64,000 nt of DNA from Acidobacteria bacterium RIFCSPLOWO2_12_FULL_66_21 (GTDB lineage Bacteria; Acidobacteriota; Vicinamibacteria; Vicinamibacterales; 2-12-FULL-66-21), in the NCBI GenBank assembly GCA_001767455.1, contig MELC01000027.1:1-64000 (forward strand), in the 5' to 3' direction. Below are positions 1 to 64,000 of this stretch, piece by piece. Position 1 is the stretch's first letter; each line of letters begins with the position of its first letter. Both the position numbers and the translations under genes were made by a program. Below the pieces are notes generated by a model, which did no database searches, was not told where the DNA came from, and saw only the letters and a program-made list of their open reading frames with translations.

Positions 1-1
1 T

Positions 2-57
2 GGAACCGGCCCACGCAAACAGCCCGAGCGCACGCGCTGCTTGCGTGGGCCGGTTCC
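2..57. repeat. 17-bp perfect inverted repeat
   Basis: Positions 2-18 and 41-57 are perfect reverse complements (arm GGAACCGGCCCACGCAA) separated by 22 nt. The hairpin lies 53 nt past the stop of the minus-strand ADOP permease. No T-tract follows on either strand, so it is either a factor-assisted or bidirectional transcription end or the edge of an element lying outside the window. Confidence 0.6.
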
Positions 58-109
58 GCCTGTCCCTGCCGCGCTGCGCGCGGCTCGACGGTTCAACCCG
101 CTGCCCGGG

Positions 110-2581
110 CTACCCATCCATCTTCAAGGCCTCGGTGGGTTCGATCCGGAGAACACGACGCGCCGGCACGATGGCGGCAAGCAGGGCGATGCCGATCATC
201 AGCGCCAGGTAGGCCAGCAGCCGCGCCGCGCCGCCCGGCGACGGCCTTGCATTCACCGCGTGGAGCATGGCCGCCGTGAGAACGCCGCCCAGGAGGACGC
301 CGGCGGCGACCTGGGCGAGTGGTCTCCGGGCGACCGTGGCAGCGACGCGCCACCCCTCGCCGCCGAGTGCCACACGGAGCCCGATCTCTCGCGTACGCTG
401 CGAAACCGTGAACGACAGCACCGAGTGAATGCCGGCGAGCGACAGCAGGAGGGCGCCTGCGCTCACTCCGGTGACCAGCCAGAAACCGAGCCGAAGCAGG
501 TACATCTCGACCCGGCGCACCTCGTTCAGCGGAACGGCGTCGTGGATCCGGATGGTGGGATCGACGCCGGCGGCCAGGGCCCGGAGTCGGGGCACGAATG
601 ATTCCGGCCGACCCTTGACGTGCACCACGAGGTAGGCCGGAATCGCGGACCCCGGGGCAGCGGGGTGATAAATGCCGGCGCTCTCGGGCTGCTCACGGCC
701 CGCGGGCCTTCCGATGTCCCGAACGACGCCAATGATCTCGTACCATGGTTCGGCGCCGGAGCCGACTTCGCCGAACCCAGGAGGCTCCGCGTAGCGCACC
801 CGCCGGCCGACCGCATTGCCACCACCGAGAATCCTGTCGACAAACGACTGATTGACAATGACGACGCGTGCACCAGGCGCCATGTCCGCGGCACGGAAGC
901 CCCGTCCCGCCGTGGCCGGAGCGTTCATGAGCGGGAAGTAGTCCGCAGCCACGGCCGCGGACTTGACGCGGAGACGTCTGCCGTCGGGATCCGGAGTCGC
1001 CGCCATGCCGCCATCCAGCTCGATCGGGCGAGTCCACCGGCTCATGAGGGGCAGCCCATCGGAGAAGGTGACCCCGGCGACCGCCGGCTCGGCTTCCAGC
1101 TTGTCCTCGAGCTCTCGGAACGTCGCGGCGAACCGTGCGACAAAGCCTGCGCGCGAGGCATCGATGGGAGCGCCGAGCGCCGTGTCGCGATCCATCTCCA
1201 GGCGGGCCGACAGGAACTCCTCCGACCCGCTCTGCACGGCGCGAATGTCCACGGCCTCGCCGCGCAACAGGCCGGCCAGGACCGGAAAGGCCACCATGGC
1301 CGCGACCTGCAGGATGACCACCGCCGTCCAGACGCCACCAAAGCGGAATCCACCTCCGCCGGCCGTCGCCATGCGCAGCCGGCGATCCAGCGCGCCGGTG
1401 ACCTTGAGCGCCGGCACGACGCCGGCGACGAGCGCGGCCAGCACGGCGAGCAGGCAGGCATAGAACACGGTCGCGGGCGACAGGCCGCTCCTGTCCCAGA
1501 ACGCGGGAGCTCCACTGTTGGGCCCCAGCACGACTTCGATCAAACCGAATTTCCATCGAAGGGCGGCATCGGCGGCGATCAGCCCGACAGCGGCCGCCGC
1601 GGCTGCGAGCAGCAGGGCCTCGGCGAAGAGCTGCCAGATGATGCGGCCGCGAGTGGCCCCGAGGGCACTCCTGACGACGATCTCGCCTTCGCGGGCAGCC
1701 GCCCGGGCGAACATCAGGAGCGCCACGTTGGCGCAGATGATGACGACGAGCAGAATCAGAAAGAGATTGATTGTCAGGAACTCGACCCCAGAGACGTGCT
1801 GGAGCAGACTCGCGGCATACGGCTCGACCCGCGGCGTCACGATGTCGCGTGTGCCGGGGATGCCGGCGGCGGCCCGCCCGCCGACGGCGGTCAGCTCGGC
1901 TTGCGCCTCCGACATCGTGACGGCGTCGGCAAGACGCCCGATGACTCTGACGCCGGGATCTCCTGGTTGGTGCTGCGGGACATCCAGACGGAGCGGCACC
2001 CAGAGTGTCCCGCCGGTCGGCGATTCGAACCGCGCCGGCATGACGCCCACAATCGTGTGCACCGTGCGGCCCAGACGGACCGTGCGCCCGATGATGGCCG
2101 GATCGCCGTCGAAATGCCTCTGCCAGAGGGCGTGCCCGACTACGACGACCGGTGCGGAGTCCGGCCGCTCGTCTTCGGCCGCCAGGGGACGCCCGAGAAG
2201 CGCAGGCACTCGGGCGAGCTGGAACACCGACGCCGTGACCTCCACAACGCCTACCAGCGTCGGCACCCGATCCGCCGCGATCAGGTTACGGGTGCGGTTC
2301 CGGAATGCCCCCAGGTCCTCGATCGTCGCCAGTTCCTGCTGCCACCTGACCACGTCGTGCAGTGTCGGGTTCTCCGCACGCTGCGAAGCCGCATCCCAGT
2401 TCTGGATGGTGACGACCCGATCCCCCTCGGCGATCGGAAGACTCGGGAACACGAACCGCGTGACCAACTCGAATCCGGCGGCGCCCACCAGGATGGCGAA
2501 CGCCATGGCGAACCCGCAAATGCAGGTCAGCGCCGGGTACTTCCGCAGCATCCGGACGCCGAGCCGAACGTCGAGCGACAT
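110..2581 (-). CDS. ADOP-family ABC permease (FtsX/MacB type)
   Basis: This is an inner-membrane permease of the acidobacterial duplicated orphan permease family, with two FtsX/MacB-like halves and no ATPase encoded nearby. The start at 2581 gives an N-terminus reading DVRLGVRMLRKYPALT followed at once by the first membrane helix, the usual ADOP beginning. In-frame alternatives are ATG 2644 and GTG 2677. A periplasmic MacB-PCD-like domain follows, then three helices near residue 280, a second periplasmic domain, and three C-terminal helices ending in IEPTEALKMDG, where the family usually has a similar P(x)EALR-like end. Unlike the other ADOP gene in this window it has no PadR partner and no N-terminal soluble extension. 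Substrate unknown; macrolide/peptide export or envelope roles are only guesses. Confidence 0.88.
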   Translation of the reverse strand: MSLDVRLGVRMLRKYPALTCICGFAMAFAILVGAAGFELVTRFVFPSLPIAEGDRVVTIQNWDAASQRAENPTLHDVVRWQQELATIEDLGAFRNRTRNLIAADRVPTLVGVVEVTASVFQLARVPALLGRPLAAEDERPDSAPVVVVGHALWQRHFDGDPAIIGRTVRLGRTVHTIVGVMPARFESPTGGTLWVPLRLDVPQHQPGDPGVRVIGRLADAVTMSEAQAELTAVGGRAAAGIPGTRDIVTPRVEPYAASLLQHVSGVEFLTINLFLILLVVIICANVALLMFARAAAREGEIVVRSALGATRGRIIWQLFAEALLLAAAAAAVGLIAADAALRWKFGLIEVVLGPNSGAPAFWDRSGLSPATVFYACLLAVLAALVAGVVPALKVTGALDRRLRMATAGGGGFRFGGVWTAVVILQVAAMVAFPVLAGLLRGEAVDIRAVQSGSEEFLSARLEMDRDTALGAPIDASRAGFVARFAATFRELEDKLEAEPAVAGVTFSDGLPLMSRWTRPIELDGGMAATPDPDGRRLRVKSAAVAADYFPLMNAPATAGRGFRAADMAPGARVVIVNQSFVDRILGGGNAVGRRVRYAEPPGFGEVGSGAEPWYEIIGVVRDIGRPAGREQPESAGIYHPAAPGSAIPAYLVVHVKGRPESFVPRLRALAAGVDPTIRIHDAVPLNEVRRVEMYLLRLGFWLVTGVSAGALLLSLAGIHSVLSFTVSQRTREIGLRVALGGEGWRVAATVARRPLAQVAAGVLLGGVLTAAMLHAVNARPSPGGAARLLAYLALMIGIALLAAIVPARRVLRIEPTEALKMDG

Positions 2582-2719
2582 GCCCGTCGTCCACCCCAGT
2601 GTCCTCGCGTCGCGAACACCTTCTGTCGATGTCGGGGCGAACATGCGGCCTCGCAGTCTGGTGTCGGAATTCGACACAAGCCTACGGGCTCGGCGTGTTG
2701 GAAGTCAACAACACGAACT

Positions 2720-5263
2720 TCAACTTCCGCACGCGGGCGGCACATCGTCGATCGTGACCCGCCCCACGTTGCCGTCGACGGTGACGATCTGACCGTCCGC
2801 GATTCGACGGCTGGCGACGCCGGTTCCGATGACCGCAGGAATTCCGTACTCTCTGGCCACGATGGACGCATGAGAGAGCAGGCCGCCGATGTCGGTGACG
2901 ACGGCCGCGGCCATGGCGAGCAGGGGCGTCCAGGCCGGGGATGTCATCGGCGCGACCAGCACGTTGCCGGCCTTCATCCGATCGAATTCGTTGATCGAGT
3001 GGATGACCGACGCCGGAGCGGTCACGCGTCCCGGGCTCACCGGGATGCCACGGATTCCGTTGCCGGCGCCCGCCGCGCCGAACTCAGGCATCCAGCGGCT
3101 CAGGCGAAGGCCGAAGACCTTGGACAGACCCGGGAGCAGGACGGGGGGCTTCAATGCCTGGTGCTGCTTCCATCGTTCGCGTCTCTCGTGCACGTTCCGC
3201 TTCATCTGCTCCGCATCGACGTCGAGTTGCGCGCGCAACGCCTGATGGAGCTCCACCGCGGTGACGAAGAACACGTCCGCCGGATCGTCGAGGAAACCGG
3301 CGCGCACCATCCGGGCGCCGAGCTCGAGAATGAACCGCCGGACGACCGGCCAGCCCAACCCGAAGAAGAACAGCACGTCCTCGCGGAGCACCTGGCCGTA
3401 GTCGAGCAACGCGAGCATCGATGACACCACCGCGCGGCGCACCGGACCGAGCGAGGCCTTCAACCGGGCTTCGGCGGCGAGCCGGTCGCGCCGCGCCTGC
3501 TCGACGCGCGGAAGCCGCGCCCCGTCGGCGAGGAACAGTTTGATCCTTGCGAGCACCAGGGCGGGACACTCGCCGAGCGTCGGTTCCATGAAGTCGAGGT
3601 TCGAAATCTGGAAGCCGTTCCGATCCAGGTACTCGTGAAAGCGCGACAGCCACGCGCGCCCGGCAGGGCTCTGCCCCAATCGGGCCTCAACCTCGCCGGC
3701 CGGCGATTCGACGAACACCCTTTGGAGCCCGGCATCCTCGCGGACCGCTTCGGAGAGCGCGTGCAGCTCCTTTTCGGCCCTCGTCGCTTCGCTGTCACGG
3801 CCCCGCAGCAACACCGCAAGCGGCACGCGGTGTCGTTCGGGGACCACGAGCGGATAGAGGCGGCTGAAGGCCTGCTCGATCTGACCGCTCATGCGGTTCA
3901 GCATGACGGCGCGAAAGTAGTCCGCGTTCGCGCGGCAGACGTCGGTGATTCCTTCCCACAGCGTTGCCGGCTCGGCTCGTTGCGCGTCGAGATCTTTCCA
4001 CTTCCCGACGGTCCGCTGGTACTGCGCAAGCTCCGTGCGGCGCCACCCGCTCTTCCAGAGGTTGGAGAGATAGCGCCGATACGCACGGACCGACGGCAGG
4101 CGCAGGGCCGAAAGGATGTGAACTTTGCTCGGGTCTGCCTGGGCGAAGACGTAGCCGTTGATGGTGACAAGCTGCCCCGCGTCGGGCGGGACGGCTATCC
4201 CGGACTCCCTCGCAACTTGCCTCAGGACCTCAGCGCCGAGCGGCAGGTAGGTGGTTTCGAACAGCGGAGAAACAGGCCGGGGCATCAACTCGATCATGCT
4301 GCTACGTATCAGCATGGTCCCCTTCTTCTGGGCCCCCCACGACACCAGGCCGGTGATCGGCCGCGATTGGACGATGAAGAACCGCCGGCCGTCGTGGACG
4401 AATTCGATGTCCTGGGGCGCGCCGAAGTGCGCTTCGATTCCGAGGCCCAGGCGGCCGAGTTCCGCGCACTGACGTCGCGTCAACGTCGACCGACGACGCC
4501 GCTTCTCGGTCACCGGGACGACGCGAGTCGCACCGTCCTCCGCGACTTCCATTTCGACCTTCTCGGCGATGTATCGCTCGCGCACCTTCACTTTGGCCTT
4601 GTCGAGCCGGTATGTGTCCGGCGTCACGCGGCCCGACACCACGAGCGTCGCCAGGCCCGGATTGGCCGTGATGACGATCTCTTCGCGGTCGCTGGTGACC
4701 GGGTTCGCGGTGAACATGACGCCGGAGGCGCGTGCGGGTACCATCGCCTGCACGATGACGCCCATCGCCGGCGGCGCCCCGCCAGGCGCCACGCGCTCCC
4801 GGTAGCCGACCGCGCGAGGGGACCACAGCGACGCCCAACAATCGCGAATCGCGCGCAACAGAGCGTCGGTGCCGACAATCTGCAGGAAGCTGTCGTACTG
4901 GCCCGCGAAGCTGGACTCCTGCGTGTCCTCCGCGGTTGCGGAGGAGCGGACGGCGACGGCGGGGTGCCTGAGGGATGTGTAGCTGTCGATGATCTCACCG
5001 GCAATCTCCGGCGGGATCTCTCCGATCTCGAATCGGCCGCTGCCCGCATGCGGTCGGCGACATGATTCGAAAGCGGCTGCGGTCACGCAGAAGCCGGGCG
5101 GCACCGGAAAGCCGGCGCGCGCCAGCTCTCCCAGCCTCGCGGCCTTGCTGCCCACGAGGCAGAGATCGGCCATCTTGATCTCGTCAAGCCGGTGGACGTA
5201 CGTCACGTGACTTGCTCGCGAGAGTTTCTCGGCACAATCCGATGCCGGAGCGACCTGCGCCAT
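2720..5263 (-). CDS. PEP synthase-like dikinase / rifampicin phosphotransferase-like protein
   Basis: The protein has 847 residues. The N-terminal PEP/pyruvate-binding ATP-grasp domain (about 15-310) begins with LVGSKAARLGEL and contains VRSSATAEDTQESSFAGQY and FTANPVTSDREEI. A middle domain (about 320-740) follows, then a C-terminal phosphohistidine swivel domain with GGLLSHASIVARE, the catalytic His being about residue 798. It ends there, without the C-terminal PEP-binding TIM barrel of true phosphoenolpyruvate synthase. ATP-grasp, middle domain, then C-terminal His is the layout of rifampicin phosphotransferases (about 860 residues) and of uncharacterised PpsA-like enzymes. I infer phosphotransfer from ATP to an unknown acceptor; antibiotic inactivation is possible but not shown. 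It lies 138 nt before the ADOP permease on the same strand and diverges from the BlaI operon. Confidence 0.85.
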   Translation of the reverse strand: MAQVAPASDCAEKLSRASHVTYVHRLDEIKMADLCLVGSKAARLGELARAGFPVPPGFCVTAAAFESCRRPHAGSGRFEIGEIPPEIAGEIIDSYTSLRHPAVAVRSSATAEDTQESSFAGQYDSFLQIVGTDALLRAIRDCWASLWSPRAVGYRERVAPGGAPPAMGVIVQAMVPARASGVMFTANPVTSDREEIVITANPGLATLVVSGRVTPDTYRLDKAKVKVRERYIAEKVEMEVAEDGATRVVPVTEKRRRRSTLTRRQCAELGRLGLGIEAHFGAPQDIEFVHDGRRFFIVQSRPITGLVSWGAQKKGTMLIRSSMIELMPRPVSPLFETTYLPLGAEVLRQVARESGIAVPPDAGQLVTINGYVFAQADPSKVHILSALRLPSVRAYRRYLSNLWKSGWRRTELAQYQRTVGKWKDLDAQRAEPATLWEGITDVCRANADYFRAVMLNRMSGQIEQAFSRLYPLVVPERHRVPLAVLLRGRDSEATRAEKELHALSEAVREDAGLQRVFVESPAGEVEARLGQSPAGRAWLSRFHEYLDRNGFQISNLDFMEPTLGECPALVLARIKLFLADGARLPRVEQARRDRLAAEARLKASLGPVRRAVVSSMLALLDYGQVLREDVLFFFGLGWPVVRRFILELGARMVRAGFLDDPADVFFVTAVELHQALRAQLDVDAEQMKRNVHERRERWKQHQALKPPVLLPGLSKVFGLRLSRWMPEFGAAGAGNGIRGIPVSPGRVTAPASVIHSINEFDRMKAGNVLVAPMTSPAWTPLLAMAAAVVTDIGGLLSHASIVAREYGIPAVIGTGVASRRIADGQIVTVDGNVGRVTIDDVPPACGS

Positions 5264-5280
5264 GGTCGCTCATGCAGCGG

Positions 5281-5440
5281 TCGGATCTTGCCGCGAGAAC
5301 TGGAACGGTGCAAGCTGGCGGGCTCCTCCGTCGAACGCCTGATGAATCTGCTGACGGCGCTCGACCACGATGTCGAGATCGTAATTCGGCGAAAGCCCCG
5401 CTCGCGGAAGGGTGGCCGGATTAGCGTCGTCGCCGCCTGA
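5281..5440 (+). pseudogene. 3' remnant of an XRE/HTH antitoxin-like gene
   Basis: One frame ends in LAGSSVERLMNLLTALDHDV followed by EIVIRRKPRSRKGGRISVVAA and a TGA at 5438-5440. This is typical of the C-terminus of small XRE-type antitoxin-like regulators with an HTH_37 domain. The upstream part that should hold the recognition helix does not read as such a domain in this or another frame. I take it as a decayed 5'-truncated copy. No toxin partner is visible next to it. Confidence 0.5.
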
Positions 5441-5467
5441 GTGGCACTACCTGCCCATTCAAACCGC

Positions 5468-5520
5468 TTGACAGGTGGCGGCTCCAGCGAATATATTCGC
5501 GACGGGCGAAAAAATTCGCC
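5468..5520 (+). promoter_or_regulatory. Promoter with two BlaI-type operator palindromes
   Basis: A good sigma-70 promoter is visible: TTGACA at 5468-5473, an 18-nt spacer and TATATT at 5492-5497. The -10 sits inside the perfect 14-bp palindrome GCGAATATATTCGC (5487-5500). A second palindrome, GCGAAAAAATTCGC (5506-5519), follows with centres 19 bp apart, covering the expected start of transcription. The gene it feeds is a BlaI/MecI-type repressor, so autoregulation by two repressor dimers blocking polymerase is the natural reading. Confidence 0.72.
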
Positions 5521-5542
5521 GTCACGATTCCTGCGGAGCCGC

Positions 5543-5938
5543 ATGCCCAAGCTGAAGACCGTCGATCTCACACGCCGGGAAAGCCAGATCATGGAGATCC
5601 TCTATCGCCGCCGGCGGGCGACGGTCGAGGAGATCCGATCCGAGCTGCCGGATGCGCCGAGCCCGTCCAGCGTCCGCAAGCTGCTGGACATCATGATCGA
5701 GCGCGGCCTTCTGACGCGCGAGTACGACGGCCCGCGGTTCATGTATTTTCCGGCGGCGAAACCCGAAGAGGCCCGCCGGTCCGCGCTGAAACAACTGGTG
5801 CGGACCTTCTTCGACAACTCACCGGGGTCGGCGATTGCGGCGCTGCTCGACATGACGTCGGCGCAGCTGTCGGCCGCCGACTACCGGCGCCTGAACAGCC
5901 TGCTGAAACGCGCGCGCGAAGAAGGAGATGAGCCATGA
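5543..5938 (+). CDS. BlaI/MecI/CopY-family repressor
   Basis: The 131-residue protein begins MPKLKTVDLTRRESQIMEIL, a typical BlaI start. A winged helix follows (ATVEEIRSELPDAPSPSSVR, about residues 25-65), then a C-terminal dimerisation segment with NSPGSAIAALLDM. ATG 5543 is preferred over upstream starts because GGAG lies just before it and the family begins here. The stop overlaps the start of the downstream M56 gene (ATGA at 5935-5938), so the two are co-translated. In known systems an M56 sensor protease causes loss of BlaI repression after a signal; the signal here is unknown, and no beta-lactamase gene is adjacent. Confidence 0.9.
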   Translation: MPKLKTVDLTRRESQIMEILYRRRRATVEEIRSELPDAPSPSSVRKLLDIMIERGLLTREYDGPRFMYFPAAKPEEARRSALKQLVRTFFDNSPGSAIAALLDMTSAQLSAADYRRLNSLLKRAREEGDEP

Positions 5939-8301
5939 CTGCTGCCTTTCTCGATCCCGCCATCTCCGCCACTCTCTGGATCGCCATCAAGGCGTCGGTG
6001 TTGCTGGGCGTCGCCGCCATCGTGCAGACCGTGATGTACCGCCGAACGTCCGCGGCGATGCGCCACCTGGTATGGACGCTCGCCGTTGTCGGCGTGCTCC
6101 TGCTTCCGATGGTGTCGCTCGTGCTGCCGGAGTGGACGGTGGTGACTCGGACGGCAGCGACGAAAGCCGTGGACGCAGCGCCGCGAGTGGGTACCCTCGA
6201 GGAACCCGCAGCTCCGGCGCGTCCGTCCGGGTCCCTCGCGGAAAGCGCCGAGCCCCCGCTCGTTGCGCGGCCGGCGGTGAGCACCCGCCTTCGCGGCTCC
6301 GCCGCTACGGCGGACAGGCTCTCGTGGCCGACGGTGATTGCCGCCATATACGCTGCCGGCGTGCTCGTCATGCTGATTCAGCTGGCGATGCAACGGCGGA
6401 GGATCGGGCGGCTCGCGCACGAGGCGACAGACCTGCGCGACCCGGAATGGACGCGGCTGCTGCATGAGTCCGCGGCCAGCACGCACGTCCATCGTCCGGT
6501 CCGTCTGCTGCGAAGCCGCGAGTGCAGCATGCCGATGGCCCTCGGCATACGCCGGCCGGCAATCCTGATTCCGGCGACGGCCGATACCTGGCCTGAAGAC
6601 AGACGACGCGCCGTGGTCCTTCACGAGCTGGCGCACGTCGCGCGGCACGATTGCCTCACGCAATCACTGGCGTTTGGGGCCTGCACCATGTACTGGTTCC
6701 ACCCGGCCGCGTGGTGGGTTGCGCGGCGCCTGCGCATCGAGCGGGAGCTCGCGTGCGACGACTGTGTGATCGCGGCAGGCGCTCCGGCGCGCGACTATGC
6801 GGGCCACCTGCTCGAGATCGCGTACAGCCTGGGGAGCCAGCGGGCGCCGGCCCTCGCGGTCGCCATGGCGCGTCCACGACAGCTCGAAAGCCGCATGCTG
6901 GCCGCGCTGGACGGGGCGCGCAACCGGACGGTGCCGGCGCTGCGCGTGCGCGTCGCGGGGGCGGTGATCGCGGCCGTCCTGCTCGTTCCGCTGGCAAGTG
7001 CCACATCGAAGGCGGCTGCGGTGGCACCTGACGCGGATCGCACGTCGGCAACCGCGACCCCGGTGCCCGCTCCGGAACAGAAGGTTGTCGGTCCGCGGTT
7101 GAAGGCCGTGGAGTGGCCGCTGATAGAGTCCGCCCGCCGCTTCGTCCGCGCTGCCGCGGAAGCGATCGGCGTCGCGCAAAACGGGTTGCCAGGCACGTGG
7201 GAAATCCGTCCGGCCGGCACGGAGGGCACCGTCCATCTGCGACTGGTGGAAGTGAACTCCTCCTCCGGCTCGAACATACCGATCACGCAGCTGGAAGGAC
7301 TCACGGCCGCGCAACTCACAGGCGCAGGCGGACCCGTTCAGTTCCGGCTGCGGCGCGATGCAGGCACGTTCACGTTCGAGGGCGTGTTCCGCGGTGGTGT
7401 CGGCGCCGGTACGTTCTCATTCACGCCGGATCCGAACTTCCCGGCGGAACTGGCAAAGCGCGGCTTTGCCCGGCCGGCCGCGCTCGAGCAGTACCAGTTG
7501 GCCCGGCACGACGTGGGTTACGCGTTTCTCGACGAGCTGAACAAGCAGGGTTACGCAAAGCCGCGGACCTCCGAGCTCGTTCGCGCCGGTCAGCACGGTG
7601 TGGCCCTCGGGTATCTGCGCGACATGGGCGCTCTCGGCTATCGGCTCGGTGCGCTGGAGCCTTTGATCACACTCCGGGACCACGGGGTGACTCCGGCGTA
7701 CGTTCGCGAGCTCTCGGCCCAGGGATACAAAGGACTGCCGGCCGACGATCTCCGCCAGGCGCGCGATCACGGCATCACTCCGGAGTACGTGCGGGCGATG
7801 CGCGACGCCGGTTACAGCTCGCTCTCGATGGAGCAGTTGATCAAGGCGAGAGACCATGGCGTCAGCGCGGAGTTCGTCCGCGAGCTCGGCGAGGCGGGTC
7901 ATCGCAAGCTGCCGCTCGATCAGCTGATTCAGGTGCGCGATCACGGCGTGTCGCCGGAGTACGTGCGCGACATGCGCCAGCTCGGGTACGGAGTGCCGGT
8001 CGACGAGCTCATTCGGGCGCGCGACCACGGCGTCAATGTCGAGTTCGTGCGCGGTATGACAACACGTGGCTATGCCGGACAGTCCCTCGACTCCCTGGTG
8101 CGGCTCCGCGATCACGGCGTAACGCCCAAGTACGCGCAGGAACTGAAGGCGCTCGGATACGACCGTCTCTCCGCCGATGATCTGGTCACCCTTCGTGACC
8201 ATGGTCTGACGCCGGATCGGATTCGTGCCGCCAACACGCGCGCCGGCACGCGGCTGCCGGTCGACATGCTCAAGAGTCTCGCCGCAGGAGGAATGAGATA
8301 G
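5935..8301 (+). CDS. BlaR1-like M56 metallopeptidase with C-terminal 29-residue repeats
   Basis: The membrane-embedded zinc protease has 788 residues. Hydrophobic segments lie near residues 12-30, 38-60 and 125-145. The zinc motif VVLHELAHVARHDC has HELAH at 230-234, and the second motif RIERELACDD (E271 as likely third ligand) follows. A helix near 340 leads to the extracytoplasmic part. Residues about 524-788 are nine tandem units of 29 residues (one of 28) with the consensus DHGVTPEYVREL then LGY, replacing the penicillin-binding sensor of BlaR1. A middle region (390-510) resembles a small beta domain seen in related sensors. The gene is translationally coupled to the BlaI gene and probably releases its repression on sensing an unknown ligand. 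Confidence 0.88.
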   Translation: MTAAFLDPAISATLWIAIKASVLLGVAAIVQTVMYRRTSAAMRHLVWTLAVVGVLLLPMVSLVLPEWTVVTRTAATKAVDAAPRVGTLEEPAAPARPSGSLAESAEPPLVARPAVSTRLRGSAATADRLSWPTVIAAIYAAGVLVMLIQLAMQRRRIGRLAHEATDLRDPEWTRLLHESAASTHVHRPVRLLRSRECSMPMALGIRRPAILIPATADTWPEDRRRAVVLHELAHVARHDCLTQSLAFGACTMYWFHPAAWWVARRLRIERELACDDCVIAAGAPARDYAGHLLEIAYSLGSQRAPALAVAMARPRQLESRMLAALDGARNRTVPALRVRVAGAVIAAVLLVPLASATSKAAAVAPDADRTSATATPVPAPEQKVVGPRLKAVEWPLIESARRFVRAAAEAIGVAQNGLPGTWEIRPAGTEGTVHLRLVEVNSSSGSNIPITQLEGLTAAQLTGAGGPVQFRLRRDAGTFTFEGVFRGGVGAGTFSFTPDPNFPAELAKRGFARPAALEQYQLARHDVGYAFLDELNKQGYAKPRTSELVRAGQHGVALGYLRDMGALGYRLGALEPLITLRDHGVTPAYVRELSAQGYKGLPADDLRQARDHGITPEYVRAMRDAGYSSLSMEQLIKARDHGVSAEFVRELGEAGHRKLPLDQLIQVRDHGVSPEYVRDMRQLGYGVPVDELIRARDHGVNVEFVRGMTTRGYAGQSLDSLVRLRDHGVTPKYAQELKALGYDRLSADDLVTLRDHGLTPDRIRAANTRAGTRLPVDMLKSLAAGGMR
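7504..8290 (+). repeat. Nine tandem 87-bp coding repeats
   Basis: Unit starts are at 7504, 7591, 7678, 7765, 7852, 7939, 8023, 8110 and 8197. All steps are 87 bp except one of 84. Each unit encodes a helix-turn-helix-like hairpin with a DHGV core, then a Y/F-V-R-x-L/M helix and a G-Y pair. DNA divergence among units suggests age rather than recent expansion. Confidence 0.85.
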
Positions 8302-9973
8302 CGTTCAGCAGCGGGAGCCCTGACTCCTCGATGAACACCTTCACGTCAGGGTAGCCCATCAGCTTCAGAATGAAGTAGTTGACTGCCGCTTCGCCTGGAT
8401 CGTCGGAGAAGCAGACGAGCTCCGCGTATCTCGGTACACCCGCCTTCGTCAGGATGGTCCAGATGTCCTTCGCGGCTTTAGGAGTGCCGTCGGCGTTCAG
8501 AAGGTCGGTGTACGGCACGTGCACCACCTTGCCGTCGCGGGCTTTCGCAGTGACGTCCTTGCCCGAAGCGATAAAGACCTTCGGATAGATGCCGTGCGTG
8601 CTCTTCGGGTCCGCGATGATCACGTCCTTGCGGACGTGTCCGGAGTAGGCCGCCGCGGGTATGGATACGTCACGCGGACCTTTCTGCGGGCCCACAACGG
8701 TCGGCTCCTTGGTCACGCTGAAACCACGTTGCGTCCACTTGTCCATGGAGTCCAGGAAGACGGATGCCTTCTTCTGCCCGAGTCGCTCCAGCATGACGAA
8801 CGCCAGCGCCGCGTCCTTCGTCAGCCCGGCGCCTGAAACCACAACCGCCTCGTGAGACGCATCGACGCCGGCCGGACCGAGGATGGCCGCGAGCTTCTCG
8901 GGGCTGCTGACATTGCGCTTGAAGACATCCGCCGGGATGTTGAGCGCAAACGGCACATGGCCCTGGTTGAATGCGTCGGCCGATCGCACGTCCACGATGC
9001 TGACGCGCGCGCCTCCGAACATCCTGATGATCTGGCCGCCCCAGAACTGCAGCCACGGTGTGTCCCGCGTCAGGAAGGGGGCGTCGTACGTCCAATACGG
9101 GAGGCCTCTTTCATCGGACAGCCATCCCATCTCCGATTCCGAGTACAGCTTGACCTTGGGGTAGTTCGCCAGGAACTTGAGAGCGAAGAACGGCCCACTG
9201 GCGGCCACTCCGCCCCCGCAGTAGGTGTAGATCTGCTGTTCGGGCCTGACGCCGAGATAGGCCAGCATCCTCTTTATGTCGTCGGGAGATTTGAAGGTCT
9301 TGTCGGCATTGAAGAAATCAGCGCTCGAGGCGAGGACCGCGTTGGGGATATGCCCGGCCTTCTCGAACGGTGCGACCTGTCCAAAGTGCCAGTCGGCCCC
9401 GAGCGCCTCCAGCAGCACGTTGTTGGCCGGATCGCCGGACGCGGTCAGGAATTCCGGCAGCCTGACTCTCACGTCCTCATTGACGCGCGTGATTGTGAAC
9501 GAGCCTCTCTTCGAAACGGGTGTCACGTCTTTCGTGACCGGCAATCCCGCCTCCTCCCACTTGGAAAGCCCGCCGTCGACGATGAGGAGATCCTTCGCGG
9601 GGAAGCCGAAATAGTAGAGGGAGTAGAACAGCCTGGTCGCCAGAAAGGTGCCGCCCTGATCGTAGATGACGATCTTCTTCCCGGGGCTGACGCCCCACGA
9701 CTGGTACAGCCGCTCCATATCGGCGACGGGCATTTCCTTCAGACCATACCAGGCCATCAGATCGACGCTGACGGCGCCGGGCACATGCTTGGCCGCGTAA
9801 ATCTGAGCGGGTGACCCATCGAGGATCACGACATCCGCGTTGCGCAGGTTCTTCTCGAGCCACTTGACAGTGACAAGGTTGCCGTTGATTCCCTCTGCTG
9901 CCCTCACGGGCTGCGGCAGGAGCAGGCAGCCTGCGATGAAACAAAGAAACAGTCGAGCGCTGGTTGAGTTCAT
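8270..9973 (-). CDS. Secreted four-domain rhodanese (sulfurtransferase)
   Basis: A signal peptide (LFLCFIAGCLLLPQPVRA) precedes four rhodanese-like domains in 567 residues. Domain 1 (about 30-160) has DQGG where the active-site Cys loop should be. Domain 2 (about 165-300) has YTYCGGGVAAS with the catalytic Cys. Domain 3 (about 310-420) has VVSGAGLTKD, without Cys. Domain 4 (about 430-560) has LVCFSDDPGEAA with a Cys. This inactive-active-inactive-active order looks like a tandem duplication of a thiosulfate-sulfurtransferase-type pair. Persulfide transfer in the periplasm is inferred. The 3' end overlaps the convergent M56 gene by 32 bp. Confidence 0.88.
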   Translation of the reverse strand: MNSTSARLFLCFIAGCLLLPQPVRAAEGINGNLVTVKWLEKNLRNADVVILDGSPAQIYAAKHVPGAVSVDLMAWYGLKEMPVADMERLYQSWGVSPGKKIVIYDQGGTFLATRLFYSLYYFGFPAKDLLIVDGGLSKWEEAGLPVTKDVTPVSKRGSFTITRVNEDVRVRLPEFLTASGDPANNVLLEALGADWHFGQVAPFEKAGHIPNAVLASSADFFNADKTFKSPDDIKRMLAYLGVRPEQQIYTYCGGGVAASGPFFALKFLANYPKVKLYSESEMGWLSDERGLPYWTYDAPFLTRDTPWLQFWGGQIIRMFGGARVSIVDVRSADAFNQGHVPFALNIPADVFKRNVSSPEKLAAILGPAGVDASHEAVVVSGAGLTKDAALAFVMLERLGQKKASVFLDSMDKWTQRGFSVTKEPTVVGPQKGPRDVSIPAAAYSGHVRKDVIIADPKSTHGIYPKVFIASGKDVTAKARDGKVVHVPYTDLLNADGTPKAAKDIWTILTKAGVPRYAELVCFSDDPGEAAVNYFILKLMGYPDVKVFIEESGLPLLNAISFLLRRDS

Positions 9974-10027
9974 GTCGTCACTCCAATTCGTCGCGGCACA
10001 ACAACGCGGTTGCGATGAGGTCGGCTG

Positions 10028-10213
10028 CTACTCCAGGCGAAGAGCGTTCACCGCACTGATCCGCGAGGCATTCCTCGCGGGAACATAGCAGGCGACGAGC
10101 GCGATAGTGATGAGAAACGCCGTCGCGCCGGCGATGACGGGGCCGTTGTCGAACTGCATGCCCGGCCAGGCCGTCCCGAGGAGTCGCGCAATACCGACAG
10201 CACCAAGCATCGG
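10028..10213 (-). pseudogene. C-terminal fragment of an ADOP permease
   Basis: From about 10210 to the stop at 10028 the minus strand encodes MLGAVGIARLLGTAWPGM, two hydrophobic stretches, and the ADOP end VPARNASRISAVNALRLE. About 90 percent of a normal 850-residue ADOP gene is missing. A copy of the PadR promoter/operator lies directly upstream (10224-10267), so an internal deletion of an old PadR-ADOP cassette is the simplest explanation. Confidence 0.72.
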
Positions 10214-10223
10214 ATGTCGCGGT

Positions 10224-10267
10224 AGACAATCTACGGCCTTAGACGTAGACTGTCTACTGCTTGTTCC
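10224..10267 (-). promoter_or_regulatory. Orphan copy of the PadR promoter/operator
   Basis: These 44 bp match 13288-13331 at about 37 of 44 positions in the same orientation. On the plus strand they end with the palindrome GTAGACTGTCTAC (10245-10257). A second, GTAGACAATCTAC (10222-10234), overlaps the left edge, with centres 23 bp apart. It is inferred to be the former control region of a deleted PadR gene, now in front of an ADOP fragment. Confidence 0.6.
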
Positions 10268-10284
10268 AGGGATTTGGACGGGGG

Positions 10285-12915
10285 CTATTCCGACCGGAGG
10301 GCCTGGACCACGTCCACGCGGGACGCGCGCGCGGCTGGCAGCAAGGAGGCGACAACGGCGGCGGTGATGAGCACGGCCGCCGCGCCCATCACTGGCAGGG
10401 CGCCCGGCAGCTCGACCTGCGGAACGACCATCGCCGACGCGCGCGCGAGCGCGTACCCGCCGGCCGCGCCCGCCGCGATCCCGATCGCGGCAATCAAGAC
10501 GCCCTCCCCGAGCACGCGGGCCAGCAGTTGCCTCGGTGCGGACCCGACGGCCAGGCGCACGCCGAACTCGCGCGTGCGCGCGCTCACCGAGAACGCCAGC
10601 ACGCCCGCCACACCCACGACGGCGATCAGCAGCGCGATGCCCGCGAATCCGGAGAACACGAAGGCGTTCAGGCGCTCGGGCGACAGGACCTCCGCGCGCA
10701 CGTCCTCGAGCGTCGCCGCGCGCTCGACCGGCTGGTCCGCGGAAATCTCGCGGATGACGCGCTTCACCGCCGGCACGAGCGCGTACGGATCGCCTGCCGC
10801 GTGCACGAAGAGCCGGCCGGCATGCCCGATCTGCCGGACCGGCATGTAGATCGTCATCGCCGATCCGCGGATCACGTTCTCGTCGTCCACGTCCGCGACC
10901 ACACCGATGATCCGGCGGAGCACGCGGTTGCCGAAGTAGGGATCGGTCCACCACATGTGGCGGTTCACCGCCTCGCCGTTCGGGAACAGACGCCGCGCGA
11001 CGCTCTCGCTGACGATCGAGACGGGCTCGCAGCCCTCACGGTCCGCGTCGATGAAGTCGCGGCCGGCGAGGAGCGGGACACCGAGCACGGCGAAAAAGTT
11101 CGGCGCGACAATCCGCAGCCGCGCGCGCGGATCCTCTTCGCCGTCGGCGGGCGTGTACCCCTCCACGGCGAACGGGACGCCGGGACCGAAGCGGCCGGCG
11201 TCGCGCCAGGGCACGAAGCTCCCGACCGCAACGCCCCGGACGCCGGGCAGGCCGCTGATGCGCCGCGTCGCCTCCTGGTAGAAGTCGATCTCCTTCTGGC
11301 CGGCAACGCCCGTCGCCGGACCCGGAATGTCGAACACCAGCACCTGCCGCATGTCGTAGCCGGTGTTCGCCGTCTGCAGGGCGACGAGCGTCGAGAGGAG
11401 CATGCCCGCCCCGGCGAGCAGGACGAACGAGAGCGCAATCTGCGTCGTCGCGAACACCCGGAGACGCCGGTTGGTGCCCGGCGTGATCCGGAGGCTGCCG
11501 CTCGTCAGGCCCAGTCCGGTGGGGGCGCGCGGGGACGGCAGGCGCGGGACAAATGCCAGCAGGATCGCCGCGGCCATCGCCAGTCCGGCGCCGACCCACA
11601 GCACGCTGGCGTCGACGTGGACCTCGAGCGCGCGGACGGAGAATCGGGCCGCGTAGCGGGCCACCACCATGACGGACGGCCGCGCCAGCAGCACGCCCAG
11701 CACCGCACCCCCGCAGCAGAGCACCAGACTTTCGGCCAGCAGCGTACGCCGGAGCGCGCCGGGGCCGGCGCCGAGGGCGGCGCGCACCGCCAGCTCGCCT
11801 TCGCGGCGCACCGACCGGGCGAGAATCAGGTTCGCGACGTTCGAGCACGCGATGACGAATACGACCGCGGCGGCACCGAGGAGCAGGAGCAAAATCGTCC
11901 GCGCGGGCGACGCGATCTGATCGCGCAGCCTCCGGACGGTCAGCCGGACGGCGGCCTTTGGCGAGTACGCCTCGGGATGCTCATGCACGATGGCGGCGTG
12001 CGCCGCGGCCAGCTCGGCGCGCGCCTGTTCGATCGACACGCCTGGTTTCAGCCGGCCGAAGAGCTCCGTCATCCGGTGGGTGCGGCTCGTGACCATCGTC
12101 GCGCCGAGGTGATGCGGGCTGGTCACCACGTTCGCGATGATCTCGGTGTCGGCCGGGTACGGCACCGACGGCTCGAGGACCCCGACGACGGTCGCGGTAC
12201 GTGGACCGAGGCGGATCGTCCTGCCGACCGCCGTCGGGTCGCTGTTGAGCGACGTCGTCCAGAACCTGTGCGTGAGCACCGCCGCGCCTGCCGCCGTCGG
12301 TCCATCATCGTGCTCGTTCAACAGGCGGCCCAGCACGGGGCGGAGACCCATGACGTCGAAGAAGGAACCGCCCACGACACCCGCTTTGACGATGCGCGGT
12401 TCGCCGCCGAGGCCGATCATCGTGAAGTCGACGGTGGAGAAGTCCCCGAAGGCGCCGATCGTGGTGACGCGTGACCTGAGATCGTTGATCTCGGGCACCG
12501 AGAACGTCATGTTCGCGGCGCCGATGCCGGGCGCGGTCTGGCGGATGTAGATCAGGCGATCTTCATCGCGGTTGACGAGCGGACGCAGGAGCACGCCGCG
12601 GATCACGCTGAAGATCGCGGCGTTGGCGCCGATGCCGAGGGCGAGCGTCACCACGACGGTGGCCGCCAGCCCCTTGGCCCGCAGGAGCGAGCGCAGGCCG
12701 ATGCGCATGTCGTGGCCGAGCGCCGCGCCGGCGTCGAACCAGCGGCCGTACCACACGCGCCGCATCGAGTCGCGGATGGCCGGGACGTAGCCGAATTCCC
12801 TGAGCGCGGCCAGGCGAGCGGCCTCGGGATCCTCGCCGCGCTCGACCCGTTCCCGCACACTGAGCGCCAGGTGGCTGCGGATTTCCTCGTCGAGGTCGCG
12901 CTCGTCGGGCCGCAT
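10285..12915 (-). CDS. ADOP-family ABC permease with N-terminal soluble extension
   Basis: The 876-residue permease begins with a cytoplasmic segment (MRPDERDLDEEIRSHLALSV, about 1-60) found in PadR-linked ADOP proteins. The duplicated FtsX/MacB architecture follows: a first helix with VVTLALGIGANAAIFSVI near 90, a periplasmic domain to about 380, a three-helix block with FVIACSNVANLILARSVRREGELAVRAA split over 360-400, a second periplasmic domain, and final helices ending in VDVVQALRSE. The start lies 6 nt after the PadR stop, so the pair forms one operon. Substrate unknown. By analogy with PadR-controlled transporters it may export a toxic compound or lipid. Confidence 0.9.
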   Translation of the reverse strand: MRPDERDLDEEIRSHLALSVRERVERGEDPEAARLAALREFGYVPAIRDSMRRVWYGRWFDAGAALGHDMRIGLRSLLRAKGLAATVVVTLALGIGANAAIFSVIRGVLLRPLVNRDEDRLIYIRQTAPGIGAANMTFSVPEINDLRSRVTTIGAFGDFSTVDFTMIGLGGEPRIVKAGVVGGSFFDVMGLRPVLGRLLNEHDDGPTAAGAAVLTHRFWTTSLNSDPTAVGRTIRLGPRTATVVGVLEPSVPYPADTEIIANVVTSPHHLGATMVTSRTHRMTELFGRLKPGVSIEQARAELAAAHAAIVHEHPEAYSPKAAVRLTVRRLRDQIASPARTILLLLLGAAAVVFVIACSNVANLILARSVRREGELAVRAALGAGPGALRRTLLAESLVLCCGGAVLGVLLARPSVMVVARYAARFSVRALEVHVDASVLWVGAGLAMAAAILLAFVPRLPSPRAPTGLGLTSGSLRITPGTNRRLRVFATTQIALSFVLLAGAGMLLSTLVALQTANTGYDMRQVLVFDIPGPATGVAGQKEIDFYQEATRRISGLPGVRGVAVGSFVPWRDAGRFGPGVPFAVEGYTPADGEEDPRARLRIVAPNFFAVLGVPLLAGRDFIDADREGCEPVSIVSESVARRLFPNGEAVNRHMWWTDPYFGNRVLRRIIGVVADVDDENVIRGSAMTIYMPVRQIGHAGRLFVHAAGDPYALVPAVKRVIREISADQPVERAATLEDVRAEVLSPERLNAFVFSGFAGIALLIAVVGVAGVLAFSVSARTREFGVRLAVGSAPRQLLARVLGEGVLIAAIGIAAGAAGGYALARASAMVVPQVELPGALPVMGAAAVLITAAVVASLLPAARASRVDVVQALRSE

Positions 12916-12921
12916 CTCAGG

Positions 12922-13281
12922 CTACGGCTTTACGGCTGGCGCCGGGTTCATGATGCGTCCGATCGCGTCCACGAGTTGCGCCCACCGGTCCTGCTCGCGC
13001 GAGAGCTGCGCCTTTCCCGCCGCCGTCAGCCGGTAGTACTTCGCCCGCTGGTGAGCTTCGCTGACGCCCCATTCGGATTGCAGCCATCCGCGCTTCTCGA
13101 GGCGGTGCAGGGCGGGGTAGAGGGAGCCGGTTTCGACCTTGAGCAGATCGTCGGACTGCGCGCGGATGGCCTGGCCGATGCCGTGGCCGTGCTGCCGCCC
13201 CCACTGGAGGGTCCTGAGAATGAGCATGTCGAGAGTGCCCTGAAGAAGCTCCAGGCGCTGTTCGTCGGAATGTTTGGCCAT
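12922..13281 (-). CDS. PadR-family transcriptional repressor
   Basis: The 119-residue PadR regulator has a winged helix: LLQGTLDMLILRTLQ (helix 1), then LLKVETGSLYPALHRLEKRG, the signature recognition-helix region, and YYRLTAAGKAQL in the wing. The C-terminal dimerisation helix is short, as in the PadR-s1 group. It is followed after 6 nt by the ADOP permease it presumably controls. Two palindrome-like sites just upstream of its start (13288-13331) suggest autoregulation. The ligand is unknown. Confidence 0.92.
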   Translation of the reverse strand: MAKHSDEQRLELLQGTLDMLILRTLQWGRQHGHGIGQAIRAQSDDLLKVETGSLYPALHRLEKRGWLQSEWGVSEAHQRAKYYRLTAAGKAQLSREQDRWAQLVDAIGRIMNPAPAVKP

Positions 13282-13287
13282 GGTCCC

Positions 13288-13331
13288 AGACAGTGTACGG
13301 CGTTGGACGTAGGGTGTCTACGGCTTGTTCC
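13288..13331 (-). promoter_or_regulatory. Putative PadR operator/promoter
   Basis: The region immediately upstream of the padR start contains two degenerate dyads, AGACAGTGTAC and GTAGGGTGTCTAC on the plus strand. A near copy lies at 10224-10267 in front of an ADOP fragment. Conservation of both dyads while the surrounding sequence differs supports a protein-binding role. Confidence 0.58.
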
Positions 13332-13440
13332 GGTCCGGGGAGCCTGGCCAGCCGTGTACCGTGCCGGCGCAGCCAGCCGGATTCTCCCTCCGTATCGCCC
13401 GACGGCGGCCGAGCCGGGGAAATTGACGCCCTGCCCGTCG

Positions 13441-13475
13441 AGCACGTAATATAGTGCTGCACGTCATTCACGTGC
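13441..13475 (+). promoter_or_regulatory. Putative VapB operator
   Basis: Two inverted repeats lie side by side 25-60 nt before the antitoxin start. They are AGCAC-N8-GTGCT (13441-13458) and GCACGT-N5-ACGTGC (13459-13475). Ribbon-helix-helix antitoxins usually bind such dyads to autoregulate. Assignment is by position and symmetry only. Confidence 0.5.
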
Positions 13476-13499
13476 TAATGGAATCGGAAGAGAGGTCCG

Positions 13500-13733
13500 A
13501 TGAAGACGAACGTGACTCTCAAACTCGACGCCGATCTGCTCCAGGAAGTCCGCGTCCTCGCGGCCGAAGAAGGACAGTCGATAAGCGCGCTCCTGGCCGG
13601 GCGGCTCGAAGCGCTGGTGCGGGAGCGGAAGGCGTTTGACAAGGCGAGACGACGTGCGCTGGCGCGGCTGCGCACAGGTCTCGACCTCCAGTGGACGCCT
13701 CCCAAGTCGCGGGACGAGCTGCATGAGCGATAA
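13500..13733 (+). CDS. Ribbon-helix-helix antitoxin (VapB-like)
   Basis: The 77-residue protein opens with MKTNVTLKLDADLLQEVRVL, the beta-strand and first helix of a ribbon-helix-helix DNA-binding fold, then GQSISALLAGRLEALV as the second helix. The C-terminal half is basic and then tapers to a toxin-contacting tail ending KSRDELHER. Its 3' end overlaps the PIN-domain gene by 11 bp, the normal layout of a VapBC operon. It should neutralise the toxin and repress the operon through the dyads upstream. Confidence 0.85.
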   Translation: MKTNVTLKLDADLLQEVRVLAAEEGQSISALLAGRLEALVRERKAFDKARRRALARLRTGLDLQWTPPKSRDELHER

Positions 13734-14154
13734 GTACTTCGTCGACACCAACATCCTCATGTACGCGCACGACACGGCTGCCGGCGCGAAGCACGAGCGC
13801 GCCATGGCCCTTCTCGACGACCTGTGGCGCGAACGGTCGGGCGTCGTAAGTACCCAGGTTCTTCAGGAACTGTGCGTCAACCTCCGGCGGAAGGCAGGGC
13901 GCCCGGTCGATCTGAAGACCGCGCGCGAAGTCGTCGCCGACTATCTGACGTGGAATGTCGTCACGAATACCGGGCAGTCCATCGTTGAGGCGCTGGACAT
14001 CGAGGAGCGCTACCGCATCTCATTCTGGGATGCGCTGATCGTCCAGGCCGCGGACGCATCGGGTGCTGCGACCCTCTACTCGGAGGATCTGGCGGACGGC
14101 CAGACGTACCGTGGAGTGCGGGTCGTCAACCCGTTGAACGCGGACGAACGGTAG
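13723..14154 (+). CDS. PIN-domain ribonuclease toxin (VapC-like)
   Basis: The 143-residue PIN domain has the acidic active-site set: YFVDTNILMYAHD (Asp near residue 8), QELCVN (Glu near 50), RISFWDALIVQAA (Asp near 105) and YSEDLADGQ (Asp near 123). VapC-type enzymes are Mg2+-dependent RNases that cut tRNA or rRNA; the target here cannot be read from sequence. ATG 13723 is chosen because the PIN fold begins there and it overlaps the antitoxin stop. A longer in-frame start at 13636 would lie inside the antitoxin. Confidence 0.88.
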   Translation: MSDKYFVDTNILMYAHDTAAGAKHERAMALLDDLWRERSGVVSTQVLQELCVNLRRKAGRPVDLKTAREVVADYLTWNVVTNTGQSIVEALDIEERYRISFWDALIVQAADASGAATLYSEDLADGQTYRGVRVVNPLNADER

Positions 14155-14173
14155 CGATGGCTGGGATCGACGC

Positions 14174-15925
14174 TCAGCCGACGCGGATGTCGTGGGTCTT
14201 GCTGTCGCCCTCAGCGAGCCTGACCTCCGCTGAACCAGCCACAAGCGTCGTCAGGAACTCGCGATCGAAGTGCTGTCCGGGCTCCGGGCTGTCGATCGCG
14301 GCGATGCGATAGTCGCCCGGCGGGAGGCCGCGGATCTCGTAGCGGCCGTCACGCCCGGGCTGCACGAGGTGAATACGCCGCGACTGCGCCACCCAGAAAT
14401 CCCGATTGGCGGGGAAGAGGAGCACGTTCCGGTCCGTCACCGGCTCGCCGTCCTTGTTCGATACCGCGCCGGAGAGCACGGCGGTCCTCGACGCGAACGT
14501 GAGGACCCCGGTGGGTGGATCCTCGCCCGCCTTGATCTCGAGATTCATGTCCGCGGCATCGACGTCGCGAAAGACCGCAGAGGCGAGCGCCCACCCTTGA
14601 GGCAGACCGTTCACTCGCGCGCGATAGAGTCCCGGTGCCACGGGGCTGATCGTGAAAGCGCCGCGTTCGTCCGGGGTCGCGCGCGGTACGGCTGCTTCCC
14701 AGTCGGACGGTCCCATGATCGGGTAGAGCTGGACGCTCAGGCGCCGCGCGTCGGCCGGCGGCGGCAGCGTGTTGAGGTCAATGCTGCCCGTGACGGTCCG
14801 CCCGCGCTGCAGCGCGAGCGACCCGTCAACAGTGTTGCCGGATGTAACCGTGACGTTCATGGCGGCGGTGAAGTCCCCGCCACCCGCCGCACCGATCGCC
14901 TTCGTGCCCTGGGCCCGGAGCACGTACGTGCCCGGCACGAGTCCCGCAAATGAGAACCGGCCGTCCGCCCCGGGGTGACGAAACCACACCGCAAGGCCGG
15001 CGATTGGCATCAGCGGATCGACGAGCTGGACGCTCGCGAGTGCGGGCAGGCCGTCCGGCCCGGTCACCACGCCCGACACCGTTCCGGTCTTGAGCGAAAT
15101 GAGCTGGACGGCGATTCCGCCGGCATGATCGCTCAACCCGAGCGAGATACGGGCCGCCGCTGAAGGACTGGGTGTGCCGCCGAAAAACGCGGGCACGTAG
15201 CCGGCCGGCGCCGGAATCTCAGCGCCGCTCACGCCATCGCGGCGCGCCTCGTTGATCCGCGCACGTGCCTCTGCGTCTCCCGCGGCGATGATCTCCTGGC
15301 GGACCCGGATCGATTCGGCGCTCGCCGCCGCTGCGGCAACCATGTCGCGCGGCGTCGCCGCGACGAGGTAGTCGCCGGGTGGAAGGCCGCCGATCCGATA
15401 GCCGCCGAGGTCATCGCTGACGGCGTTGCCGCCAGGCCTCGCGGTCCGATAGCCGTTCTCGTAGGCGAAGCGCATCGCGGCTACGGGAACGCCAATGGCG
15501 GGATCGCCCCATTCGTCGGTGACCACGCCGCTGATGACGCCCGCGCGCGGGAGCTTCAGCGAGACCTTCTCGATCTTCTGACCCGCCGCCAGCTTCAGCG
15601 GCGCGCCAGGGACACCGGCGCCCGGGCGGCGCGCCCCCAGCGCCATCTCCAGGTAGCCGAGCTTGGATGCCGAGAGCGTGTAGTCGGCCGCGGGAAGGTC
15701 CTCGAGCACGAACCGTCCTTCCGCATCCGCGACCGTCGTCCGGGTGATGCGAGGGGAAAGGCTCGACACCTTCACTTGCGCCTTCCGGACAGGCCCGGCG
15801 AGATCGGCGCTCATGACCGTTCCGGTAATCGAGCCGGTAGCGGCCGGAGGCGCCTGCTGCGAGGCTGCGGGAGCCACCGCTGAGAGCGCGAGCGCGACGA
15901 TTAGAGAGCAGGACTGTCTTTTCAT
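14174..15925 (-). CDS. Secreted protein with carboxypeptidase-regulatory-like domains
   Basis: A signal peptide (LIVALALSAVAPAASQ) leads into 583 residues built of repeated transthyretin/CNA-B-like beta sandwiches. Examples are TGSITGTVMSADLAGPVRKA (about 30), ISGVVTDEWGDPAIGVPVAA (about 135), VSGVVTGPDGLPALASVQLV (about 285), VTGSIDLNTLPP (about 380) and LSGAVSNKDGEPVTDRNV (about 485). Each has the recurring GRF or GxYxIxGLPPGDY turn. These domains are common in acidobacterial exported proteins of unknown role, probably adhesion or matrix. No enzymatic motif was seen. It converges on the vapBC pair, whose stop is 19 nt away. Confidence 0.85.
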   Translation of the reverse strand: MKRQSCSLIVALALSAVAPAASQQAPPAATGSITGTVMSADLAGPVRKAQVKVSSLSPRITRTTVADAEGRFVLEDLPAADYTLSASKLGYLEMALGARRPGAGVPGAPLKLAAGQKIEKVSLKLPRAGVISGVVTDEWGDPAIGVPVAAMRFAYENGYRTARPGGNAVSDDLGGYRIGGLPPGDYLVAATPRDMVAAAAASAESIRVRQEIIAAGDAEARARINEARRDGVSGAEIPAPAGYVPAFFGGTPSPSAAARISLGLSDHAGGIAVQLISLKTGTVSGVVTGPDGLPALASVQLVDPLMPIAGLAVWFRHPGADGRFSFAGLVPGTYVLRAQGTKAIGAAGGGDFTAAMNVTVTSGNTVDGSLALQRGRTVTGSIDLNTLPPPADARRLSVQLYPIMGPSDWEAAVPRATPDERGAFTISPVAPGLYRARVNGLPQGWALASAVFRDVDAADMNLEIKAGEDPPTGVLTFASRTAVLSGAVSNKDGEPVTDRNVLLFPANRDFWVAQSRRIHLVQPGRDGRYEIRGLPPGDYRIAAIDSPEPGQHFDREFLTTLVAGSAEVRLAEGDSKTHDIRVG

Positions 15926-15983
15926 GGCGCTACCTCGCGCAGTTCGGACAAGGCAGAACGACTCCTGACAGTCTCGCGGCGCG

Positions 15984-16415
15984 CTACGGGAGCAGTTCGA
16001 GCGGCTGCGAGAACCGGGGGCCGACGCGGATCACGCCAAAGTCCCGCCGATCGGCCGTCAACACTCGATAGATCTTGCGTCGCTCGGCGACGGCAGCGAC
16101 CGTACCGTCGACGAGCCCGATCTCGAGATCCTTGAACCTTGCGTCGAGTTCCAGCGCGCGAACCACATCCGACGGAAGAGGCAGCTCGTACTCGTAGCGC
16201 GTCGCCGGGTCGAAGACTTCGGCGATCAGCTTGCGCATTGCGACGCGCTCGTCGCGCAAGAAGTCGTCGAGTTCAGCGAGCACCAGTGCAGGTACGACGA
16301 CGAGACTCGCCGAGGTCAGGGCCGCTTCGTAGTCCGGGAAGCTGGGTTCACCCGCCGCCCCGCGCGCGAGCGCCCGCAGAAGGCCGCCCGTGTCGGCAAC
16401 GATCGGACGAGTCAC
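15984..16415 (-). CDS. PIN-domain ribonuclease toxin (second VapC-like)
   Basis: The 143-residue PIN domain starts with GTG at 16415. It has the acidic residues of the family: IVADTGGLLRAL (Asp near 8), LVLAELDDFL (Glu near 48), LVDGTVAAVAER (Asp near 102) and LTADRRDFGVIR (Asp near 122). In the first motif T-G-G replaces the usual T-N/S. The start overlaps the antitoxin stop (GTGA, 16412-16415), so the pair is translationally coupled. RNA cleavage is inferred from the family; the target is unknown. Confidence 0.86.
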   Translation of the reverse strand: MTRPIVADTGGLLRALARGAAGEPSFPDYEAALTSASLVVVPALVLAELDDFLRDERVAMRKLIAEVFDPATRYEYELPLPSDVVRALELDARFKDLEIGLVDGTVAAVAERRKIYRVLTADRRDFGVIRVGPRFSQPLELLP

Positions 16416-16639
16416 CCTTCGAGGTCTCGGAACAGCTCAGACTCATCCCCGAGCTTCGTGTCCGTCGACCCGAAGAGCCGTGTAGAGGGCGGGCGGCGAC
16501 CCTTGTAGTACCGCGACGCGACGATCCGCAGGCCCTTCCGGACGAGGGCGGAAGCGGAGTGACCCGCCGCGCGCGCCCGCTTCAAGGCGCGAACATCCTC
16601 TTCGTCCAGGCGAACAGTGGTCGAAATCAAACGTGCCAT
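16412..16639 (-). CDS. Ribbon-helix-helix antitoxin (second VapB-like)
   Basis: The protein begins MARLISTTVRLDEEDVRALK, the strand and helix of a ribbon-helix-helix domain, followed by GHSASALVRKGLRIVASRYY. ATG 16639 is preferred over the in-frame ATG at 16654 because GGTGAG lies before it and the fold starts here. The C-terminal tail (TKLGDESELFRDLEG) is acidic and would wrap the toxin. It is unrelated in detail to the first antitoxin of this window, so the two pairs are not a recent duplication. Confidence 0.85.
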   Translation of the reverse strand: MARLISTTVRLDEEDVRALKRARAAGHSASALVRKGLRIVASRYYKGRRPPSTRLFGSTDTKLGDESELFRDLEG

Positions 16640-16687
16640 ACACTCACCATACAAGGACTTGGGGGACCGCGCAAGTTTCCGGACTAG

Positions 16688-17002
16688 ACGGACCCGACTG
16701 CCGCCTCGGCCCTCGATCAGGCGACAGCCATCTTCGAAGGCCTGCAGCAGGGCAAGATCGACCGGTCACTCTTCACGCCGAATGCGAACGCCTGTTTCTC
16801 CGAGCAGGCGGTGGCGGATTTCGCCTCCAGCCTGGGTCCGCTCGGCAAGCCGCTGGACTTCGTGCAGCAGTCGCAGAGCCTGCGCGGCGGCAGGACGCTC
16901 CGCAGCTTCAGGGTCCGCTTCGCGCAGAAGACGCTCCGGGTCTGGACGTTCACGATGCCCGACGGCAAGCTGGAGCAGTACATGGTCGCGGCGGCCGGTT
17001 AG
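16688..17002 (+). pseudogene. 3' fragment, C-terminal accessory domain (copy 1)
   Basis: An open stretch of 104 codons follows an in-frame TAG at 16685. It encodes LDQATAIFEGLQQGKIDRSL, then FASSLGPLGKPLDFVQQSQS, and ends MPDGKLEQYMVAAAG before TAG. It has no plausible start or signal sequence. The sequence looks like the small C-terminal domain that follows serine-hydrolase (beta-lactamase-like) catalytic domains in related bacteria, but that assignment is from memory of the family and is tentative. A second copy with 95 percent identity over 120 bp lies at 27981-28100. Confidence 0.6.
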
Positions 17003-17132
17003 GCGCCAGGTCGTGGCCGGATCGACCACCACCCCGCGTCGCAAGAGGTTGACAGAGGCGCGCAAGTCCTGCATTGTAGGCGCTCGCCTTCGCCGACGTC
17101 TGCGCGGCCCCCAGGCGCCACGTCTCGCAGCC

Positions 17133-18542
17133 TTGGCCAACGCCCCCCGACCCGATTCGCGCATCCTGATTGCCGGCCGCGATCGAGAGCTGAACGACGC
17201 CCTCATTCGCCTGCTGGCGCAGTATCGTCCGACGCTGGGTGACGACGACGAGGCGGCCGTCCTGTCGGCGCTTCGTGACGGTCACGCCCTGTGCCTGGTC
17301 ATCCTGCACGATTCGCGAGCCGACCGTCGCGCCCTCGATCTCGTTCAGCGCATCAAGGAAGACCGGCCGGACGTCGCGGTTCTCGTGATGAGCGCGTACC
17401 CCACGGTGGAGCACGCGACGGAGTCCATCCGCCGCGGTGCCGAGGACTTCGTCCCGGTGCCCTATGCCGGGGAGGTGGTGCTGAAGGAGGTCGCGCGCAT
17501 TCTGGAGGCGGCCGAGCTCCGCACGCGCATCGAGAGCCTCGACCGGCTGGTCTCGACACGGTACGGCTTCGAGCGGGTGATCAGCCGGTCCTCGCGCATG
17601 CGTCCCGTCACGGATCGGGCCCAGGCGGCCGCGCGCAGCGAGACGCCGGTGCTGATCGTCGGCGAAACAGGCACGGGCAAGGAGCTCATCGCGCGCGCCA
17701 TCCACTTGAACAGCCGGCGCGCCAGACGCCCGTTCATGCCGATCAACTGCGCCGCGCTGCCCCGCGACCTCGTCGAGAGCGAGCTGTTCGGCCATCGCCG
17801 CGGCGCCTTCTCCGGGGCCGTCGCCGAGCATCCCGGCTTGTTCGTCGCCGCACACGGCGGCAGCCTGTTTCTCGATGAAGTCGGCGAGCTGGCGCTGGAG
17901 GTCCAGGCGAAACTGCTCCGGGTCCTGCAGGACGGCGAGGTCAGGCCCGTTGGCGGGCTCGACAGCCGGCGGATCGACGTTCGCATCATCGCCGCAAGCA
18001 ACCGGACGCTCCCGTCGATGCGCGACGGCGGGATGCGACAGGACCTCTTCTTTCGACTCTCGGTGCTGGTGATCGACATCCCCCCGCTGCGCGAACGCCG
18101 CGAAGACCTGCCCGTGCTCACCGCTCATTTCTTGAAGGTGCTTCAAGAGCGCGGGATCCGCTCAGCGAACGGCATGGAGCCCGAGGCCCTCGATCTGCTG
18201 GAGCACTATCCGTTTCCCGGCAACATTCGCGAGCTCGAGAATCTGCTCGAGGGCATTTGCGTCGTGCTTCCTCCCGAGCAAACCACCATCCGTGCCAGCG
18301 ACGTACGCGCGTGGCTGCGGCGGAGGGGCGTGCCCGATACGGACCGAACGAGCGATGCGACGCACGTGCCGCTCAAGCTCGTCGAGCTCGAAGCGTGGGC
18401 GATCGCTGAGGCACTGCGGCAGGCCCACGGCAACAAGAGCGCCGCCGCCCAGATCCTCGGCATCTCCAGAGACACGCTGTACCGCAAGATTCACGATCTG
18501 AACCTGGCCTCGGATCTGCCCGATTCTCGGACACACCACTAA
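17133..18542 (+). CDS. Sigma-54-dependent activator with degenerate receiver
   Basis: This NtrC-type regulator has about 469 residues from TTG 17133; no ATG or GTG fits the start of the receiver domain, so the start is uncertain. The receiver-like domain (about 10-125) has H where the phospho-accepting Asp is expected (LVILHDSRAD) and V in place of the conserved Lys (FVPVPY). The AAA+ domain follows, with Walker A GETGTGKE (about 177), the sigma-54-contact loop GAFSGA (about 225) and Walker B GGSLFLDEVGEL. A Fis-type helix-turn-helix ends it (NKSAAAQILGISRDTLYRKI). It lies directly upstream of the respiratory operon, with two perfect palindromes between, so local control is likely. No clear -24/-12 promoter was found. 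Confidence 0.85.
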   Translation: MANAPRPDSRILIAGRDRELNDALIRLLAQYRPTLGDDDEAAVLSALRDGHALCLVILHDSRADRRALDLVQRIKEDRPDVAVLVMSAYPTVEHATESIRRGAEDFVPVPYAGEVVLKEVARILEAAELRTRIESLDRLVSTRYGFERVISRSSRMRPVTDRAQAAARSETPVLIVGETGTGKELIARAIHLNSRRARRPFMPINCAALPRDLVESELFGHRRGAFSGAVAEHPGLFVAAHGGSLFLDEVGELALEVQAKLLRVLQDGEVRPVGGLDSRRIDVRIIAASNRTLPSMRDGGMRQDLFFRLSVLVIDIPPLRERREDLPVLTAHFLKVLQERGIRSANGMEPEALDLLEHYPFPGNIRELENLLEGICVVLPPEQTTIRASDVRAWLRRRGVPDTDRTSDATHVPLKLVELEAWAIAEALRQAHGNKSAAAQILGISRDTLYRKIHDLNLASDLPDSRTHH

Positions 18543-18574
18543 CTCATTGCGATCGCGCGACTTAATGGCTGAGT

Positions 18575-18589
18575 GTCAGATAGTCTGAC
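18575..18589. promoter_or_regulatory. Palindrome GTCAGA-TAG-TCTGAC
   Basis: A perfect 6-3-6 inverted repeat lies 32 nt past the regulator stop and 153 nt before the outer-membrane protein start. This distance suits an upstream activator site for a sigma-54 enhancer-binding protein. Assignment is by symmetry and position. Confidence 0.5.
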
Positions 18590-18655
18590 GTACACCTTCG
18601 TATCTGCCGTTTCCGCGCTCGACGCAAGCCGCCTCTTTCCAAGCACTTAGAGATA

Positions 18656-18670
18656 CGTGAGATCCTCACG
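18656..18670. promoter_or_regulatory. Palindrome CGTGAG-ATC-CTCACG
   Basis: A second perfect 6-3-6 inverted repeat lies 81 bp from the first (centre to centre) and 72 nt before the start at 18742. Its arms differ in sequence from those of the first palindrome, so it may bind a different regulator or form an RNA hairpin in the leader. Confidence 0.42.
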
Positions 18671-18741
18671 CGTCGGCATCGTCCGTGCTCATGGCAGCGA
18701 TTGAACTCGGAACGGTGTTTAGATTCCGGAGGTCAACTTCC

Positions 18742-20166
18742 ATGCCCGCAGTTGCTGCTCACGTCTTGTCGCGGTCTCGCGTCCCTGTGGTCGGCGCCAT
18801 GCTGCTCACGTTGGTCGCACTCTCCGCCGCGCCGGCGGAGGCGATTCCCGCTTGGTCGAGAAAGTACCGGACGAGCTGCTCCACCTGTCATGCCGCCTTC
18901 CCCAAGCTGAACTACTTCGGCAAGGCGTTTCGCAACAACGGGTACCGTTTTCCAGGGGGAGAGGACGGGACGGCCACCAAAGAGCCGCCTGTCAGCCTGG
19001 GCGCTGACGCCTACAAGAGGCTCTTTCCTCGGGCGTTGTGGCCGTCGGATGCCCCTGGGGCCGTGCCACTCGCGATTCGCGGCGTGTCCCGATTCAACAC
19101 GTTCCAGGACGATCAGACCACCACGTTCGAATTCCCGCACGAGTTCGAACTGCTGACCGGGGGAACACTCGGCGAGACCTTCTCGTTTTTCGGCGAACTG
19201 GAGGTCGAGAACGAGGGCAACGAGAACGAGCTCGGAATGGACGCCACGCTGCAGTACGATCCGAGGCCCTGGCTGCACATTCGGATGGGGTCGCTGACGG
19301 TCCACCCGATTCCGGACCACCTCCGACTGACGGCGGCGCACTACAGCGCCTACGACACGCGAACGACCCCGGGGTCGATGACGCTGAAGGCGCCAAACCC
19401 GAACGGATCGACCGCCACCTTGTCGATCTCGGCCGCAACCGGGGAGGATCGCTGGAGGTTCCGCGAGGGTCAGGCTGGCGTCGAGGTGTGGGGTGCGCGA
19501 AATGGTCGGAACAACCACGGCGGCGTGACGTGGTCGCTCGGCGTCGGCAACGGACAGGGCCTCATCGACGCCAACGATCATAAAGACGTGTTCGCCCGCG
19601 TCGCCTACAAATTCGGCGGGTACGGCGAGCTCGGCGGCGGAGAGCTCTCCCAGGACCTCGAGTTCTGGCGAGACGATTCGATCAAAGTGGGAGCCTTCAC
19701 CTATGTGGGCAAGTCCACGAACATCTATGCGGGCAGCACGCTGGCGATCGGTGGCGGTGCGGGAGCGGGCATCGTCAACGTCTCGGCCAACAGCGAAACC
19801 ACCAACACCTTCCGTATCACCGGCGTAGAGTTCGACTGGTGGGCTCGCGATCTCAATGTCTTCGGACTCTACATGCGGCAGCACGACGACGATCCGCGCG
19901 GAACCGGCGAATCGATCGACACGGACGCGTGGTTCGTCGAGGGCAATTACACGGTCTACCCGTGGCTCATCGGCGTGCTCAGGTACGGCGCGACCGCGCA
20001 GGACTTCAGCGTCAGGCCGGATCCGACGACGCAGAAGTTCCTGGTCCCCGCGGTGGTATTCGTGGCGCGCGCGAACATCAAGTTCACGATCGAGGCCCAG
20101 GCGCGGCTCGACGGCCCCGGCAAGGGCCACAACCGCTATCTCGCCGCGATCGACTTCGGATTCTGA
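18742..20166 (+). CDS. Outer-membrane beta-barrel protein with one c-type heme motif
   Basis: The 474-residue exported protein has a signal peptide ending near APAEA, then SRKYRTSCSTCHAAFPKLNY with one heme-binding CSTCH at 46-50. The remaining 400 residues alternate polar and hydrophobic residues in short strands with many Gly, Asn and Asp turns, and end in the terminal aromatic pattern YLAAIDFGF, as in outer-membrane barrels. It is probably a porin-like electron conduit or sensor; the heme would sit at the periplasmic mouth. ATG 18742 is chosen over 18685 because GGAGG lies 9 nt upstream. It heads the respiratory operon. Confidence 0.8.
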   Translation: MPAVAAHVLSRSRVPVVGAMLLTLVALSAAPAEAIPAWSRKYRTSCSTCHAAFPKLNYFGKAFRNNGYRFPGGEDGTATKEPPVSLGADAYKRLFPRALWPSDAPGAVPLAIRGVSRFNTFQDDQTTTFEFPHEFELLTGGTLGETFSFFGELEVENEGNENELGMDATLQYDPRPWLHIRMGSLTVHPIPDHLRLTAAHYSAYDTRTTPGSMTLKAPNPNGSTATLSISAATGEDRWRFREGQAGVEVWGARNGRNNHGGVTWSLGVGNGQGLIDANDHKDVFARVAYKFGGYGELGGGELSQDLEFWRDDSIKVGAFTYVGKSTNIYAGSTLAIGGGAGAGIVNVSANSETTNTFRITGVEFDWWARDLNVFGLYMRQHDDDPRGTGESIDTDAWFVEGNYTVYPWLIGVLRYGATAQDFSVRPDPTTQKFLVPAVVFVARANIKFTIEAQARLDGPGKGHNRYLAAIDFGF

Positions 20167-20176
20167 GGAGCAGGCC

Positions 20177-20788
20177 ATGACTCGTCATTCGGTCGTACTC
20201 GGTTCGATGCTGGCCGCAGCGGCGCTTGCCGCCGTCGCGGCACCCTACGCGGCGGCGGTCAGCATCTCGGGCACCGTCAAAGTCACCGGCTCGGCGTCGG
20301 CCGCCGACGTCGTCGTCTACATCCAGCAGGCGCCAGGCACGTTCACGGCGCCCGCCAAGCCGGTCGCGATGGACCAGAAGCAGATGCAGTTCGTCCCGCA
20401 CGTGCTGCCGGTCCTCGCGGGGACCAAGGTGGCGTTTCTCAACAGCGATCCGACGCCGCACAACGTCTTCTCGCCCGACAACGAAAAGTACAACCTCGGC
20501 ACGTGGGCGCAGGGGCTGTCGAAGGACTACGCGTTCGCCAAGTGCGCAAAGTTCCCGTGCGTGTATACGCAGCTCTGCCGCGTCCACCCCGAGATGGAAG
20601 GCTACGTCGTCGTGCTGCAGAACCCGTTCTTCGCCGTCACCGACAAGACCGGGCATTACGCGATCGAGGGCGTGCCGCCGGGCAGCTACACGGTGGCCGT
20701 GTGGCACGCCAAAGCGAAAGCGCAACCCAAGCCGGTCACAGTGGACGCCGCCAAGCCGGCGACAGTCGATTTCACCCTTGCGCGCTGA
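20177..20788 (+). CDS. Periplasmic cupredoxin (plastocyanin-like)
   Basis: The 203-residue protein has a signal peptide (LAAAALAAVAAPYAAA). A type-1 copper domain follows with the ligand set H95 (DPTPHNVFSP), C134, H137 and M140 (LCRVHPEMEGY). The C-terminal part (TGHYAIEGVPPGSYTVAVWH) is a carboxypeptidase-regulatory-like turn. It should be a soluble one-electron carrier between the membrane complex and cytochromes or an oxidase. GAGGAG precedes ATG 20177. It lies 10 nt after the outer-membrane protein. Confidence 0.85.
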   Translation: MTRHSVVLGSMLAAAALAAVAAPYAAAVSISGTVKVTGSASAADVVVYIQQAPGTFTAPAKPVAMDQKQMQFVPHVLPVLAGTKVAFLNSDPTPHNVFSPDNEKYNLGTWAQGLSKDYAFAKCAKFPCVYTQLCRVHPEMEGYVVVLQNPFFAVTDKTGHYAIEGVPPGSYTVAVWHAKAKAQPKPVTVDAAKPATVDFTLAR

Positions 20789-22715
20789 CGGAACGGGCAG
20801 AGACGCATCCGCCCGCTGCTACTCGGCGATCGTCCCGGACTTCAGGTACTTCCTCAACCTGATCCCGTGCCGCACGGCCTGTCCGGTTCGCACGAACGCC
20901 GGCGGCTACGTTCGCACCGTCGCCGAAGGGGATACCGAGCGCGGATACCGGATCGCGCGCGCGCCAAACCCGTTGGCGTCGATCTGCGGCCGCATCTGCG
21001 CCCACCCGTGCGAGTCGAATTGCCGCCGAGGCGTCATCGATCAGCCCATCTCGATTCGCGCGCTCAAGCGGACGCTGACCGAGCGCCACGGCGTCGAGAA
21101 TACCCTTGGCGATCAGCCTGCGCCTCTCAAACCATTGCCGCTCGCGGTCGGCGGGCCCCAGGGTGCCCCGCGCGCGGCGATCGTCGGCGCGGGCCCGGCC
21201 GGCCTCAGCTGCGCGCACGATCTGGCGCTGCTCGGCTACCGCGTCACGTTGTTCGAGGCGGCACCGGTCGTCGGCGGCATGCTCTATCAGGGCGTGCCCG
21301 AGTATCGGCTGTCGCGCGACCTCATTCGCGCGGAGGTCGACCAAATCCTGTCGCTCGGTGTGGAGTTGAAGCTGGAGTGGCGGCTCGGCCGCGACTTCAC
21401 GGTCGGCGATCTGCGCCGCAACGGGTACGCCGCAGTCTTTCTCGCACTCGGCGCCTCGCGCGGTCGCGACCTGGACATTCCCGGCAAGGATCTCGACGGC
21501 GTCATCAACGGCGTCGATTTCCTGCTCAACGCGAATCTGGGATATCGAGTCGCGCTGGGCGAGCGCGTCCTCGTCATCGGCGGCGGCAACGTCGCCATCG
21601 ACGTCGCGCGCACGGCGCTCCGGTACGCGGCGTCGCACGACTCCGGTCAACTGCCCGGGGGCGCCGAGCAGCTGCTGCAGACTTGGGGCTATGACAACGC
21701 GTTCATCGACGCGGCGCGCACGGCGCTGCGCCTGGGCGCGCGGCACGTGCAGCTCGTGTCCCTCGAATCGCGTCCCCAGATGCCAGCACACCCGGACGAG
21801 GTGCGCGAAGCCGAGGAGGAGGGCATCACGCTCCTGCCGGGCCGTGGGCCGAAGGCCATTCTGGCGAAGAACGGCCGCGTCGCGGGCCTCGAGACGCTCG
21901 AAGTCGAGTCGCTGTTCGACGCGAGCGGCCGCTTCAACCCGACGTTCGTGCGGGGCAGCGAACAGCGGACGGAGGCGGACACGATTATCCTCGCGGTCGG
22001 CCAGCAGCCCGACACAGAGTGCCTGGCCGCCGACCGTGAAATCGAGATCACGCCGCGCGGGCTGGTCGCCGTCGATGCCCGGACGCTCGCGACGACCATG
22101 CCGGGCGTCTACTGCGGCGGCGATCTCGCCTTCGGGCCGCGGATCGTAATCGAGGCCGAAGCGGACGGCAAGCGCGCGGCGCTGGCCATCCACGAGTCGC
22201 TCGGCGGTGGCACCGTGCCGCGCGTCCGCGCGCGGTTCCGCCCGGTCGAGCTGCGCCGGGCCGGCGATCGCTACGACCGCATCCCGCGCCAGCCGATCCC
22301 GACGGTGCCGGTCGCGCGCCGCACCGGCTTTCGCGAAGTGGAGGACGGCTACAGCGATGAGCAGGCTCGCCTCGAAGCCTCGCGTTGTCTGTGGTGCAAC
22401 GTCGAGACCATCTTCGATTCCGAGCGCTGCATCCTCTGCAGCGGCTGCGTCGAAATCTGTCCGGAGGCCTGTCTCGCGCTCGTGCCGGCGTCGCGCCTGC
22501 ACTCGTCGGCCGCCATCGACGCCGTGAGCGACGCGCTCGACGTCGGCGCCGAGGCCGGCGCGATCGTCAAAGACGAAGCACGGTGCATCCGGTGCGGCCT
22601 GTGCGCCGAGCGGTGCCCGACCGGCGCGATCACGATGGAAGCACTCGAAATCGACGAATCGCCGCAGACCGCTCTCGGGCTGTATCACGAAGACATGAAC
22701 GAGGTGCGGCCATGA
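20778..22715 (+). CDS. GltD-like FAD/NAD(P) oxidoreductase with Fe-S domains
   Basis: There is no ATG or GTG at the family start. TTG 20778, overlapping the cupredoxin stop by 11 bp, is the only in-frame candidate seen, giving 645 residues. The N-terminal Fe-S domain has [16 protein letters not shown] and [13 protein letters not shown]. The FAD Rossmann motif [18 protein letters not shown] is near 137 and the NAD(P) motif [14 protein letters not shown] near 270. The C-terminus has [20 protein letters not shown] and [15 protein letters not shown], fitting two [4Fe-4S] clusters. It resembles GltD and the NAD(P)-oxidoreductase subunits accompanying some Rieske/cytochrome b complexes, such as those of anammox bacteria. 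Placed directly before the Rieske gene, it probably links NAD(P)H or ferredoxin to the quinone pool; direction unknown. Confidence 0.85.
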
Positions 22716-23188
22716 CGAATGATCGGGTCCCGCCGTCCGGGTTGCCGGATCCCGTGCGGCGCAGCCTGTTCGCCCTCGGGGGCCTCGGCCTCGGCGCCGC
22801 GACGGTGGGCTTCCTCGCGGCGACCTTTCGATTCCTGGTGCCGAACGTGCTGTACGAGCCGTCGCGCCGGTTCGCGGTCGGGCCGGCGTCGGATTTCCCT
22901 CCCGGGTCTGGCACGTTCCTGCCGGACCGGCGGCTGTACGTGTTCAATAGCGCCGACGGCTTCTATGCCATCTCGTCGGTGTGCACGCATCTGGGCTGCA
23001 ACGTGAAGCACATCGGGCGCGGGTTCGAGTGCCCCTGCCACGGCAGCCAGTTCGACGAGAACGGTCAGGTCGTCCATGGACCGGCGCCCAAGGCGCTGGC
23101 GTGGTACGCGCTCAGCCTTTCCCCGCGCGCGCAGCTCGTGGTCGACCTCGATCAGCCAGTGAGTCCCGAGTTCCGGCTGCGGGCTTGA
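22712..23188 (+). CDS. Rieske iron-sulfur protein
   Basis: The 158-residue subunit of a cytochrome bc/b6f-type complex has a single N-terminal membrane anchor ([20 protein letters not shown], preceded by VRRS). The Rieske cluster has CTHLGC (C91, H93, disulfide C96) and CPCHGS (C107, C109, H110), with [10 protein letters not shown] after it. It transfers electrons from quinol to a c-type cytochrome or cupredoxin. The ATG overlaps the stop of the oxidoreductase gene (ATGA at 22712-22715), so the flavoprotein and Rieske subunit are made together. Confidence 0.95.
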
Positions 23189-23198
23189 GGAGACGCGT

Positions 23199-24452
23199 GT
23201 GAGCCAGACGATCTGGACCCGGACGCTGACGTGGTTCGACGGCGTGCGCCGCTCCGTCTGCCGCGTCGGCTGGCCCGCGACGGACAAGGATCGCGCCGCG
23301 GCGATGATCTCAAGCCTGTTCCTGCACATCCACCCGGCGCGGGTCAGCCGCCACGTGCTCAAGCCGACCTACACGTTCGCGCTGGGACTCATCTCGGCGA
23401 TCCTCTTCGTCGTCCTCTCCGTGACGGGGCTGGCGCTGATGTTCTACTACGTGCCGTACCCGGCCGAAGCGTACCGGAGCATGAAGGATCTGCAGTTCGT
23501 CGTCACGTTCGGGATCGTGCTTCGCAACATCCATCGCTGGTCGGCCCACGCCATGGTCGGGGTCGTCTTTCTGCACATGTGCCGGGTGTTCTGGACCGGC
23601 TCGTACAAACGGCCGCGTGAGTTCAATTGGGTCGTCGGTGTGCTGTTGCTGCTGCTTACGTTGGGCTTGTCGTTCACGGGATACCTGCTGCCGTGGGATC
23701 AGCTGGCGTTCTGGGCCATCACGGTCGGCACCAACATCGCGGCGTATGCGCCGGTCGTCGGCGATCAGGTGAAGTTCCTGTTGCTCGGCGGACACGTGAT
23801 TGGCGCGACGACGCTGCTGCGTTTCTACGTCCTGCACTGCGTGATGCTGCCGCTGGCGATGCTGTTGCTCATTTCGCTGCATGTGTGGCGCGTGCGCAAG
23901 GACGGATTGAGCGGCGCCGAGAACCACGCGTCGCCCACCGAGGAGCTGGCCGGCGTCTTCCCGGCGTCCACCAAGACCTATGGACTCATGGCCATCAGCA
24001 AACGGCCGCAAGCCTCCGTTGAGGCGCGCGACCCCAACGATGAAGTGTTCGCCTGGCCTCACCTGCTGTACCGGGAGCTGCTGATTGCCCTGGCGGTGAT
24101 CGTCGTGCTCCACGTCGTCTCGCTGGTGTTCATGGCCCCGCTCGAGGAAATGGCGGACCCGACGCGCACGCCGAACCCGGCCAAGGCGCCGTGGTACTTC
24201 CTCGGGCTGCAGGAGCTGGTGAGCTACTCGGCGCTGGTGGGCGGCGTGGTCGTTCCCACGCTCCTCGCGCTGGCCCTGCTGATCTTGCCCTACCTCGACC
24301 GCGGCACGTCTGGCTCCGGCCGGTGGTTCGCGCCCGAACGTCGTATCGCGAACACGATCTTCACCGCAGTCGCGGCCGCTTTCGTGGGACTGATCGTCAT
24401 CGGCACGTTCTTCCGCGGACCGAACTGGGCGTGGGTGTGGCCATGGAAGTAA
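23199..24452 (+). CDS. Cytochrome b (fused b6/subunit IV type)
   Basis: The 417-residue protein starts with GTG 23199, preceded by GAGGAG at 23187-23192. Heme b ligands lie in two pairs: [19 protein letters not shown] and [20 protein letters not shown]. Quinol-site residues are in the C-terminal half, where [20 protein letters not shown] carries a PEE/PEW-like loop altered to PLEE, followed by [10 protein letters not shown] as in subunit IV. Eight or nine membrane helices can be counted. It is the core of the quinol:acceptor oxidoreductase of this operon. Confidence 0.93.
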
Positions 24453-26455
24453 GGAATATCGCGCCGCTCCGGTTGCATCTCCTGTTCGCGGGGCTCGGCA
24501 TCACGTTCCTGCTGATCTTTTCGTGGGTGCTGTTTCACGAAGAGGCGGCGGAGTGGCGGACGACGCAGGCCCGCTTCCGGCAACTCGAAGGCGACGTCAA
24601 GAACCCCCACCAGCTCGCGGAGGCGGCCAGCGTTGGCGGCCTGCGCCAGGTCTGGCTGCCAGACCTCGGGCGGATCGATCGCTGCGAAACGTGCCACCTC
24701 GGGATCGACGATCCCGCGTTCGCGGGCGCGCCGGCCCCATTCGCGACGCACCCCGGCACCTGGCTGGCGACGCATCCAACCGGTCGATTCGGCTGCACAC
24801 CCTGCCACGACGGGCAGGGGCAGGCGACCGACTATGCCGCCGCGGCACATCGGCCGCAGCCGTTCGTCACGCGGCCGATGCGCCCGCTCGAGACCATCGA
24901 AGCGAACTGCGGGACCTGCCACCGCGCGCTCGACCCGACCGACGCCCCCCGTCTCGCCGAAGGCCGACGCCTGATCGCCGAGTCGGGCTGTTTCGGTTGC
25001 CACGAGATTCCGGGCTTTGAAGGGATGACTTTCAGAGGACCTGCGCTCGACAGCGTCGGGTACAAGGTCCGGCCCGCCTGGCTGGCGTCCTGGCTGAAGG
25101 ACCCCAAGAGCTATCTCGCGCAGTCCAAGATGGGCAACTTCCGCCTGTCTCCCGACGAGATTGGGAGCCTGCAGGGCTTTCTGCTTTCGCAGCGGATGCA
25201 GGTGCCGCTCGACAGCACAGGGGTCGATTGGAAGAACGCGGACACAGCGAACGGGCGGGCGTTGTTCGGCGAGCTCCGGTGCGTGAGTTGCCACGCTGTC
25301 AACGGTCGCGGCGGCACGATGGGCCCGGAATTGACGAACATCGGGGACAAGGTGCGGCGCGACTGGCTCTTCAGCTACCTGAAGGATCCGCATCGTGTTC
25401 AGGCGGACACGCCGATGCTGCAATACCGTCTGAACGATGCTCAATGGCGGGATCTCACAGCGTTCCTGCTCGAGCAGTACAGCTCGGCCGACACCGGCGC
25501 AGAGCCGCCGCCGGTCACGTATCAGGACGCGCGCCTGCTGGCGGCCGGCCGCGCTGTCTTCGAGCGTCGCGGCTGTTCGAGCTGCCACCGTCTTGCGGCC
25601 ATCAAAGAGACCGGACGCATCGGTCCCAGCCTGGCGGGCATCGCCGACCGCGATCCGGACGAGTTGCCGTACGGCGGTAGCACCGTCCGGCACACCACCG
25701 ACAATTACATCTTTCTGAAAGTATTGTTGCCCGACACGCTGGGTCAGCCTTCAGGGATGCCGACATTCGGTTTCTCGCCGGCCGACGCTGCCAGGATCAC
25801 ATTGGCGCTCGCCAGTATCAGGAAATCCGATCTGCCGGCGTCCTACGTTGTTGGTCGTCCGGCGCTCGTGCCGTATCGGCCCGGCGGCAAGTTTGGTGAA
25901 CTGGTCATGCGGTACCGGTGCCTGAGCTGCCACACCGTCGGCGGATTCGGAGGCGACCTGTCGACCGTGCCCCTCGATCGGATTGGCAGTCAGCTCCAGC
26001 GCGACTACCTCGCGAACTACCTGCTCAATCCAGGGGCCGTACGCGTCAGCGTCGAAGCTCGCATGCCTGTTTTCCATCTGTCGCCCGACGAAGCGAAGAC
26101 GATCGCCGACTACGTTTCGATGGTCTTCCTCGATGACCGCTTCGACCGGTACGACACGAAGTTCACCTCCGCCGAAGCGCGGCGCGGGCAGGAGCTCTAC
26201 GGGCAACTCGGGTGTCAGGCGTGCCACCAGCTCGGGACGAAAGGCGGCTACGTGGGACCGGAACTGTCCACGACCGGCGCGCGGCTGAAGCCGGGGTGGA
26301 TTGCGGCATGGCTCTCGACGCCGCAGACATACAAGCCGGGTACGCTGCAGCCCGATTACGGACTCTCGGGCGCGGACGCGCGGGCGCTCACGGCGTACCT
26401 CACCAGTCTGGGTCGGAGCGACGCCGCGAAGGCGCGCGGAGGCAAGACACCATGA
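24443..26455 (+). CDS. Membrane-anchored octaheme c-type cytochrome
   Basis: The 670-residue protein has an N-terminal membrane anchor ([19 protein letters not shown]) and eight CxxCH motifs starting near residues 81, 118, 156, 183, 280, 378, 493 and 591. The first three are in a compact non-standard heme region. The last five sit in repeated mono-heme modules containing GP(x)L and WLKDP or YLLNP, followed by MPxFxLSxxE. The modular pattern suggests growth by duplication of class-I cytochrome domains. It overlaps the cytochrome b gene by 10 bp and probably replaces cytochrome c1, wiring the Rieske protein to downstream carriers. Confidence 0.92.
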
Positions 26456-26883
26456 CCGGGCGCGCCTGGCACGCCTCGGCCGTCACGGTGCTGGCGCTCA
26501 TGACGTCGGCCGCGTGCAGAAGCGGCCCACGGCCGCAGCCCGGCGACCCGATGCTCGATGCGATTCGTGCCGAAGAGCGCGAAGGGAAGTTGACGTACGT
26601 CGAGAGCCAGGGGCGGCGGCTCTTCGTTCACTACTGCGCGACGTGTCATGGAGACGACGCGCGAGGCGACGGCCAGAACGCGTCGAACCTGAACCCGCCG
26701 CCGCCGGACATGACCGTTTCCCGGATGTCGCAGGATCCCGCGCTGACGAGACGCGTGATCGCGGAAGGCAGCGCGGCGGTCGGACGATCGCCGCTGTCGC
26801 CGCCGTGGGGACGCAGTCTCAGCCAACAGCAGATCGACTACCTGGTGGCGTACTGCCAGTCCTTGGGCCGGGAGACGCCCTGA
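26452..26883 (+). CDS. Monoheme c-type cytochrome lipoprotein
   Basis: The 143-residue exported protein has a lipobox-like LMTSAAC with lipidated Cys22. Its class-I cytochrome c domain has CATCHGDDARGDG at C62-H66 and a later Met-containing PDMTVSRM segment. Its layout matches small electron-shuttle cytochromes tethered to a membrane. The start overlaps the octaheme gene stop (ATGA at 26452-26455), indicating strict co-translation. Confidence 0.9.
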   Translation: MTGRAWHASAVTVLALMTSAACRSGPRPQPGDPMLDAIRAEEREGKLTYVESQGRRLFVHYCATCHGDDARGDGQNASNLNPPPPDMTVSRMSQDPALTRRVIAEGSAAVGRSPLSPPWGRSLSQQQIDYLVAYCQSLGRETP

Positions 26884-26896
26884 GACTTCGTCAGGC

Positions 26897-27907
26897 ATGA
26901 AGGCTCTCGCGATGGATGGGCGGTACTCTGGACTGCTCCTGCGAACGCTGAGCGGGCTCTTCATCGCGCTGACCGTCGGCGCGGGAGGAGGGGTGGCGTG
27001 GTTCCTCCTCCGCTACCCGAGGGTCGCTTCCCCTAACCCTGTCCTCATCCACGTCACCGCCGCGCTCATCGAGCGAGGCCGGTATCTTGCCAACCACGTC
27101 GCGGTATGCATGGACTGCCATTCCACGCGCGACTGGGACGCGTTCTCAGGGCCGATCGTGCCTGGAACGGAAGGGGCTGGAGGGCAACGGTTCGGCAAAG
27201 AACTCGGGCTCCCGGGCACATTCTACGCGGCCAACATCACGCCGGCGGGTCTCAGCCAATGGAGCGATGGCGAGATCCTCAGGGCGATCACCGGCGGCGT
27301 CACGCGCCGTGGAAGAGCGATGTTTCCCGTCATGCCGTATCCACGCTATCGCGCGCTCTCGGAAACCGACGCCGAGGCCATCGTCGCGTACATCAGGACG
27401 CTCACACCGGTCGCCCGTGAGATCCGCCCGTCCCAACTCGATTTTCCCATGAACGTGCTGGTCCGAACGCTTCCAGAACCGTTTGTGCCCCGACCGCCGC
27501 CGGATCGCAGCAGCCCCGTCGCGTACGGCCGGTATCTGACCACGATAGCGGGTTGTTCCGCGTGTCACACCCGCTCCGAACGCGGCAAGCCGATCCAGGG
27601 GATGGAATACGCCGGCGGAGCCGCCTTCGACGTTCCACGGGCGGGCCGCGTTCAGTCCGCCAACATCACTCCAGATTCCGACACCGGCATTGGAGATTGG
27701 CCCCGCGCGTTTTTTGTCGCACGCTTTCGTGACCCGACTTCGGCGGGAACACGGCGGCTTCTCCCGAGGGACCGGCGCCTCAATACCATCATGCCGTGGA
27801 CGATGTTTGCGGGAATGACTGACGAGGACCTCGGCGCGATCTACGCATATCTTCGAACGGTCAGGCCTGTCAGGAATCAGGTGGCGCGATTCAGCGGCGC
27901 CAGCTAG
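26897..27907 (+). CDS. Diheme c-type cytochrome
   Basis: The 336-residue protein has an N-terminal membrane helix (LLLRTLSGLFIALTVGAGGG) and two heme motifs, CMDCH (71-75) and CSACH (220-224), each in a similar half. Both halves contain an ANITP motif and a later Met (AMFPVMPY, TIMPWTMF), so the protein is an internal duplication. This fold resembles cytochrome subunits of periplasmic dehydrogenases. It is the last gene of the operon, 13 nt after the lipoprotein. No dehydrogenase catalytic subunit follows, so it may serve this chain directly. Confidence 0.9.
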   Translation: MKALAMDGRYSGLLLRTLSGLFIALTVGAGGGVAWFLLRYPRVASPNPVLIHVTAALIERGRYLANHVAVCMDCHSTRDWDAFSGPIVPGTEGAGGQRFGKELGLPGTFYAANITPAGLSQWSDGEILRAITGGVTRRGRAMFPVMPYPRYRALSETDAEAIVAYIRTLTPVAREIRPSQLDFPMNVLVRTLPEPFVPRPPPDRSSPVAYGRYLTTIAGCSACHTRSERGKPIQGMEYAGGAAFDVPRAGRVQSANITPDSDTGIGDWPRAFFVARFRDPTSAGTRRLLPRDRRLNTIMPWTMFAGMTDEDLGAIYAYLRTVRPVRNQVARFSGAS

Positions 27908-27929
27908 AACGGCCGAGCTCCGCCGACGC

Positions 27930-28122
27930 GTGTCAAATGAAACCTCGAGCCTCGGCCCTCTGGCACAGACGGCAGGACGTCGTGCAGCAGTCGCAGAGCC
28001 TGCGCGGCGGCATGACGCTCCGCAGCTTCAGGGTCCGCTTCGCGCAGAAGACGCTGCGGCTCTGGACGTTTACGATGCCGGACGGCAAGCTCGAGCAGTA
28101 CATAACCGCAGCCGCCGGATAA
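27930..28122 (+). pseudogene. 3' fragment, C-terminal accessory domain (copy 2)
   Basis: From 27975 the sequence encodes VVQQSQSLRGGMTLRSFRVR, then FAQKTLRLWTFTMPDGKLEQ, ending TAAAG and TAA. The 120 bp 27981-28100 match 16861-16980 with six mismatches. Upstream homology continues in another frame (ETSSLGPLAQ at about 27939), showing a frameshift. The start, signal and catalytic part of the parent gene are absent. It is a second relic of the same parent gene as the fragment at 16688-17002. Confidence 0.65.
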
Positions 28123-28136
28123 GCGCGCGACGTGCG

Positions 28137-29060
28137 CTATCGATGAGGCGCGCGAGGCCTGGAGGCGGCCGGCGATCCGGACAACGTGCTGTCGAACAGT
28201 TGCAGCATCGCGCGGCATGCGGCGCCGTGGTGTTTCTGCGGATGGTCCACGACGAAGACGCCGCGGACCGGGAGCCCGGTCCTGATCCGGAGCTCCGCCA
28301 GGCGGCCGCTGCCGATCTCGTCCGCCGCCGTGCGCCGCGACACCATCCCTACGCCAAGGCCCGCCATCACCGCGCGCTTGATTGCATCCGGATGATCGAA
28401 CGTCATCGTTCGTGATGGCGCGAGCCGGTGGCGATGCCACCAGCGCGACAGCTGGCGGCGGGTGTCGGACCCTTCCTCGCGCACCAGCCACGTTTCGTCC
28501 TTCAGTTGACCCGGCTTGACCGCGCGGGCGCGCGCAAGGAGCGAATCGGGACCGGCGACGACGACGAGCTGGTCCTGCGCAATGACGCGCGACCGAAGGT
28601 CGCCCGACGGCAGCGCCCCTGCGACCACCGCCATGTCGAGATCGTTGCGCGCGACGCGCTCGGCGATCGTATGAACGGGCCCGATCTCGAAGTGCAGGTC
28701 GTAACTCTCATGCTCGCTCCGGTATCGTGCCAGCAGCGGCGGAAGCAGGTACAGCCCGGGCGTGGCGGTCGCGCCGAGTCGAATGCGGCCGATTGCGCCG
28801 CGCGCCACCTCCTGCATGCGCTCGTGGGCGCGGCCGACGGCGGCGAGAATGCGCCGGCACTCCTCCAGAAAGACCTCGCCGGCAACCGTGAGCGACACGC
28901 GCCGCGCCGCACGGTTGAGCAGCCTGGCCCCGATTTCTTCCTCGAGCAGCGCAATCTGGTGGGAGACGGCCGGCTGCGACAGGTTGCACAGGCCCGCGGC
29001 CCTCGAGAAATGCCGCAGCTCCGCGACCGCGACGAACGTCCGCAGCTGACGAAGTTCCAT
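28137..29060 (-). CDS. LysR-family transcriptional regulator
   Basis: The 307-residue protein begins with the classic winged helix MELRQLRTFVAVAELRHFSR followed by LSQPAVSHQIALLEEEIGARL. A linker helix and a LysR substrate-binding domain follow from about 90 (IGRIRLGATATPGLYLLPPL). The binding domain resembles CysB/CbbR-type regulators that sense small anions or metabolites. It is divergent from the truncated-hemoglobin gene, the usual arrangement of a LysR regulator and its target, and a dyad overlaps the facing promoter. Confidence 0.92.
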   Translation of the reverse strand: MELRQLRTFVAVAELRHFSRAAGLCNLSQPAVSHQIALLEEEIGARLLNRAARRVSLTVAGEVFLEECRRILAAVGRAHERMQEVARGAIGRIRLGATATPGLYLLPPLLARYRSEHESYDLHFEIGPVHTIAERVARNDLDMAVVAGALPSGDLRSRVIAQDQLVVVAGPDSLLARARAVKPGQLKDETWLVREEGSDTRRQLSRWWHRHRLAPSRTMTFDHPDAIKRAVMAGLGVGMVSRRTAADEIGSGRLAELRIRTGLPVRGVFVVDHPQKHHGAACRAMLQLFDSTLSGSPAASRPRAPHR

Positions 29061-29079
29061 TCACTGATGTTATCAGACG

Positions 29080-29123
29080 CATTCGATCATTTCATTGGAC
29101 GAATGACTTGGCCAGCCTTAGAT
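29080..29123 (+). promoter_or_regulatory. Promoter and LysR-type dyad before the hemoglobin gene
   Basis: TTGGAC (29095-29100), a 17-nt gap and TTAGAT (29118-29123) form a sigma-70 promoter reading towards the hemoglobin gene. The dyad TCATTGGACGAATGA (29092-29106, arms TCATT/AATGA) overlaps the -35. A wider pair, CATTCG at 29080 and CGAATG at 29100, surrounds it. Position between a LysR gene and its divergent neighbour supports regulator binding. Confidence 0.5.
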
Positions 29124-29225
29124 TCAGGCCTGCAAGCTCTCACGGCGTGCCCGCACGCAATCCGATCGACGGAGTCGTTCGTAGGTGATCCGACGGCGTT
29201 CCAACTTTCCAGGGAGGAGAGCAGG

Positions 29226-29699
29226 ATGACTCGGATGACGCGATGGGGAATGACTGCAGTACTGGCGGCGATGGCGGTTGCCCTCGTACCCGGCCTGGCA
29301 ACGGCCCAGGACAACCCGAAGCCGCTCTACAACCGGCTCGGCGGCGTATACAACATCGCCACCGTCGTGGACGATTTCATCGAGCGGCTGCTGGTCGACG
29401 ACACGCTCAACGCGAACCCGGCAATCAAGGAGGCGCGTGGCCGCGTCCCGAAGGCCGGTTTGAAGTTCCATGTCACGGCGCTCGTCTGCGAGGTGACGGG
29501 CGGCCCGTGCAAGTACACCGGCCGGCCGATGAAGGAATCGCACCAGCACCTGAACATCACCGAGCGGCAGTGGGAGGCGATGGTGGCCGACTTCCGCAAG
29601 ACACTCGACAAGTTCAAGGTTCCGGCCAAGGAGCAGGCGGAGCTCATCGCGATCGTCGGAAGCACCAAGAAGGACATCGTGAAGGCGTCGACGAACTAA
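29226..29699 (+). CDS. Secreted group I-like truncated hemoglobin
   Basis: The 157-residue protein has a signal peptide (AVLAAMAVALVPGLATAQ) before a 2/2 globin: LYNRLGGVYNIATVVDDF, then GGPCKYTGRPMKESHQHLNI with proximal His106. The B10 position that is Tyr in typical group I proteins (VVDDFY) is Ile52 here (VVDDFI), which would change distal-pocket chemistry. Two Cys (88, 95) could form a disulfide in the periplasm. GGAGGA before ATG 29226 supports the start. Roles in NO, O2 or peroxide chemistry outside the cytoplasm are inferred. The methyltransferase gene follows after 20 nt, so the two share a transcript. Confidence 0.88.
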   Translation: MTRMTRWGMTAVLAAMAVALVPGLATAQDNPKPLYNRLGGVYNIATVVDDFIERLLVDDTLNANPAIKEARGRVPKAGLKFHVTALVCEVTGGPCKYTGRPMKESHQHLNITERQWEAMVADFRKTLDKFKVPAKEQAELIAIVGSTKKDIVKASTN

Positions 29700-29719
29700 T
29701 CCGCACGGAGGTCACCACA

Positions 29720-30502
29720 ATGGGAGTCACCTGTCCAGTCGATTTCGATGTTGCCGGCGTGCGCTCGGAGATCCAGACGATCTACTCGCGGCTGGCGGCT
29801 TCGCCCGCGGGTGACTTCCATTTCCACCGCGGGCCGGCCTACGCGGCCGCGGTCCTTGGTTACGACCCTCATGAGCTCGCGGCGCTGCCGCTGGCTGTGA
29901 CCGCGAGCTTCGCGGGCGTCGGGAACCCTCACGCCGGCGATCCCATTCCTTCCGGCGCAGTGGTCGTTGACGTCGGCTGCGGCGCGGGCACGGACCTGCT
30001 GCTGGCTGCGCGCCGAACCGGTCCGCGAGGCCGTGCGATCGGCGTGGACATGACCGAGGCGATGCGCCGGCGCGCCGCTGACGGCGCCGCCGCCTGCGGG
30101 CTGCGCCACGTGGACGTTCGGGCGGGGGACGCGACGCGTCTGCCGGTAGACGATCGCAGCGTTGACGTCGTGATCTCCAACGGCGTCCTGAACCTGGTGC
30201 CGGAGAAGGCGCGGGCGATCGCCGAGATGGCCCGCGTCCTCAAGCCCGGCGGACGCGTGCAGATTGCCGACATCACTATCGGGGAGCTGCTGCCCGACAG
30301 CGCGCTGCGCGACATCGATCTCTGGACCGGTTGAATCGCCGGCGCTCTGCTGGAAGCAGAGCTCGTTGCGGCTTTCCGGGACGCGGGCTTCGACCGGGTC
30401 GCGATCACCGCGCGCTTCGACTGCTTCGCCGGCACGTCGAAAGAGCGGACGGCGCGCCGGTACGGCGTTCAAGGCGTCAACCTGTCCGCCGTCCGTCCGT
30501 GA
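29720..30502 (+). CDS. ArsM-like methyltransferase, probable selenoprotein (in-frame TGA)
   Basis: ATG 29720 follows GGAGG at 29707-29711. The SAM-binding motif VVVDVGCGAGTDLLLAAR lies at 81-98, then ISNGVLNLVPEKARAIAEMA. Reading stops at TGA 30332-30334 directly after RDIDLWTG, but the same frame goes on with IAGALLEAELVAAFRDAGF and RFDCFAGTSKERTARRYGVQ to TGA at 30500-30502, a normal family C-terminus. In arsenite-methyltransferase-like proteins the residue at this point is the conserved Cys of a WxxC(I/L)xGAL motif. Nine nt after the TGA is a perfect 7-bp stem with loop UGGAA (30344-30362), SECIS-like. I call it a 260-residue protein with selenocysteine 205. The alternative is a nonsense mutation, but the conserved tail argues against decay. 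selA/B/C/D are not in the window. Confidence 0.62.
30344..30362 (+). promoter_or_regulatory. SECIS-like hairpin downstream of in-frame TGA
   Basis: GCTCTGC, loop TGGAA, GCAGAGC form a perfect 7-bp stem. The loop begins 16 nt after the TGA and has G at its second and third positions. Bacterial SECIS elements are a short stem-loop just after the UGA with a G early in the apical loop. No thermodynamic calculation was done. Confidence 0.55.
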
Positions 30503-30503
30503 T

Positions 30504-30839
30504 TCAATCGGGGCCGCCGCACATCGCCAGTTTCCGAGCGAGGAATCTGCGCTCCGGCTCCGTACAGGTGCACGCCAGGGCCGACCGAAACGCGGTGGCG
30601 GCCTCCGATGGCCGCCCGAGATCCAGGAGCAGGTCGCCGCGGACCGCCAGCAGCAGGTGATACCGGCGCAGCCGGGGATCCCGATCCAGCGACGCGAGTG
30701 CGGCGAGTCCTTCAGCCGGCCCGCGGACCTTCGCCAGCGCGACAGCGCGATTGAGCGCGACGACGGGCGAGGGATTGAGCGAATGAAGCTGGTCGTAGAG
30801 CGTCAGAATGAGAGGCCAGTCGACCGACGCGGGATCCAC
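30504..30839 (-). pseudogene. C-terminal fragment of an ECF sigma factor (ECF42/DUF6596 type)
   Basis: The frame encodes VDWPLILTLYDQLHSLNPSP, VALNRAVALAKVRGPAEGLA and LRRYHLLLAVRGDLLLDLGR, the helical TPR-like C-terminal domain that follows the sigma-2/sigma-4 domains in ECF42-type factors. The sigma domains are absent. The fragment begins exactly where a YciI-like gene breaks off, pointing to one deletion across two genes that are normally neighbours. Confidence 0.72.
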
Positions 30840-31000
30840 GGCATGACGCGGCCGGCGTCTCCGGCCAGCCGCTTGCTGTCGATGTTGAACGGCTTCTTCG
30901 TCCAGGCCATGTACTTCTCGATCGCCTTCTGCATCTCCTCCGGGCTGATCGTCTGCCAGTCGGCCGGGTTGTCGTAGAGCAGCAGCATGAATTGGGACAT
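30830..31000 (-). pseudogene. N-terminal fragment of a YciI-like protein
   Basis: MSQFMLLLYDNPADWQTISP followed by EEMQKAIEKYMAWTKKPFNI and SKRLAGDAGRVM is the first half of a YCII-related protein (normally about 120 residues). After RVM the frame runs into unrelated sequence (PWIPRRSTGLSF, stop at 30803) that is the out-of-frame sigma-factor remnant. AAAGGAG lies 10 nt before ATG 31000, so the translation signal survives. YciI genes of this kind typically accompany ECF42 sigma genes. Confidence 0.72.
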
Positions 31001-31064
31001 CAGGGTTGCTCTCCTTTCATACTAGAGACGAACAAGGCGGGCGGAAATCGACAATCATCGTAAG

Positions 31065-31500
31065 TTATTGCAGTGCCTTTGGAAACGGGACCCCGATCGT
31101 CCGGAAGTAATCGGGCGTGACGACAGTCCACTGCGCCGACACGGCCGAGCCCGCCGGCGGCTCCGGCCGTCCCTCCGCCAGAAACGACCGCCCGAGTCCG
31201 AATCCTCCGCCCCCCACCGGCACGCACGACGTCGCCGCGGCCGTTTCGACCTCCGGTGACCCGTCGAGGCGATCGATCAGCGTCCGGAAGAACTTCGCCG
31301 ACTTCGCCGCCGTGGGATACCGCGTACCCGGCAGCGACAGCCGCGCCATCAGCACGCGGTCGGCGTCGAGTCCCGGATCGACGTGTTGAAGGCGCCAGAA
31401 GCTGCGCAGAAGCAGCGACGCGCCCGCACGCAGGACGGCGGTCGCTGCGACCTCGGCGACGACCAGCACATCCGGTGTGCGTCCGTGTCCTTCCGTGGTG
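31065..31500 (-). pseudogene. Internal fragment of an ADOP permease
   Basis: The frame reads LVVAEVAATAVLRAGASLLL, RSFWRLQHVDPGLDADRVLM and VVTPDYFRTIGVPFPKALQ before a stop at 31065. This is the centre of an ADOP permease: the membrane-helix block and the start of the second periplasmic domain. The expected continuation after GVP (usually a GRDF-like segment) is lost, and no N-terminal half lies upstream. It is the third damaged or partial ADOP piece in the window. Confidence 0.7.
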
Positions 31501-31541
31501 AAGACCCAGCGGCTATGATTGCGGGCGGGCACCCTGACGCG

Positions 31542-32831
31542 ATGACCACCCACTCATCCTCCCGCGTGGACGGCCGGGGCGGCGCGCAGACGACGCTGTC
31601 GACGGCCGATCTTCGCGTCCTGGTGGACGGCGCGCTGGGGGCGGTGCCGCGCGGCGCGCGCGTGCTCGCCGTGATCTCCGATCGCACGCGCGACGACAAC
31701 ACGCCCGAGTTGTTCCCCCTGGTGTCACAGACCCTGGCGCGCCGGCGCGCAGCCCGTCTCGACGCCCTCGTCGCGCAGGGCACGCACGCCGCGATGGGAC
31801 AGGCCGACAAGCACGACAAGATCGGAGGGGGCACGGCAGACATCCCGCTGCTCGGCGACATCTTCGATCACCATTGGGATCGGCCCTCCGAGCTCGCGGA
31901 AATCGGGACGCTCTCCGGCGAAGAGGTGGCGTCGTTGTCCGGTGGTTTGATGCGTGACGCGGTGCCCGTCCGTCTGAACGCGCACGTCAATCCGCGGCAG
32001 TACGATCTCGTCCTCGTGCTCGGCGCAACGGTGCCGCACGAGGTCGCGGGCTTCGCCGGAGGGGCGAAGTATTTCTTCCCGGGCGTCGCCGGACCGGAGC
32101 TCACGCACGTCACCCACTGGCTTGGCGCGCTCGCGACGATCGAGCAGGTCATCGGCCGGGTCGAGACGCCGACGCGCCGGCTCATCGAAGCGGCCGCGGC
32201 ACATATCACGGTGCCCGTGATCGCGCTCACGTCGGTGACGACACGGCAGGACGACCGGCTCGTCACGCGCGCGCTGTTCACGGGCGACCTGCGCGGGAGC
32301 CTGCGCCGCGCGGCCGAGGTCAGCCGCGACGTGCACGTGCGCTACACGGGACGCCGGTATCGCCGCGTCGTCGCGCTCCTCGACACGCACTATGACGAGT
32401 TGTGGGTCGGCGGGAAGGCGAGCTACAAGCTGGGCGCCGTCATCGAACCAGGAGGCGAGTTGATCGTGCACGCGCCGCACCTGAGCGCGATCTCGGCGAC
32501 GCATGGGACCTTGATCGAGCGCTATGGGTACGCGCCACTCGAGCGGGTTCGCGAAATGGTCGAGGGCTCCGACGAGCTCCGCGCGAATCTCTGCGTGGCC
32601 GCGCATCTCGCCCACGTCGCGTACGGGAGCCACCGCGCCGACGATGGGCGGATCGCGCCGCGCTTCCGGATCACGCTCGCCTCACGCCTGCCGGAGGACA
32701 CATGCCGGCGGGTCAACCTGGGGTACCTGGATCCGCACGGCGTCGACCTGGCGGCGCTGGAGGCGGACCCGGACACGCTCGTCGTCGATCACGCCGGCCG
32801 GGATCTTTACCTCGTAGCGCCGGACAACTGA
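31542..32831 (+). CDS. LarA-like nickel-dependent racemase family protein
   Basis: The 429-residue protein (start 31542, or ATG 31515 in frame; neither has a strong ribosome site) matches the LarA/DUF2088 family: VLAVISDRTRDDNTPELFP near the N-terminus, DLVLVLGATVPHEVAGFAGG with AKYFFPGVAGPELTH (His and Lys of the active-site region), and a C-terminal domain with GGELIVHAPHLSAIS. LarA enzymes use a nickel-pincer cofactor to racemise or epimerise 2-hydroxyacids; many homologues act on sugar acids. The larB, larC and larE maturation genes are not in view. Substrate unknown. The 3' end overlaps the convergent DoxX gene by 25 bp. Confidence 0.82.
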   Translation: MTTHSSSRVDGRGGAQTTLSTADLRVLVDGALGAVPRGARVLAVISDRTRDDNTPELFPLVSQTLARRRAARLDALVAQGTHAAMGQADKHDKIGGGTADIPLLGDIFDHHWDRPSELAEIGTLSGEEVASLSGGLMRDAVPVRLNAHVNPRQYDLVLVLGATVPHEVAGFAGGAKYFFPGVAGPELTHVTHWLGALATIEQVIGRVETPTRRLIEAAAAHITVPVIALTSVTTRQDDRLVTRALFTGDLRGSLRRAAEVSRDVHVRYTGRRYRRVVALLDTHYDELWVGGKASYKLGAVIEPGGELIVHAPHLSAISATHGTLIERYGYAPLERVREMVEGSDELRANLCVAAHLAHVAYGSHRADDGRIAPRFRITLASRLPEDTCRRVNLGYLDPHGVDLAALEADPDTLVVDHAGRDLYLVAPDN

Positions 32832-33361
32832 GACGCCGCGGCGGATGGCGCCGGCTGCTGCCGTCGCATGCCGGCCCACAGCAGATCGAGCCCCGCGATG
32901 GAGCCCGTCCTGAATGTCATCACCACCACGACGGCGGCCAGCTCCACGAGGTTCTTGTTGACGAGCAGGTACGCGCCCTCGGCGCCCGTTTGCGGGAGAC
33001 CGGAAAACGGAGGCGCGGACACGTAAAACAGCGTGAGGAACGCGATCGCTCCGCCGCAGCCGATCTGCGTGAGGAGGCCCAGCATGAGCGACAGGCCGAC
33101 GAGCGCGAGGCCGACCGGCACCATGATATCGACCGCGTGCATCAGGCCAGGCGACTGGGCCAGCCGGTGGAACGCTGGTCCCAGCGGACCGGTCGCCGTC
33201 GCGAGATAGCCGCTGGACGTCCAGTCGACGATCGGGCGGCCGGTGCTCCGCGCCCATCCTGGCAGCGCCAGCTTGTAGAACCCCTCATACAGGAAATGCC
33301 ATCCGACAATCGTTCGAAGCGCGACGAGCGACCACTGCTGCGCGGGGGACAGTCGGTCCAT
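32807..33361 (-). CDS. DoxX-family membrane protein
   Basis: The 184-residue integral membrane protein begins SLVALRTIVGWHFLYEGFYK, the typical DoxX first helix. Further helices are at about 75-95 (AVDIMVPVGLALVGLSLMLG), 100-120 and 135-155. DoxX proteins are small quinone-associated or redox-linked subunits of uncertain function. Here it stands alone, with no thiosulfate or SodA/SseA partner next to it. Confidence 0.85.
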   Translation of the reverse strand: MDRLSPAQQWSLVALRTIVGWHFLYEGFYKLALPGWARSTGRPIVDWTSSGYLATATGPLGPAFHRLAQSPGLMHAVDIMVPVGLALVGLSLMLGLLTQIGCGGAIAFLTLFYVSAPPFSGLPQTGAEGAYLLVNKNLVELAAVVVVMTFRTGSIAGLDLLWAGMRRQQPAPSAAASQLSGATR

Positions 33362-33380
33362 TCACATCTCCCCTTCTGAC

Positions 33381-33403
33381 AACGCCAAACGCCAAACGCC
33401 AAA
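33381..33403. repeat. Heptamer repeat AACGCCA (three copies)
   Basis: Three perfect head-to-tail copies of AACGCCA (33381-33401) plus AA are followed by related C/A-rich text to about 33450 (for example CCAACTCCCAATGCCCAAC). This is a short-sequence repeat in an otherwise empty intergenic stretch (33362-33530). I see no gene in that stretch. Confidence 0.75.
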
Positions 33404-33530
33404 CTTCAAAATCCCGACTTCCAACTCCCAATGCCCAACCTCCACGGCTGTCACGCATCGACGTGGCCCGGCCGCGCTCCGTGCTGCAAGAAAGCCGTCA
33501 GCGCGTGCAGCGGGACAGGGGGACATCGAA

Positions 33531-34436
33531 CTACAAAGCCAAATGCAGGCGCTTCGTGAGAAAGTCGCGGTTCGCAACCGCGGCTGCTTTCGGCGTCGTC
33601 GCCGGATCGGAGACGCGATCGAGCTCCACGATTCCCCATCCCGCGAAACCGCCGCCCGTCAGCGCCGTCACGCAGCCGGCGACATCCACGCGCCCGCGAT
33701 CGAGGGGCGTCCACCGGTAGCCGGGCGCGGCAGCGGTCGGCTCGACGTTCTTGAGATGCACGGCGCGCATGCGTTTCGCATGGCGTCGAATGGCGGCGAT
33801 CGGATCGCCGCCGCCCTGCTGGTAATGCGCGATGTCGAAGATGAGTGACACGGCAGCCGGATCCGCCGCCGCCAGAATTGTCTCCAGCGCGCCGGGCGTC
33901 TCGCTCAGGCTGTTCATGTGCGGATGGTAAACGAGCGGGACGCCGATCGCGGCTGTCCGCCGGCCGACCTCCGTCAGCAGGTGCCCGAGCCGCGCGTAGT
34001 CGTCCGGTTCGGTCGCGCGGCCTTTCGGCTTTTCATCGATCACCTGCAGGAACAGTCCGCCGGCATCACGCACGAATGCGGCGTGCGCGGTGTGCAGCTC
34101 GATCTCGGTCTTCGCCTCGGCCGGATCGACCCGCAGGTTGCCGCTCGACAGCACGGCGAATGTGAGGTGCCGATCGCGTAGCCGCCGGCGCAAGGCGGCG
34201 GGGCGTCCGGCGTAAGCGTTCAGCACGCTGGCACGAAGTTGAATCGCCTTGAACCCGACGGCGGCAATGTCGTCAATCGCTTCGTCATCGCGGCCGCCCC
34301 ACGTGATGGCCGCGTAACCGATCTTCATGCGCGACGGGGCCGGCGCCGAAGACGGGGCCGCCTGCGCGCCGCCGAGCGCCGTGGCGCCGAGCGCGCCGAG
34401 ACCGGCGAGGAACCGACGTCGGGACGTGTCAGACAT
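33531..34436 (-). CDS. Tat-exported sugar-phosphate isomerase/epimerase-like TIM barrel
   Basis: The 301-residue protein has a twin-arginine leader (SRRRFLAGLGALGATALGG) and a xylose-isomerase-like TIM barrel. Its segments include KIGYAAITWG, GFKAIQLRAS, GVPLVYHPHMNSLSETPG, SLIFDIAHYQQGGGDP, RAVHLKNVEP and GWGIVELDRV. The His, Asp and Glu at the barrel ends (YHPH, FDIAHY, IVELD) suit a divalent metal site. Substrate unknown; a sugar or inositol released from a polymer in the periplasm is likely. It overlaps the MFS gene start region by 8 bp and begins the sugar locus. Confidence 0.85.
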   Translation of the reverse strand: MSDTSRRRFLAGLGALGATALGGAQAAPSSAPAPSRMKIGYAAITWGGRDDEAIDDIAAVGFKAIQLRASVLNAYAGRPAALRRRLRDRHLTFAVLSSGNLRVDPAEAKTEIELHTAHAAFVRDAGGLFLQVIDEKPKGRATEPDDYARLGHLLTEVGRRTAAIGVPLVYHPHMNSLSETPGALETILAAADPAAVSLIFDIAHYQQGGGDPIAAIRRHAKRMRAVHLKNVEPTAAAPGYRWTPLDRGRVDVAGCVTALTGGGFAGWGIVELDRVSDPATTPKAAAVANRDFLTKRLHLAL

Positions 34437-35643
34437 GTGTGGACTCCAGGCGCGCTGCCGCGGACCGTGGAAGAGCGGCCACCGCGGCGGCGCCGGCGAG
34501 CGCGATGACCATCAGCAGCACGAAGCCGCCGCGGTAGCTGCCGGTCACATCGCGCAGATACCCGATGAACATCGGCGAGGTGGCCTCGGCGACGCCGTCC
34601 GCGGTGAGAATCACGCCGAGCAACCGGCCAAGCACCCGCACGCCAAACAACTCGGCGGCGATCAGCGGGATGATCAAGTACTCGCCTCCGAGGCCAAGCC
34701 CGAAGACGATCGAGAAGGCGTAGAGCGCCGGGCGCGACGCGCCCAGGAACAACAGCGGGATCGACGAGGCGATCAGCAGGTAGATGATCAGCATCACCTG
34801 TTTCTTCGGGAGGTGATCGGCGAGCCATCCCATGAACAGCCGTCCGGCAATGCTGCACGTCAGCACGATGGAGGCGATCCCCAGCGCGTCGCGCTGCGTC
34901 AGGTGCAGGTCCAGGCTCAGGTACAGCTTCAAGTGCTGGTTGGTCCCGCCGACCGCGCCGATCGAGCACATGCTGCCGATGGCCAGCAGATAGAACGCCG
35001 GCATGCGGAACAGACCGCCGATTGGGGCGACGGGCGCCGGCCGCGCGGTCACCGCCGGTGTCTCCTCCGGCGACTCCCGGATGAAATACGCCAGGGGCAA
35101 GGCGATGAGAACGATCAGGATGCCGAGCACCTGGAGCGCGTCGCGCCAGCCAAGGGAGGGCAGCAGCCGCGCCGTGATGAGCGGCACGAGCGCACCGCCG
35201 ATCCCGATGCCCAGGTACGCAAACCCCATGGCTTTGCCGCGCCCGGTCGTGAACCACCGAGAGAGGAGCACCTGGTTGGGCAGCGGTCCGCCGCACACAT
35301 AGCCGAGCGCATTGAGGAGGTAGAACGAATAGAACATCCAGAGCGCCGTCATGTGCGCGAGACCGACGAGCGCGCCGCCCGCCATCACGATGCCGGCCAT
35401 CATCAGGCGCCGCGGTCCGAACCGATCCACGATCCAGCCGGCGAGGAACCCGAACAGCGGCCCGACGACCAGCTTGCTCAGCGCGTTGCCGGACGTCACC
35501 TGCGTCCGCGACCAGCCGAACTCCGTGACCATGAAGTCGTAGTACAGCGGCAGCCCGTACAGCGCGAGGCCGACGATCGCGAAGAGGGCGGCGAACGCGG
35601 TGAGCGCGACGTGGCGCCGCGGAGCGTCGAGCCGGTCAGGCAT
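34429..35643 (-). CDS. MFS transporter (oxalate/formate antiporter-like)
   Basis: The 404-residue protein has twelve predicted helices, with the MFS loop 2-3 motif GWIVDRFGPRRLM (about 70) and a similar GWLADHLPKKQVM after helix 8. Its closest style is the OFA/monocarboxylate group. ATG 35643 is chosen because the first helix follows shortly and the start overlaps the upstream enzyme gene by 8 bp. A sugar acid or sugar substrate is inferred from the neighbouring glycosidase and isomerase. Confidence 0.87.
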   Translation of the reverse strand: MPDRLDAPRRHVALTAFAALFAIVGLALYGLPLYYDFMVTEFGWSRTQVTSGNALSKLVVGPLFGFLAGWIVDRFGPRRLMMAGIVMAGGALVGLAHMTALWMFYSFYLLNALGYVCGGPLPNQVLLSRWFTTGRGKAMGFAYLGIGIGGALVPLITARLLPSLGWRDALQVLGILIVLIALPLAYFIRESPEETPAVTARPAPVAPIGGLFRMPAFYLLAIGSMCSIGAVGGTNQHLKLYLSLDLHLTQRDALGIASIVLTCSIAGRLFMGWLADHLPKKQVMLIIYLLIASSIPLLFLGASRPALYAFSIVFGLGLGGEYLIIPLIAAELFGVRVLGRLLGVILTADGVAEATSPMFIGYLRDVTGSYRGGFVLLMVIALAGAAAVAALPRSAAARLESTHV

Positions 35644-37522
35644 TGCGGCACTCCAGCAGCCGCGCGGAGTGCGGCGGCATCTTCTCCAGCGTGACGCGCG
35701 ACACCGCGCGTGCGACCGGCTCACCCGTCCAGAAGTCCACGACGTCCGACACGCGCGGCAGCGCGGCGCTCACCGTCGCCGGCGTGTCCTCCCAGTTGAA
35801 CGCGCACACCGTCAGCCGTCCGGCGAGCGCGATCGTGCCGGCGCGCAGGCTGTCGTCCTCGAACACCGCGGGGACACCGGTTGGCGGAACGAGCTTCTTC
35901 AGAATCGCGAGGCGATGCTCCGGCAGGGTGGTGAGATCGTCTCCCGACAACAGCATGCCCCCGGTGGCGTACACCGCGGACGCGTGGAACTGGAACTCGT
36001 CGTCGGTCAGGTCGTTCCCGCTGAGGACGATGGCGTCCGGGTCGTTCCACCACAGCCGCCCGTTCTGCCAGTTGCGCAGCAGATTCTGGCGCGCCGTGGC
36101 GCGCACGCGGTCCCACGTGCGCGTGATGTCGTTGGAGCTGCGCGATCCGTGTACGAGACCGAGCGAGGGCCACAGCGGATGGTTGCAGCCGAGGATGAAA
36201 CTGTCGCCGGCGCCGCGCCGGATCGCGGCCATGCCGCGTCGATATGCCTCAATCCGCGTCGCGCGCGGATCGTGAAACCGGCCGCCGTGGATCGCCCCCC
36301 AGAAGTTCGCGTCCAGCTTGAAGTACGTGCAGCCCCACTCGCGGCGCATGGTGTCGAAGACGCGCTCGAAGTGTGCCTGGACCTCCGGGTGGGTGCCGTC
36401 GAGGACGTACCACGGCCCGTGGCGCCAGCCGCCGAACGTCACCGTGTCGGACCGGAGCGGCGCTCCGTCCGCGTTCTTCACGAACCAGCCGGGATGCTGC
36501 TGAAAGACGTGCGAGGCTGCCTCGGCGACGAAGGGTGCCACCCAGATGGCCGGCTGAAACCCGCGTTTGCGGATGTCGTCGAGCACACGGCGCACGTCGC
36601 CACCGAACGCCGCGCCCGTCTCGAGCCAGTCGCCCATCGCCGGCTGATACCCGTCGTCGATCTGCACGTAGGCAAGCCCCGGGATCTTCGTTGAAATCGC
36701 GTCCAGGTTGTCGAGCACTTGCTTCGCGGTCACGCGCGGGCCGAAGCAGTACCACGAACACCAGCCGGTCGGCGGAGCCGCCGAGACGAGCCGCGGGTGG
36801 TTCTCGCCGACGCGCGCGGCGGCGGCCGAGAGCAGCGCGCCGGAGTCGCGGCCGCTGGCGATCCAGAACTCCTCGAGTTCCCACGACTCGCCCGCCGGCA
36901 GGGTCAACCCTTCGGTGTCGACGATGACCTCGAGGCCCGCGGGCGGCCGGAGGCGGAACGCGCCGCTGAAGCGCCGGCATGACGTGAACGCCAGCGCCCA
37001 GGCGGCACCGCCCGGCGGCGACAGCGTGAGCAGACCGTAGAAGCTCCGCGTGTCCTCGGGCGACGGCAGCTTGTAATGCTTCACGTCCGTGTACGACCCG
37101 AGATCCTTCGGCGCGCCCAGCGTCCCCCCGGTCTGCGAGAGCATCTGGAAGCCCTCGCCGTACAGGTGGGTGGACTCCGGAAGCGCCAGGTCGAGACCGA
37201 ACAGGACGATCCCGGCGAGCGCAACAGGCGCGCCCGAGCGGTTTGTCACGCGCGAGCGGCAGCGATTGCCGGTCCACTCCCGCTCGAGCGCGACCCGTGC
37301 CAGGAGACGCGCGTCCATGCCGGGGGAGGTGGGCACCAGACGGTACGGGGCTTTCCGGATCTGGTCCAGGCGCGGCAGCGGCGCGGGGACCGGCTGCTGC
37401 AGTGCGGCGGCCAGCGGCATGGCGACGACACCCGCCAGCCATTCGCGGCGGGACAGCCCGAGATCTGCGGTCCCTGCGCGGGTTCCGTCAGCGTCGCGTC
37501 GCGGCGAGGTCGGGTCGATCAC
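35636..37522 (-). CDS. GH36/GH27-like alpha-galactosidase, exported
   Basis: GTG 37522 gives 628 residues and a leader with SRREWLAGVVAMPLAAALQ. An N-terminal beta-sandwich (about 40-270) is followed by a catalytic TIM barrel with GWCSWYCFGPRVTAKQVLDN, YVQIDDGYQPAMGDW, CTYFKLDANFWGA (nucleophile Asp about 404) and later LWWNDPDAIVLSGNDLTDDE (likely acid/base). This is the clan GH-D pattern of alpha-galactosidases and raffinose-family or Sip1-like enzymes. The start overlaps the galT stop by 35 bp. With GalT next door, galactose release and entry to the Leloir pathway is a consistent picture. Confidence 0.85.
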   Translation of the reverse strand: MIDPTSPRRDADGTRAGTADLGLSRREWLAGVVAMPLAAALQQPVPAPLPRLDQIRKAPYRLVPTSPGMDARLLARVALEREWTGNRCRSRVTNRSGAPVALAGIVLFGLDLALPESTHLYGEGFQMLSQTGGTLGAPKDLGSYTDVKHYKLPSPEDTRSFYGLLTLSPPGGAAWALAFTSCRRFSGAFRLRPPAGLEVIVDTEGLTLPAGESWELEEFWIASGRDSGALLSAAAARVGENHPRLVSAAPPTGWCSWYCFGPRVTAKQVLDNLDAISTKIPGLAYVQIDDGYQPAMGDWLETGAAFGGDVRRVLDDIRKRGFQPAIWVAPFVAEAASHVFQQHPGWFVKNADGAPLRSDTVTFGGWRHGPWYVLDGTHPEVQAHFERVFDTMRREWGCTYFKLDANFWGAIHGGRFHDPRATRIEAYRRGMAAIRRGAGDSFILGCNHPLWPSLGLVHGSRSSNDITRTWDRVRATARQNLLRNWQNGRLWWNDPDAIVLSGNDLTDDEFQFHASAVYATGGMLLSGDDLTTLPEHRLAILKKLVPPTGVPAVFEDDSLRAGTIALAGRLTVCAFNWEDTPATVSAALPRVSDVVDFWTGEPVARAVSRVTLEKMPPHSARLLECRNA

Positions 37523-38555
37523 GGTAATGCTCCTCTCGCACGGCGCGAAGGCGCGCCGCGGCATCCTCGGGGGTGATATCACGCTGCGGGGTACCCAAGA
37601 GCTCGTAGCCGACCATGAACTTGCGGACCGTCGCCGATCGCAGGAGCGGCGGATAGAAGTGCGTGTGCAGGTGCCACTCGTCGTGCGGGCCACCGTCGGA
37701 TGGGCGTTGATGGAACCCCATCGAATACGGAAACGGCGTCTCGAACAGGTTGTCGTACCGCGTCGTCACGCGCTTCAGAATGTCGGCGAGCGCGCGCCGC
37801 TCGTCGTCACGCAGCGCGTCGAGTGCCTGGACGTGGCGCTTCGGGATGACGAGGAGCTCGAACGGCCAGATCGCCCAGAACGGCACGATCGCGGCAAAGG
37901 CATCGTTGGCGGCGACGAGTCGCTCGTTCGTGCGCGTCTCGCGCGCGAGGTAATCGCAGAGCAGGCATGCGTGCCCCGCGGCTTTGTACGCGAGGAGCGA
38001 GGCCTGCTCGCGCGCGGGCTCATTCGGGACGCTCGCCGGCGCCCACACTTGGCAGTGCGGATGGGGATTGCTCGCGCCCATCTGGGCTCCCCGGTTCTCG
38101 AAGATCTGCACGTACCAGACGTGCGGCAGGCGCCCGAGGGCGGTGGTCTGCTCGGCCCACGTGTCGACCACGCGGCCGAGCGCCGGCACGTCCAGGCGGG
38201 ACATGGTGAGATCGTGGCGCGGGGTGAAGCAGATGACGCGGCACACGCCAGGCTCCGTGCGCGCGAGGAGCAGGGGGTCGTCGCCGTACTCGGCGGCCGG
38301 CGTGGAAGCACGGAGGGCGGGAAAGTCGTTGTCGAAGACGAATGTCGAGTCGTAGCGCGGATTCGTCTCGCCGTTGGCGCGCCGCACGCCCGGGCACAGG
38401 TAGCAGGCGGGGTCGTGCGAGGGCACCTCCTCGGCAACCGCGGCCTCGACGGCCCCCTGCCACGGGCGTTCGGTTCGCTGCGGGGACACCTGCACCCAGG
38501 TGGCCGTGAGCGGATTCCACCGCACGTGCGGATGCGCGTTCAGTCCGTCCATCAT
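37488..38555 (-). CDS. galT: Galactose-1-phosphate uridylyltransferase
   Basis: The 355-residue GalT has HVRWNPLTATWVQVSPQR near the start, CYLCPG and CLLCDY metal-binding cysteines, the active-site SNPHPHCQVWAP (HPH, second His nucleophile) and the Fe-site DEWHLHTHFYPPLLRS. It converts UDP-glucose and galactose-1-phosphate to glucose-1-phosphate and UDP-galactose. The ATG overlaps the stop of the upstream lyase (ATGA at 38552-38555). galK and galE are not in the window. Confidence 0.93.
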   Translation of the reverse strand: MMDGLNAHPHVRWNPLTATWVQVSPQRTERPWQGAVEAAVAEEVPSHDPACYLCPGVRRANGETNPRYDSTFVFDNDFPALRASTPAAEYGDDPLLLARTEPGVCRVICFTPRHDLTMSRLDVPALGRVVDTWAEQTTALGRLPHVWYVQIFENRGAQMGASNPHPHCQVWAPASVPNEPAREQASLLAYKAAGHACLLCDYLARETRTNERLVAANDAFAAIVPFWAIWPFELLVIPKRHVQALDALRDDERRALADILKRVTTRYDNLFETPFPYSMGFHQRPSDGGPHDEWHLHTHFYPPLLRSATVRKFMVGYELLGTPQRDITPEDAAARLRAVREEHYRDRPDLAATRR

Positions 38556-39727
38556 GGATGTGGGACTCCCGCGTTCTCCTGTGTCGCATCGATCCACAGC
38601 AGCGGCTGGCGGACGAAATAGTTGCGGACCACTTCTTCGACGCTCGAGTCCGCCGGCAGCCCTTCCCAGAGCTGGACATAGTCCGGACGGCCGAGCGCGA
38701 TGCCGGCAAAGAGCAGGCTCTCCTGCCGCATGGGCCAGTCCCGGTCGTACATCACATCGGGAGGATGCGGCCACGCGTGTTTGTCCCTGATGAACGGGGC
38801 CATGAACGCCATCGCGCGCCGCATGCCCCGGCCGTCGGGCAACTCGAAGGTCCAGAGGCTGTCGGCCCGCGTGGACAGGATTTGACAAACGGTCGCCATG
38901 GCCTCGAGGTTGAACAGGGAGTAGCCGTACGGCTTCGTGCGGCGCAGCTCCTCTGGGAAGCTGCCGTCGGCCGCCATCTGGTTCGGAACGATGATTGCGG
39001 TGAACCGCCGGCGTGCGTCGGCGAGCAGGCCGGCGTTGTTCGTGAGCCGCGCGAACGCGGCGACCTGCATCACCCAGCAGGTCGCATGGTTGTTCTTCGC
39101 GTCGCGCTCGGAGATCCCGTACGAATGCGTCGTGATCCAGTCGAGATACTCCGCGAACCAGCGGCGGACACCGCGATCGTCCTCGGCGGTCCACCCCGGC
39201 GCGCCCTCGAGGCGCTCCACGGCGCGCGCGACTTCCACGAGGTGAATCGTGTCGATGATCCCGGTGCCGCGGCCCGTGACGCGGCCGTGGATCGCCTGCG
39301 CGAACTGCAGGTTCGGGGTCATGCGGGTGTCCGGCGTGATGAACCAGGCGCGCAGGTGATCGGCGGCGCGGGCCGCGTAGGGCGCCTTCCGGGTGAGCTG
39401 CCACGCGGCGACGAGCGCCGGCACCTGCACCGATAGCCGCATCAGCGCGCGCCGATGATCGGCGAAGTTGGCCGGGTTCGACATCCCGTCGCGCTGTATG
39501 TATGGACCGCCGGGATTGTCAGGATCGGGCCACCAGTAATCCCCCTCGGAAAAGAAGTCGTGCAGGCCGCCCGCGCTGCGCGGGGAACGCGAGGCTGTGA
39601 CGGTTATCGGCCGCTCGGCGAGATACCGATCGGCGGCGCGCAGGACGCGCGCGCGTTCGCGCGGCAGATCGATTGGGGACGCGGCAGCGAGCAACGCCGC
39701 CGGCAACACCAGTGCCACGATTCTCAC
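38552..39727 (-). CDS. Alginate-lyase-fold polysaccharide lyase, secreted (paralogue 1)
   Basis: GTG 39727 gives a 391-residue protein with a signal peptide (IVALVLPAALLAAASP). The alpha/alpha-toroid alginate lyase domain (Pfam alginate_lyase) contains FSEGDYWWPDPDNPGGPYIQ, NFADHRRALMRLSVQVPALV and the catalytic-region SERDAKNNHATCWVMQVA (Asn-Asn-His). The family acts on alginate or other uronate polymers such as glucuronan; the substrate here is likely a uronic-acid-containing plant or microbial glycan. A paralogue at 49404-50636 shares the DYWWPDP-like and NNH motifs. Confidence 0.83.
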   Translation of the reverse strand: MRIVALVLPAALLAAASPIDLPRERARVLRAADRYLAERPITVTASRSPRSAGGLHDFFSEGDYWWPDPDNPGGPYIQRDGMSNPANFADHRRALMRLSVQVPALVAAWQLTRKAPYAARAADHLRAWFITPDTRMTPNLQFAQAIHGRVTGRGTGIIDTIHLVEVARAVERLEGAPGWTAEDDRGVRRWFAEYLDWITTHSYGISERDAKNNHATCWVMQVAAFARLTNNAGLLADARRRFTAIIVPNQMAADGSFPEELRRTKPYGYSLFNLEAMATVCQILSTRADSLWTFELPDGRGMRRAMAFMAPFIRDKHAWPHPPDVMYDRDWPMRQESLLFAGIALGRPDYVQLWEGLPADSSVEEVVRNYFVRQPLLWIDATQENAGVPHP

Positions 39728-39752
39728 TCGCGCACCTCGACTCGGGTCGGGA

Positions 39753-40778
39753 TCAGGCCGCTCCGCCGCTCGACCGCCGCACGACGAGGTACGGCGGGAT
39801 CACCACGCGCTGGAACCGCCCCTTGGCCGCGGCCCCGCCGTCGAGCCGCTCGAGCATCAGCTCCGCGGCGCGCCGGCCCTGGTCCTCGCGCGACCAGCCC
39901 ACGGTGGTCAGCGGCACCCTCAACAGGTCGCCCAGCGCGATGTCCCCGGCGCCGACCACGGCGATGTTTTCGGGCACCCGGAGGCCCGCTTCCCAGATCG
40001 CTTTCATCGCGCCGATGGCTGCCGGGTCGTTGCTCGCGAAGACGGCGTCGACGCGCGGCGTGACGGCGAGCAGCTTCTTCATCCCGCGGTAGCCGTCCGA
40101 TTCCATGAAGCCGCCCTTCACCATCCAATGGGGGCGCAGGGCGATGCCGGCGTCCTTCAACGCGGCGCGGTATCCGTCGGCCCGGCGCTTGGCGTGCACG
40201 ATCGAGGGGCCGGTGATATGCGCAATCGCGCGCCGGCCCTGCGCGGCGAGGTGGGCCGTGGCGAGCCGCCCGACCATCTCGTCGTCGGTGAGGACCCGAT
40301 CGCAGCGCACGTCCGTGTGATCGTCGCGGTCGATCATCACGATCTCGATGCCGAGGCCGGTCAAGTCGCGGAGCAGGTCCGAATTGCCGGAGGCGTTCGC
40401 CGACGCCAGCACGATCCCGTCGACCTGCCGCTGGCGCAGCATGTCGAGCTCCGCGCGCTCCTTCTTCGCGTTCTCGTTCGAGCTGCAGAGCAGCAGGCCG
40501 TAGCCGCGCGCGCTGACGGCGGCCTCGAGACCGGCGACGATTTCCACGAAGAAGGAGTGCATCAGGTCGGGGATGACGATGCCGAGTGTGTGGGTGCGCC
40601 GGAGCGTGAGACTGCGGGCGACCGCGTTGGGCTGGTAGCCGAGCTCGGCGACCTTGGCGAGCACCCGCGCGCGCGTGGCGTGGCCGATGTCCTCGCGGTT
40701 GTTGAGGACCTTGGAGACGGTCGTGATGGACACGCCGAGCTCTCCGGCGATCCGTTTCATCGTGGTGGTGGGCGCCAT
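39753..40778 (-). CDS. LacI-family transcriptional repressor
   Basis: The 341-residue regulator has the helix-turn-helix MKRIAGELGVSITTVSKVLN, the hinge helix (NAVARSLTLRRTHTLGIVIP) and a periplasmic-binding-protein-like sugar domain with VDAVFASNDPAAIGAMKAIW. It is divergent from the fucosidase operon; paired palindromes of the LacI type (central CG) fill the gap at 40800-40837, and a second set lies at 45804-45841. Repression lifted by a sugar such as L-fucose is inferred. Confidence 0.93.
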   Translation of the reverse strand: MAPTTTMKRIAGELGVSITTVSKVLNNREDIGHATRARVLAKVAELGYQPNAVARSLTLRRTHTLGIVIPDLMHSFFVEIVAGLEAAVSARGYGLLLCSSNENAKKERAELDMLRQRQVDGIVLASANASGNSDLLRDLTGLGIEIVMIDRDDHTDVRCDRVLTDDEMVGRLATAHLAAQGRRAIAHITGPSIVHAKRRADGYRAALKDAGIALRPHWMVKGGFMESDGYRGMKKLLAVTPRVDAVFASNDPAAIGAMKAIWEAGLRVPENIAVVGAGDIALGDLLRVPLTTVGWSREDQGRRAAELMLERLDGGAAAKGRFQRVVIPPYLVVRRSSGGAA

Positions 40779-40799
40779 CGGTCCTGTGTGCTCCGGTTT

Positions 40800-40837
40800 G
40801 CTTTACCGTTAAAGTAACTTGACTTTAACGGTAAAGG
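40800..40837 (+). promoter_or_regulatory. Double LacI-type operator with promoter, copy 1
   Basis: Two 16-bp sites, GCTTTACCGTTAAAGT (40800-40815) and ACTTTAACGGTAAAGG (40822-40837), have a central CG as LacI-family operators do. Together they form a perfect 15-bp inverted repeat with a 6-nt spacer, centres 22 bp (two helical turns) apart. TTGACT at 40819-40824 can serve as -35 with TATCAC at 40842-40847 as a weak -10 reading towards the fucosidase. Confidence 0.78.
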
Positions 40838-40891
40838 ATAGTATCACAAGCCCGCGCTTTCCGTGCGTCCCCGTCCGAGAAGGAGAGAGAC

Positions 40892-42286
40892 ATGCCTCGT
40901 CGCGCGCTGGCGTTCACCCTTTGGCTAATACCGGTCGCCCTGCTCACGATGTCGGCGCAGGCGCCCGCGCCCAAGGCCCCGGATCCGGCAAAGCCGCAGC
41001 GGCTCGCGTGGTTCCGCGAGGCGAAATACGGACTGTTCATTCACTGGGGACTGTACTCGATTCCCGCGGGGGAGTGGAACGGCACGCGGTCGCTCGGGCT
41101 CGGGGAGTGGATCATGAACCGCTCGCGCATTCCCGTTCGTGAATACGAGAAGCTCGCCGGCCGCTTCAACCCCGTCAAGTTCAACGCCGACCAATGGGTG
41201 CAGCTCGCCCAGGACGCGGGGATGAAGTACATCGTGATCACGTCGAAGCATCACGACGGATTCGCGATGTTCCGCTCAACGGCCAGCAGGTACAACATCG
41301 CCGACGCCACGCCCTTCAAGCGTGACGTGCTGAAGGAGCTGGCGGACGCCTGCGCGAAGCGCGGCATGCGTCTGGGCTTCTACTACTCGCAGTCCCAGGA
41401 CTGGCACGAGCCGGGCGGCGCGGGCAACACGTGGGACTTCGGCCCGGACCAGGACGCGGGCGGCAAGGAGCTGAAGCCGTACGACGAGTACCTGCGCGGC
41501 AAGGCGGAGCCGCAGGTGCGCGAACTGCTTACCGGGTACGGGCCGGTCGCCCTGATCTGGTTCGACACGCCGCGGATGATGGGCGGCGATCGCGGCCAGC
41601 GCTTTGCGACGATCGTCCGCACCCTGCAGCCGAACACGCTCATCGACGGCCGTCTCGGAACGGAAGGGGACTACCGCTCGACGGGGGACAACGTGGTCCC
41701 GCCCGCGGCGTCCGACGAGGCGTGGGAGACGCCGGCGACGATCAACGACACCTGGGGCTATCGCACCGACGACACGAACTGGAAGTCGCCGGGGCAGATC
41801 ACCTTCAAGCTCGTGGACATCGTCAGCAAGGGGGGCAACTACCTGCTCAACGTGGGGCCCACGTCCGAGGGCATCATCCCGGCGGCCAGCCAGGACGTCC
41901 TCCGGACGGTCGGGCGATGGCTGAAGAAGAACGGGGAAGCCGTCTACGGCGCGGGGCGCTCGCCCTTCGGGGACGAGTTCGGCGAATACACCGCGCGGGG
42001 CGCGACGGACGTGCGCGGCCAGAAGCGGTTCCTGCCGCAGACGGAGTGGCGCGTCACGGCGAAGCCGGGAAAGCTGTATTTCACGTTCTTCAGCGAGCCG
42101 CGGGCGCCGTTCGAGATTCCCGCGATGAAGAACCGGGTCGTGCGCGCCTACCAGCTCGCGGACGGCGCGCCTGTGGAGCTCAAGAGCGAGAACGGGCGCA
42201 CGACATTCACGATGGCGCGGCCCATGCTCGACCCGATGGCCACGGTGGTGGTCGTCGAGTACGAGGGGGATCCGATCGTGCGTTGA
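40892..42286 (+). CDS. Secreted alpha-L-fucosidase (GH29)
   Basis: The 464-residue exported enzyme has a signal region (LWLIPVALLTMSAQA). Family motifs include WFREAKYGLFIHWGLYSIPA, YIVITSKHHDGFAMFRS, MRLGFYYSQSQDWHEP and PVALIWFDTP with the likely nucleophile Asp225, then NYLLNVGPTSEGIIP. A C-terminal beta domain follows. GH29 enzymes release terminal L-fucose with retention. GAAGGAG before ATG 40892 supports the start. It is the first gene after the operator and is followed by a TonB receptor. Confidence 0.94.
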   Translation: MPRRALAFTLWLIPVALLTMSAQAPAPKAPDPAKPQRLAWFREAKYGLFIHWGLYSIPAGEWNGTRSLGLGEWIMNRSRIPVREYEKLAGRFNPVKFNADQWVQLAQDAGMKYIVITSKHHDGFAMFRSTASRYNIADATPFKRDVLKELADACAKRGMRLGFYYSQSQDWHEPGGAGNTWDFGPDQDAGGKELKPYDEYLRGKAEPQVRELLTGYGPVALIWFDTPRMMGGDRGQRFATIVRTLQPNTLIDGRLGTEGDYRSTGDNVVPPAASDEAWETPATINDTWGYRTDDTNWKSPGQITFKLVDIVSKGGNYLLNVGPTSEGIIPAASQDVLRTVGRWLKKNGEAVYGAGRSPFGDEFGEYTARGATDVRGQKRFLPQTEWRVTAKPGKLYFTFFSEPRAPFEIPAMKNRVVRAYQLADGAPVELKSENGRTTFTMARPMLDPMATVVVVEYEGDPIVR

Positions 42287-42396
42287 GCGCCCGCCGAACG
42301 CCGCGACAGGTGTGTGTGGTTTTCATAAACGGAGGGCGCCCGGCTCGATCGAGCGGGGCGGCCCGGCCGCTTGGCGACTGCGAAAGGAGCGGTTCC

Positions 42397-45300
42397 ATGC
42401 GTTTGCTCAGACCGACGGCCTTGTGGGTTCTCCTGGCGCTGGCGGTGCCGCTCACGGCGCTCGCCCAGACATCGATGGGGGGGGTGGACGGCACCGTGAC
42501 GGATGCGACCCGCGCCGGCGTGCCGGGGGCGACCGTCACGCTGATCAATCTCGGCACCAACATCCAGATCTCCCGCGTGACGAACGACCACGGCTACTTC
42601 ACGTTCGTGAACGTCCGGCCGGGCACCTACACCGTCACGATCGAGCTGCAGGGATTCAAGACGGCGAAGCTCGCGCCGTTCACCGTGAACGTCAACGAGA
42701 CCATCGCGCGCAACGTGGCGCTCGAAATCGGCGCGCTCAGCGAGGCCGTGCAGGTCCTCGGTCAATCGGAACTGCTCCAGACCGCGACGGCGGAGCTCGG
42801 CACCGTCGTCGAGGAGAAGGTGATTCGCTCGCTGCCGCTCCAGGGGCGCAACTTCACGTCCCTCCTGATGCTGACGCCGGGCGTGAACCCCGTGTCCACG
42901 GCCCAGGGACCGGCCGAGGAGACGGGCTTCGGCACGGAAGGGAATTCCGGCATTCCCGGCGGGCAGGTGATTAACGCCTCGGTCCAGGGGCAGCAGAACC
43001 GCTCGAAGATTTATTACATGGACGGCATCGTCAACACGAGCGTGCGCGCCGGCACCTACGTGGCGATGCCCGATATCGACTCGCTGCAGGAGTTCAAGGT
43101 CCAGTCGCACAGCGACAAGGCGGAATTCGGCGGCGTCACCGGCGGCGTGATCAACATGACGTCGAAATCGGGGACGAACCGCCTGAGCGGCGGCGCGTTC
43201 GCGTTCTTCCGCAACGAGAAGCTGGCCGCGCGCAACCCCTTTCGCGACGCGCTGACGCCGAAGCCGGAGTTCCGGCAATACCAGTTCGGCGGGAGTTTCG
43301 GCGGGCCCATTCTCAAGGACAAGACGTTCTATTTCGCCTCCTACGACGGGTGGAACTACCGGGACGTACAGGCCATCCGGCACACGGTCCCGACGCCGGC
43401 GGAACTCAACGGCGACTTCTCGCAGGCGTTTCACGGCCGCGCAATCTACAACCCGTTTACGACGCGCATCGAGAACGGGAAGATGGTGCGCGACCCGTTC
43501 CCCGGGAACGTCATCCCGCAGAACCTCATCTCGCCGCTGATGCAGGCCTTCCTGAAGGCGTACATGGTGGTCCCCAACCTGCCCGGTGAAGTCCGCGACA
43601 ACTTCCGGAACACGCGGGAGCGGACGAGCAAGTCGAACGCCCTCAACCTGCGGATCGACCATCACTTCTCGTCGAGCGACAACCTGTTCTTCCGCTGGAC
43701 CGAGCGTCGCGTGAATGTCTTCAACCCGATTGGCGATCGCGGTTTCAAGACTCCGGACTCGATCAATCGCAACTTCGGCGGCGGCTGGTTCCATTCCTTC
43801 TCTCCGAGCCTGATCCTGGAAACGCGAGGCGGTCTCGCCACCCAGCCGACCGAGGATGCGCCGCTCGAGCACGCGCTCGGGGTCACGCCGCAGTTGGGAC
43901 TGGGCCTGCCGCAACTCGACCGGTTCATCGGGTACTACGCGACGGGGTTCAGTCCGTGGAGCGTGCCGGATCTCGGCATGCAGGGGCCCCGCCCGCGCTC
44001 GAACCCGAACTGGAACGCCGCCGCGGACATGACCTGGCTGCACAGCAACCACACGTTCAAGGGGGGCTTCCAGATGCTGCAGATCGGCCGGCTGCAGCGC
44101 AACCAGTTCGGGCAGCTGAATTTCAGCAACGAGCAGACGCGCGATCCCCAGAAGACGTCCACGACGGGGGACGCGCTGGCGTCGGCGCTCCTGGGCATCC
44201 CGAGCCGGATCCAGGGCTTCGTACCGGACCTCGGCTTCATCGACTTCCACACGTCCACGATCTCCGGATACGTGCAGGACCAGTGGGCCCTGCGCCGCAA
44301 CCTGACGTTCACCTACGGCCTCCGCTACGACTACATCACGCGCGTGATCGGCAAGGGGCTGCAGAGCGGTCCCGACATGAACACGGGTGAGTGGCTGCTG
44401 GCGCTCAAGGACATGCCGCCGGTGTGCTCCGGGCAGGCGCCGCCGTGTCTGCCGGCGGCGCTCAATCTGATCCCCTTCTCCGAGCACATTCGGGCGACCG
44501 GACAGGAGTACTCGCTGCTGAAGCCGATTACGGACAACTGGGGCCCGCGCGCCGGTCTCGCGTGGCAGGTTGACGAGCACACGGTCCTCCGCACCGGCTA
44601 TTCGCTCATGTGGGACTCGATGATCTCGAGAAGTCAGTACGGCCAGCACCAGTTCGAGAGCTGGGGATGGCCGCAGTTCTCCGGGATCGACACCGGCAAC
44701 ATCAATCGCGAAGGGGAACCGCTCCAGACGCTCAACGACGTCACCTCGCTGCCCTTCGCGCTGCCGCGGGCCGCGCCGTGGAACTCGGACGGCTACTTCA
44801 ACGATCCGAACCGGAAGAACTCCTACTCGCATCAGTACCAGGCGGAAGTCCAGAGGGATTTGGGGCGCGACGTGATGGTCGGGGTCGGCTACGTGGGCAG
44901 CTACAACGGGCGGATGGAGTTCTCGGGCCGCGCGGCGGCCCCGAAGGTGCCCGCCTACGACGCGACCGGACGCAAGCTGCTGCCGGCCGAACGGGATCTG
45001 CTGCGGCCGTACCCGTACATCAACGGGACGTTCACCTACGAGACCGATCACGGGATGTCGAAGTACAACGCCCTCCAGGCCAAGCTCCAGCATCGCTTCT
45101 CGCACGGCTGGGCGAGCATGGTCTCCTACACCTTCTCGCGCTCGGTCGATACCAGCAGCGGCTGGTTCGACGCGGAGAACGGGCTTGGCGGACGCGCGCA
45201 GGTCCAGAACTTCCACGACATGGACGGCGCGCGCGGCGTGTCGAGCTACGACGTTCCGCACATCTTCACCTGGGCGGGGGTCGCCGAGATCCCTGTGGGG

Positions 45301-45783
45301 AAGGGGAAGCGGTGGCTGACGAGCGGGCCTGCGGCGGACCTTCTCGGCGGGTGGCAGCTCACCTGGAATTTCCTCGCGCGATCCGGGCAGCCCTTCACAC
45401 CGACGGTCGACGGGGACCCCGCCAATCTCGGCTTCAGCGGCTACTCGCGCCCGGACCTGGTCGGCGATCCGCACGTGTCCACCCCCACCGCCGATGCCTG
45501 GTACAACATCGCGGCGTTCGCGATCCCGGTCGGGCATTTCGGCACCGCGGGGCGCAACCTCCTTCGCGTGCCCGGGTTCTGGAACGCCGATCTGGGCGTC
45601 CTGCGAAACGTCCGGCTGGGCGCCGCGCGGAGCCTCGAGATCCGCGCCGAGGTGTTCAACGTGTTCAACAACATCAACCTGGGGAATCCCAACGGGAACA
45701 TCAGCAGCACGAGCGCGGGCCTCATCACGTCGATGCGGGGCCATCCGCGGGAGGCGCAGTTCGGGCTGCGGCTGCTGTTCTAA
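42397..45783 (+). CDS. TonB-dependent receptor with carboxypeptidase-regulatory domain (1)
   Basis: The outer-membrane transporter has 1128 residues. After the signal peptide (LLALAVPLTALAQ) comes a carboxypeptidase-regulatory domain (MGGVDGTVTDATRAGVPGAT, about 25-110), a plug domain with SLPLQGRNFTSLLMLTPGVN and VINASVQGQQNRSKIYYMDG, and a large beta barrel ending in the terminal strand EAQFGLRLLF with a final Phe. These giant receptors import oligosaccharides in Acidobacteriota in the manner of SusC, but no SusD gene is present. AAGGAG precedes ATG 42397. Co-transcription with the fucosidase (110 bp gap) is likely. Confidence 0.92.
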   Translation: MRLLRPTALWVLLALAVPLTALAQTSMGGVDGTVTDATRAGVPGATVTLINLGTNIQISRVTNDHGYFTFVNVRPGTYTVTIELQGFKTAKLAPFTVNVNETIARNVALEIGALSEAVQVLGQSELLQTATAELGTVVEEKVIRSLPLQGRNFTSLLMLTPGVNPVSTAQGPAEETGFGTEGNSGIPGGQVINASVQGQQNRSKIYYMDGIVNTSVRAGTYVAMPDIDSLQEFKVQSHSDKAEFGGVTGGVINMTSKSGTNRLSGGAFAFFRNEKLAARNPFRDALTPKPEFRQYQFGGSFGGPILKDKTFYFASYDGWNYRDVQAIRHTVPTPAELNGDFSQAFHGRAIYNPFTTRIENGKMVRDPFPGNVIPQNLISPLMQAFLKAYMVVPNLPGEVRDNFRNTRERTSKSNALNLRIDHHFSSSDNLFFRWTERRVNVFNPIGDRGFKTPDSINRNFGGGWFHSFSPSLILETRGGLATQPTEDAPLEHALGVTPQLGLGLPQLDRFIGYYATGFSPWSVPDLGMQGPRPRSNPNWNAAADMTWLHSNHTFKGGFQMLQIGRLQRNQFGQLNFSNEQTRDPQKTSTTGDALASALLGIPSRIQGFVPDLGFIDFHTSTISGYVQDQWALRRNLTFTYGLRYDYITRVIGKGLQSGPDMNTGEWLLALKDMPPVCSGQAPPCLPAALNLIPFSEHIRATGQEYSLLKPITDNWGPRAGLAWQVDEHTVLRTGYSLMWDSMISRSQYGQHQFESWGWPQFSGIDTGNINREGEPLQTLNDVTSLPFALPRAAPWNSDGYFNDPNRKNSYSHQYQAEVQRDLGRDVMVGVGYVGSYNGRMEFSGRAAAPKVPAYDATGRKLLPAERDLLRPYPYINGTFTYETDHGMSKYNALQAKLQHRFSHGWASMVSYTFSRSVDTSSGWFDAENGLGGRAQVQNFHDMDGARGVSSYDVPHIFTWAGVAEIPVGKGKRWLTSGPAADLLGGWQLTWNFLARSGQPFTPTVDGDPANLGFSGYSRPDLVGDPHVSTPTADAWYNIAAFAIPVGHFGTAGRNLLRVPGFWNADLGVLRNVRLGAARSLEIRAEVFNVFNNINLGNPNGNISSTSAGLITSMRGHPREAQFGLRLLF

Positions 45784-45803
45784 CCAGGCGGGAGGCTGAG
45801 TTA

Positions 45804-45841
45804 ACTTTAACGCTAAAGTAAATTGACTTTAACGGTTTCGT
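45804..45841 (+). promoter_or_regulatory. Double LacI-type operator with promoter, copy 2
   Basis: ACTTTAACGCTAAAGT (45804-45819) is a near-perfect dyad with central CG. ACTTTAACGGTTTCGT (45826-45841) keeps its left half. Centres are 22 bp apart, exactly as at 40800-40837, and the text between and after the sites (AAATTGACTTTAACGG) is almost the same. The shared TTGACT (-35) reads into the second receptor gene. Confidence 0.75.
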
Positions 45842-45903
45842 TGTAGTACCACATCGTTTCTCAGGACGCGGTCGCCTGGGACCGTCCGAAGGAGGGAGGG
45901 GCT

Positions 45904-48900
45904 ATGCGGTCGACGAGGAAGCGCTGGCGCGGCGTGCTGGCAGCCGCGTGTGTCGTTGCAGTTGTACTGGGGGCCGTGCCCGCACGTGCCCAGGATACGG
46001 GCACCGTGTCGGGTACGGTCGTGGACGCGCAGGGGGGGGCGATTCCCGGTGCCGCCGTCACGCTGACCGACGAGCGCACCGGCACCAGCCGGACGTTGCC
46101 GACCGCCGCCCACGGTGAGTTCACGTTCCATTCCGTCCTGCCGGGCGGGTATACGGTCAAGGTGGAACTGACGGGCTTCCGATCCTTCGAGAAGCGCAAC
46201 AACGTCGTGAACGCGAGCGGCCAGCTCGATCTCGGGAAGGTGAAGCTCGACGTGGGCAACCTGACCGAAGTCGTCACCGTGGCCGCCACCGGCACGCCGG
46301 TCGAAATCCACAACAGCAACTACACGGGCCTGCTCACCTCGACGCAAATCTCGCAGATCCAGACGAAGGGACGCGACGTCATGTCGCTCCTGCGGCTGAT
46401 GCCCGGCGTCCGCTACGAGGACGACATCGAGGCGATGGGCGAGAGCTTCGGCTCGCAGGTCCCCAACGTCGGAGGGCAGCGCCGCCACTGGAACCAGGTG
46501 ACGGTCGACGGTCTCAACGGCAACGAGTTGAGCGGCACCAACCGCTTCGCCTCGGCGACCAACCTGGACGCGATTGCCGAAGTCAAGGTGATGCTGGGGA
46601 GCTACAAAGCGGAGGACGGCCGCTCGGGCGGCGCGAACGTGAAGGTCGTGACGAAGAGCGGCGGCCAGCGCTACGCGGGCAGCGCGTATTACTTCGCGCG
46701 CCGCAACCAGTGGAACGCGAACTCGTGGGACAACAAGCGGAACAACCTCCCGACCGCGATCTATCACTACGACACCTACGGCTTCAACGCCGGCGGGCCG
46801 GTGAAGATCCCCGGGCTCTTCAACCAGGGCAACGAGAAGAAGCTGTTCTTCTTCTATTCGATGGAGAACCCGCAGGCCAAGCAGCCGGGCAGCGTACGCA
46901 AGTACATGATGCCGACGGACCTCGAGCGGAGCGGCGATTTCTCCCAGACGCTCGACGCGGCGAGCAAGCTGATCGTCATCAGGGATCCGCTGACTCTGCA
47001 GCCGTTTCCGAACAACGTGATTCCGGCGAATCGGATCAACGCGAGCGGCCGCTCGATCATCGACCTGCTCCCCCCGCCGAACCGGCTCGATCGCAGCGTC
47101 ACGGCCGGGTTGTACAACTTCATCCGCCAGGAGACGCCCGACAAGCCGCGGCTGAACAACGTCGTCAAGATGGACTGGCGCCGCACGGGCAGCGACAACC
47201 TCTCGATCGGCTTCAACAGCTTCATCTCGGTGCAGAAGGGATCCGAGATCACCGCCGGGCCGGAGAAGTTCGGCTACCTCGCCGCGAAGTATGACTTCGG
47301 CAACAACGCCGTCACCCTCGGCCACCATCACATTTTCGGCAACAGCCTGATCCACGAACTGTATGGAGGCGTGCGCCGGCAGACCGAGGGCTTCGGGACG
47401 GCGACGGACGCCGACCTGGAACACATCCTGCGGAAGAACATCGGCTTCAACGTCGGACAGTTCCATTCCGAGCTGAACCCGCTGGGGTTCATGCCCCTCG
47501 TGACGCTCGGGCTCGGCAACAGCGGTGCCGGCGTCAGCAACACCAACTTCACGTACGACCAGCGGATGGGAGAGACGGCGCACGACTGGCTGTCGTCGGC
47601 GACCGAGACGTTGACCTGGCTCCGCGGCAACCACACGTTCAAGGGGGGCGCCTACCTCGAGTACATGAGGAACAACGAAGCGCGCGGCGGGCTGTGGATG
47701 GGACAGTTCAACTTCAGCCGGAACACGAGCAACCCGCTCGATACCAACTTCGCGTATTCGAACCTGCTGCTCGGCGTGTTCTCCCAGTACGACGAAGTGG
47801 ACAACTACCGCTCGACGCGCAACCGCCGGTGGGAAGCGGAGTGGTTCGCGCAGGACACGTGGCGCGCGAGCGACCGGCTGACCGTCGATTATGGCGTGCG
47901 CTTCCTCTGGTACACGCCGTACCGCCAGGCGAACAACCGCACGGCGGCCTTCGTGCCGGAGCGGTACGATCCGGCGCAGGCGCCGCGACTGTATTACCCG
48001 GCGCGCATCAACAACCAGAGCGTGGCCTTCGACCCGGTCACGGGCCAGGTCCTGAACCAGGTCTACGTCGGCACGTTCGTCCCGGGGACGGGCGTCTCCG
48101 GGAACGGGATGGTGACGGCCGACTCGAAGGACTACCCGCGCGGGTTCCGCGACCAGCTCGCGCCCGAGCTCGAGCCGCGCGCCGGCGTCGCCTACGATCT
48201 GTGGGGGAACAACAAGTCGAAGCTGCACGCCAGTGGCGGCGTGTACCACAATGCCGTGCTCGGGGGCGGATCGCAGGGGAACCTGCAGGGCCCTCCGTAC
48301 TTCAAGCAGTCCACGATCTTCTACAACACCCTCGACAATTTCATGGCCCCGGGGACCACGCTGTCGGGCCGTCCGACGGGCGTCAACGGTCTCGAGCGCG
48401 ACGCGAAGACGCCGGTCGCCTACCGGTTCTCCGCCGGCCTCCAGCAGGACATCGGCTGGGGCACCGTGGTGGACGTCAGCTATGTCGGGTCGCTCAACCG
48501 CTACCTCGAGATGCAGACGAACATCAACTACATCCCGGACGGCGCCAAGTTCGTCGACCAGCATCCCGAAAACATCGATCCGCGCAACGGCCGCGCCCTG
48601 CCCGACGATTTCCTGCGGCCGTACCGCGGCTACCAGGCGATCAACATCCGAGGCAACTGGGGGACGTCGAAATACAACTCGCTGCAGGTGCAGGTCAACC
48701 GCCGCTACATCCACGGGCTGCAGTTCGGGGCCGCCTACACGTACGCGCGCGCCTTCGGCATCGGCGACGACGATCCGGCGAGCGTCTCGCTCATCCGGCC
48801 GCTCGATCTGTGGTACTACGGACCGATCGGCAGCAACCAGCGGCACAACCTGACGATCAACTACACGTACGATCTGGTCCGTGGCACCAGCCTGCCGGCC

Positions 48901-49398
48901 AACCGGTTGTTGCGCGCGATCGCCGGCGACTGGCAGCTCTCGGGCGAGAACGCCTGGGTCAGCGGCGACTGGGAGAACATCGACCTGTCCACGACCGACA
49001 GCTTCGATTTCACGGGCGGCAGCGAGGGCGCGCGCGTCGTGATGACAGGCGACCCGCGGCTGGCGCGCAAGGATCGCACCCCGGACCACTGGTTCGACAC
49101 CTCGGTGTTCCAGCGGCCGGCGGGACGCGGCGACTTCGGGAACGAGGGGCGCGCCGTCATCCAGCTTCCCGGCGTCAACAACTGGAACCTCGCGCTGTTC
49201 AAGAACTTCCCGTTCGGGCGCCGCTACGTGCAGTTCCGGGCGGAGGCGTACAACGTGCTCAACACGCTGCAGTTCAGGAACGTCGATCGCGGCGCGCGCT
49301 TCGACGCGGCGGGCAACCAGGTGAACGCGAACTTCGGCAAGGCGAACAGCGCGCGCAACCCGCGCATCATCCAGCTGGCGTTTCGGTTCACTTTCTGA
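45904..49398 (+). CDS. TonB-dependent receptor with carboxypeptidase-regulatory domain (2)
   Basis: The 1164-residue receptor has a signal peptide (LAAACVVAVVLGAVPARAQ), a regulatory domain with TGTVSGTVVDAQGGAIPGAA (about 33-115), a plug with QIQTKGRDVMSLLRLMPGVR and VGGQRRHWNQVTVDGLNG, and a long barrel ending PRIIQLAFRFTF. It is only distantly similar to receptor 1, so the two probably import different fragments or lengths of the same polymer. GAAGGAGGGAGG upstream gives a strong ribosome site. It has its own copy of the LacI-type operator. Confidence 0.92.
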   Translation: MRSTRKRWRGVLAAACVVAVVLGAVPARAQDTGTVSGTVVDAQGGAIPGAAVTLTDERTGTSRTLPTAAHGEFTFHSVLPGGYTVKVELTGFRSFEKRNNVVNASGQLDLGKVKLDVGNLTEVVTVAATGTPVEIHNSNYTGLLTSTQISQIQTKGRDVMSLLRLMPGVRYEDDIEAMGESFGSQVPNVGGQRRHWNQVTVDGLNGNELSGTNRFASATNLDAIAEVKVMLGSYKAEDGRSGGANVKVVTKSGGQRYAGSAYYFARRNQWNANSWDNKRNNLPTAIYHYDTYGFNAGGPVKIPGLFNQGNEKKLFFFYSMENPQAKQPGSVRKYMMPTDLERSGDFSQTLDAASKLIVIRDPLTLQPFPNNVIPANRINASGRSIIDLLPPPNRLDRSVTAGLYNFIRQETPDKPRLNNVVKMDWRRTGSDNLSIGFNSFISVQKGSEITAGPEKFGYLAAKYDFGNNAVTLGHHHIFGNSLIHELYGGVRRQTEGFGTATDADLEHILRKNIGFNVGQFHSELNPLGFMPLVTLGLGNSGAGVSNTNFTYDQRMGETAHDWLSSATETLTWLRGNHTFKGGAYLEYMRNNEARGGLWMGQFNFSRNTSNPLDTNFAYSNLLLGVFSQYDEVDNYRSTRNRRWEAEWFAQDTWRASDRLTVDYGVRFLWYTPYRQANNRTAAFVPERYDPAQAPRLYYPARINNQSVAFDPVTGQVLNQVYVGTFVPGTGVSGNGMVTADSKDYPRGFRDQLAPELEPRAGVAYDLWGNNKSKLHASGGVYHNAVLGGGSQGNLQGPPYFKQSTIFYNTLDNFMAPGTTLSGRPTGVNGLERDAKTPVAYRFSAGLQQDIGWGTVVDVSYVGSLNRYLEMQTNINYIPDGAKFVDQHPENIDPRNGRALPDDFLRPYRGYQAINIRGNWGTSKYNSLQVQVNRRYIHGLQFGAAYTYARAFGIGDDDPASVSLIRPLDLWYYGPIGSNQRHNLTINYTYDLVRGTSLPANRLLRAIAGDWQLSGENAWVSGDWENIDLSTTDSFDFTGGSEGARVVMTGDPRLARKDRTPDHWFDTSVFQRPAGRGDFGNEGRAVIQLPGVNNWNLALFKNFPFGRRYVQFRAEAYNVLNTLQFRNVDRGARFDAAGNQVNANFGKANSARNPRIIQLAFRFTF

Positions 49399-49403
49399 GC
49401 GGC

Positions 49404-50636
49404 GTGACTCTCGTCGGCTTCTCTGGCGCGGCGCTCGCCGGCGCTCTCGCACTGGGCGTCGTCGTCGCGCCGGAGGTCCCGGCCTCCCGGCCGCGCGTGT
49501 TGCTTCTCGACGCCGCTCGGCTGGCAGCAGCCAAAGAGGCGATCGCGCGACACGAGCCCGCGGTCGCCGCCGCGTGGCAGGCGCTCGCGGCCGACGCAGA
49601 CAAGGCGCTGAGGGCGTCCCGCTTTTCGGTCGTCGACAAAGGCGTGACGCCCCCGAGCGGCGACAAGCACGACTACACCAGCCAGGCGCCATACTTCTGG
49701 CCCGACCCGTCGAAGCCTGGCGGCCTCCCGTACATCCGCCGTGACGGCGAGCGGAACCCCGAGATCAACCGCATCACCGACCATCGCGCCCTCGACGGGT
49801 TCGCGGGCAGCGTGGAGACCCTGGCCCTCGCGTCGTATCTCAGCGGCGACCAGCGCTACGCGAGGAAGGCTGGTGCGCTGCTCCGGGCCTGGTTTCTGGA
49901 CGACGCGACGCGGATGAATCCGAACCTGGAATACGCGCAGTTCGTGCCGGGCGTGAACACCGGCCGCGGCATCGGACTGATTGAGACGCGCGGGCTGACG
50001 CGCGTGGTCGATGCGATCGGACTGCTGGAGACTTCACCGGCGTGGCGGGCGGAGGACTCGGTCTCGATCCGCCGCTGGTTCGAGCGGTTCGTCGCCTGGA
50101 TGCAGGAGAGCCGCAACGGCCGCGACGAAGCGGCGGCCCGCAACAACCACGGCACCTACTACGATCTTCAACTGGCGTCGTACGCGTTGTTCCTTGGCCG
50201 GGACGCACTCGCCCGCGACGTGCTCGAGAACGCCCGGGAGAAGCGGATTCGGGTACAGATCGAGCCGGACGGCCGCCAGCCGCTGGAACTGGCACGCACC
50301 AACGCGTGGAGCTACAGCGTCGGAAACCTCGATGGACTGACGTTGCTCGCGACGCTCGGGGATCGTGTGGGCGTCGATCTGTGGCACTACACCACGGGCG
50401 ACGGGCGGTCGATTCGCGCGGCGCTGCTGAATCTCGCGCCTTACGCGTTCGGAGAGCGCGCGGCGTGGCCGCACGCGCAGATCGGCGCCTGGTCGCCGCA
50501 ATCCCTCTTCCCGGTGCTCCGGCGCGCGGCGCCACACTTTCCGGATGACGCCGAGTTGCGCCGGGTGCTCGTCCGCGTGCCTCCCCGCAGCGACACAGAC
50601 AGGCGCACACTCACGGGGGGACAAGAAAATTGGTGA
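49404..50636 (+). CDS. Alginate-lyase-fold polysaccharide lyase, secreted (paralogue 2)
   Basis: GTG 49404, 5 nt after the receptor stop, gives 410 residues. A hydrophobic leader (GFSGAALAGALALGVVVAP) precedes an alginate-lyase-type toroid with APYFWPDPSKPGGLPYIRRD, YAQFVPGVNTGRGIGLIETR and DEAAARNNHGTYYDLQLASY (catalytic Asn-Asn-His). It shares these motifs with the lyase at 38552-39727. Direct coupling to a TonB receptor links depolymerisation with uptake. Substrate likely a uronate-containing glycan. An AT-rich palindrome overlaps its stop codon. Confidence 0.85.
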   Translation: MTLVGFSGAALAGALALGVVVAPEVPASRPRVLLLDAARLAAAKEAIARHEPAVAAAWQALAADADKALRASRFSVVDKGVTPPSGDKHDYTSQAPYFWPDPSKPGGLPYIRRDGERNPEINRITDHRALDGFAGSVETLALASYLSGDQRYARKAGALLRAWFLDDATRMNPNLEYAQFVPGVNTGRGIGLIETRGLTRVVDAIGLLETSPAWRAEDSVSIRRWFERFVAWMQESRNGRDEAAARNNHGTYYDLQLASYALFLGRDALARDVLENAREKRIRVQIEPDGRQPLELARTNAWSYSVGNLDGLTLLATLGDRVGVDLWHYTTGDGRSIRAALLNLAPYAFGERAAWPHAQIGAWSPQSLFPVLRRAAPHFPDDAELRRVLVRVPPRSDTDRRTLTGGQENW

Positions 50637-50643
50637 CCAATTT
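50627..50643. terminator. AT-rich palindrome between convergent genes
   Basis: AAATTGGT, G, ACCAATTT is a perfect 8-bp dyad lying over the stop of the lyase (50634-50636) and 5 nt before the stop of GH3 on the other strand. As RNA it can form a 6-bp stem with a 5-nt loop, too weak for a classic terminator. Its low GC content amid GC-rich genes and its central position suggest either a shared transcription end or a protein site. Confidence 0.35.
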
Positions 50644-50647
50644 CTCC

Positions 50648-53152
50648 TTATCGGATATCGAAGGCGCCGCGCAGACGGATGTCCTCGGACGAGGCCCCGA
50701 CCAGCACCCGGAATCGGCCCGGCTCGACCGTCCACTTCATGTCCCGATCCAGCAGCGCCAGATCCTTCGGCCCGACGCTGAAGCGCACACGGCGGCGCTC
50801 GCCCGGTCGCAGCGATATCCGCTCGAACCCGCGCAGCACCCTGTCGTAATAGACGACGCTCGACACCTCGTCGGAGAGGTAAAGCTGCACGACCTCGTCC
50901 CCGGCCCGGGTGCCCGTGTTCTCGACATTCAGCGAGATGTCGATGGTGAGGTCGGCGCGCTGGACCGCCGGCGCGATCTCGAGGTCGGAATAGCGGAAGG
51001 TCGTGTAGCTCAGGCCGTGGCCGAACGGATACAGCGCGCCATGGACCATGGACCGCTTCTCCTGCGCGTTCAACTCCGCGTACGGCACCTGCGATCCACG
51101 CTTGAATGGAAAGTTGAACGGGATCTGGCCGACCGTTTTCGGAAACGTCAGCGGAAGCTTGCCTGACGGGTTGTAATCGCCGAACAGAACGTCCGCGATC
51201 GCCGTCCCGCAGAACTCCCCCTGGAACCAGGCCTCGACGATTGCCGGCACGTGCCGATCGACCCAGTTGATCGTCAGCGGCCGCCCGTTGAGCAGGACGA
51301 CGACGACCGGTTTTCCCGCGTCCGAGACCGCCTGCGCCAGCCGCAGTTGAAAGCCGGGAAGGTCGAGGCTCGTGCGCGAACGGCTTTCGCCGACGATGTC
51401 CTCGCTTTCCCCGAGGACGACGACGGCGGCATCCGTCTGCCGCGCCATGTCGCGCGCCGTGTCGATTTCCGCCTGTTCGGCCGCCGACGGCGGCACCGGC
51501 AGGATCTCACTCTCGGGAAACGCCGCGTCGACGACGTCTGTGCCCTTCGTGTAGAGCACGCGGACACCCGGGCCGACTTTGGCGCGTATGCCGTCGACGA
51601 CGCTCACCACGGACAGATTGGCGGGGCCGTATCGACTGATGGAGGTCCTGGTATCGGCGGCGTTCGGGCCCGTCACCAGGATCGACGTGATGTCCTTGCG
51701 CAGGGGAAGCACGCCGTTCGCGTTCTTGAGCAGCACGATCGATTCGTGCGCCGCGCGGAGCGCCACGTCGAGTGACTCGGGGGTGCGAACGAGGCGATCC
51801 GCCGCCTTCGGGTCCGGCACGAACGGACGATCGAAAAGCCCGAGCCAGTACTTGACGCGCAGGACGTCGCGCACCCGGTCGTCGACGAGCCGCATCGCCA
51901 CTCGCCCGTCCTTCACCAGTCCACGCACCGCGTTGATGTACACGTCGGGCATCGTGAACTCGGTGCGGATGTTCAGCCCGGCTTCGATCGCCTGCCGGAC
52001 CGCATCCGGATAGTCCGCCGCGACGCGATGCTTGCTCTCGATGAATTCCACCGCCCTGCTGTCCGAGACGACGTAGCCCTTGAACCCCCACCGCGTGCGG
52101 AGGATGTCGGTGAGGAAATAGCGGCTGCCTGTGACCGGCACGCCGTCGTAGTCGTTGTACGAGCTCATGACGCCGAGCGCCCCGGCGTCCTGGATGGCCG
52201 CCCTGAACGGCTGGAGGTAGATCATCTCGAGCTCGCGCGGCGTCGCCTGCGGATCCGTCCGAGCGGTCGCGTCACGGCCGCCTTTCGGGATGCTGTAGAC
52301 GGCGTAGTGCTTCGGCGTCGATACCACACCCGCCGCCTGCAGTGCCTTGACCTGGATGCGTCCCAGCTCGGACGTGAGAAACGGATCCTCGCTGTAGGTT
52401 TCGACGACGCGGCCCCAGCGCGGATCGCGGGCGAGATCGAGGATGGGCGAGTAGATGTTGGTGTAGCCGAGCGCGCGCGCTTCGCGCCCGGTGATCGTGC
52501 CGATCTTCTGCACGAGGTCGCGGTCCCACGCGCTGGCGACACCGAGCTGCGCCGGAAAGCTCGTCGCGCGGTCGTGGTTGAGGCCGCGGATGCCTTCGTT
52601 GGTGAAGTCGACCGGGATGCCGAGGCGCGTGCGCTCGATGAACCACCGCTGAATCGTGTTGATGGCCTCCGCGTGGACCGAGTACGGATAGGTCAGCTTG
52701 CTCGGCGGCAGGCGCGTTCCCGCGCGGCCGCCGTATACGCCGTTGAGCTGCTCGTCGATGTTGCCGATGCCGTCCTTCCAGATCATCTGATCCCAGTCGG
52801 CGGCCGGCAGTTCGTCCTTCAGCACGCGCGAGTAGCCGTAGAGCGTCGCGAGCTGGCAGCTCTTCTCCTCGATCGTCATCCGCGCGAGCAGATCCTCGAT
52901 GCGGCGCTCGACAGGGACGGCCGGGTCTTCATACGGATCCTTCGTCCCGTTCTTGTTCAAATCGATCCAGCCGTCGTTTTTTGCAGGCGGGGACCCCTGC
53001 ACCCCGCCAAGCTCGTCGCTCGCGGGGGCCCCTGCGCCCCGCTCCGCTCCGTCGCGGTACATCGCGGCAGGGCCGGCCTGCGGCCGCCGCGCGGTGACGA
53101 CGGAGGTCAACAGCGCGAGGAGGGCGGCGATGAACAATACGCGCCGAGTCAT
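50648..53152 (-). CDS. Secreted GH3 glycosidase (beta-glucosidase/xylosidase type)
   Basis: The 834-residue enzyme has a signal peptide (VLFIAALLALLTSVVTA). The GH3 N-terminal barrel contains NEGIRGLNHDRATSFPAQLG, STPKHYAVYSIPKGGRD and GYVVSDSRAVEFI with nucleophile Asp364. The alpha/beta sandwich domain contains ESIVLLKNANGVLPLRKDI and LGESEDIVGESRSRTSLDLP, and a fibronectin-III-like C-terminus ends the protein. Residues about 30-57, between leader and domain, are encoded by two GC-rich repeat units and look like a repeat insertion. AAGGAC precedes the ATG. It likely trims backbone or side-chain beta-linked sugars in the periplasm. Confidence 0.9.
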   Translation of the reverse strand: MTRRVLFIAALLALLTSVVTARRPQAGPAAMYRDGAERGAGAPASDELGGVQGSPPAKNDGWIDLNKNGTKDPYEDPAVPVERRIEDLLARMTIEEKSCQLATLYGYSRVLKDELPAADWDQMIWKDGIGNIDEQLNGVYGGRAGTRLPPSKLTYPYSVHAEAINTIQRWFIERTRLGIPVDFTNEGIRGLNHDRATSFPAQLGVASAWDRDLVQKIGTITGREARALGYTNIYSPILDLARDPRWGRVVETYSEDPFLTSELGRIQVKALQAAGVVSTPKHYAVYSIPKGGRDATARTDPQATPRELEMIYLQPFRAAIQDAGALGVMSSYNDYDGVPVTGSRYFLTDILRTRWGFKGYVVSDSRAVEFIESKHRVAADYPDAVRQAIEAGLNIRTEFTMPDVYINAVRGLVKDGRVAMRLVDDRVRDVLRVKYWLGLFDRPFVPDPKAADRLVRTPESLDVALRAAHESIVLLKNANGVLPLRKDITSILVTGPNAADTRTSISRYGPANLSVVSVVDGIRAKVGPGVRVLYTKGTDVVDAAFPESEILPVPPSAAEQAEIDTARDMARQTDAAVVVLGESEDIVGESRSRTSLDLPGFQLRLAQAVSDAGKPVVVVLLNGRPLTINWVDRHVPAIVEAWFQGEFCGTAIADVLFGDYNPSGKLPLTFPKTVGQIPFNFPFKRGSQVPYAELNAQEKRSMVHGALYPFGHGLSYTTFRYSDLEIAPAVQRADLTIDISLNVENTGTRAGDEVVQLYLSDEVSSVVYYDRVLRGFERISLRPGERRRVRFSVGPKDLALLDRDMKWTVEPGRFRVLVGASSEDIRLRGAFDIR

Positions 53153-53191
53153 AAAGTCCTTTCTTTATCGGCGGGGCCCCCTGCACCCCGC
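52987..53191. repeat. Three copies of a 21-bp GC-rich hairpin repeat
   Basis: Copies at 52987-53007, 53022-53042 and 53171-53191 share GCGGGG, one variable base, CCCCTGC, one variable base, CCCCGC. The outer six bases of each are inverted repeats. Two copies are inside the GH3 gene and add residues to its N-terminal linker; the third is in the intergenic gap upstream of it. They look like a small dispersed palindromic repeat family. Confidence 0.75.
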
Positions 53192-53201
53192 CTGGCGGCC
53201 T

Positions 53202-54674
53202 TCATTGCGCCGGCGCGTTGCCCCCGGCTCCATTCCGGCCGCGCGCAGCCTTGTACGCCTTGATGACTGCGGCCTCTTCGCGCTCCGCGTAGAACGGATC
53301 GAGGGGATAGCAGCCTGACGCGAGGCCGAGCCGCGGCCCGGTCGTGCACTCGCTGAACGTGCGGCAGATCGCGTTCCGCCGCAGCGGCCGTCCGGCGAGA
53401 ACATCGGAGGGAAGCTCCGGATAGGCGAGGACCATGCGTCCAAGTCCGACGAAGTCCGTCAGGCCGTGTCCAACGGCGTACTGCGCGACGTGCGGGAGCC
53501 ATTCCTGGAGGTACGTGTACGCGGACCCGACGAAGATCAGCGCGGGGAAGTCACGCTTGAGGCGCGCGGTGGCGTCGATCTGCCGCGCCACGCCGGCCAG
53601 GGGATCCTCGGGCGGCGCGTAGCCGTCGCTCGGCGGAAAGAGCGCGGGACGCTGCACGTGCGGGTTGTAGTACGGGCTGCCCGCGGTGATGCACGCAAGC
53701 CGGATGTCGAGGCGCTCGAGCTCCCGCAATACCAGCCGTGCCTCGTCGAGCGCCTGGTTCATGTCCGCGCCGCGAAGCAACCCGAACCCGTGTGCCTCCG
53801 GCGTGTCCTCGGGGATCCCGACGCCCGTCGCATCCTTCTTATAGGGCACCGTGTCGAACGCGGACAGCCGTACGGCAATCCCGAGACCGGGGACGTGGGC
53901 ACGGATGCCCTCCGTGACCGACCGCAGGAACCGCGTGCGATTCTCGAACGAGCCGCCATAGCGTCCCGGCCGGGTGTGCGCGCTCAACAGCTCGTGCCCG
54001 AGATAGCCGTGGCAGTGCTTGATGTCGACGAAGGCGAACCCCGCATCCGCCGCGCGCTTCGCGGCACACACGAAATCCTCGACCAGCACGTCGAGCTCGT
54101 CGTCGGTCAGCACGCGGACGCCCGCGCGGAAGCGCCGATCGAGCATCGGGTGGTGGTACGCGACCAGCGGCTCGGGGAGGTCCTGGCGCGACGGGCGTGA
54201 ATATCGTCCCGAGTGTGTGAGCTGCAGTCCGACATGCAGGTCGCGATCGGCGTTCGGGCCGAACCGCTCGCGGTGCTCGGCGACGAGATCCTCGCGAAGC
54301 CGCGCGATCGACGACTGCGTGCGCGCCGTCAGGAGCAGCTGGTTGGGATTGGCGCGGCCGTCCTGGCGGACCGCCACCGCCTCGCCGCCCCACACGAGTT
54401 TCGCGCCGCTCGCGCCGAACCGCCGCCACCGGCGCGTCGTCAGCTCCGAGGGCGAGCCTTCCGCGGTGCCGTCCCATCCCTCCATGGGCAGGACGCAGAA
54501 GCGATTCCCGACGCGCACGCCGTCAACGTCGATCGGGCGTGCGAGCGGAGATTCCGACGGCGGCGCGAGCGCGTCGTCGAAGTCGAGCGCGAGACCGAGC
54601 GCGCGCAGATGACGGCGGAAGGCGTCGGCCGTCTTGAACGCCGCCACCCGCGGGTACGAAGGAGCGTCCGCCAC
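53202..54674 (-). CDS. OYE-type NADH:flavin oxidoreductase
   Basis: GTG 54674 gives 490 residues of an FMN-binding TIM barrel related to old yellow enzyme and the N-terminal domain of 2,4-dienoyl-CoA reductase. Segments include [72 protein letters not shown] and [17 protein letters not shown] Cys-rich C-terminus ([20 protein letters not shown]) looks like the Fe-S segment of dienoyl-CoA reductases, but the FAD domain is missing. Substrate unknown. It stands one base after the stop of the Gfo/Idh/MocA gene, so it shares that transcript. Confidence 0.85.
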
Positions 54675-54675
54675 G

Positions 54676-55983
54676 TCAGGTTGTCTTGAAGCCCGGGTCG
54701 ATTGTCACCTTTGCGCCGCTCTTCAGCGCTTCGTTCGCTGCAATGCACCACGCGGCCGAATGCGTCGCGTTTTCAGGGCCGCAGAGCAGCGGCGTGCCGA
54801 CGCGCACCGCGGAGCAGAACCGCGCGATCTCGATCGTGCTTGGCGACGGCTGGTTCGGCTTGGCCGGCGTCTCGGTCGCCGCAGGGCGCGCCGTGCCGCC
54901 GGCGTTTGCCGGCTTGGTTTCCGAAGCGTCCAGCAACGCGCCCGCCCCTTTCGGCGCCACTTCCACGCCCGTCGCCTTTGCGCCCGCGCCTTCGTCGAAC
55001 AGCATCGCGTCATTCTCGTTGCGAATGATCAGCGTGCCCTTCGTGCCGTAGAACGCCTCGTACCGCTCGTCGAACGCGTTCGACTCGACGGACGTGAAGC
55101 TGCCGGTGACGCCGCCCGGGTAGTCGAAGATCGCGTACACGTGATCCGGAACCTCGCGGCCGTCGTTGTAGCGGTGGATGCCGCCGGTCGCCTGCACGTG
55201 CTGGGGCGTCGCGCCCAGGAACCAGTTCACCGCGTTCACCTGGTGGCTGCCCAGCTCGGCGAAGAGGCCCTGCGAGTACTTCCAGTACAAACGCCAGTTC
55301 CACAGGTGATCCCAGGTGGGATAGCCCCACTTTGACGCGTCGAAGTCCTTCGACGGCGGGTCGCCCGTGCGCCGCCAGTTGCCGTTGCGGTGCCACGCCA
55401 GCCGGACGTAGTGCACGTCGCCGAGCAGTCCCTGCCGCATGACGCCTTCGTAGGCGGAGCGGTAGACCGGGTTGTAGTTGCGCTGGTAGCCGATCTCGAG
55501 AATGCGTGTGTTCTTCCGCGCCGTCTCGATCATCCGGGTGTAGCCCGCCGTGTCCCACGCCATCATCTTCTCGCAGAGCACGTGCTTGCCCGCGTCGAGC
55601 GCGCCGCAGACGACGTCGGCGTGCGCCCACAGAGGGACCGCGACGATCACCCCCTCGAGATCCTCGTGCTGCAGCATGTCCCGCCACTCGACGTAGTGCT
55701 TCGCGGCGGGACGCTTGTTCTTCTTCAGGACGTCGTCGGCGCGCTGCAGCGACACCGGGTTGATGTCGGCCATCGCGCGCACGTCGGCGAACACGGGATC
55801 CAGACGGCCCAGGAGCGCGCGGCCCTGACCGCCGACGCCAACGAAGCCGACGCGGACGGCGCCGCCCCTCGCGGGTCCGCGGATCGCCGCCGCCGTGCCG
55901 AGCGCGGCGACAGCGGGAACGCCCGCGATAGCCTTCAGGAAGTTCCGGCGGCCGATGGCCATTTGTTCGGGGGTGAGATTCAT
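54676..55983 (-). CDS. Exported Gfo/Idh/MocA-family oxidoreductase
   Basis: The 435-residue protein has a Tat-like leader ([20 protein letters not shown]). The Rossmann fold has [17 protein letters not shown], then [16 protein letters not shown] and [20 protein letters not shown] with the family EK(P/M) motif. The C-terminal substrate domain contains [20 protein letters not shown] and [20 protein letters not shown]. Exported members carry tightly bound NAD(H) and act on sugars or glycosides. A low-complexity Ala/Pro/Thr segment lies near 350-380. The ATG overlaps the ApbE stop (ATGA). Confidence 0.88.
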
Positions 55984-56981
55984 GACAGCAGCTCCAGTGT
56001 GACGCCGGGACAGTGACCGAACACTTCGACGCGCTCCGTGGCGTCGTCGAGGACGAGGATCGCCTGCGTGCCCTTGTGCGCCGCGCAGTAGGCCGAGGCG
56101 AGCGCGGATCCGCCGATGAGGAAGGCCGTCGAGAGCGCGTCGGCATCGGCGCCGGACCGCGTGAGGACGCTCGCGCTCAGCACGCCGGAGGCCGGCATGC
56201 CGGTTCGCGGATCGATCACGTGCCCGTAGCGGACGCCGTCCACCTCGAAATACTGCTCGCCCGCGCCGCTGACGCCGAGCGCCGCGTCCGACATCCAGGC
56301 GCGCCCGACGCGACGGCGGACGAGGCTCGGGCGAAGGTCGACAGGCCACCCATGGCCGTCCGACCCGACGGCGACGATGCTGCTGCGGCCCGCTGACAGG
56401 AGGGCGTTCGAGACGCCGGCCGAGCGAAGCAGCTCGGCCATCCTGTCGAGCGCATAGCCCTTGCCGATCGCCCCGAAATTCAGCTCGACGCCGGCGCGAT
56501 CGAATCGCAGGCTGCCGCGGGCGGGGTCGAGACGCACGCGTCCCATGCCGCTGCACGCCCGCGCCTCCGCCAGCTCACCGGTCGTCGGCACGCGTCCCTC
56601 GCGGCGCATGAAGCCCCACGAGCGGCTGAGCGGAGTAGAGGCGATGTCGAACGCGCCGCGCGTCTGTTCGTGCAGCTCGCGCGATCGCGCGAGCAGTCCG
56701 AACAACTCCGCGGCCACCGGGACCGGTTCCTGCGACGCCCGGCGGTTCAGGTCGGCCACGTCGCTATCGTCGCGGAACACGGTCAGGAGGCGCTCGATGC
56801 GATCGGCCTCGTCGAGCGCCTCGCGCGCCGCGGCAATGCCGGCGGCGCCGGTGTCGGAGAGCGCCACCTCGAACCGGCAGGCCATCGCCATCCGGTGGAC
56901 GCGAATCCAATGGTCCCCGGCGGGGTACCGGCGCCCGAAATCGAGCGACAGGAAATTACGCCGGGAAACGACATCGGGCAT
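55980..56981 (-). CDS. apbE: FAD:protein FMN transferase (ApbE)
   Basis: The 333-residue ApbE has MACRFEVALSD near the start, GAFDIASTPLSRSWGF, the FAD-site LNFGAIGKGYALDRMAELL, and YGHVIDPRTGMPASGVLSAS with VLTRSGADADALSTAFLIGG. These enzymes attach FMN covalently to Ser/Thr of periplasmic redox proteins using FAD and Mg2+. No lipobox is seen; a Tat-like SRRNFLSLDFGRR start may guide export. It overlaps the GH28 gene by one base. An FMN-carrying target with the usual D(x)SGAT motif was not found nearby. Confidence 0.92.
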   Translation of the reverse strand: MPDVVSRRNFLSLDFGRRYPAGDHWIRVHRMAMACRFEVALSDTGAAGIAAAREALDEADRIERLLTVFRDDSDVADLNRRASQEPVPVAAELFGLLARSRELHEQTRGAFDIASTPLSRSWGFMRREGRVPTTGELAEARACSGMGRVRLDPARGSLRFDRAGVELNFGAIGKGYALDRMAELLRSAGVSNALLSAGRSSIVAVGSDGHGWPVDLRPSLVRRRVGRAWMSDAALGVSGAGEQYFEVDGVRYGHVIDPRTGMPASGVLSASVLTRSGADADALSTAFLIGGSALASAYCAAHKGTQAILVLDDATERVEVFGHCPGVTLELLS

Positions 56982-58537
56982 CAGAACGCCTCGCGGTCCG
57001 CGCGCTCGCGCTGCAGGTCTTTGAGTCCCGGGCAGTTGCGGAGAACGAAGTCGCGCACGGCACGGAGGACGACGGTCGTGCCGCCCGACGGCTTCTGCGC
57101 CCTGAGCCGGTCGACGTCGGCGCGCACCACGTCCTGCAGGTGGATGGCGGGCCGCACCTCCGCGTTGTCGTACGTGAACTCCGCGCCGTGGATCGTCAGC
57201 GCGCGCACGTGCCGGCCGAAGAACGCGTAGGACGGCATGCGGCCGAACATGTCGGGCTCCGGATAGTCCTTCTCCTTCTCCTCCGGCTGCAGCGCCGCGT
57301 CGGCCGCCGTGCCGCCCCCCTTGTACGCGATCCGGATGTTCTCGAAGCGCAGGTCCTCGATCGGATGATCGGGGATGCCGCTGACGAGGATGCCGTGCGC
57401 GCCGTCCACGCCCGAGGCGACGACGTTGCTGATCGATACACGGCGAATGACCCCCGGCGGCGGGTTCTCGGGGCCGCGCGCGCGGTTTCCCAGACGGATG
57501 AAGATCGGCGCGTTCACGATGTCGCGCATCGTGAGATTGGTGATCGTCACGTCCTCGATCAGCCCGCCATCCACGCTCTCGATCGCGAGGCCGCGGCTGT
57601 AGTCGAACACGCAGTTGGCGATCGTGATGTTCTTGAACCCGCCGTTGCTCTCGGTGCCGAACTTGATGCGCCCGGTGGTCCCGCGCGTGTATTTGACGGT
57701 GCGCTTGAACGTGCCGTCGAGCAGCGTGCCCTCATCGTAGCCGCTCACCTGACAGTTGGTGATCGTCACGTTCTCGGTCGCGCGGGCCACGCCAAGACCG
57801 AAGCTGCTTTTCAGGCAGATGCCGTCGTCGAACGGCGAGTTGATCGTGAGGTTCGACAGCCGGACGTTCCGGCAGGCATCCACGTCGATGCCGTCGCGGT
57901 TGGTGTCCATCTTCACGTTGTCGACCGTCAGGTTGTCGACCCCGGTCGCGAGAATCGCGAAGTGGCCGCCGTGGAGGATGGAAATGTCGCGAATCGTGAT
58001 GTTGCGGCTGTTCTTCAGCGCGATGGACTTGTTGCCGGCCCCTTTCGGCGGGTTGCCGGCGCGCGTCAGCCCCTTGCCGTGAATGAGTCCCGTCCCGAGG
58101 ATCGCCACGTCCTCGACGTTCTCTCCCCACATCAGGCTGTTGTGCCAGTGGCTGTGCCCGAAATCCTGGTACTTGTCCCAGGGGTTCGGCTCCGGCTCGT
58201 CGTACGCCGCGCGCTCGAGCGGCGCGGCTTCGATGACCGCACCGTGGCCGATGAAGAGCGCCACGTGGCTCTTGAGATGGATCGACGTGGACAGGTACGT
58301 GCCGGCGGGGAAGACCACCGTGCCGCCTCCGGCGGCCGCCGCCGCGTCGATGGCGCGGTTGATGGCATCCGTGTCGAGCGTCTTGCCGTCGCCCGTGGCG
58401 CCGTGGGCGCGTACATCGAATTGCGAGTCCGCGGCCGGCGTCGTGCGCAGCGGGAAGCCGCGGGCCCCGATGGCAGCGGCGCCCGATTGCAGCGCGAGCG
58501 CGCAGACCACGAGAGCCACGAGATGACGCTTACGCAT
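56981..58537 (-). CDS. Secreted GH28 polygalacturonase-like glycosidase
   Basis: The 518-residue enzyme has a signal peptide (LVALVVCALALQSGAAA). A pectate-lyase-superfamily start (FDVRAHGATGDGKTLDTDAI) leads into a right-handed beta helix with the GH28 acids: DTNRDGIDVDACRNV, INSPFDDGICLKSS and KFGTESNGGFKNI. Hydrolysis of galacturonan or rhamnogalacturonan backbones or side-chain uronates is inferred. GGAAGGAG precedes ATG 58537. It overlaps the fuconate dehydratase gene by 8 bp, placing pectin cleavage in the same operon as deoxy-sugar acid catabolism. Confidence 0.92.
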   Translation of the reverse strand: MRKRHLVALVVCALALQSGAAAIGARGFPLRTTPAADSQFDVRAHGATGDGKTLDTDAINRAIDAAAAAGGGTVVFPAGTYLSTSIHLKSHVALFIGHGAVIEAAPLERAAYDEPEPNPWDKYQDFGHSHWHNSLMWGENVEDVAILGTGLIHGKGLTRAGNPPKGAGNKSIALKNSRNITIRDISILHGGHFAILATGVDNLTVDNVKMDTNRDGIDVDACRNVRLSNLTINSPFDDGICLKSSFGLGVARATENVTITNCQVSGYDEGTLLDGTFKRTVKYTRGTTGRIKFGTESNGGFKNITIANCVFDYSRGLAIESVDGGLIEDVTITNLTMRDIVNAPIFIRLGNRARGPENPPPGVIRRVSISNVVASGVDGAHGILVSGIPDHPIEDLRFENIRIAYKGGGTAADAALQPEEKEKDYPEPDMFGRMPSYAFFGRHVRALTIHGAEFTYDNAEVRPAIHLQDVVRADVDRLRAQKPSGGTTVVLRAVRDFVLRNCPGLKDLQRERADREAF

Positions 58538-59843
58538 GACGCACTCCTTCCCGGATCCCAGTCCAGATCGGACCGTCCGGATAGCCATAGGCAGTCCTGG
58601 TTTCCGCGCGAATCGTGCTGCTGTAGCCCGGCGCCTCCGGGACGAGGTACCGGCCGCGCCCGACGACAACCGGATCGACGAAGTGTTCGTGCAGGTGGTC
58701 CACGAACTCGGTGACGCGGTCGTCCATCCGGCCCGACACGGCCACGTAATCGAACATGGACAGGTGCTGCACCAGCTCGCAGAGCCCGACGCCGCCGGCA
58801 TGAGGACAGAGGGGAACGCCGAATTTCGCGGCCATCAGGATCACCGCGAGGTTCTCGTTGACGCCGCCCAGGCGGCAACTGTCGATCTGACAGAAGCCGA
58901 TTGCCCCCGCCTGCAGGAGCTGCTTGAACATCACGCGGTTCGGGCAGTGCTCCCCGGTGGCCACGCCGATCGGCGCGACCGCCCGCGCGATCGTGGCATG
59001 CCCGAGCACGTCGTCCGGGCTGGTCGGCTCTTCGATCCACCACGGGTCGTACGGCGCCAGGGCGCGCACTCGCTCGATCGCTTCGCCGACGTCCCAGCGC
59101 TGGTTGGCGTCAATCATCAGGCGACGGTCGGGACCGATGGCCTCGCGCACCAGCGCCACGCGGCGCGCATCGTCGTCCGGCGCCCCGCCCACCTTCACTT
59201 TGAAATGCGTCCACCCGGCCGCGACGGCTTCCCGGCACAGCCGGCGGATCTCGCTGTCGCCGTAACCCATCCAGCCGGCCGACGTCGTGTAAGCGGGATA
59301 TCCCTCGCGGCGAAGGCGCGCCTCGCGCTCCGGCTTCCCGGCGGCCTGTCTCTCGAGCAGGGCGACCGCCTGATCGGGGGTGAGGGCGTCGGTGATGTAG
59401 CGGAAATCGACGCAGCGCACGAGGTCGCGCGGCGACATGTCCGCCAGCAGTTTCCAGACCGGTTTCCGTTCGCGCTTGGCGTGCAGATCCCAGACGGCGT
59501 TGACGATGGCCGCCATCGCCAGGTGGATGACCCCCTTCTCGGGCCCCAGCCAGCGCAGCTGCGACTCGCACGCGAGCGATCGCCAGAATGCCGCGTGATC
59601 GGCGGTGATGTCCTCGAGCGTGCGTCCCACCACCAGCGGCTCGAAGGCGCGGATGGCCTGCGCGCAAATCTCGTTGCCCCGTCCGATGGTGAACGTGAAC
59701 CCGTGACCTTCGAGGCCGCCGTCGGTCCGCAGGATGACGTACGCCGCCGAGTAGTCGGGATCGGTATGCATCGCATCCGTCCCCGCGCCGCTGTGCGAGG
59801 TCGGAAACCGCAGGTCGATGACGTCGATCCCTTGAATGCGCAT
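58530..59843 (-). CDS. L-fuconate dehydratase (enolase superfamily)
   Basis: The 437-residue enzyme of the mandelate-racemase group has YPAYTTSAGWMGYGDSEIRR, THFKVKVGG (catalytic Lys pair), MIDANQRWDVGEAIERV, WIEEPTSPDDVLGHATIARA, TGEHCPNRVMFKQLLQAG and PLCPHAGGVGLCELVQHLSM (His). These fit the L-fuconate dehydratase subgroup closely. It removes water from L-fuconate to give 2-keto-3-deoxy-L-fuconate in the non-phosphorylated fucose pathway. Metal ligands are Asp, Glu, Glu of the barrel. Its start shares one base with the ABC permease stop, so they are coupled. Confidence 0.93.
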   Translation of the reverse strand: MRIQGIDVIDLRFPTSHSGAGTDAMHTDPDYSAAYVILRTDGGLEGHGFTFTIGRGNEICAQAIRAFEPLVVGRTLEDITADHAAFWRSLACESQLRWLGPEKGVIHLAMAAIVNAVWDLHAKRERKPVWKLLADMSPRDLVRCVDFRYITDALTPDQAVALLERQAAGKPEREARLRREGYPAYTTSAGWMGYGDSEIRRLCREAVAAGWTHFKVKVGGAPDDDARRVALVREAIGPDRRLMIDANQRWDVGEAIERVRALAPYDPWWIEEPTSPDDVLGHATIARAVAPIGVATGEHCPNRVMFKQLLQAGAIGFCQIDSCRLGGVNENLAVILMAAKFGVPLCPHAGGVGLCELVQHLSMFDYVAVSGRMDDRVTEFVDHLHEHFVDPVVVGRGRYLVPEAPGYSSTIRAETRTAYGYPDGPIWTGIREGVRHA

Positions 59844-60808
59844 CACGCTCCCGTTTCGCTCAGCCGCGCGGCCCCGTGCGTGCGCACGCGATCCAGCGCG
59901 ACCGCCACGACGATGATCGCGCCCGTCACGATCTGCTGGACCCAGTTCGCGAGGCCTTTCTGCGAGCAGCCGATCGAGATGATGGTCATGATCGCCGCGC
60001 CGATGAGGCTTCCGGCAATCGTGCCGCGTCCCCCCGCAAGGCTGCCGCCGCCGATGATCACGGCGGCGATCACGTCGAGCTCCAGGCCGACGGCGACCGT
60101 CGGGTCGCCGACCGACAGCCGGGAGAACTGGAGAAGGCCGGCGAGCCCCGCGAACGCTCCGGCGATCGTGTAGACGGCGACGTTCGTGCGGCCGATCGGC
60201 ACGCCGCACAGCCGCGCCATCCGCGCATTCGATCCGACGGCAAAGACATGCCGGCCGAACCGCGTGTAGCGCAGCATGCCGGCGACGACGAGCGCCAGCC
60301 CGAGCACCAGCCAGATGCCGGTAGGCAGCTTCGCGGCGCTGTCGGGGGCGCGCAGCAGATCGTTCAGCCACGTGAACGGCGCCTCGATGCGCCTTTCGTG
60401 CGCCAGCCCCTTGGCCGCGCCGCGCACGACGAGCATCGTGCCCAACGTCACGATGAAGGGGACGACGCGCAATCGCGTGATGAGGACGCCGTTCAGCAGC
60501 CCGCAGAAGGCCGCGGCGACGACGGCGCCCAGGCCGGCCGCCGCGGGTGGCACGCCCGCCCGGAGCAGCAGCGCGATGACCACGGTGCTGAGCGCGATCG
60601 TCGACCCGACCGACAGGTCGATTCCGCCCGCCACGATCACGACGGTCATCCCGAGCGCGGCCATGCAGACAATCGCGGTCTGGCGCGCCATCAGGTCGAG
60701 GTTCGCCGGCTCGAAGAACTGCGGGCCGACGAGCACGCCGAACACGATGGCGACGGCCACCAGGCCGAGCGCCGTTCCCGTGCGGTCGAGAAGCGATCGT
60801 GCCGTCAC
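59843..60808 (-). CDS. Sugar ABC transporter permease (RbsC type)
   Basis: GTG 60808 gives a 321-residue inner-membrane permease of the ribose/xylose/galactose group. It has MTVVIVAGGIDLSVGSTIAL, the LVGPQFFEPANL start, GLLNGVLITRLRVVPFIVTL, FAVGSNARMARLCGVPIGRT and IIGGGSLAGGRGTIAGSLIG, the EAA-like loop region. Ten hydrophobic segments can be counted. The start overlaps the ATPase stop (GTGA). L-Fucose or a related deoxy sugar is the likely substrate by context. Confidence 0.93.
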   Translation of the reverse strand: MTARSLLDRTGTALGLVAVAIVFGVLVGPQFFEPANLDLMARQTAIVCMAALGMTVVIVAGGIDLSVGSTIALSTVVIALLLRAGVPPAAAGLGAVVAAAFCGLLNGVLITRLRVVPFIVTLGTMLVVRGAAKGLAHERRIEAPFTWLNDLLRAPDSAAKLPTGIWLVLGLALVVAGMLRYTRFGRHVFAVGSNARMARLCGVPIGRTNVAVYTIAGAFAGLAGLLQFSRLSVGDPTVAVGLELDVIAAVIIGGGSLAGGRGTIAGSLIGAAIMTIISIGCSQKGLANWVQQIVTGAIIVVAVALDRVRTHGAARLSETGA

Positions 60809-62307
60809 GCGGTCCCCGTCGCCTCGAGCATCAGCTCGTGCTCCGAGCGGGCGGTCGCGGCCAGCAGCGGGCCAAGGCGCCCCCGGCGCATGACGCCGAC
60901 GCGATCGCACAAGCCCCTGATCTCCGGCAGATAGCTGCTGACCATCAGCACGGCTTTCGCGCGCGGGGCCGCCGCGGTGGCAACCAGACTGTCGATGAGC
61001 GCGTAAATCTGCGCCTTGCTTCCCACGTCGATGCCGCGGGTCGGTTCGTCAAGTATGAGCACGTCGACATCGTGGTGGAGGAGCCGCGCGAGCGCAACCT
61101 TCTGCTGGTTGCCGCCGGACAGCTCGCCGGCGCCCTGCCCGACGCCGCCGCACCGGATGCCGAGGCGCTCCACCCACTGGCGCGCCGCCTCGCGCTGGCG
61201 GCCGGGCGAGACCCACCCGGCGCGTCCGAACGGTTCCAACCGCGTCAGCGTGACGTTGTCGGCGAGACTCAGGTGGACGGCGAGCCCTTCGCCTTTGCGG
61301 TCCTCGCTGAGGAATCCCATCCCGGCGCGCCAGCAGCCGCGTGGATCGCGCGGCGCGGGCACCACACCCAGCCGTACCCGCCCGGATCGGACGGGCTCGA
61401 GGCCGAACAGCGCGCGCAGCAGGCGCGTGCGTCCGGAGCCGATCAGGCCTGCGATGCCGACGACTTCGCCGCGCCTCAGCGTGAAACTTGCGCCGCCGGG
61501 GCCGAGCCCCTCGACGTCGAGAAGCGGCTCGCCGGGCTGTCGCGGCGTGCGCGGAAACAGCTCGGCGACCGGGCGGCCGACCATCATGGCGACGATGTCG
61601 CCGATGGTCGCGTCCTTCACGGACCCGCGTCCTGCGTTCCGGCCGTCACGCAGCACCTCGAAGCGATCGGCGACGCGCTGGACGTCCTCGATGAAATGGG
61701 AAATGTAGACGATCGCATGGCCCTGCGCCTTGAGGCGGGCGAGCAGCGCGAACAGACGGTCCGTGTCCTCGGCGCCGAGCGAGCTCGTCGGCTCATCGAG
61801 GACGAGTACGCGACAGCCGACCGCGACCGCCCGGGCGATCTCGACGAGCTGCTGCGCGGCGGGGGAGAGCTCGGCGACGGGAGCCTCCGGCAGGATGTCG
61901 TCGTGGCCGAGTTCCGCCAGCGCGCCGCGCGCCAGCTCGCGCATGCGCGCGCGATCCACTAGCCCGAAGCGCATCGGCTCCGCGCCGAGCAGGACGTTCT
62001 CCATCACGCTCAGGTGCGGCGCGAGCGACAACTCCTGGTAGATCATCGCGACGCCCGCGCGGCGCGCGTCGATCGGATCGCGCGGCGCGTACGGGCGGCC
62101 GTCGATGCTCATCCGTCCCGCGCCGGGCTGCAGCGCCCCCGCGAGCACGCCCATCAGCGTGCTCTTGCCGGCGCCGTTCTCCCCGACCAGCGCGCAGATC
62201 TCGCCGCCGCGGACGGCGAGGTCCACGCCGTCGAGCGCCGTCGTCGCGCCGAAGGCCTTGCGGACGCCGCGCATCTCGAAGCGAGGTGCGGTGAGGTGTT
62301 CCGTCAC
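60805..62307 (-). CDS. Sugar ABC transporter ATP-binding protein (RbsA/MglA type)
   Basis: The 500-residue double ATPase starts with GTG 62307, overlapping the binding-protein stop (GTGA). The first half has Walker A LVGENGAGKSTLMGVLAG, signature AELSPAAQQLVEIARAVAVG and Walker B RVLVLDEPTSSLG. In the second half the Walker A is degenerate (IAGLIGSGRTRLLRALFG), with signature ELSGGNQQKVALARLL and Walker B VLILDEPTRGIDVGSK. This asymmetry is normal for RbsA. It powers the permease encoded directly downstream. Confidence 0.94.
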   Translation of the reverse strand: MTEHLTAPRFEMRGVRKAFGATTALDGVDLAVRGGEICALVGENGAGKSTLMGVLAGALQPGAGRMSIDGRPYAPRDPIDARRAGVAMIYQELSLAPHLSVMENVLLGAEPMRFGLVDRARMRELARGALAELGHDDILPEAPVAELSPAAQQLVEIARAVAVGCRVLVLDEPTSSLGAEDTDRLFALLARLKAQGHAIVYISHFIEDVQRVADRFEVLRDGRNAGRGSVKDATIGDIVAMMVGRPVAELFPRTPRQPGEPLLDVEGLGPGGASFTLRRGEVVGIAGLIGSGRTRLLRALFGLEPVRSGRVRLGVVPAPRDPRGCWRAGMGFLSEDRKGEGLAVHLSLADNVTLTRLEPFGRAGWVSPGRQREAARQWVERLGIRCGGVGQGAGELSGGNQQKVALARLLHHDVDVLILDEPTRGIDVGSKAQIYALIDSLVATAAAPRAKAVLMVSSYLPEIRGLCDRVGVMRRGRLGPLLAATARSEHELMLEATGTA

Positions 62308-63287
62308 TTCGACAGGTCCGGGTGCAGCAGCGCTTTCATCTCGGGCTGCTCCATGTTCTCGCGCGTGATCACGCGCACACCGGTGTCGATTCGTTTCTCG
62401 ACCGGCTCGCCCTTGATGTGCGCGACGATCGTCTTCACGCCCAGGTAGCCCATGCGCACGGGATCCTGCACGACGAGGCCGTCGATGGCGCCATCCTGCA
62501 GGCCCTTCACGAGGTTGTCCGACGCATCGAAGCCGACGAACCGCACCTTGCCCGCCCACCCGTTGTCGTGCAGCACGCGGAGCATCGCGAAGGACGTCGA
62601 CTCGTTCGGACAGAAGATACCGTCGATGCCGAGGCTGCCGTCCGATGCCTTGAAGGTGCTCAGGAGCGCTTCGGCCTTCTTGTACGCTCCCTCCACGTCG
62701 GCGCCGCCGTACTGATTGGCGCTGACCACCTGGATCGCCTGGTGCGCCGCCATGGCGTGCAGGAATCCCTGCTCGCGCTTCGCCGTGCTGTCGCTGCCTT
62801 CGGTGTATCGCAGCAGCACGACCTTGCCCGTGCCGTGAAGCGCCTCGGCGAGCCGCTCGCCCCCGAGCGCCCCTCCTTTCTCGTTGTCGGTCGCGACGAA
62901 GCTGACATACCCGGAGCCCTTCAGCCCGGAGTCGATGATCACGACAGGAATCCTGCGGCGCGCCGCCTCGGCCACCGGCGTGACGAGCGCCGCCTCGTCG
63001 AGCGGCGCGAGGACAATGCCGGACACGCCGCGGCTGATGAAGCCCTCGACTTCCGATATCTGCGAGTCGCGGTCGTCCTCGCGGATCGGCCCGCGCCAGA
63101 TGACCTGGACCCCGAGCTCGCGCGCCGCCTGGTTCGCGCCGGCGTGAACGCTTTGCCAGAACACGTGCGACGTGCCCTTCGGGATGACCGCGATGGTGAC
63201 GTCGCCGGGCGCGGCGGATCGCGATCCGCAGCCTCCGGCAGCCGCGACGAGCGCCGCCGCCACCAACCGACAGAACGTCCGCTTCAT
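62304..63287 (-). CDS. Sugar ABC transporter substrate-binding lipoprotein
   Basis: The 327-residue protein has a lipobox AAAGGCGSR (lipidated Cys about 20) and a type-I periplasmic binding fold. Segments include VTIAVIPKGTSHVFWQSVHA, GVSGIVLAPLDEAALVTPVA, IPVVIIDSGLKGSGYVSFVA, IDGIFCPNESTSFAMLRVLH and VRFVGFDASDNLVKGLQDGA. It resembles ribose/allose/rhamnose binding proteins. Its start overlaps the amidohydrolase stop (ATGA at 63284-63287). The four genes are a full importer cassette feeding the fuconate pathway. Confidence 0.94.
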   Translation of the reverse strand: MKRTFCRLVAAALVAAAGGCGSRSAAPGDVTIAVIPKGTSHVFWQSVHAGANQAARELGVQVIWRGPIREDDRDSQISEVEGFISRGVSGIVLAPLDEAALVTPVAEAARRRIPVVIIDSGLKGSGYVSFVATDNEKGGALGGERLAEALHGTGKVVLLRYTEGSDSTAKREQGFLHAMAAHQAIQVVSANQYGGADVEGAYKKAEALLSTFKASDGSLGIDGIFCPNESTSFAMLRVLHDNGWAGKVRFVGFDASDNLVKGLQDGAIDGLVVQDPVRMGYLGVKTIVAHIKGEPVEKRIDTGVRVITRENMEQPEMKALLHPDLSK

Positions 63288-64000
63288 GCGCGTGCTCCCA
63301 TGGCGGACAGGTACCAGAATCGCCGGGCGTTTCCGCCGAGCACCGCGTCGCGTTCGGCGGCGTCGCGGTGGGAGAGGGCGTCAATCGTTACCTGCATCAC
63401 GTCGCGGTAGGCGCCTGCGAGCGTGCACACCGGCCAGTCGGACCCGATCATCAGGCGATCCGCCCCGAAGCACGCGAAGGCCGCGTCGATGTAGCGCCGC
63501 AGTTCGCCCGGCGTCCACGACGACCAGTCCGCCTCGGTCACGAGGCCCGAGAGCTTCGCCGACACGTTCGGCAGCGCCCCGAGCTGGCGCAGATCGCGAT
63601 GCCAGCCGTCGAATTCCCCGTGGCGGATGTCGGGCTTGCCCAGATGATCGAGCACGAACCGCTGGTGCGGAAAGGCGGCGGCCAGATCGATCGCCTGCCG
63701 GAGCTGCCGCGCGTACACGAGGATGTCGAAAGGGAGTCCCGAGCGGCCCAGCGCGGCGATCCCCCCGCGGACGTCCGTCCGCGCCAGGAACCCGTCGGGT
63801 TCCGCCTGGACGATGTGCCGGATGCCGACCAGCTTCGGGTGAGAGCGCAGGGCGTCCAGCCGCGCGTCGATCCACGGCGATCGGAGGTCCACCCACCCGA
63901 CGACCCCCACGATGAAGGGATGCGCGTCGGCCAGCGCGAGCAGCCAGTCCGTCTCCCGGTCGGTCTGTCGCGCCTGCACGGCCACGCAGGCGTCGAATCC
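63284..64000 (-). CDS. Amidohydrolase-2 family protein, L-fuconolactonase-like (5' end outside window)
   Basis: The last 238 residues or so are visible; the open frame runs past 64000 without a start (GFDACVAVQARQT at the edge). Segments include HPFIVGVVGWVDLRSPWIDA, HPKLVGIRHIVQAEPDGFLA, HQRFVLDHLGKPDIRHGEFD, LPNVSAKLSGLVTEADWSSW and RLMIGSDWPVCTLAGAYRDV. These match the COG3618 lactonase group, in which L-fuconolactone or galactonolactone is hydrolysed at a metal-assisted TIM-barrel site. With the fuconate dehydratase five genes on, it would supply L-fuconate. Confidence 0.88.
   Translation of the reverse strand, partial: GFDACVAVQARQTDRETDWLLALADAHPFIVGVVGWVDLRSPWIDARLDALRSHPKLVGIRHIVQAEPDGFLARTDVRGGIAALGRSGLPFDILVYARQLRQAIDLAAAFPHQRFVLDHLGKPDIRHGEFDGWHRDLRQLGALPNVSAKLSGLVTEADWSSWTPGELRRYIDAAFACFGADRLMIGSDWPVCTLAGAYRDVMQVTIDALSHRDAAERDAVLGGNARRFWYLSAMGARA

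What the first reader, a model, noticed from the sequence alone, without database searches (positions are those of the whole stretch)
30332..30362. In-frame TGA at the catalytic cysteine of an ArsM-like methyltransferase, followed by a SECIS-like hairpin
The frame that starts at 29720 meets TGA after RDIDLWTG. It then continues in the same frame for 56 codons with a well-formed family C-terminus (IAGALLEAEL, RFDCFAGTSK, RRYGVQGVNL). The codon sits where arsenite-methyltransferase relatives have a conserved Cys that binds the arsenic. A perfect 7-bp stem with loop UGGAA starts 9 nt after the TGA and its loop starts 16 nt after it, with an early G in the loop, as bacterial SECIS elements require. 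A selenol at that site would be a new twist on As, Se or Te methylation. All positions were read directly; the Cys equivalence is recalled family knowledge.
Basis: partly seen in the sequence, partly recalled or inferred. Interest (0 to 1): 0.9.

Follow-up and report, generated by a model that had tools for sequence, protein, structure and literature searches.

The report
Selenocysteine in an ArsM-like methyltransferase
This bacterium very probably reads a 'stop' codon as selenocysteine in the active site of an enzyme related to arsenic methyltransferases; selenium at this position is already known in related enzymes, but this widespread, unnamed branch has lost the other arsenic-gripping residues, so its substrate is probably not plain arsenite.

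Summary
The frame 29720-30502 has one in-frame TGA (codon 205). In 66 homologous loci from several phyla the same codon is TGA; in 13 it is TGC/TGT. The hairpin behind it covaries, its loop starts 16-17 nt after the TGA, and Cys forms mostly lack it. Its codons show almost no wobble change where the rest of the gene shows about 50%. selA, selB, selC and selD are all in the genome; SelB accompanies the TGA form (21 of 22 genomes) but rarely the Cys form (1 of 12). So the TGA very probably encodes selenocysteine, in the column of CmArsM Cys224.

Two corrections. It is not new in kind: Sec in this column (motif UxxG) is listed as experimentally verified for an arsenite methyltransferase, and three NCBIfam selenoprotein models share it. 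And it is probably not a canonical arsenite methyltransferase: the Cys72 and Cys174 equivalents are Val and Gly throughout the family, and the genome has a separate canonical ArsM. It is a stand-alone, single-Sec branch below the cut-off of every NCBIfam model it matched. Substrate unknown; a soft substrate held by one selenolate is my best inference.

The parts
29720..30502 (+). Selenoprotein gene: ArsM-like class I SAM methyltransferase, 260 aa with Sec at 205
   Evidence: AlphaFold2 model pLDDT 91.1 with ArsM structures as top matches
30332..30334 (+). TGA codon 205, read as selenocysteine (column of CmArsM Cys224, motif UxxG)
30344..30362 (+). SECIS-like hairpin: stem 30344-30350 / 30356-30362, loop UGGAA 30351-30355
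30500..30502 (+). True stop codon (TGA)
   Evidence: homologues end within a few residues of here
29707..29711 (+). GGAGG, probable ribosome binding site 8 nt before the ATG
   Evidence: read
29918..29920 (+). Codon for Val67, where CmArsM has As-binding Cys72
   Evidence: V in 70 of 71 family members, I in one
30182..30184 (+). Codon for Gly155, where CmArsM has As-binding Cys174
   Evidence: G in 71 of 71
29819..29821 (+). Codon for His34 of the FHF motif, invariant in the family, candidate second active-site residue
   Evidence: 71 of 71; role inferred
29226..29699 (+). Secreted-looking truncated globin, 20 nt upstream of the methyltransferase ATG; possible operon partner
   Evidence: PF01152 E 1.7e-12; near the family gene in two other loci; operon inferred
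28137..29060 (-). LysR-type regulator, divergent; candidate regulator of the methyltransferase gene
   Evidence: orthologues 76-101 nt upstream, divergent, in five other loci

Best explanation
The gene encodes a 260-aa selenoprotein. SelB, with Sec-tRNA and the hairpin that lies 10-28 nt behind the codon, recodes UGA-205 as selenocysteine (strongly supported by comparative evidence, not shown experimentally). The protein is a SAM-dependent methyltransferase of the ArsM fold in which the selenolate stands where ArsM has Cys224 (by sequence alignment; fold by prediction). Because the other two As ligands are Val and Gly in the whole family, the enzyme should hold its substrate through a single Se bond, perhaps with the invariant His34 nearby, and pass it the methyl group of SAM. 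A one-ligand soft substrate is the likeliest: an already methylated or thiol-capped metalloid, or a chalcogen such as selenide, telluride or a persulfide (inferred). In lineages without the Sec machinery Cys stands in for Sec (seen as a pattern).
For: Same-column TGA in 66 loci and TGC/TGT in 13; residue 205 invariant as U/C in 71 aligned members. Hairpin in all 67 TGA forms, mean energy -11.1 against -5.2 kcal/mol in Cys forms; 91% of pair cells formed, 70 double-change cells against 23 in shuffles with 0 of 500 as high, 46% formed in Cys forms. Hairpin codons: 0-11% third-position difference to relatives, elsewhere about 40-65%. It meets the published bSECIS model (loop 3-9 nt, stem 4-16 bp, G in the first two loop positions, 16-37 nt from UGA; PMC13188914). 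tRNA-Sec, SelB, SelA and SelD in the same genome. SelB in 21 of 22 Sec-form and 1 of 12 Cys-form genomes, Fisher p 5e-7. Alignment to CmArsM: 205 = C224, 67 = C72, 155 = C174. Fold: 4fr0 Z 26.3, 6cx6 Z 26.0, 5evj Z 25.1, next family 21.4. CmArsM C174A and C224A are inactive on both iAs and MMA; iAs binds three Cys, MMA two, DMA one (PMC3877260).
Against: No protein, activity or selenium evidence. One Sec-form genome (L090, G518) shows no SelB, though it may be incomplete. TGA forms are nearly all from metagenome-assembled genomes. The substrate inference rests on missing residues; a thiol such as glutathione or a second protein could supply the other ligands. Neighbouring genes are not conserved enough to name a pathway.
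Confidence: 0.8

Rival explanations
1. It is a selenoprotein, but a true arsenite methyltransferase: Sec205 plus small thiols (glutathione, or the protein's Cys5) replace the missing Cys ligands.
For: Best fold and sequence matches are ArsM/AS3MT; NCBIfam calls two fused Sec relatives 'arsenite methyltransferase'; a relative with UxxG is listed as an experimentally verified selenoprotein arsenite methyltransferase.
Against: Cys72 and Cys174 equivalents are V and G in practically all members; Cys174 is essential in CmArsM; Cys5 is found in only 39 of 71 aligned members; the genome already has a canonical ArsM that passes the ArsM cut-off (L017).
Confidence: 0.15
2. It is a selenoprotein, but Sec205 is a redox or methyl-relay residue (Se-methylselenocysteine intermediate, or a selenenylsulfide with persulfide or thiol substrates) in sulfur or selenium metabolism.
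For: A minority of loci have sulfane-sulfur genes close by: ArsR-rhodanese regulator (7 loci), MBL-rhodanese (4), type III sulfide:quinone reductase (4), MFS exporter (10).
Against: Most loci lack these neighbours; no background rate was measured; the window's own neighbours are a globin, a LysR regulator and cytochromes.
Confidence: 0.25
3. TGA is an ordinary stop: the gene is a truncated methyltransferase, or the TGA is a sequencing error or a fresh nonsense mutation.
For: A 204-aa protein still holds the SAM-binding domain.
Against: The frame behind the TGA is conserved in dozens of genomes with much the same pattern of change by codon position as before it; Cys forms read straight through; full Sec machinery present.
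Confidence: 0.02
4. TGA is read through as another amino acid (for example Trp) by near-cognate decoding or a reassigned code.
For: None beyond the open frame.
Against: The column alternates with Cys, never Trp; the gene itself ends at TGA; the genome has SelB and tRNA-Sec.
Confidence: 0.01

Closest known systems
Selenoprotein arsenite methyltransferase (NF008823 with UxxG, WP_011987699.1; Fomenko et al. 2007 as cited in PMC13188914)
   Same: ArsM-type methyltransferase with one Sec in motif UxxG, the motif of the window protein (U-I-A-G).
   Different: Its sequence could not be read here, so whether it keeps the other two As cysteines is untested. The window protein is below the NF008823 cut-off (199 against 263 bits).
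NF041537 arsenite methyltransferase/AhpD domain selenoprotein (and NF041536, DUF2284 fusion)
   Same: Members read here (L120, L121) have the same site: CGVGNP, SNGV, then U-x-G-G, so they too lack the Cys72 and Cys174 equivalents.
   Different: They carry a fused second domain with more Sec and lie in a separate clade (100/100); the window protein has no fused domain, has FAGVGNP and the FHF motif, and scores 206 against a cut-off of 510.
NF047649 methyltransferase/UXPK-star double selenoprotein
   Same: Methyltransferase with UxxG; aligns with the window protein almost from end to end.
   Different: Has a second Sec in a C-terminal UXPK motif, which the window protein lacks; 182 bits against a cut-off of 460.
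CmArsM (4fr0, 4kw7, 6cx6), CrArsM (5evj), human AS3MT (8xt7)
   Same: Fold and SAM site; residue 205 is in the column of CmArsM Cys224.
   Different: Cys72 and Cys174 replaced by Val and Gly; lacks the extra C-terminal part of CmArsM and CrArsM (260 aa against 377-387).

Membership tests
Bacterial selenoprotein (UGA recoded as Sec) | In-frame UGA aligned with Cys in homologues (Cys/Sec pair) | tested here: met
   66 TGA and 13 TGC/TGT in one column
Bacterial selenoprotein (UGA recoded as Sec) | bSECIS hairpin: 3-9 nt loop, 4-16 bp stem, G in first two loop positions, 16-37 nt after UGA | tested here: met
   criteria
Bacterial selenoprotein (UGA recoded as Sec) | selA, selB, selC and selD in the genome | tested here: met
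   tRNA-Sec 59.5 bits, confirmed by ARAGORN; SelB 347.8 bits; SelA 534 bits; SelD 359.6 bits
Bacterial selenoprotein (UGA recoded as Sec) | Selenium in the full-length product | not testable with these tools
   needs 75Se labelling or mass spectrometry
Arsenite S-adenosylmethyltransferase (ArsM/AS3MT) | SAM-binding class I methyltransferase domain of the ArsM fold | tested here: met
Arsenite S-adenosylmethyltransferase (ArsM/AS3MT) | At least 3 of the 4 Cys at CmArsM 44, 72, 174, 224 (criterion of PMC5552862) | tested here: not met
   224 is Sec, 72 is Val, 174 is Gly; the only Cys before residue 67 is Cys5
Arsenite S-adenosylmethyltransferase (ArsM/AS3MT) | NCBIfam NF008823 curated cut-off, 263 bits | tested here: not met
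   199.3 bits; the canonical ArsM of the same genome scores 362.5
Arsenite S-adenosylmethyltransferase (ArsM/AS3MT) | Methylates As(III) | not testable with these tools
   needs an enzyme assay
NCBIfam fused ArsM-type selenoproteins (NF041536, NF041537, NF047649) | Methyltransferase with UxxG in the ArsM Cys224 column | tested here: met
NCBIfam fused ArsM-type selenoproteins (NF041536, NF041537, NF047649) | Second Sec-bearing domain or UXPK tail and score above the model cut-off | tested here: not met
   no second in-frame TGA before the stop, no extra domain; 185, 206 and 182 bits against 575, 510 and 460

The most novel reading that the evidence does not exclude
A widespread, unnamed selenoenzyme family that has exchanged the three-cysteine arsenic site of ArsM for a single selenolate and methylates a different soft substrate (selenide, telluride, a persulfide or a capped metalloid): a methyltransferase whose substrate chemistry depends on selenocysteine.
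Probability: 0.35. Interest if true: 0.75.

Novelty: new member of a known kind. Interest (0 to 1): 0.45.

Why it matters
A standard gene caller will end this gene at the TGA and lose its active-site residue and last 55 residues. The family spans several phyla, exchanges Sec for Cys largely in step with the Sec machinery, and lacks the rest of the arsenic site, so the name arsenite methyltransferase, given to its fused relatives, is probably wrong for it. Sec and Cys forms exist side by side, which makes it testable why a methyltransferase would pay for selenium.

Tried and rejected
tRNA-Sec candidates other than C36:220901: C42 is tRNA-Ser and C5 tRNA-Leu by ARAGORN. Rfam has no match to the hairpin at any useful score; this says little, as bacterial SECIS elements are diverse. 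The hairpin by itself (z -1.86) was judged insufficient; the case rests on comparison. A shared operon: naive gene calls were muddied by shadow ORFs; the better analysis found only minority neighbours. Plasmid collection: no relative at E 1e-40. The first NF041537 phylum search failed on the handle and was repeated. Haft and Tolstoy 2025 is not in the library, nor did searches turn up Fomenko et al. 2007; both are cited only through PMC13188914. L081 is frame-disrupted in my reading and was left out of the counts. Cys5 as a second ligand: not favoured, as it is not conserved across the family.

Full report
Observation. The frame from ATG 29720 contains one in-frame TGA at 30332-30334 and continues for 55 codons to a TGA stop at 30500-30502. 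Nine nucleotides behind the TGA stands GCUCUGC-UGGAA-GCAGAGC (30344-30362). Folded alone, the hairpin is only mildly unusual (z -1.86), so the claim has to be decided by comparison.

Comparison. Three genomes of the same family have the gene at 67-78% identity, each with one TGA in the same place. In the class, 22 of 193 genomes (the window's own included) have a match at E 1e-60 or better and every one has exactly one TGA. A scan of named genomes gave 80 loci from Acidobacteriota, Myxococcota, Gemmatimonadota, Pseudomonadota, Planctomycetota, Actinomycetota and others. Of these 66 have TGA, 13 have TGC or TGT in that column and one is frame-disrupted. In the alignment of 71 members the column is U or C without exception. 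The protein tree nests a nine-member Cys clade among Sec forms, as expected if Sec was exchanged for Cys there at least once; the tree is drawn with a midpoint root, so the direction is an inference.

SECIS. All 67 TGA sequences can form a stem of at least 5 bp (55 of them 7 bp or more) at the required distance with a G early in the loop; only 4 of 13 Cys forms have any such stem. Across the 66 distinct TGA sequences 91% of pair cells are standard pairs, with 70 cells changed on both sides (for example C-G against G-C at the sixth pair), against a shuffle mean of 23 and 0 of 500 shuffles as high; register-shifted controls give 0-26; the Cys forms reach 46% paired. Between the window and its close relatives, codons 206-214 show 0-11% differences at the third position, whereas codons before and after show about 40-65%. 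This is the mark of selection on the RNA. The geometry fits the published bSECIS model (PMC13188914).

Machinery. The genome has tRNA-Sec (59.5 bits, anticodon TCA by ARAGORN), SelB (347.8 bits over a cut-off of 242), SelA (534 bits) and SelD (359.6 bits, itself with an in-frame TGA). Among 34 genomes checked, SelB is found in 21 of 22 with the TGA form and in 1 of 12 with the Cys form (Fisher p 4.8e-7). Recoding is therefore supported on independent lines; the direct proof, selenium in the product, is lacking.

What the protein is. Pfam and NCBIfam place it among SAM methyltransferases nearest ArsM. The AlphaFold2 model (mean pLDDT 91.1, pTM 0.90) has CmArsM and CrArsM as best matches (Z 25-26; next family 21.4). 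The alignment with CmArsM puts Sec205 at Cys224, Val67 at Cys72 and Gly155 at Cys174. Val67 is kept in 70 of 71 members (one Ile) and Gly155 in all 71. In CmArsM all three Cys are needed for arsenite, and Cys174 and Cys224 for methylarsenite (PMC3877260). A published criterion for ArsM, three of four conserved Cys (PMC5552862), is not met. The same genome holds a canonical ArsM with all three (L017, 362.5 bits against the cut-off 263). So the window protein works like a methyltransferase of the ArsM fold, but is not shown to be, and probably is not, an arsenite methyltransferase.

What is already known. A 2026 review lists arsenite methyltransferase with motif UxxG among experimentally verified prokaryotic selenoproteins, and three further families with UxxG that carry additional Sec (PMC13188914). 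The window motif is U-I-A-G. I read two genuine NF041537 members (L120, L121; both above the cut-off): they too have GVGNP, SNGV and U at these positions. The reduced arsenic site is thus a property of the wider group. The window family falls outside their clade, stands alone without a second Sec, has its own FHF motif with invariant His34, and falls below the cut-off of every NCBIfam model listed for the window protein and for seven diverse members. It is a new member of a known kind.

Mechanism. Shown by comparison: the signature of UGA recoding with a SECIS, and Sec/Cys equivalence at the ArsM Cys224 site. From general knowledge: a selenolate is a softer and stronger nucleophile than a thiolate, and in ArsM this residue holds arsenic next to the SAM methyl group. 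Inferred: with one soft ligand left, the enzyme holds a substrate that needs one Se or S bond, such as a capped or already methylated metalloid or a chalcogen, and methylates it. Context gives only hints. A LysR regulator orthologous to the one at 28137-29060 is divergent and 76-101 nt upstream of the gene in five other loci; in the window a globin gene lies between. ArsR-rhodanese, MBL-rhodanese, type III sulfide:quinone reductase and MFS genes occur near a minority of members, which points weakly to sulfane sulfur or selenium rather than arsenic. No background rate was measured for this.

Verdict. Observation confirmed; Sec reading very likely (about 0.97 in my judgement); substrate open. 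Interest 0.45: a solid, widespread, apparently unnamed selenoprotein subfamily with a puzzling active site, but of a kind already described.

Noticed in passing
window 29226-29699 (+): Truncated globin (PF01152) with a signal-peptide-like N-terminus directly upstream; 78-82% identical homologues lie near the family gene in L041 and L042.
   Followed up: partly
window 28137-29060 (-): LysR regulator whose orthologues stand divergently 76-101 nt upstream of the methyltransferase in five other Acidobacteriota loci.
   Followed up: partly
L130 (own genome C42:51949-52878): The genome's selD itself has one in-frame TGA, so selenophosphate synthetase is probably a selenoprotein here too.
   Followed up: no
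L090 / genome G518: Gemmatimonadota record with the TGA form and a good hairpin but no SelB found; incomplete assembly or loss of the machinery.
   Followed up: no
L067 / genome G499: Caballeronia arationis has the Cys form although SelB is present.
   Followed up: no
L081:3063-4328, L077:4405-5919: Sulfide:quinone reductase-like genes, best NCBIfam match a selenoprotein subtype of type III, next to family members.
   Followed up: no
window 24446-26455 and 26897-27907 (+): Multi-haem c-type cytochrome genes upstream.
   Followed up: no
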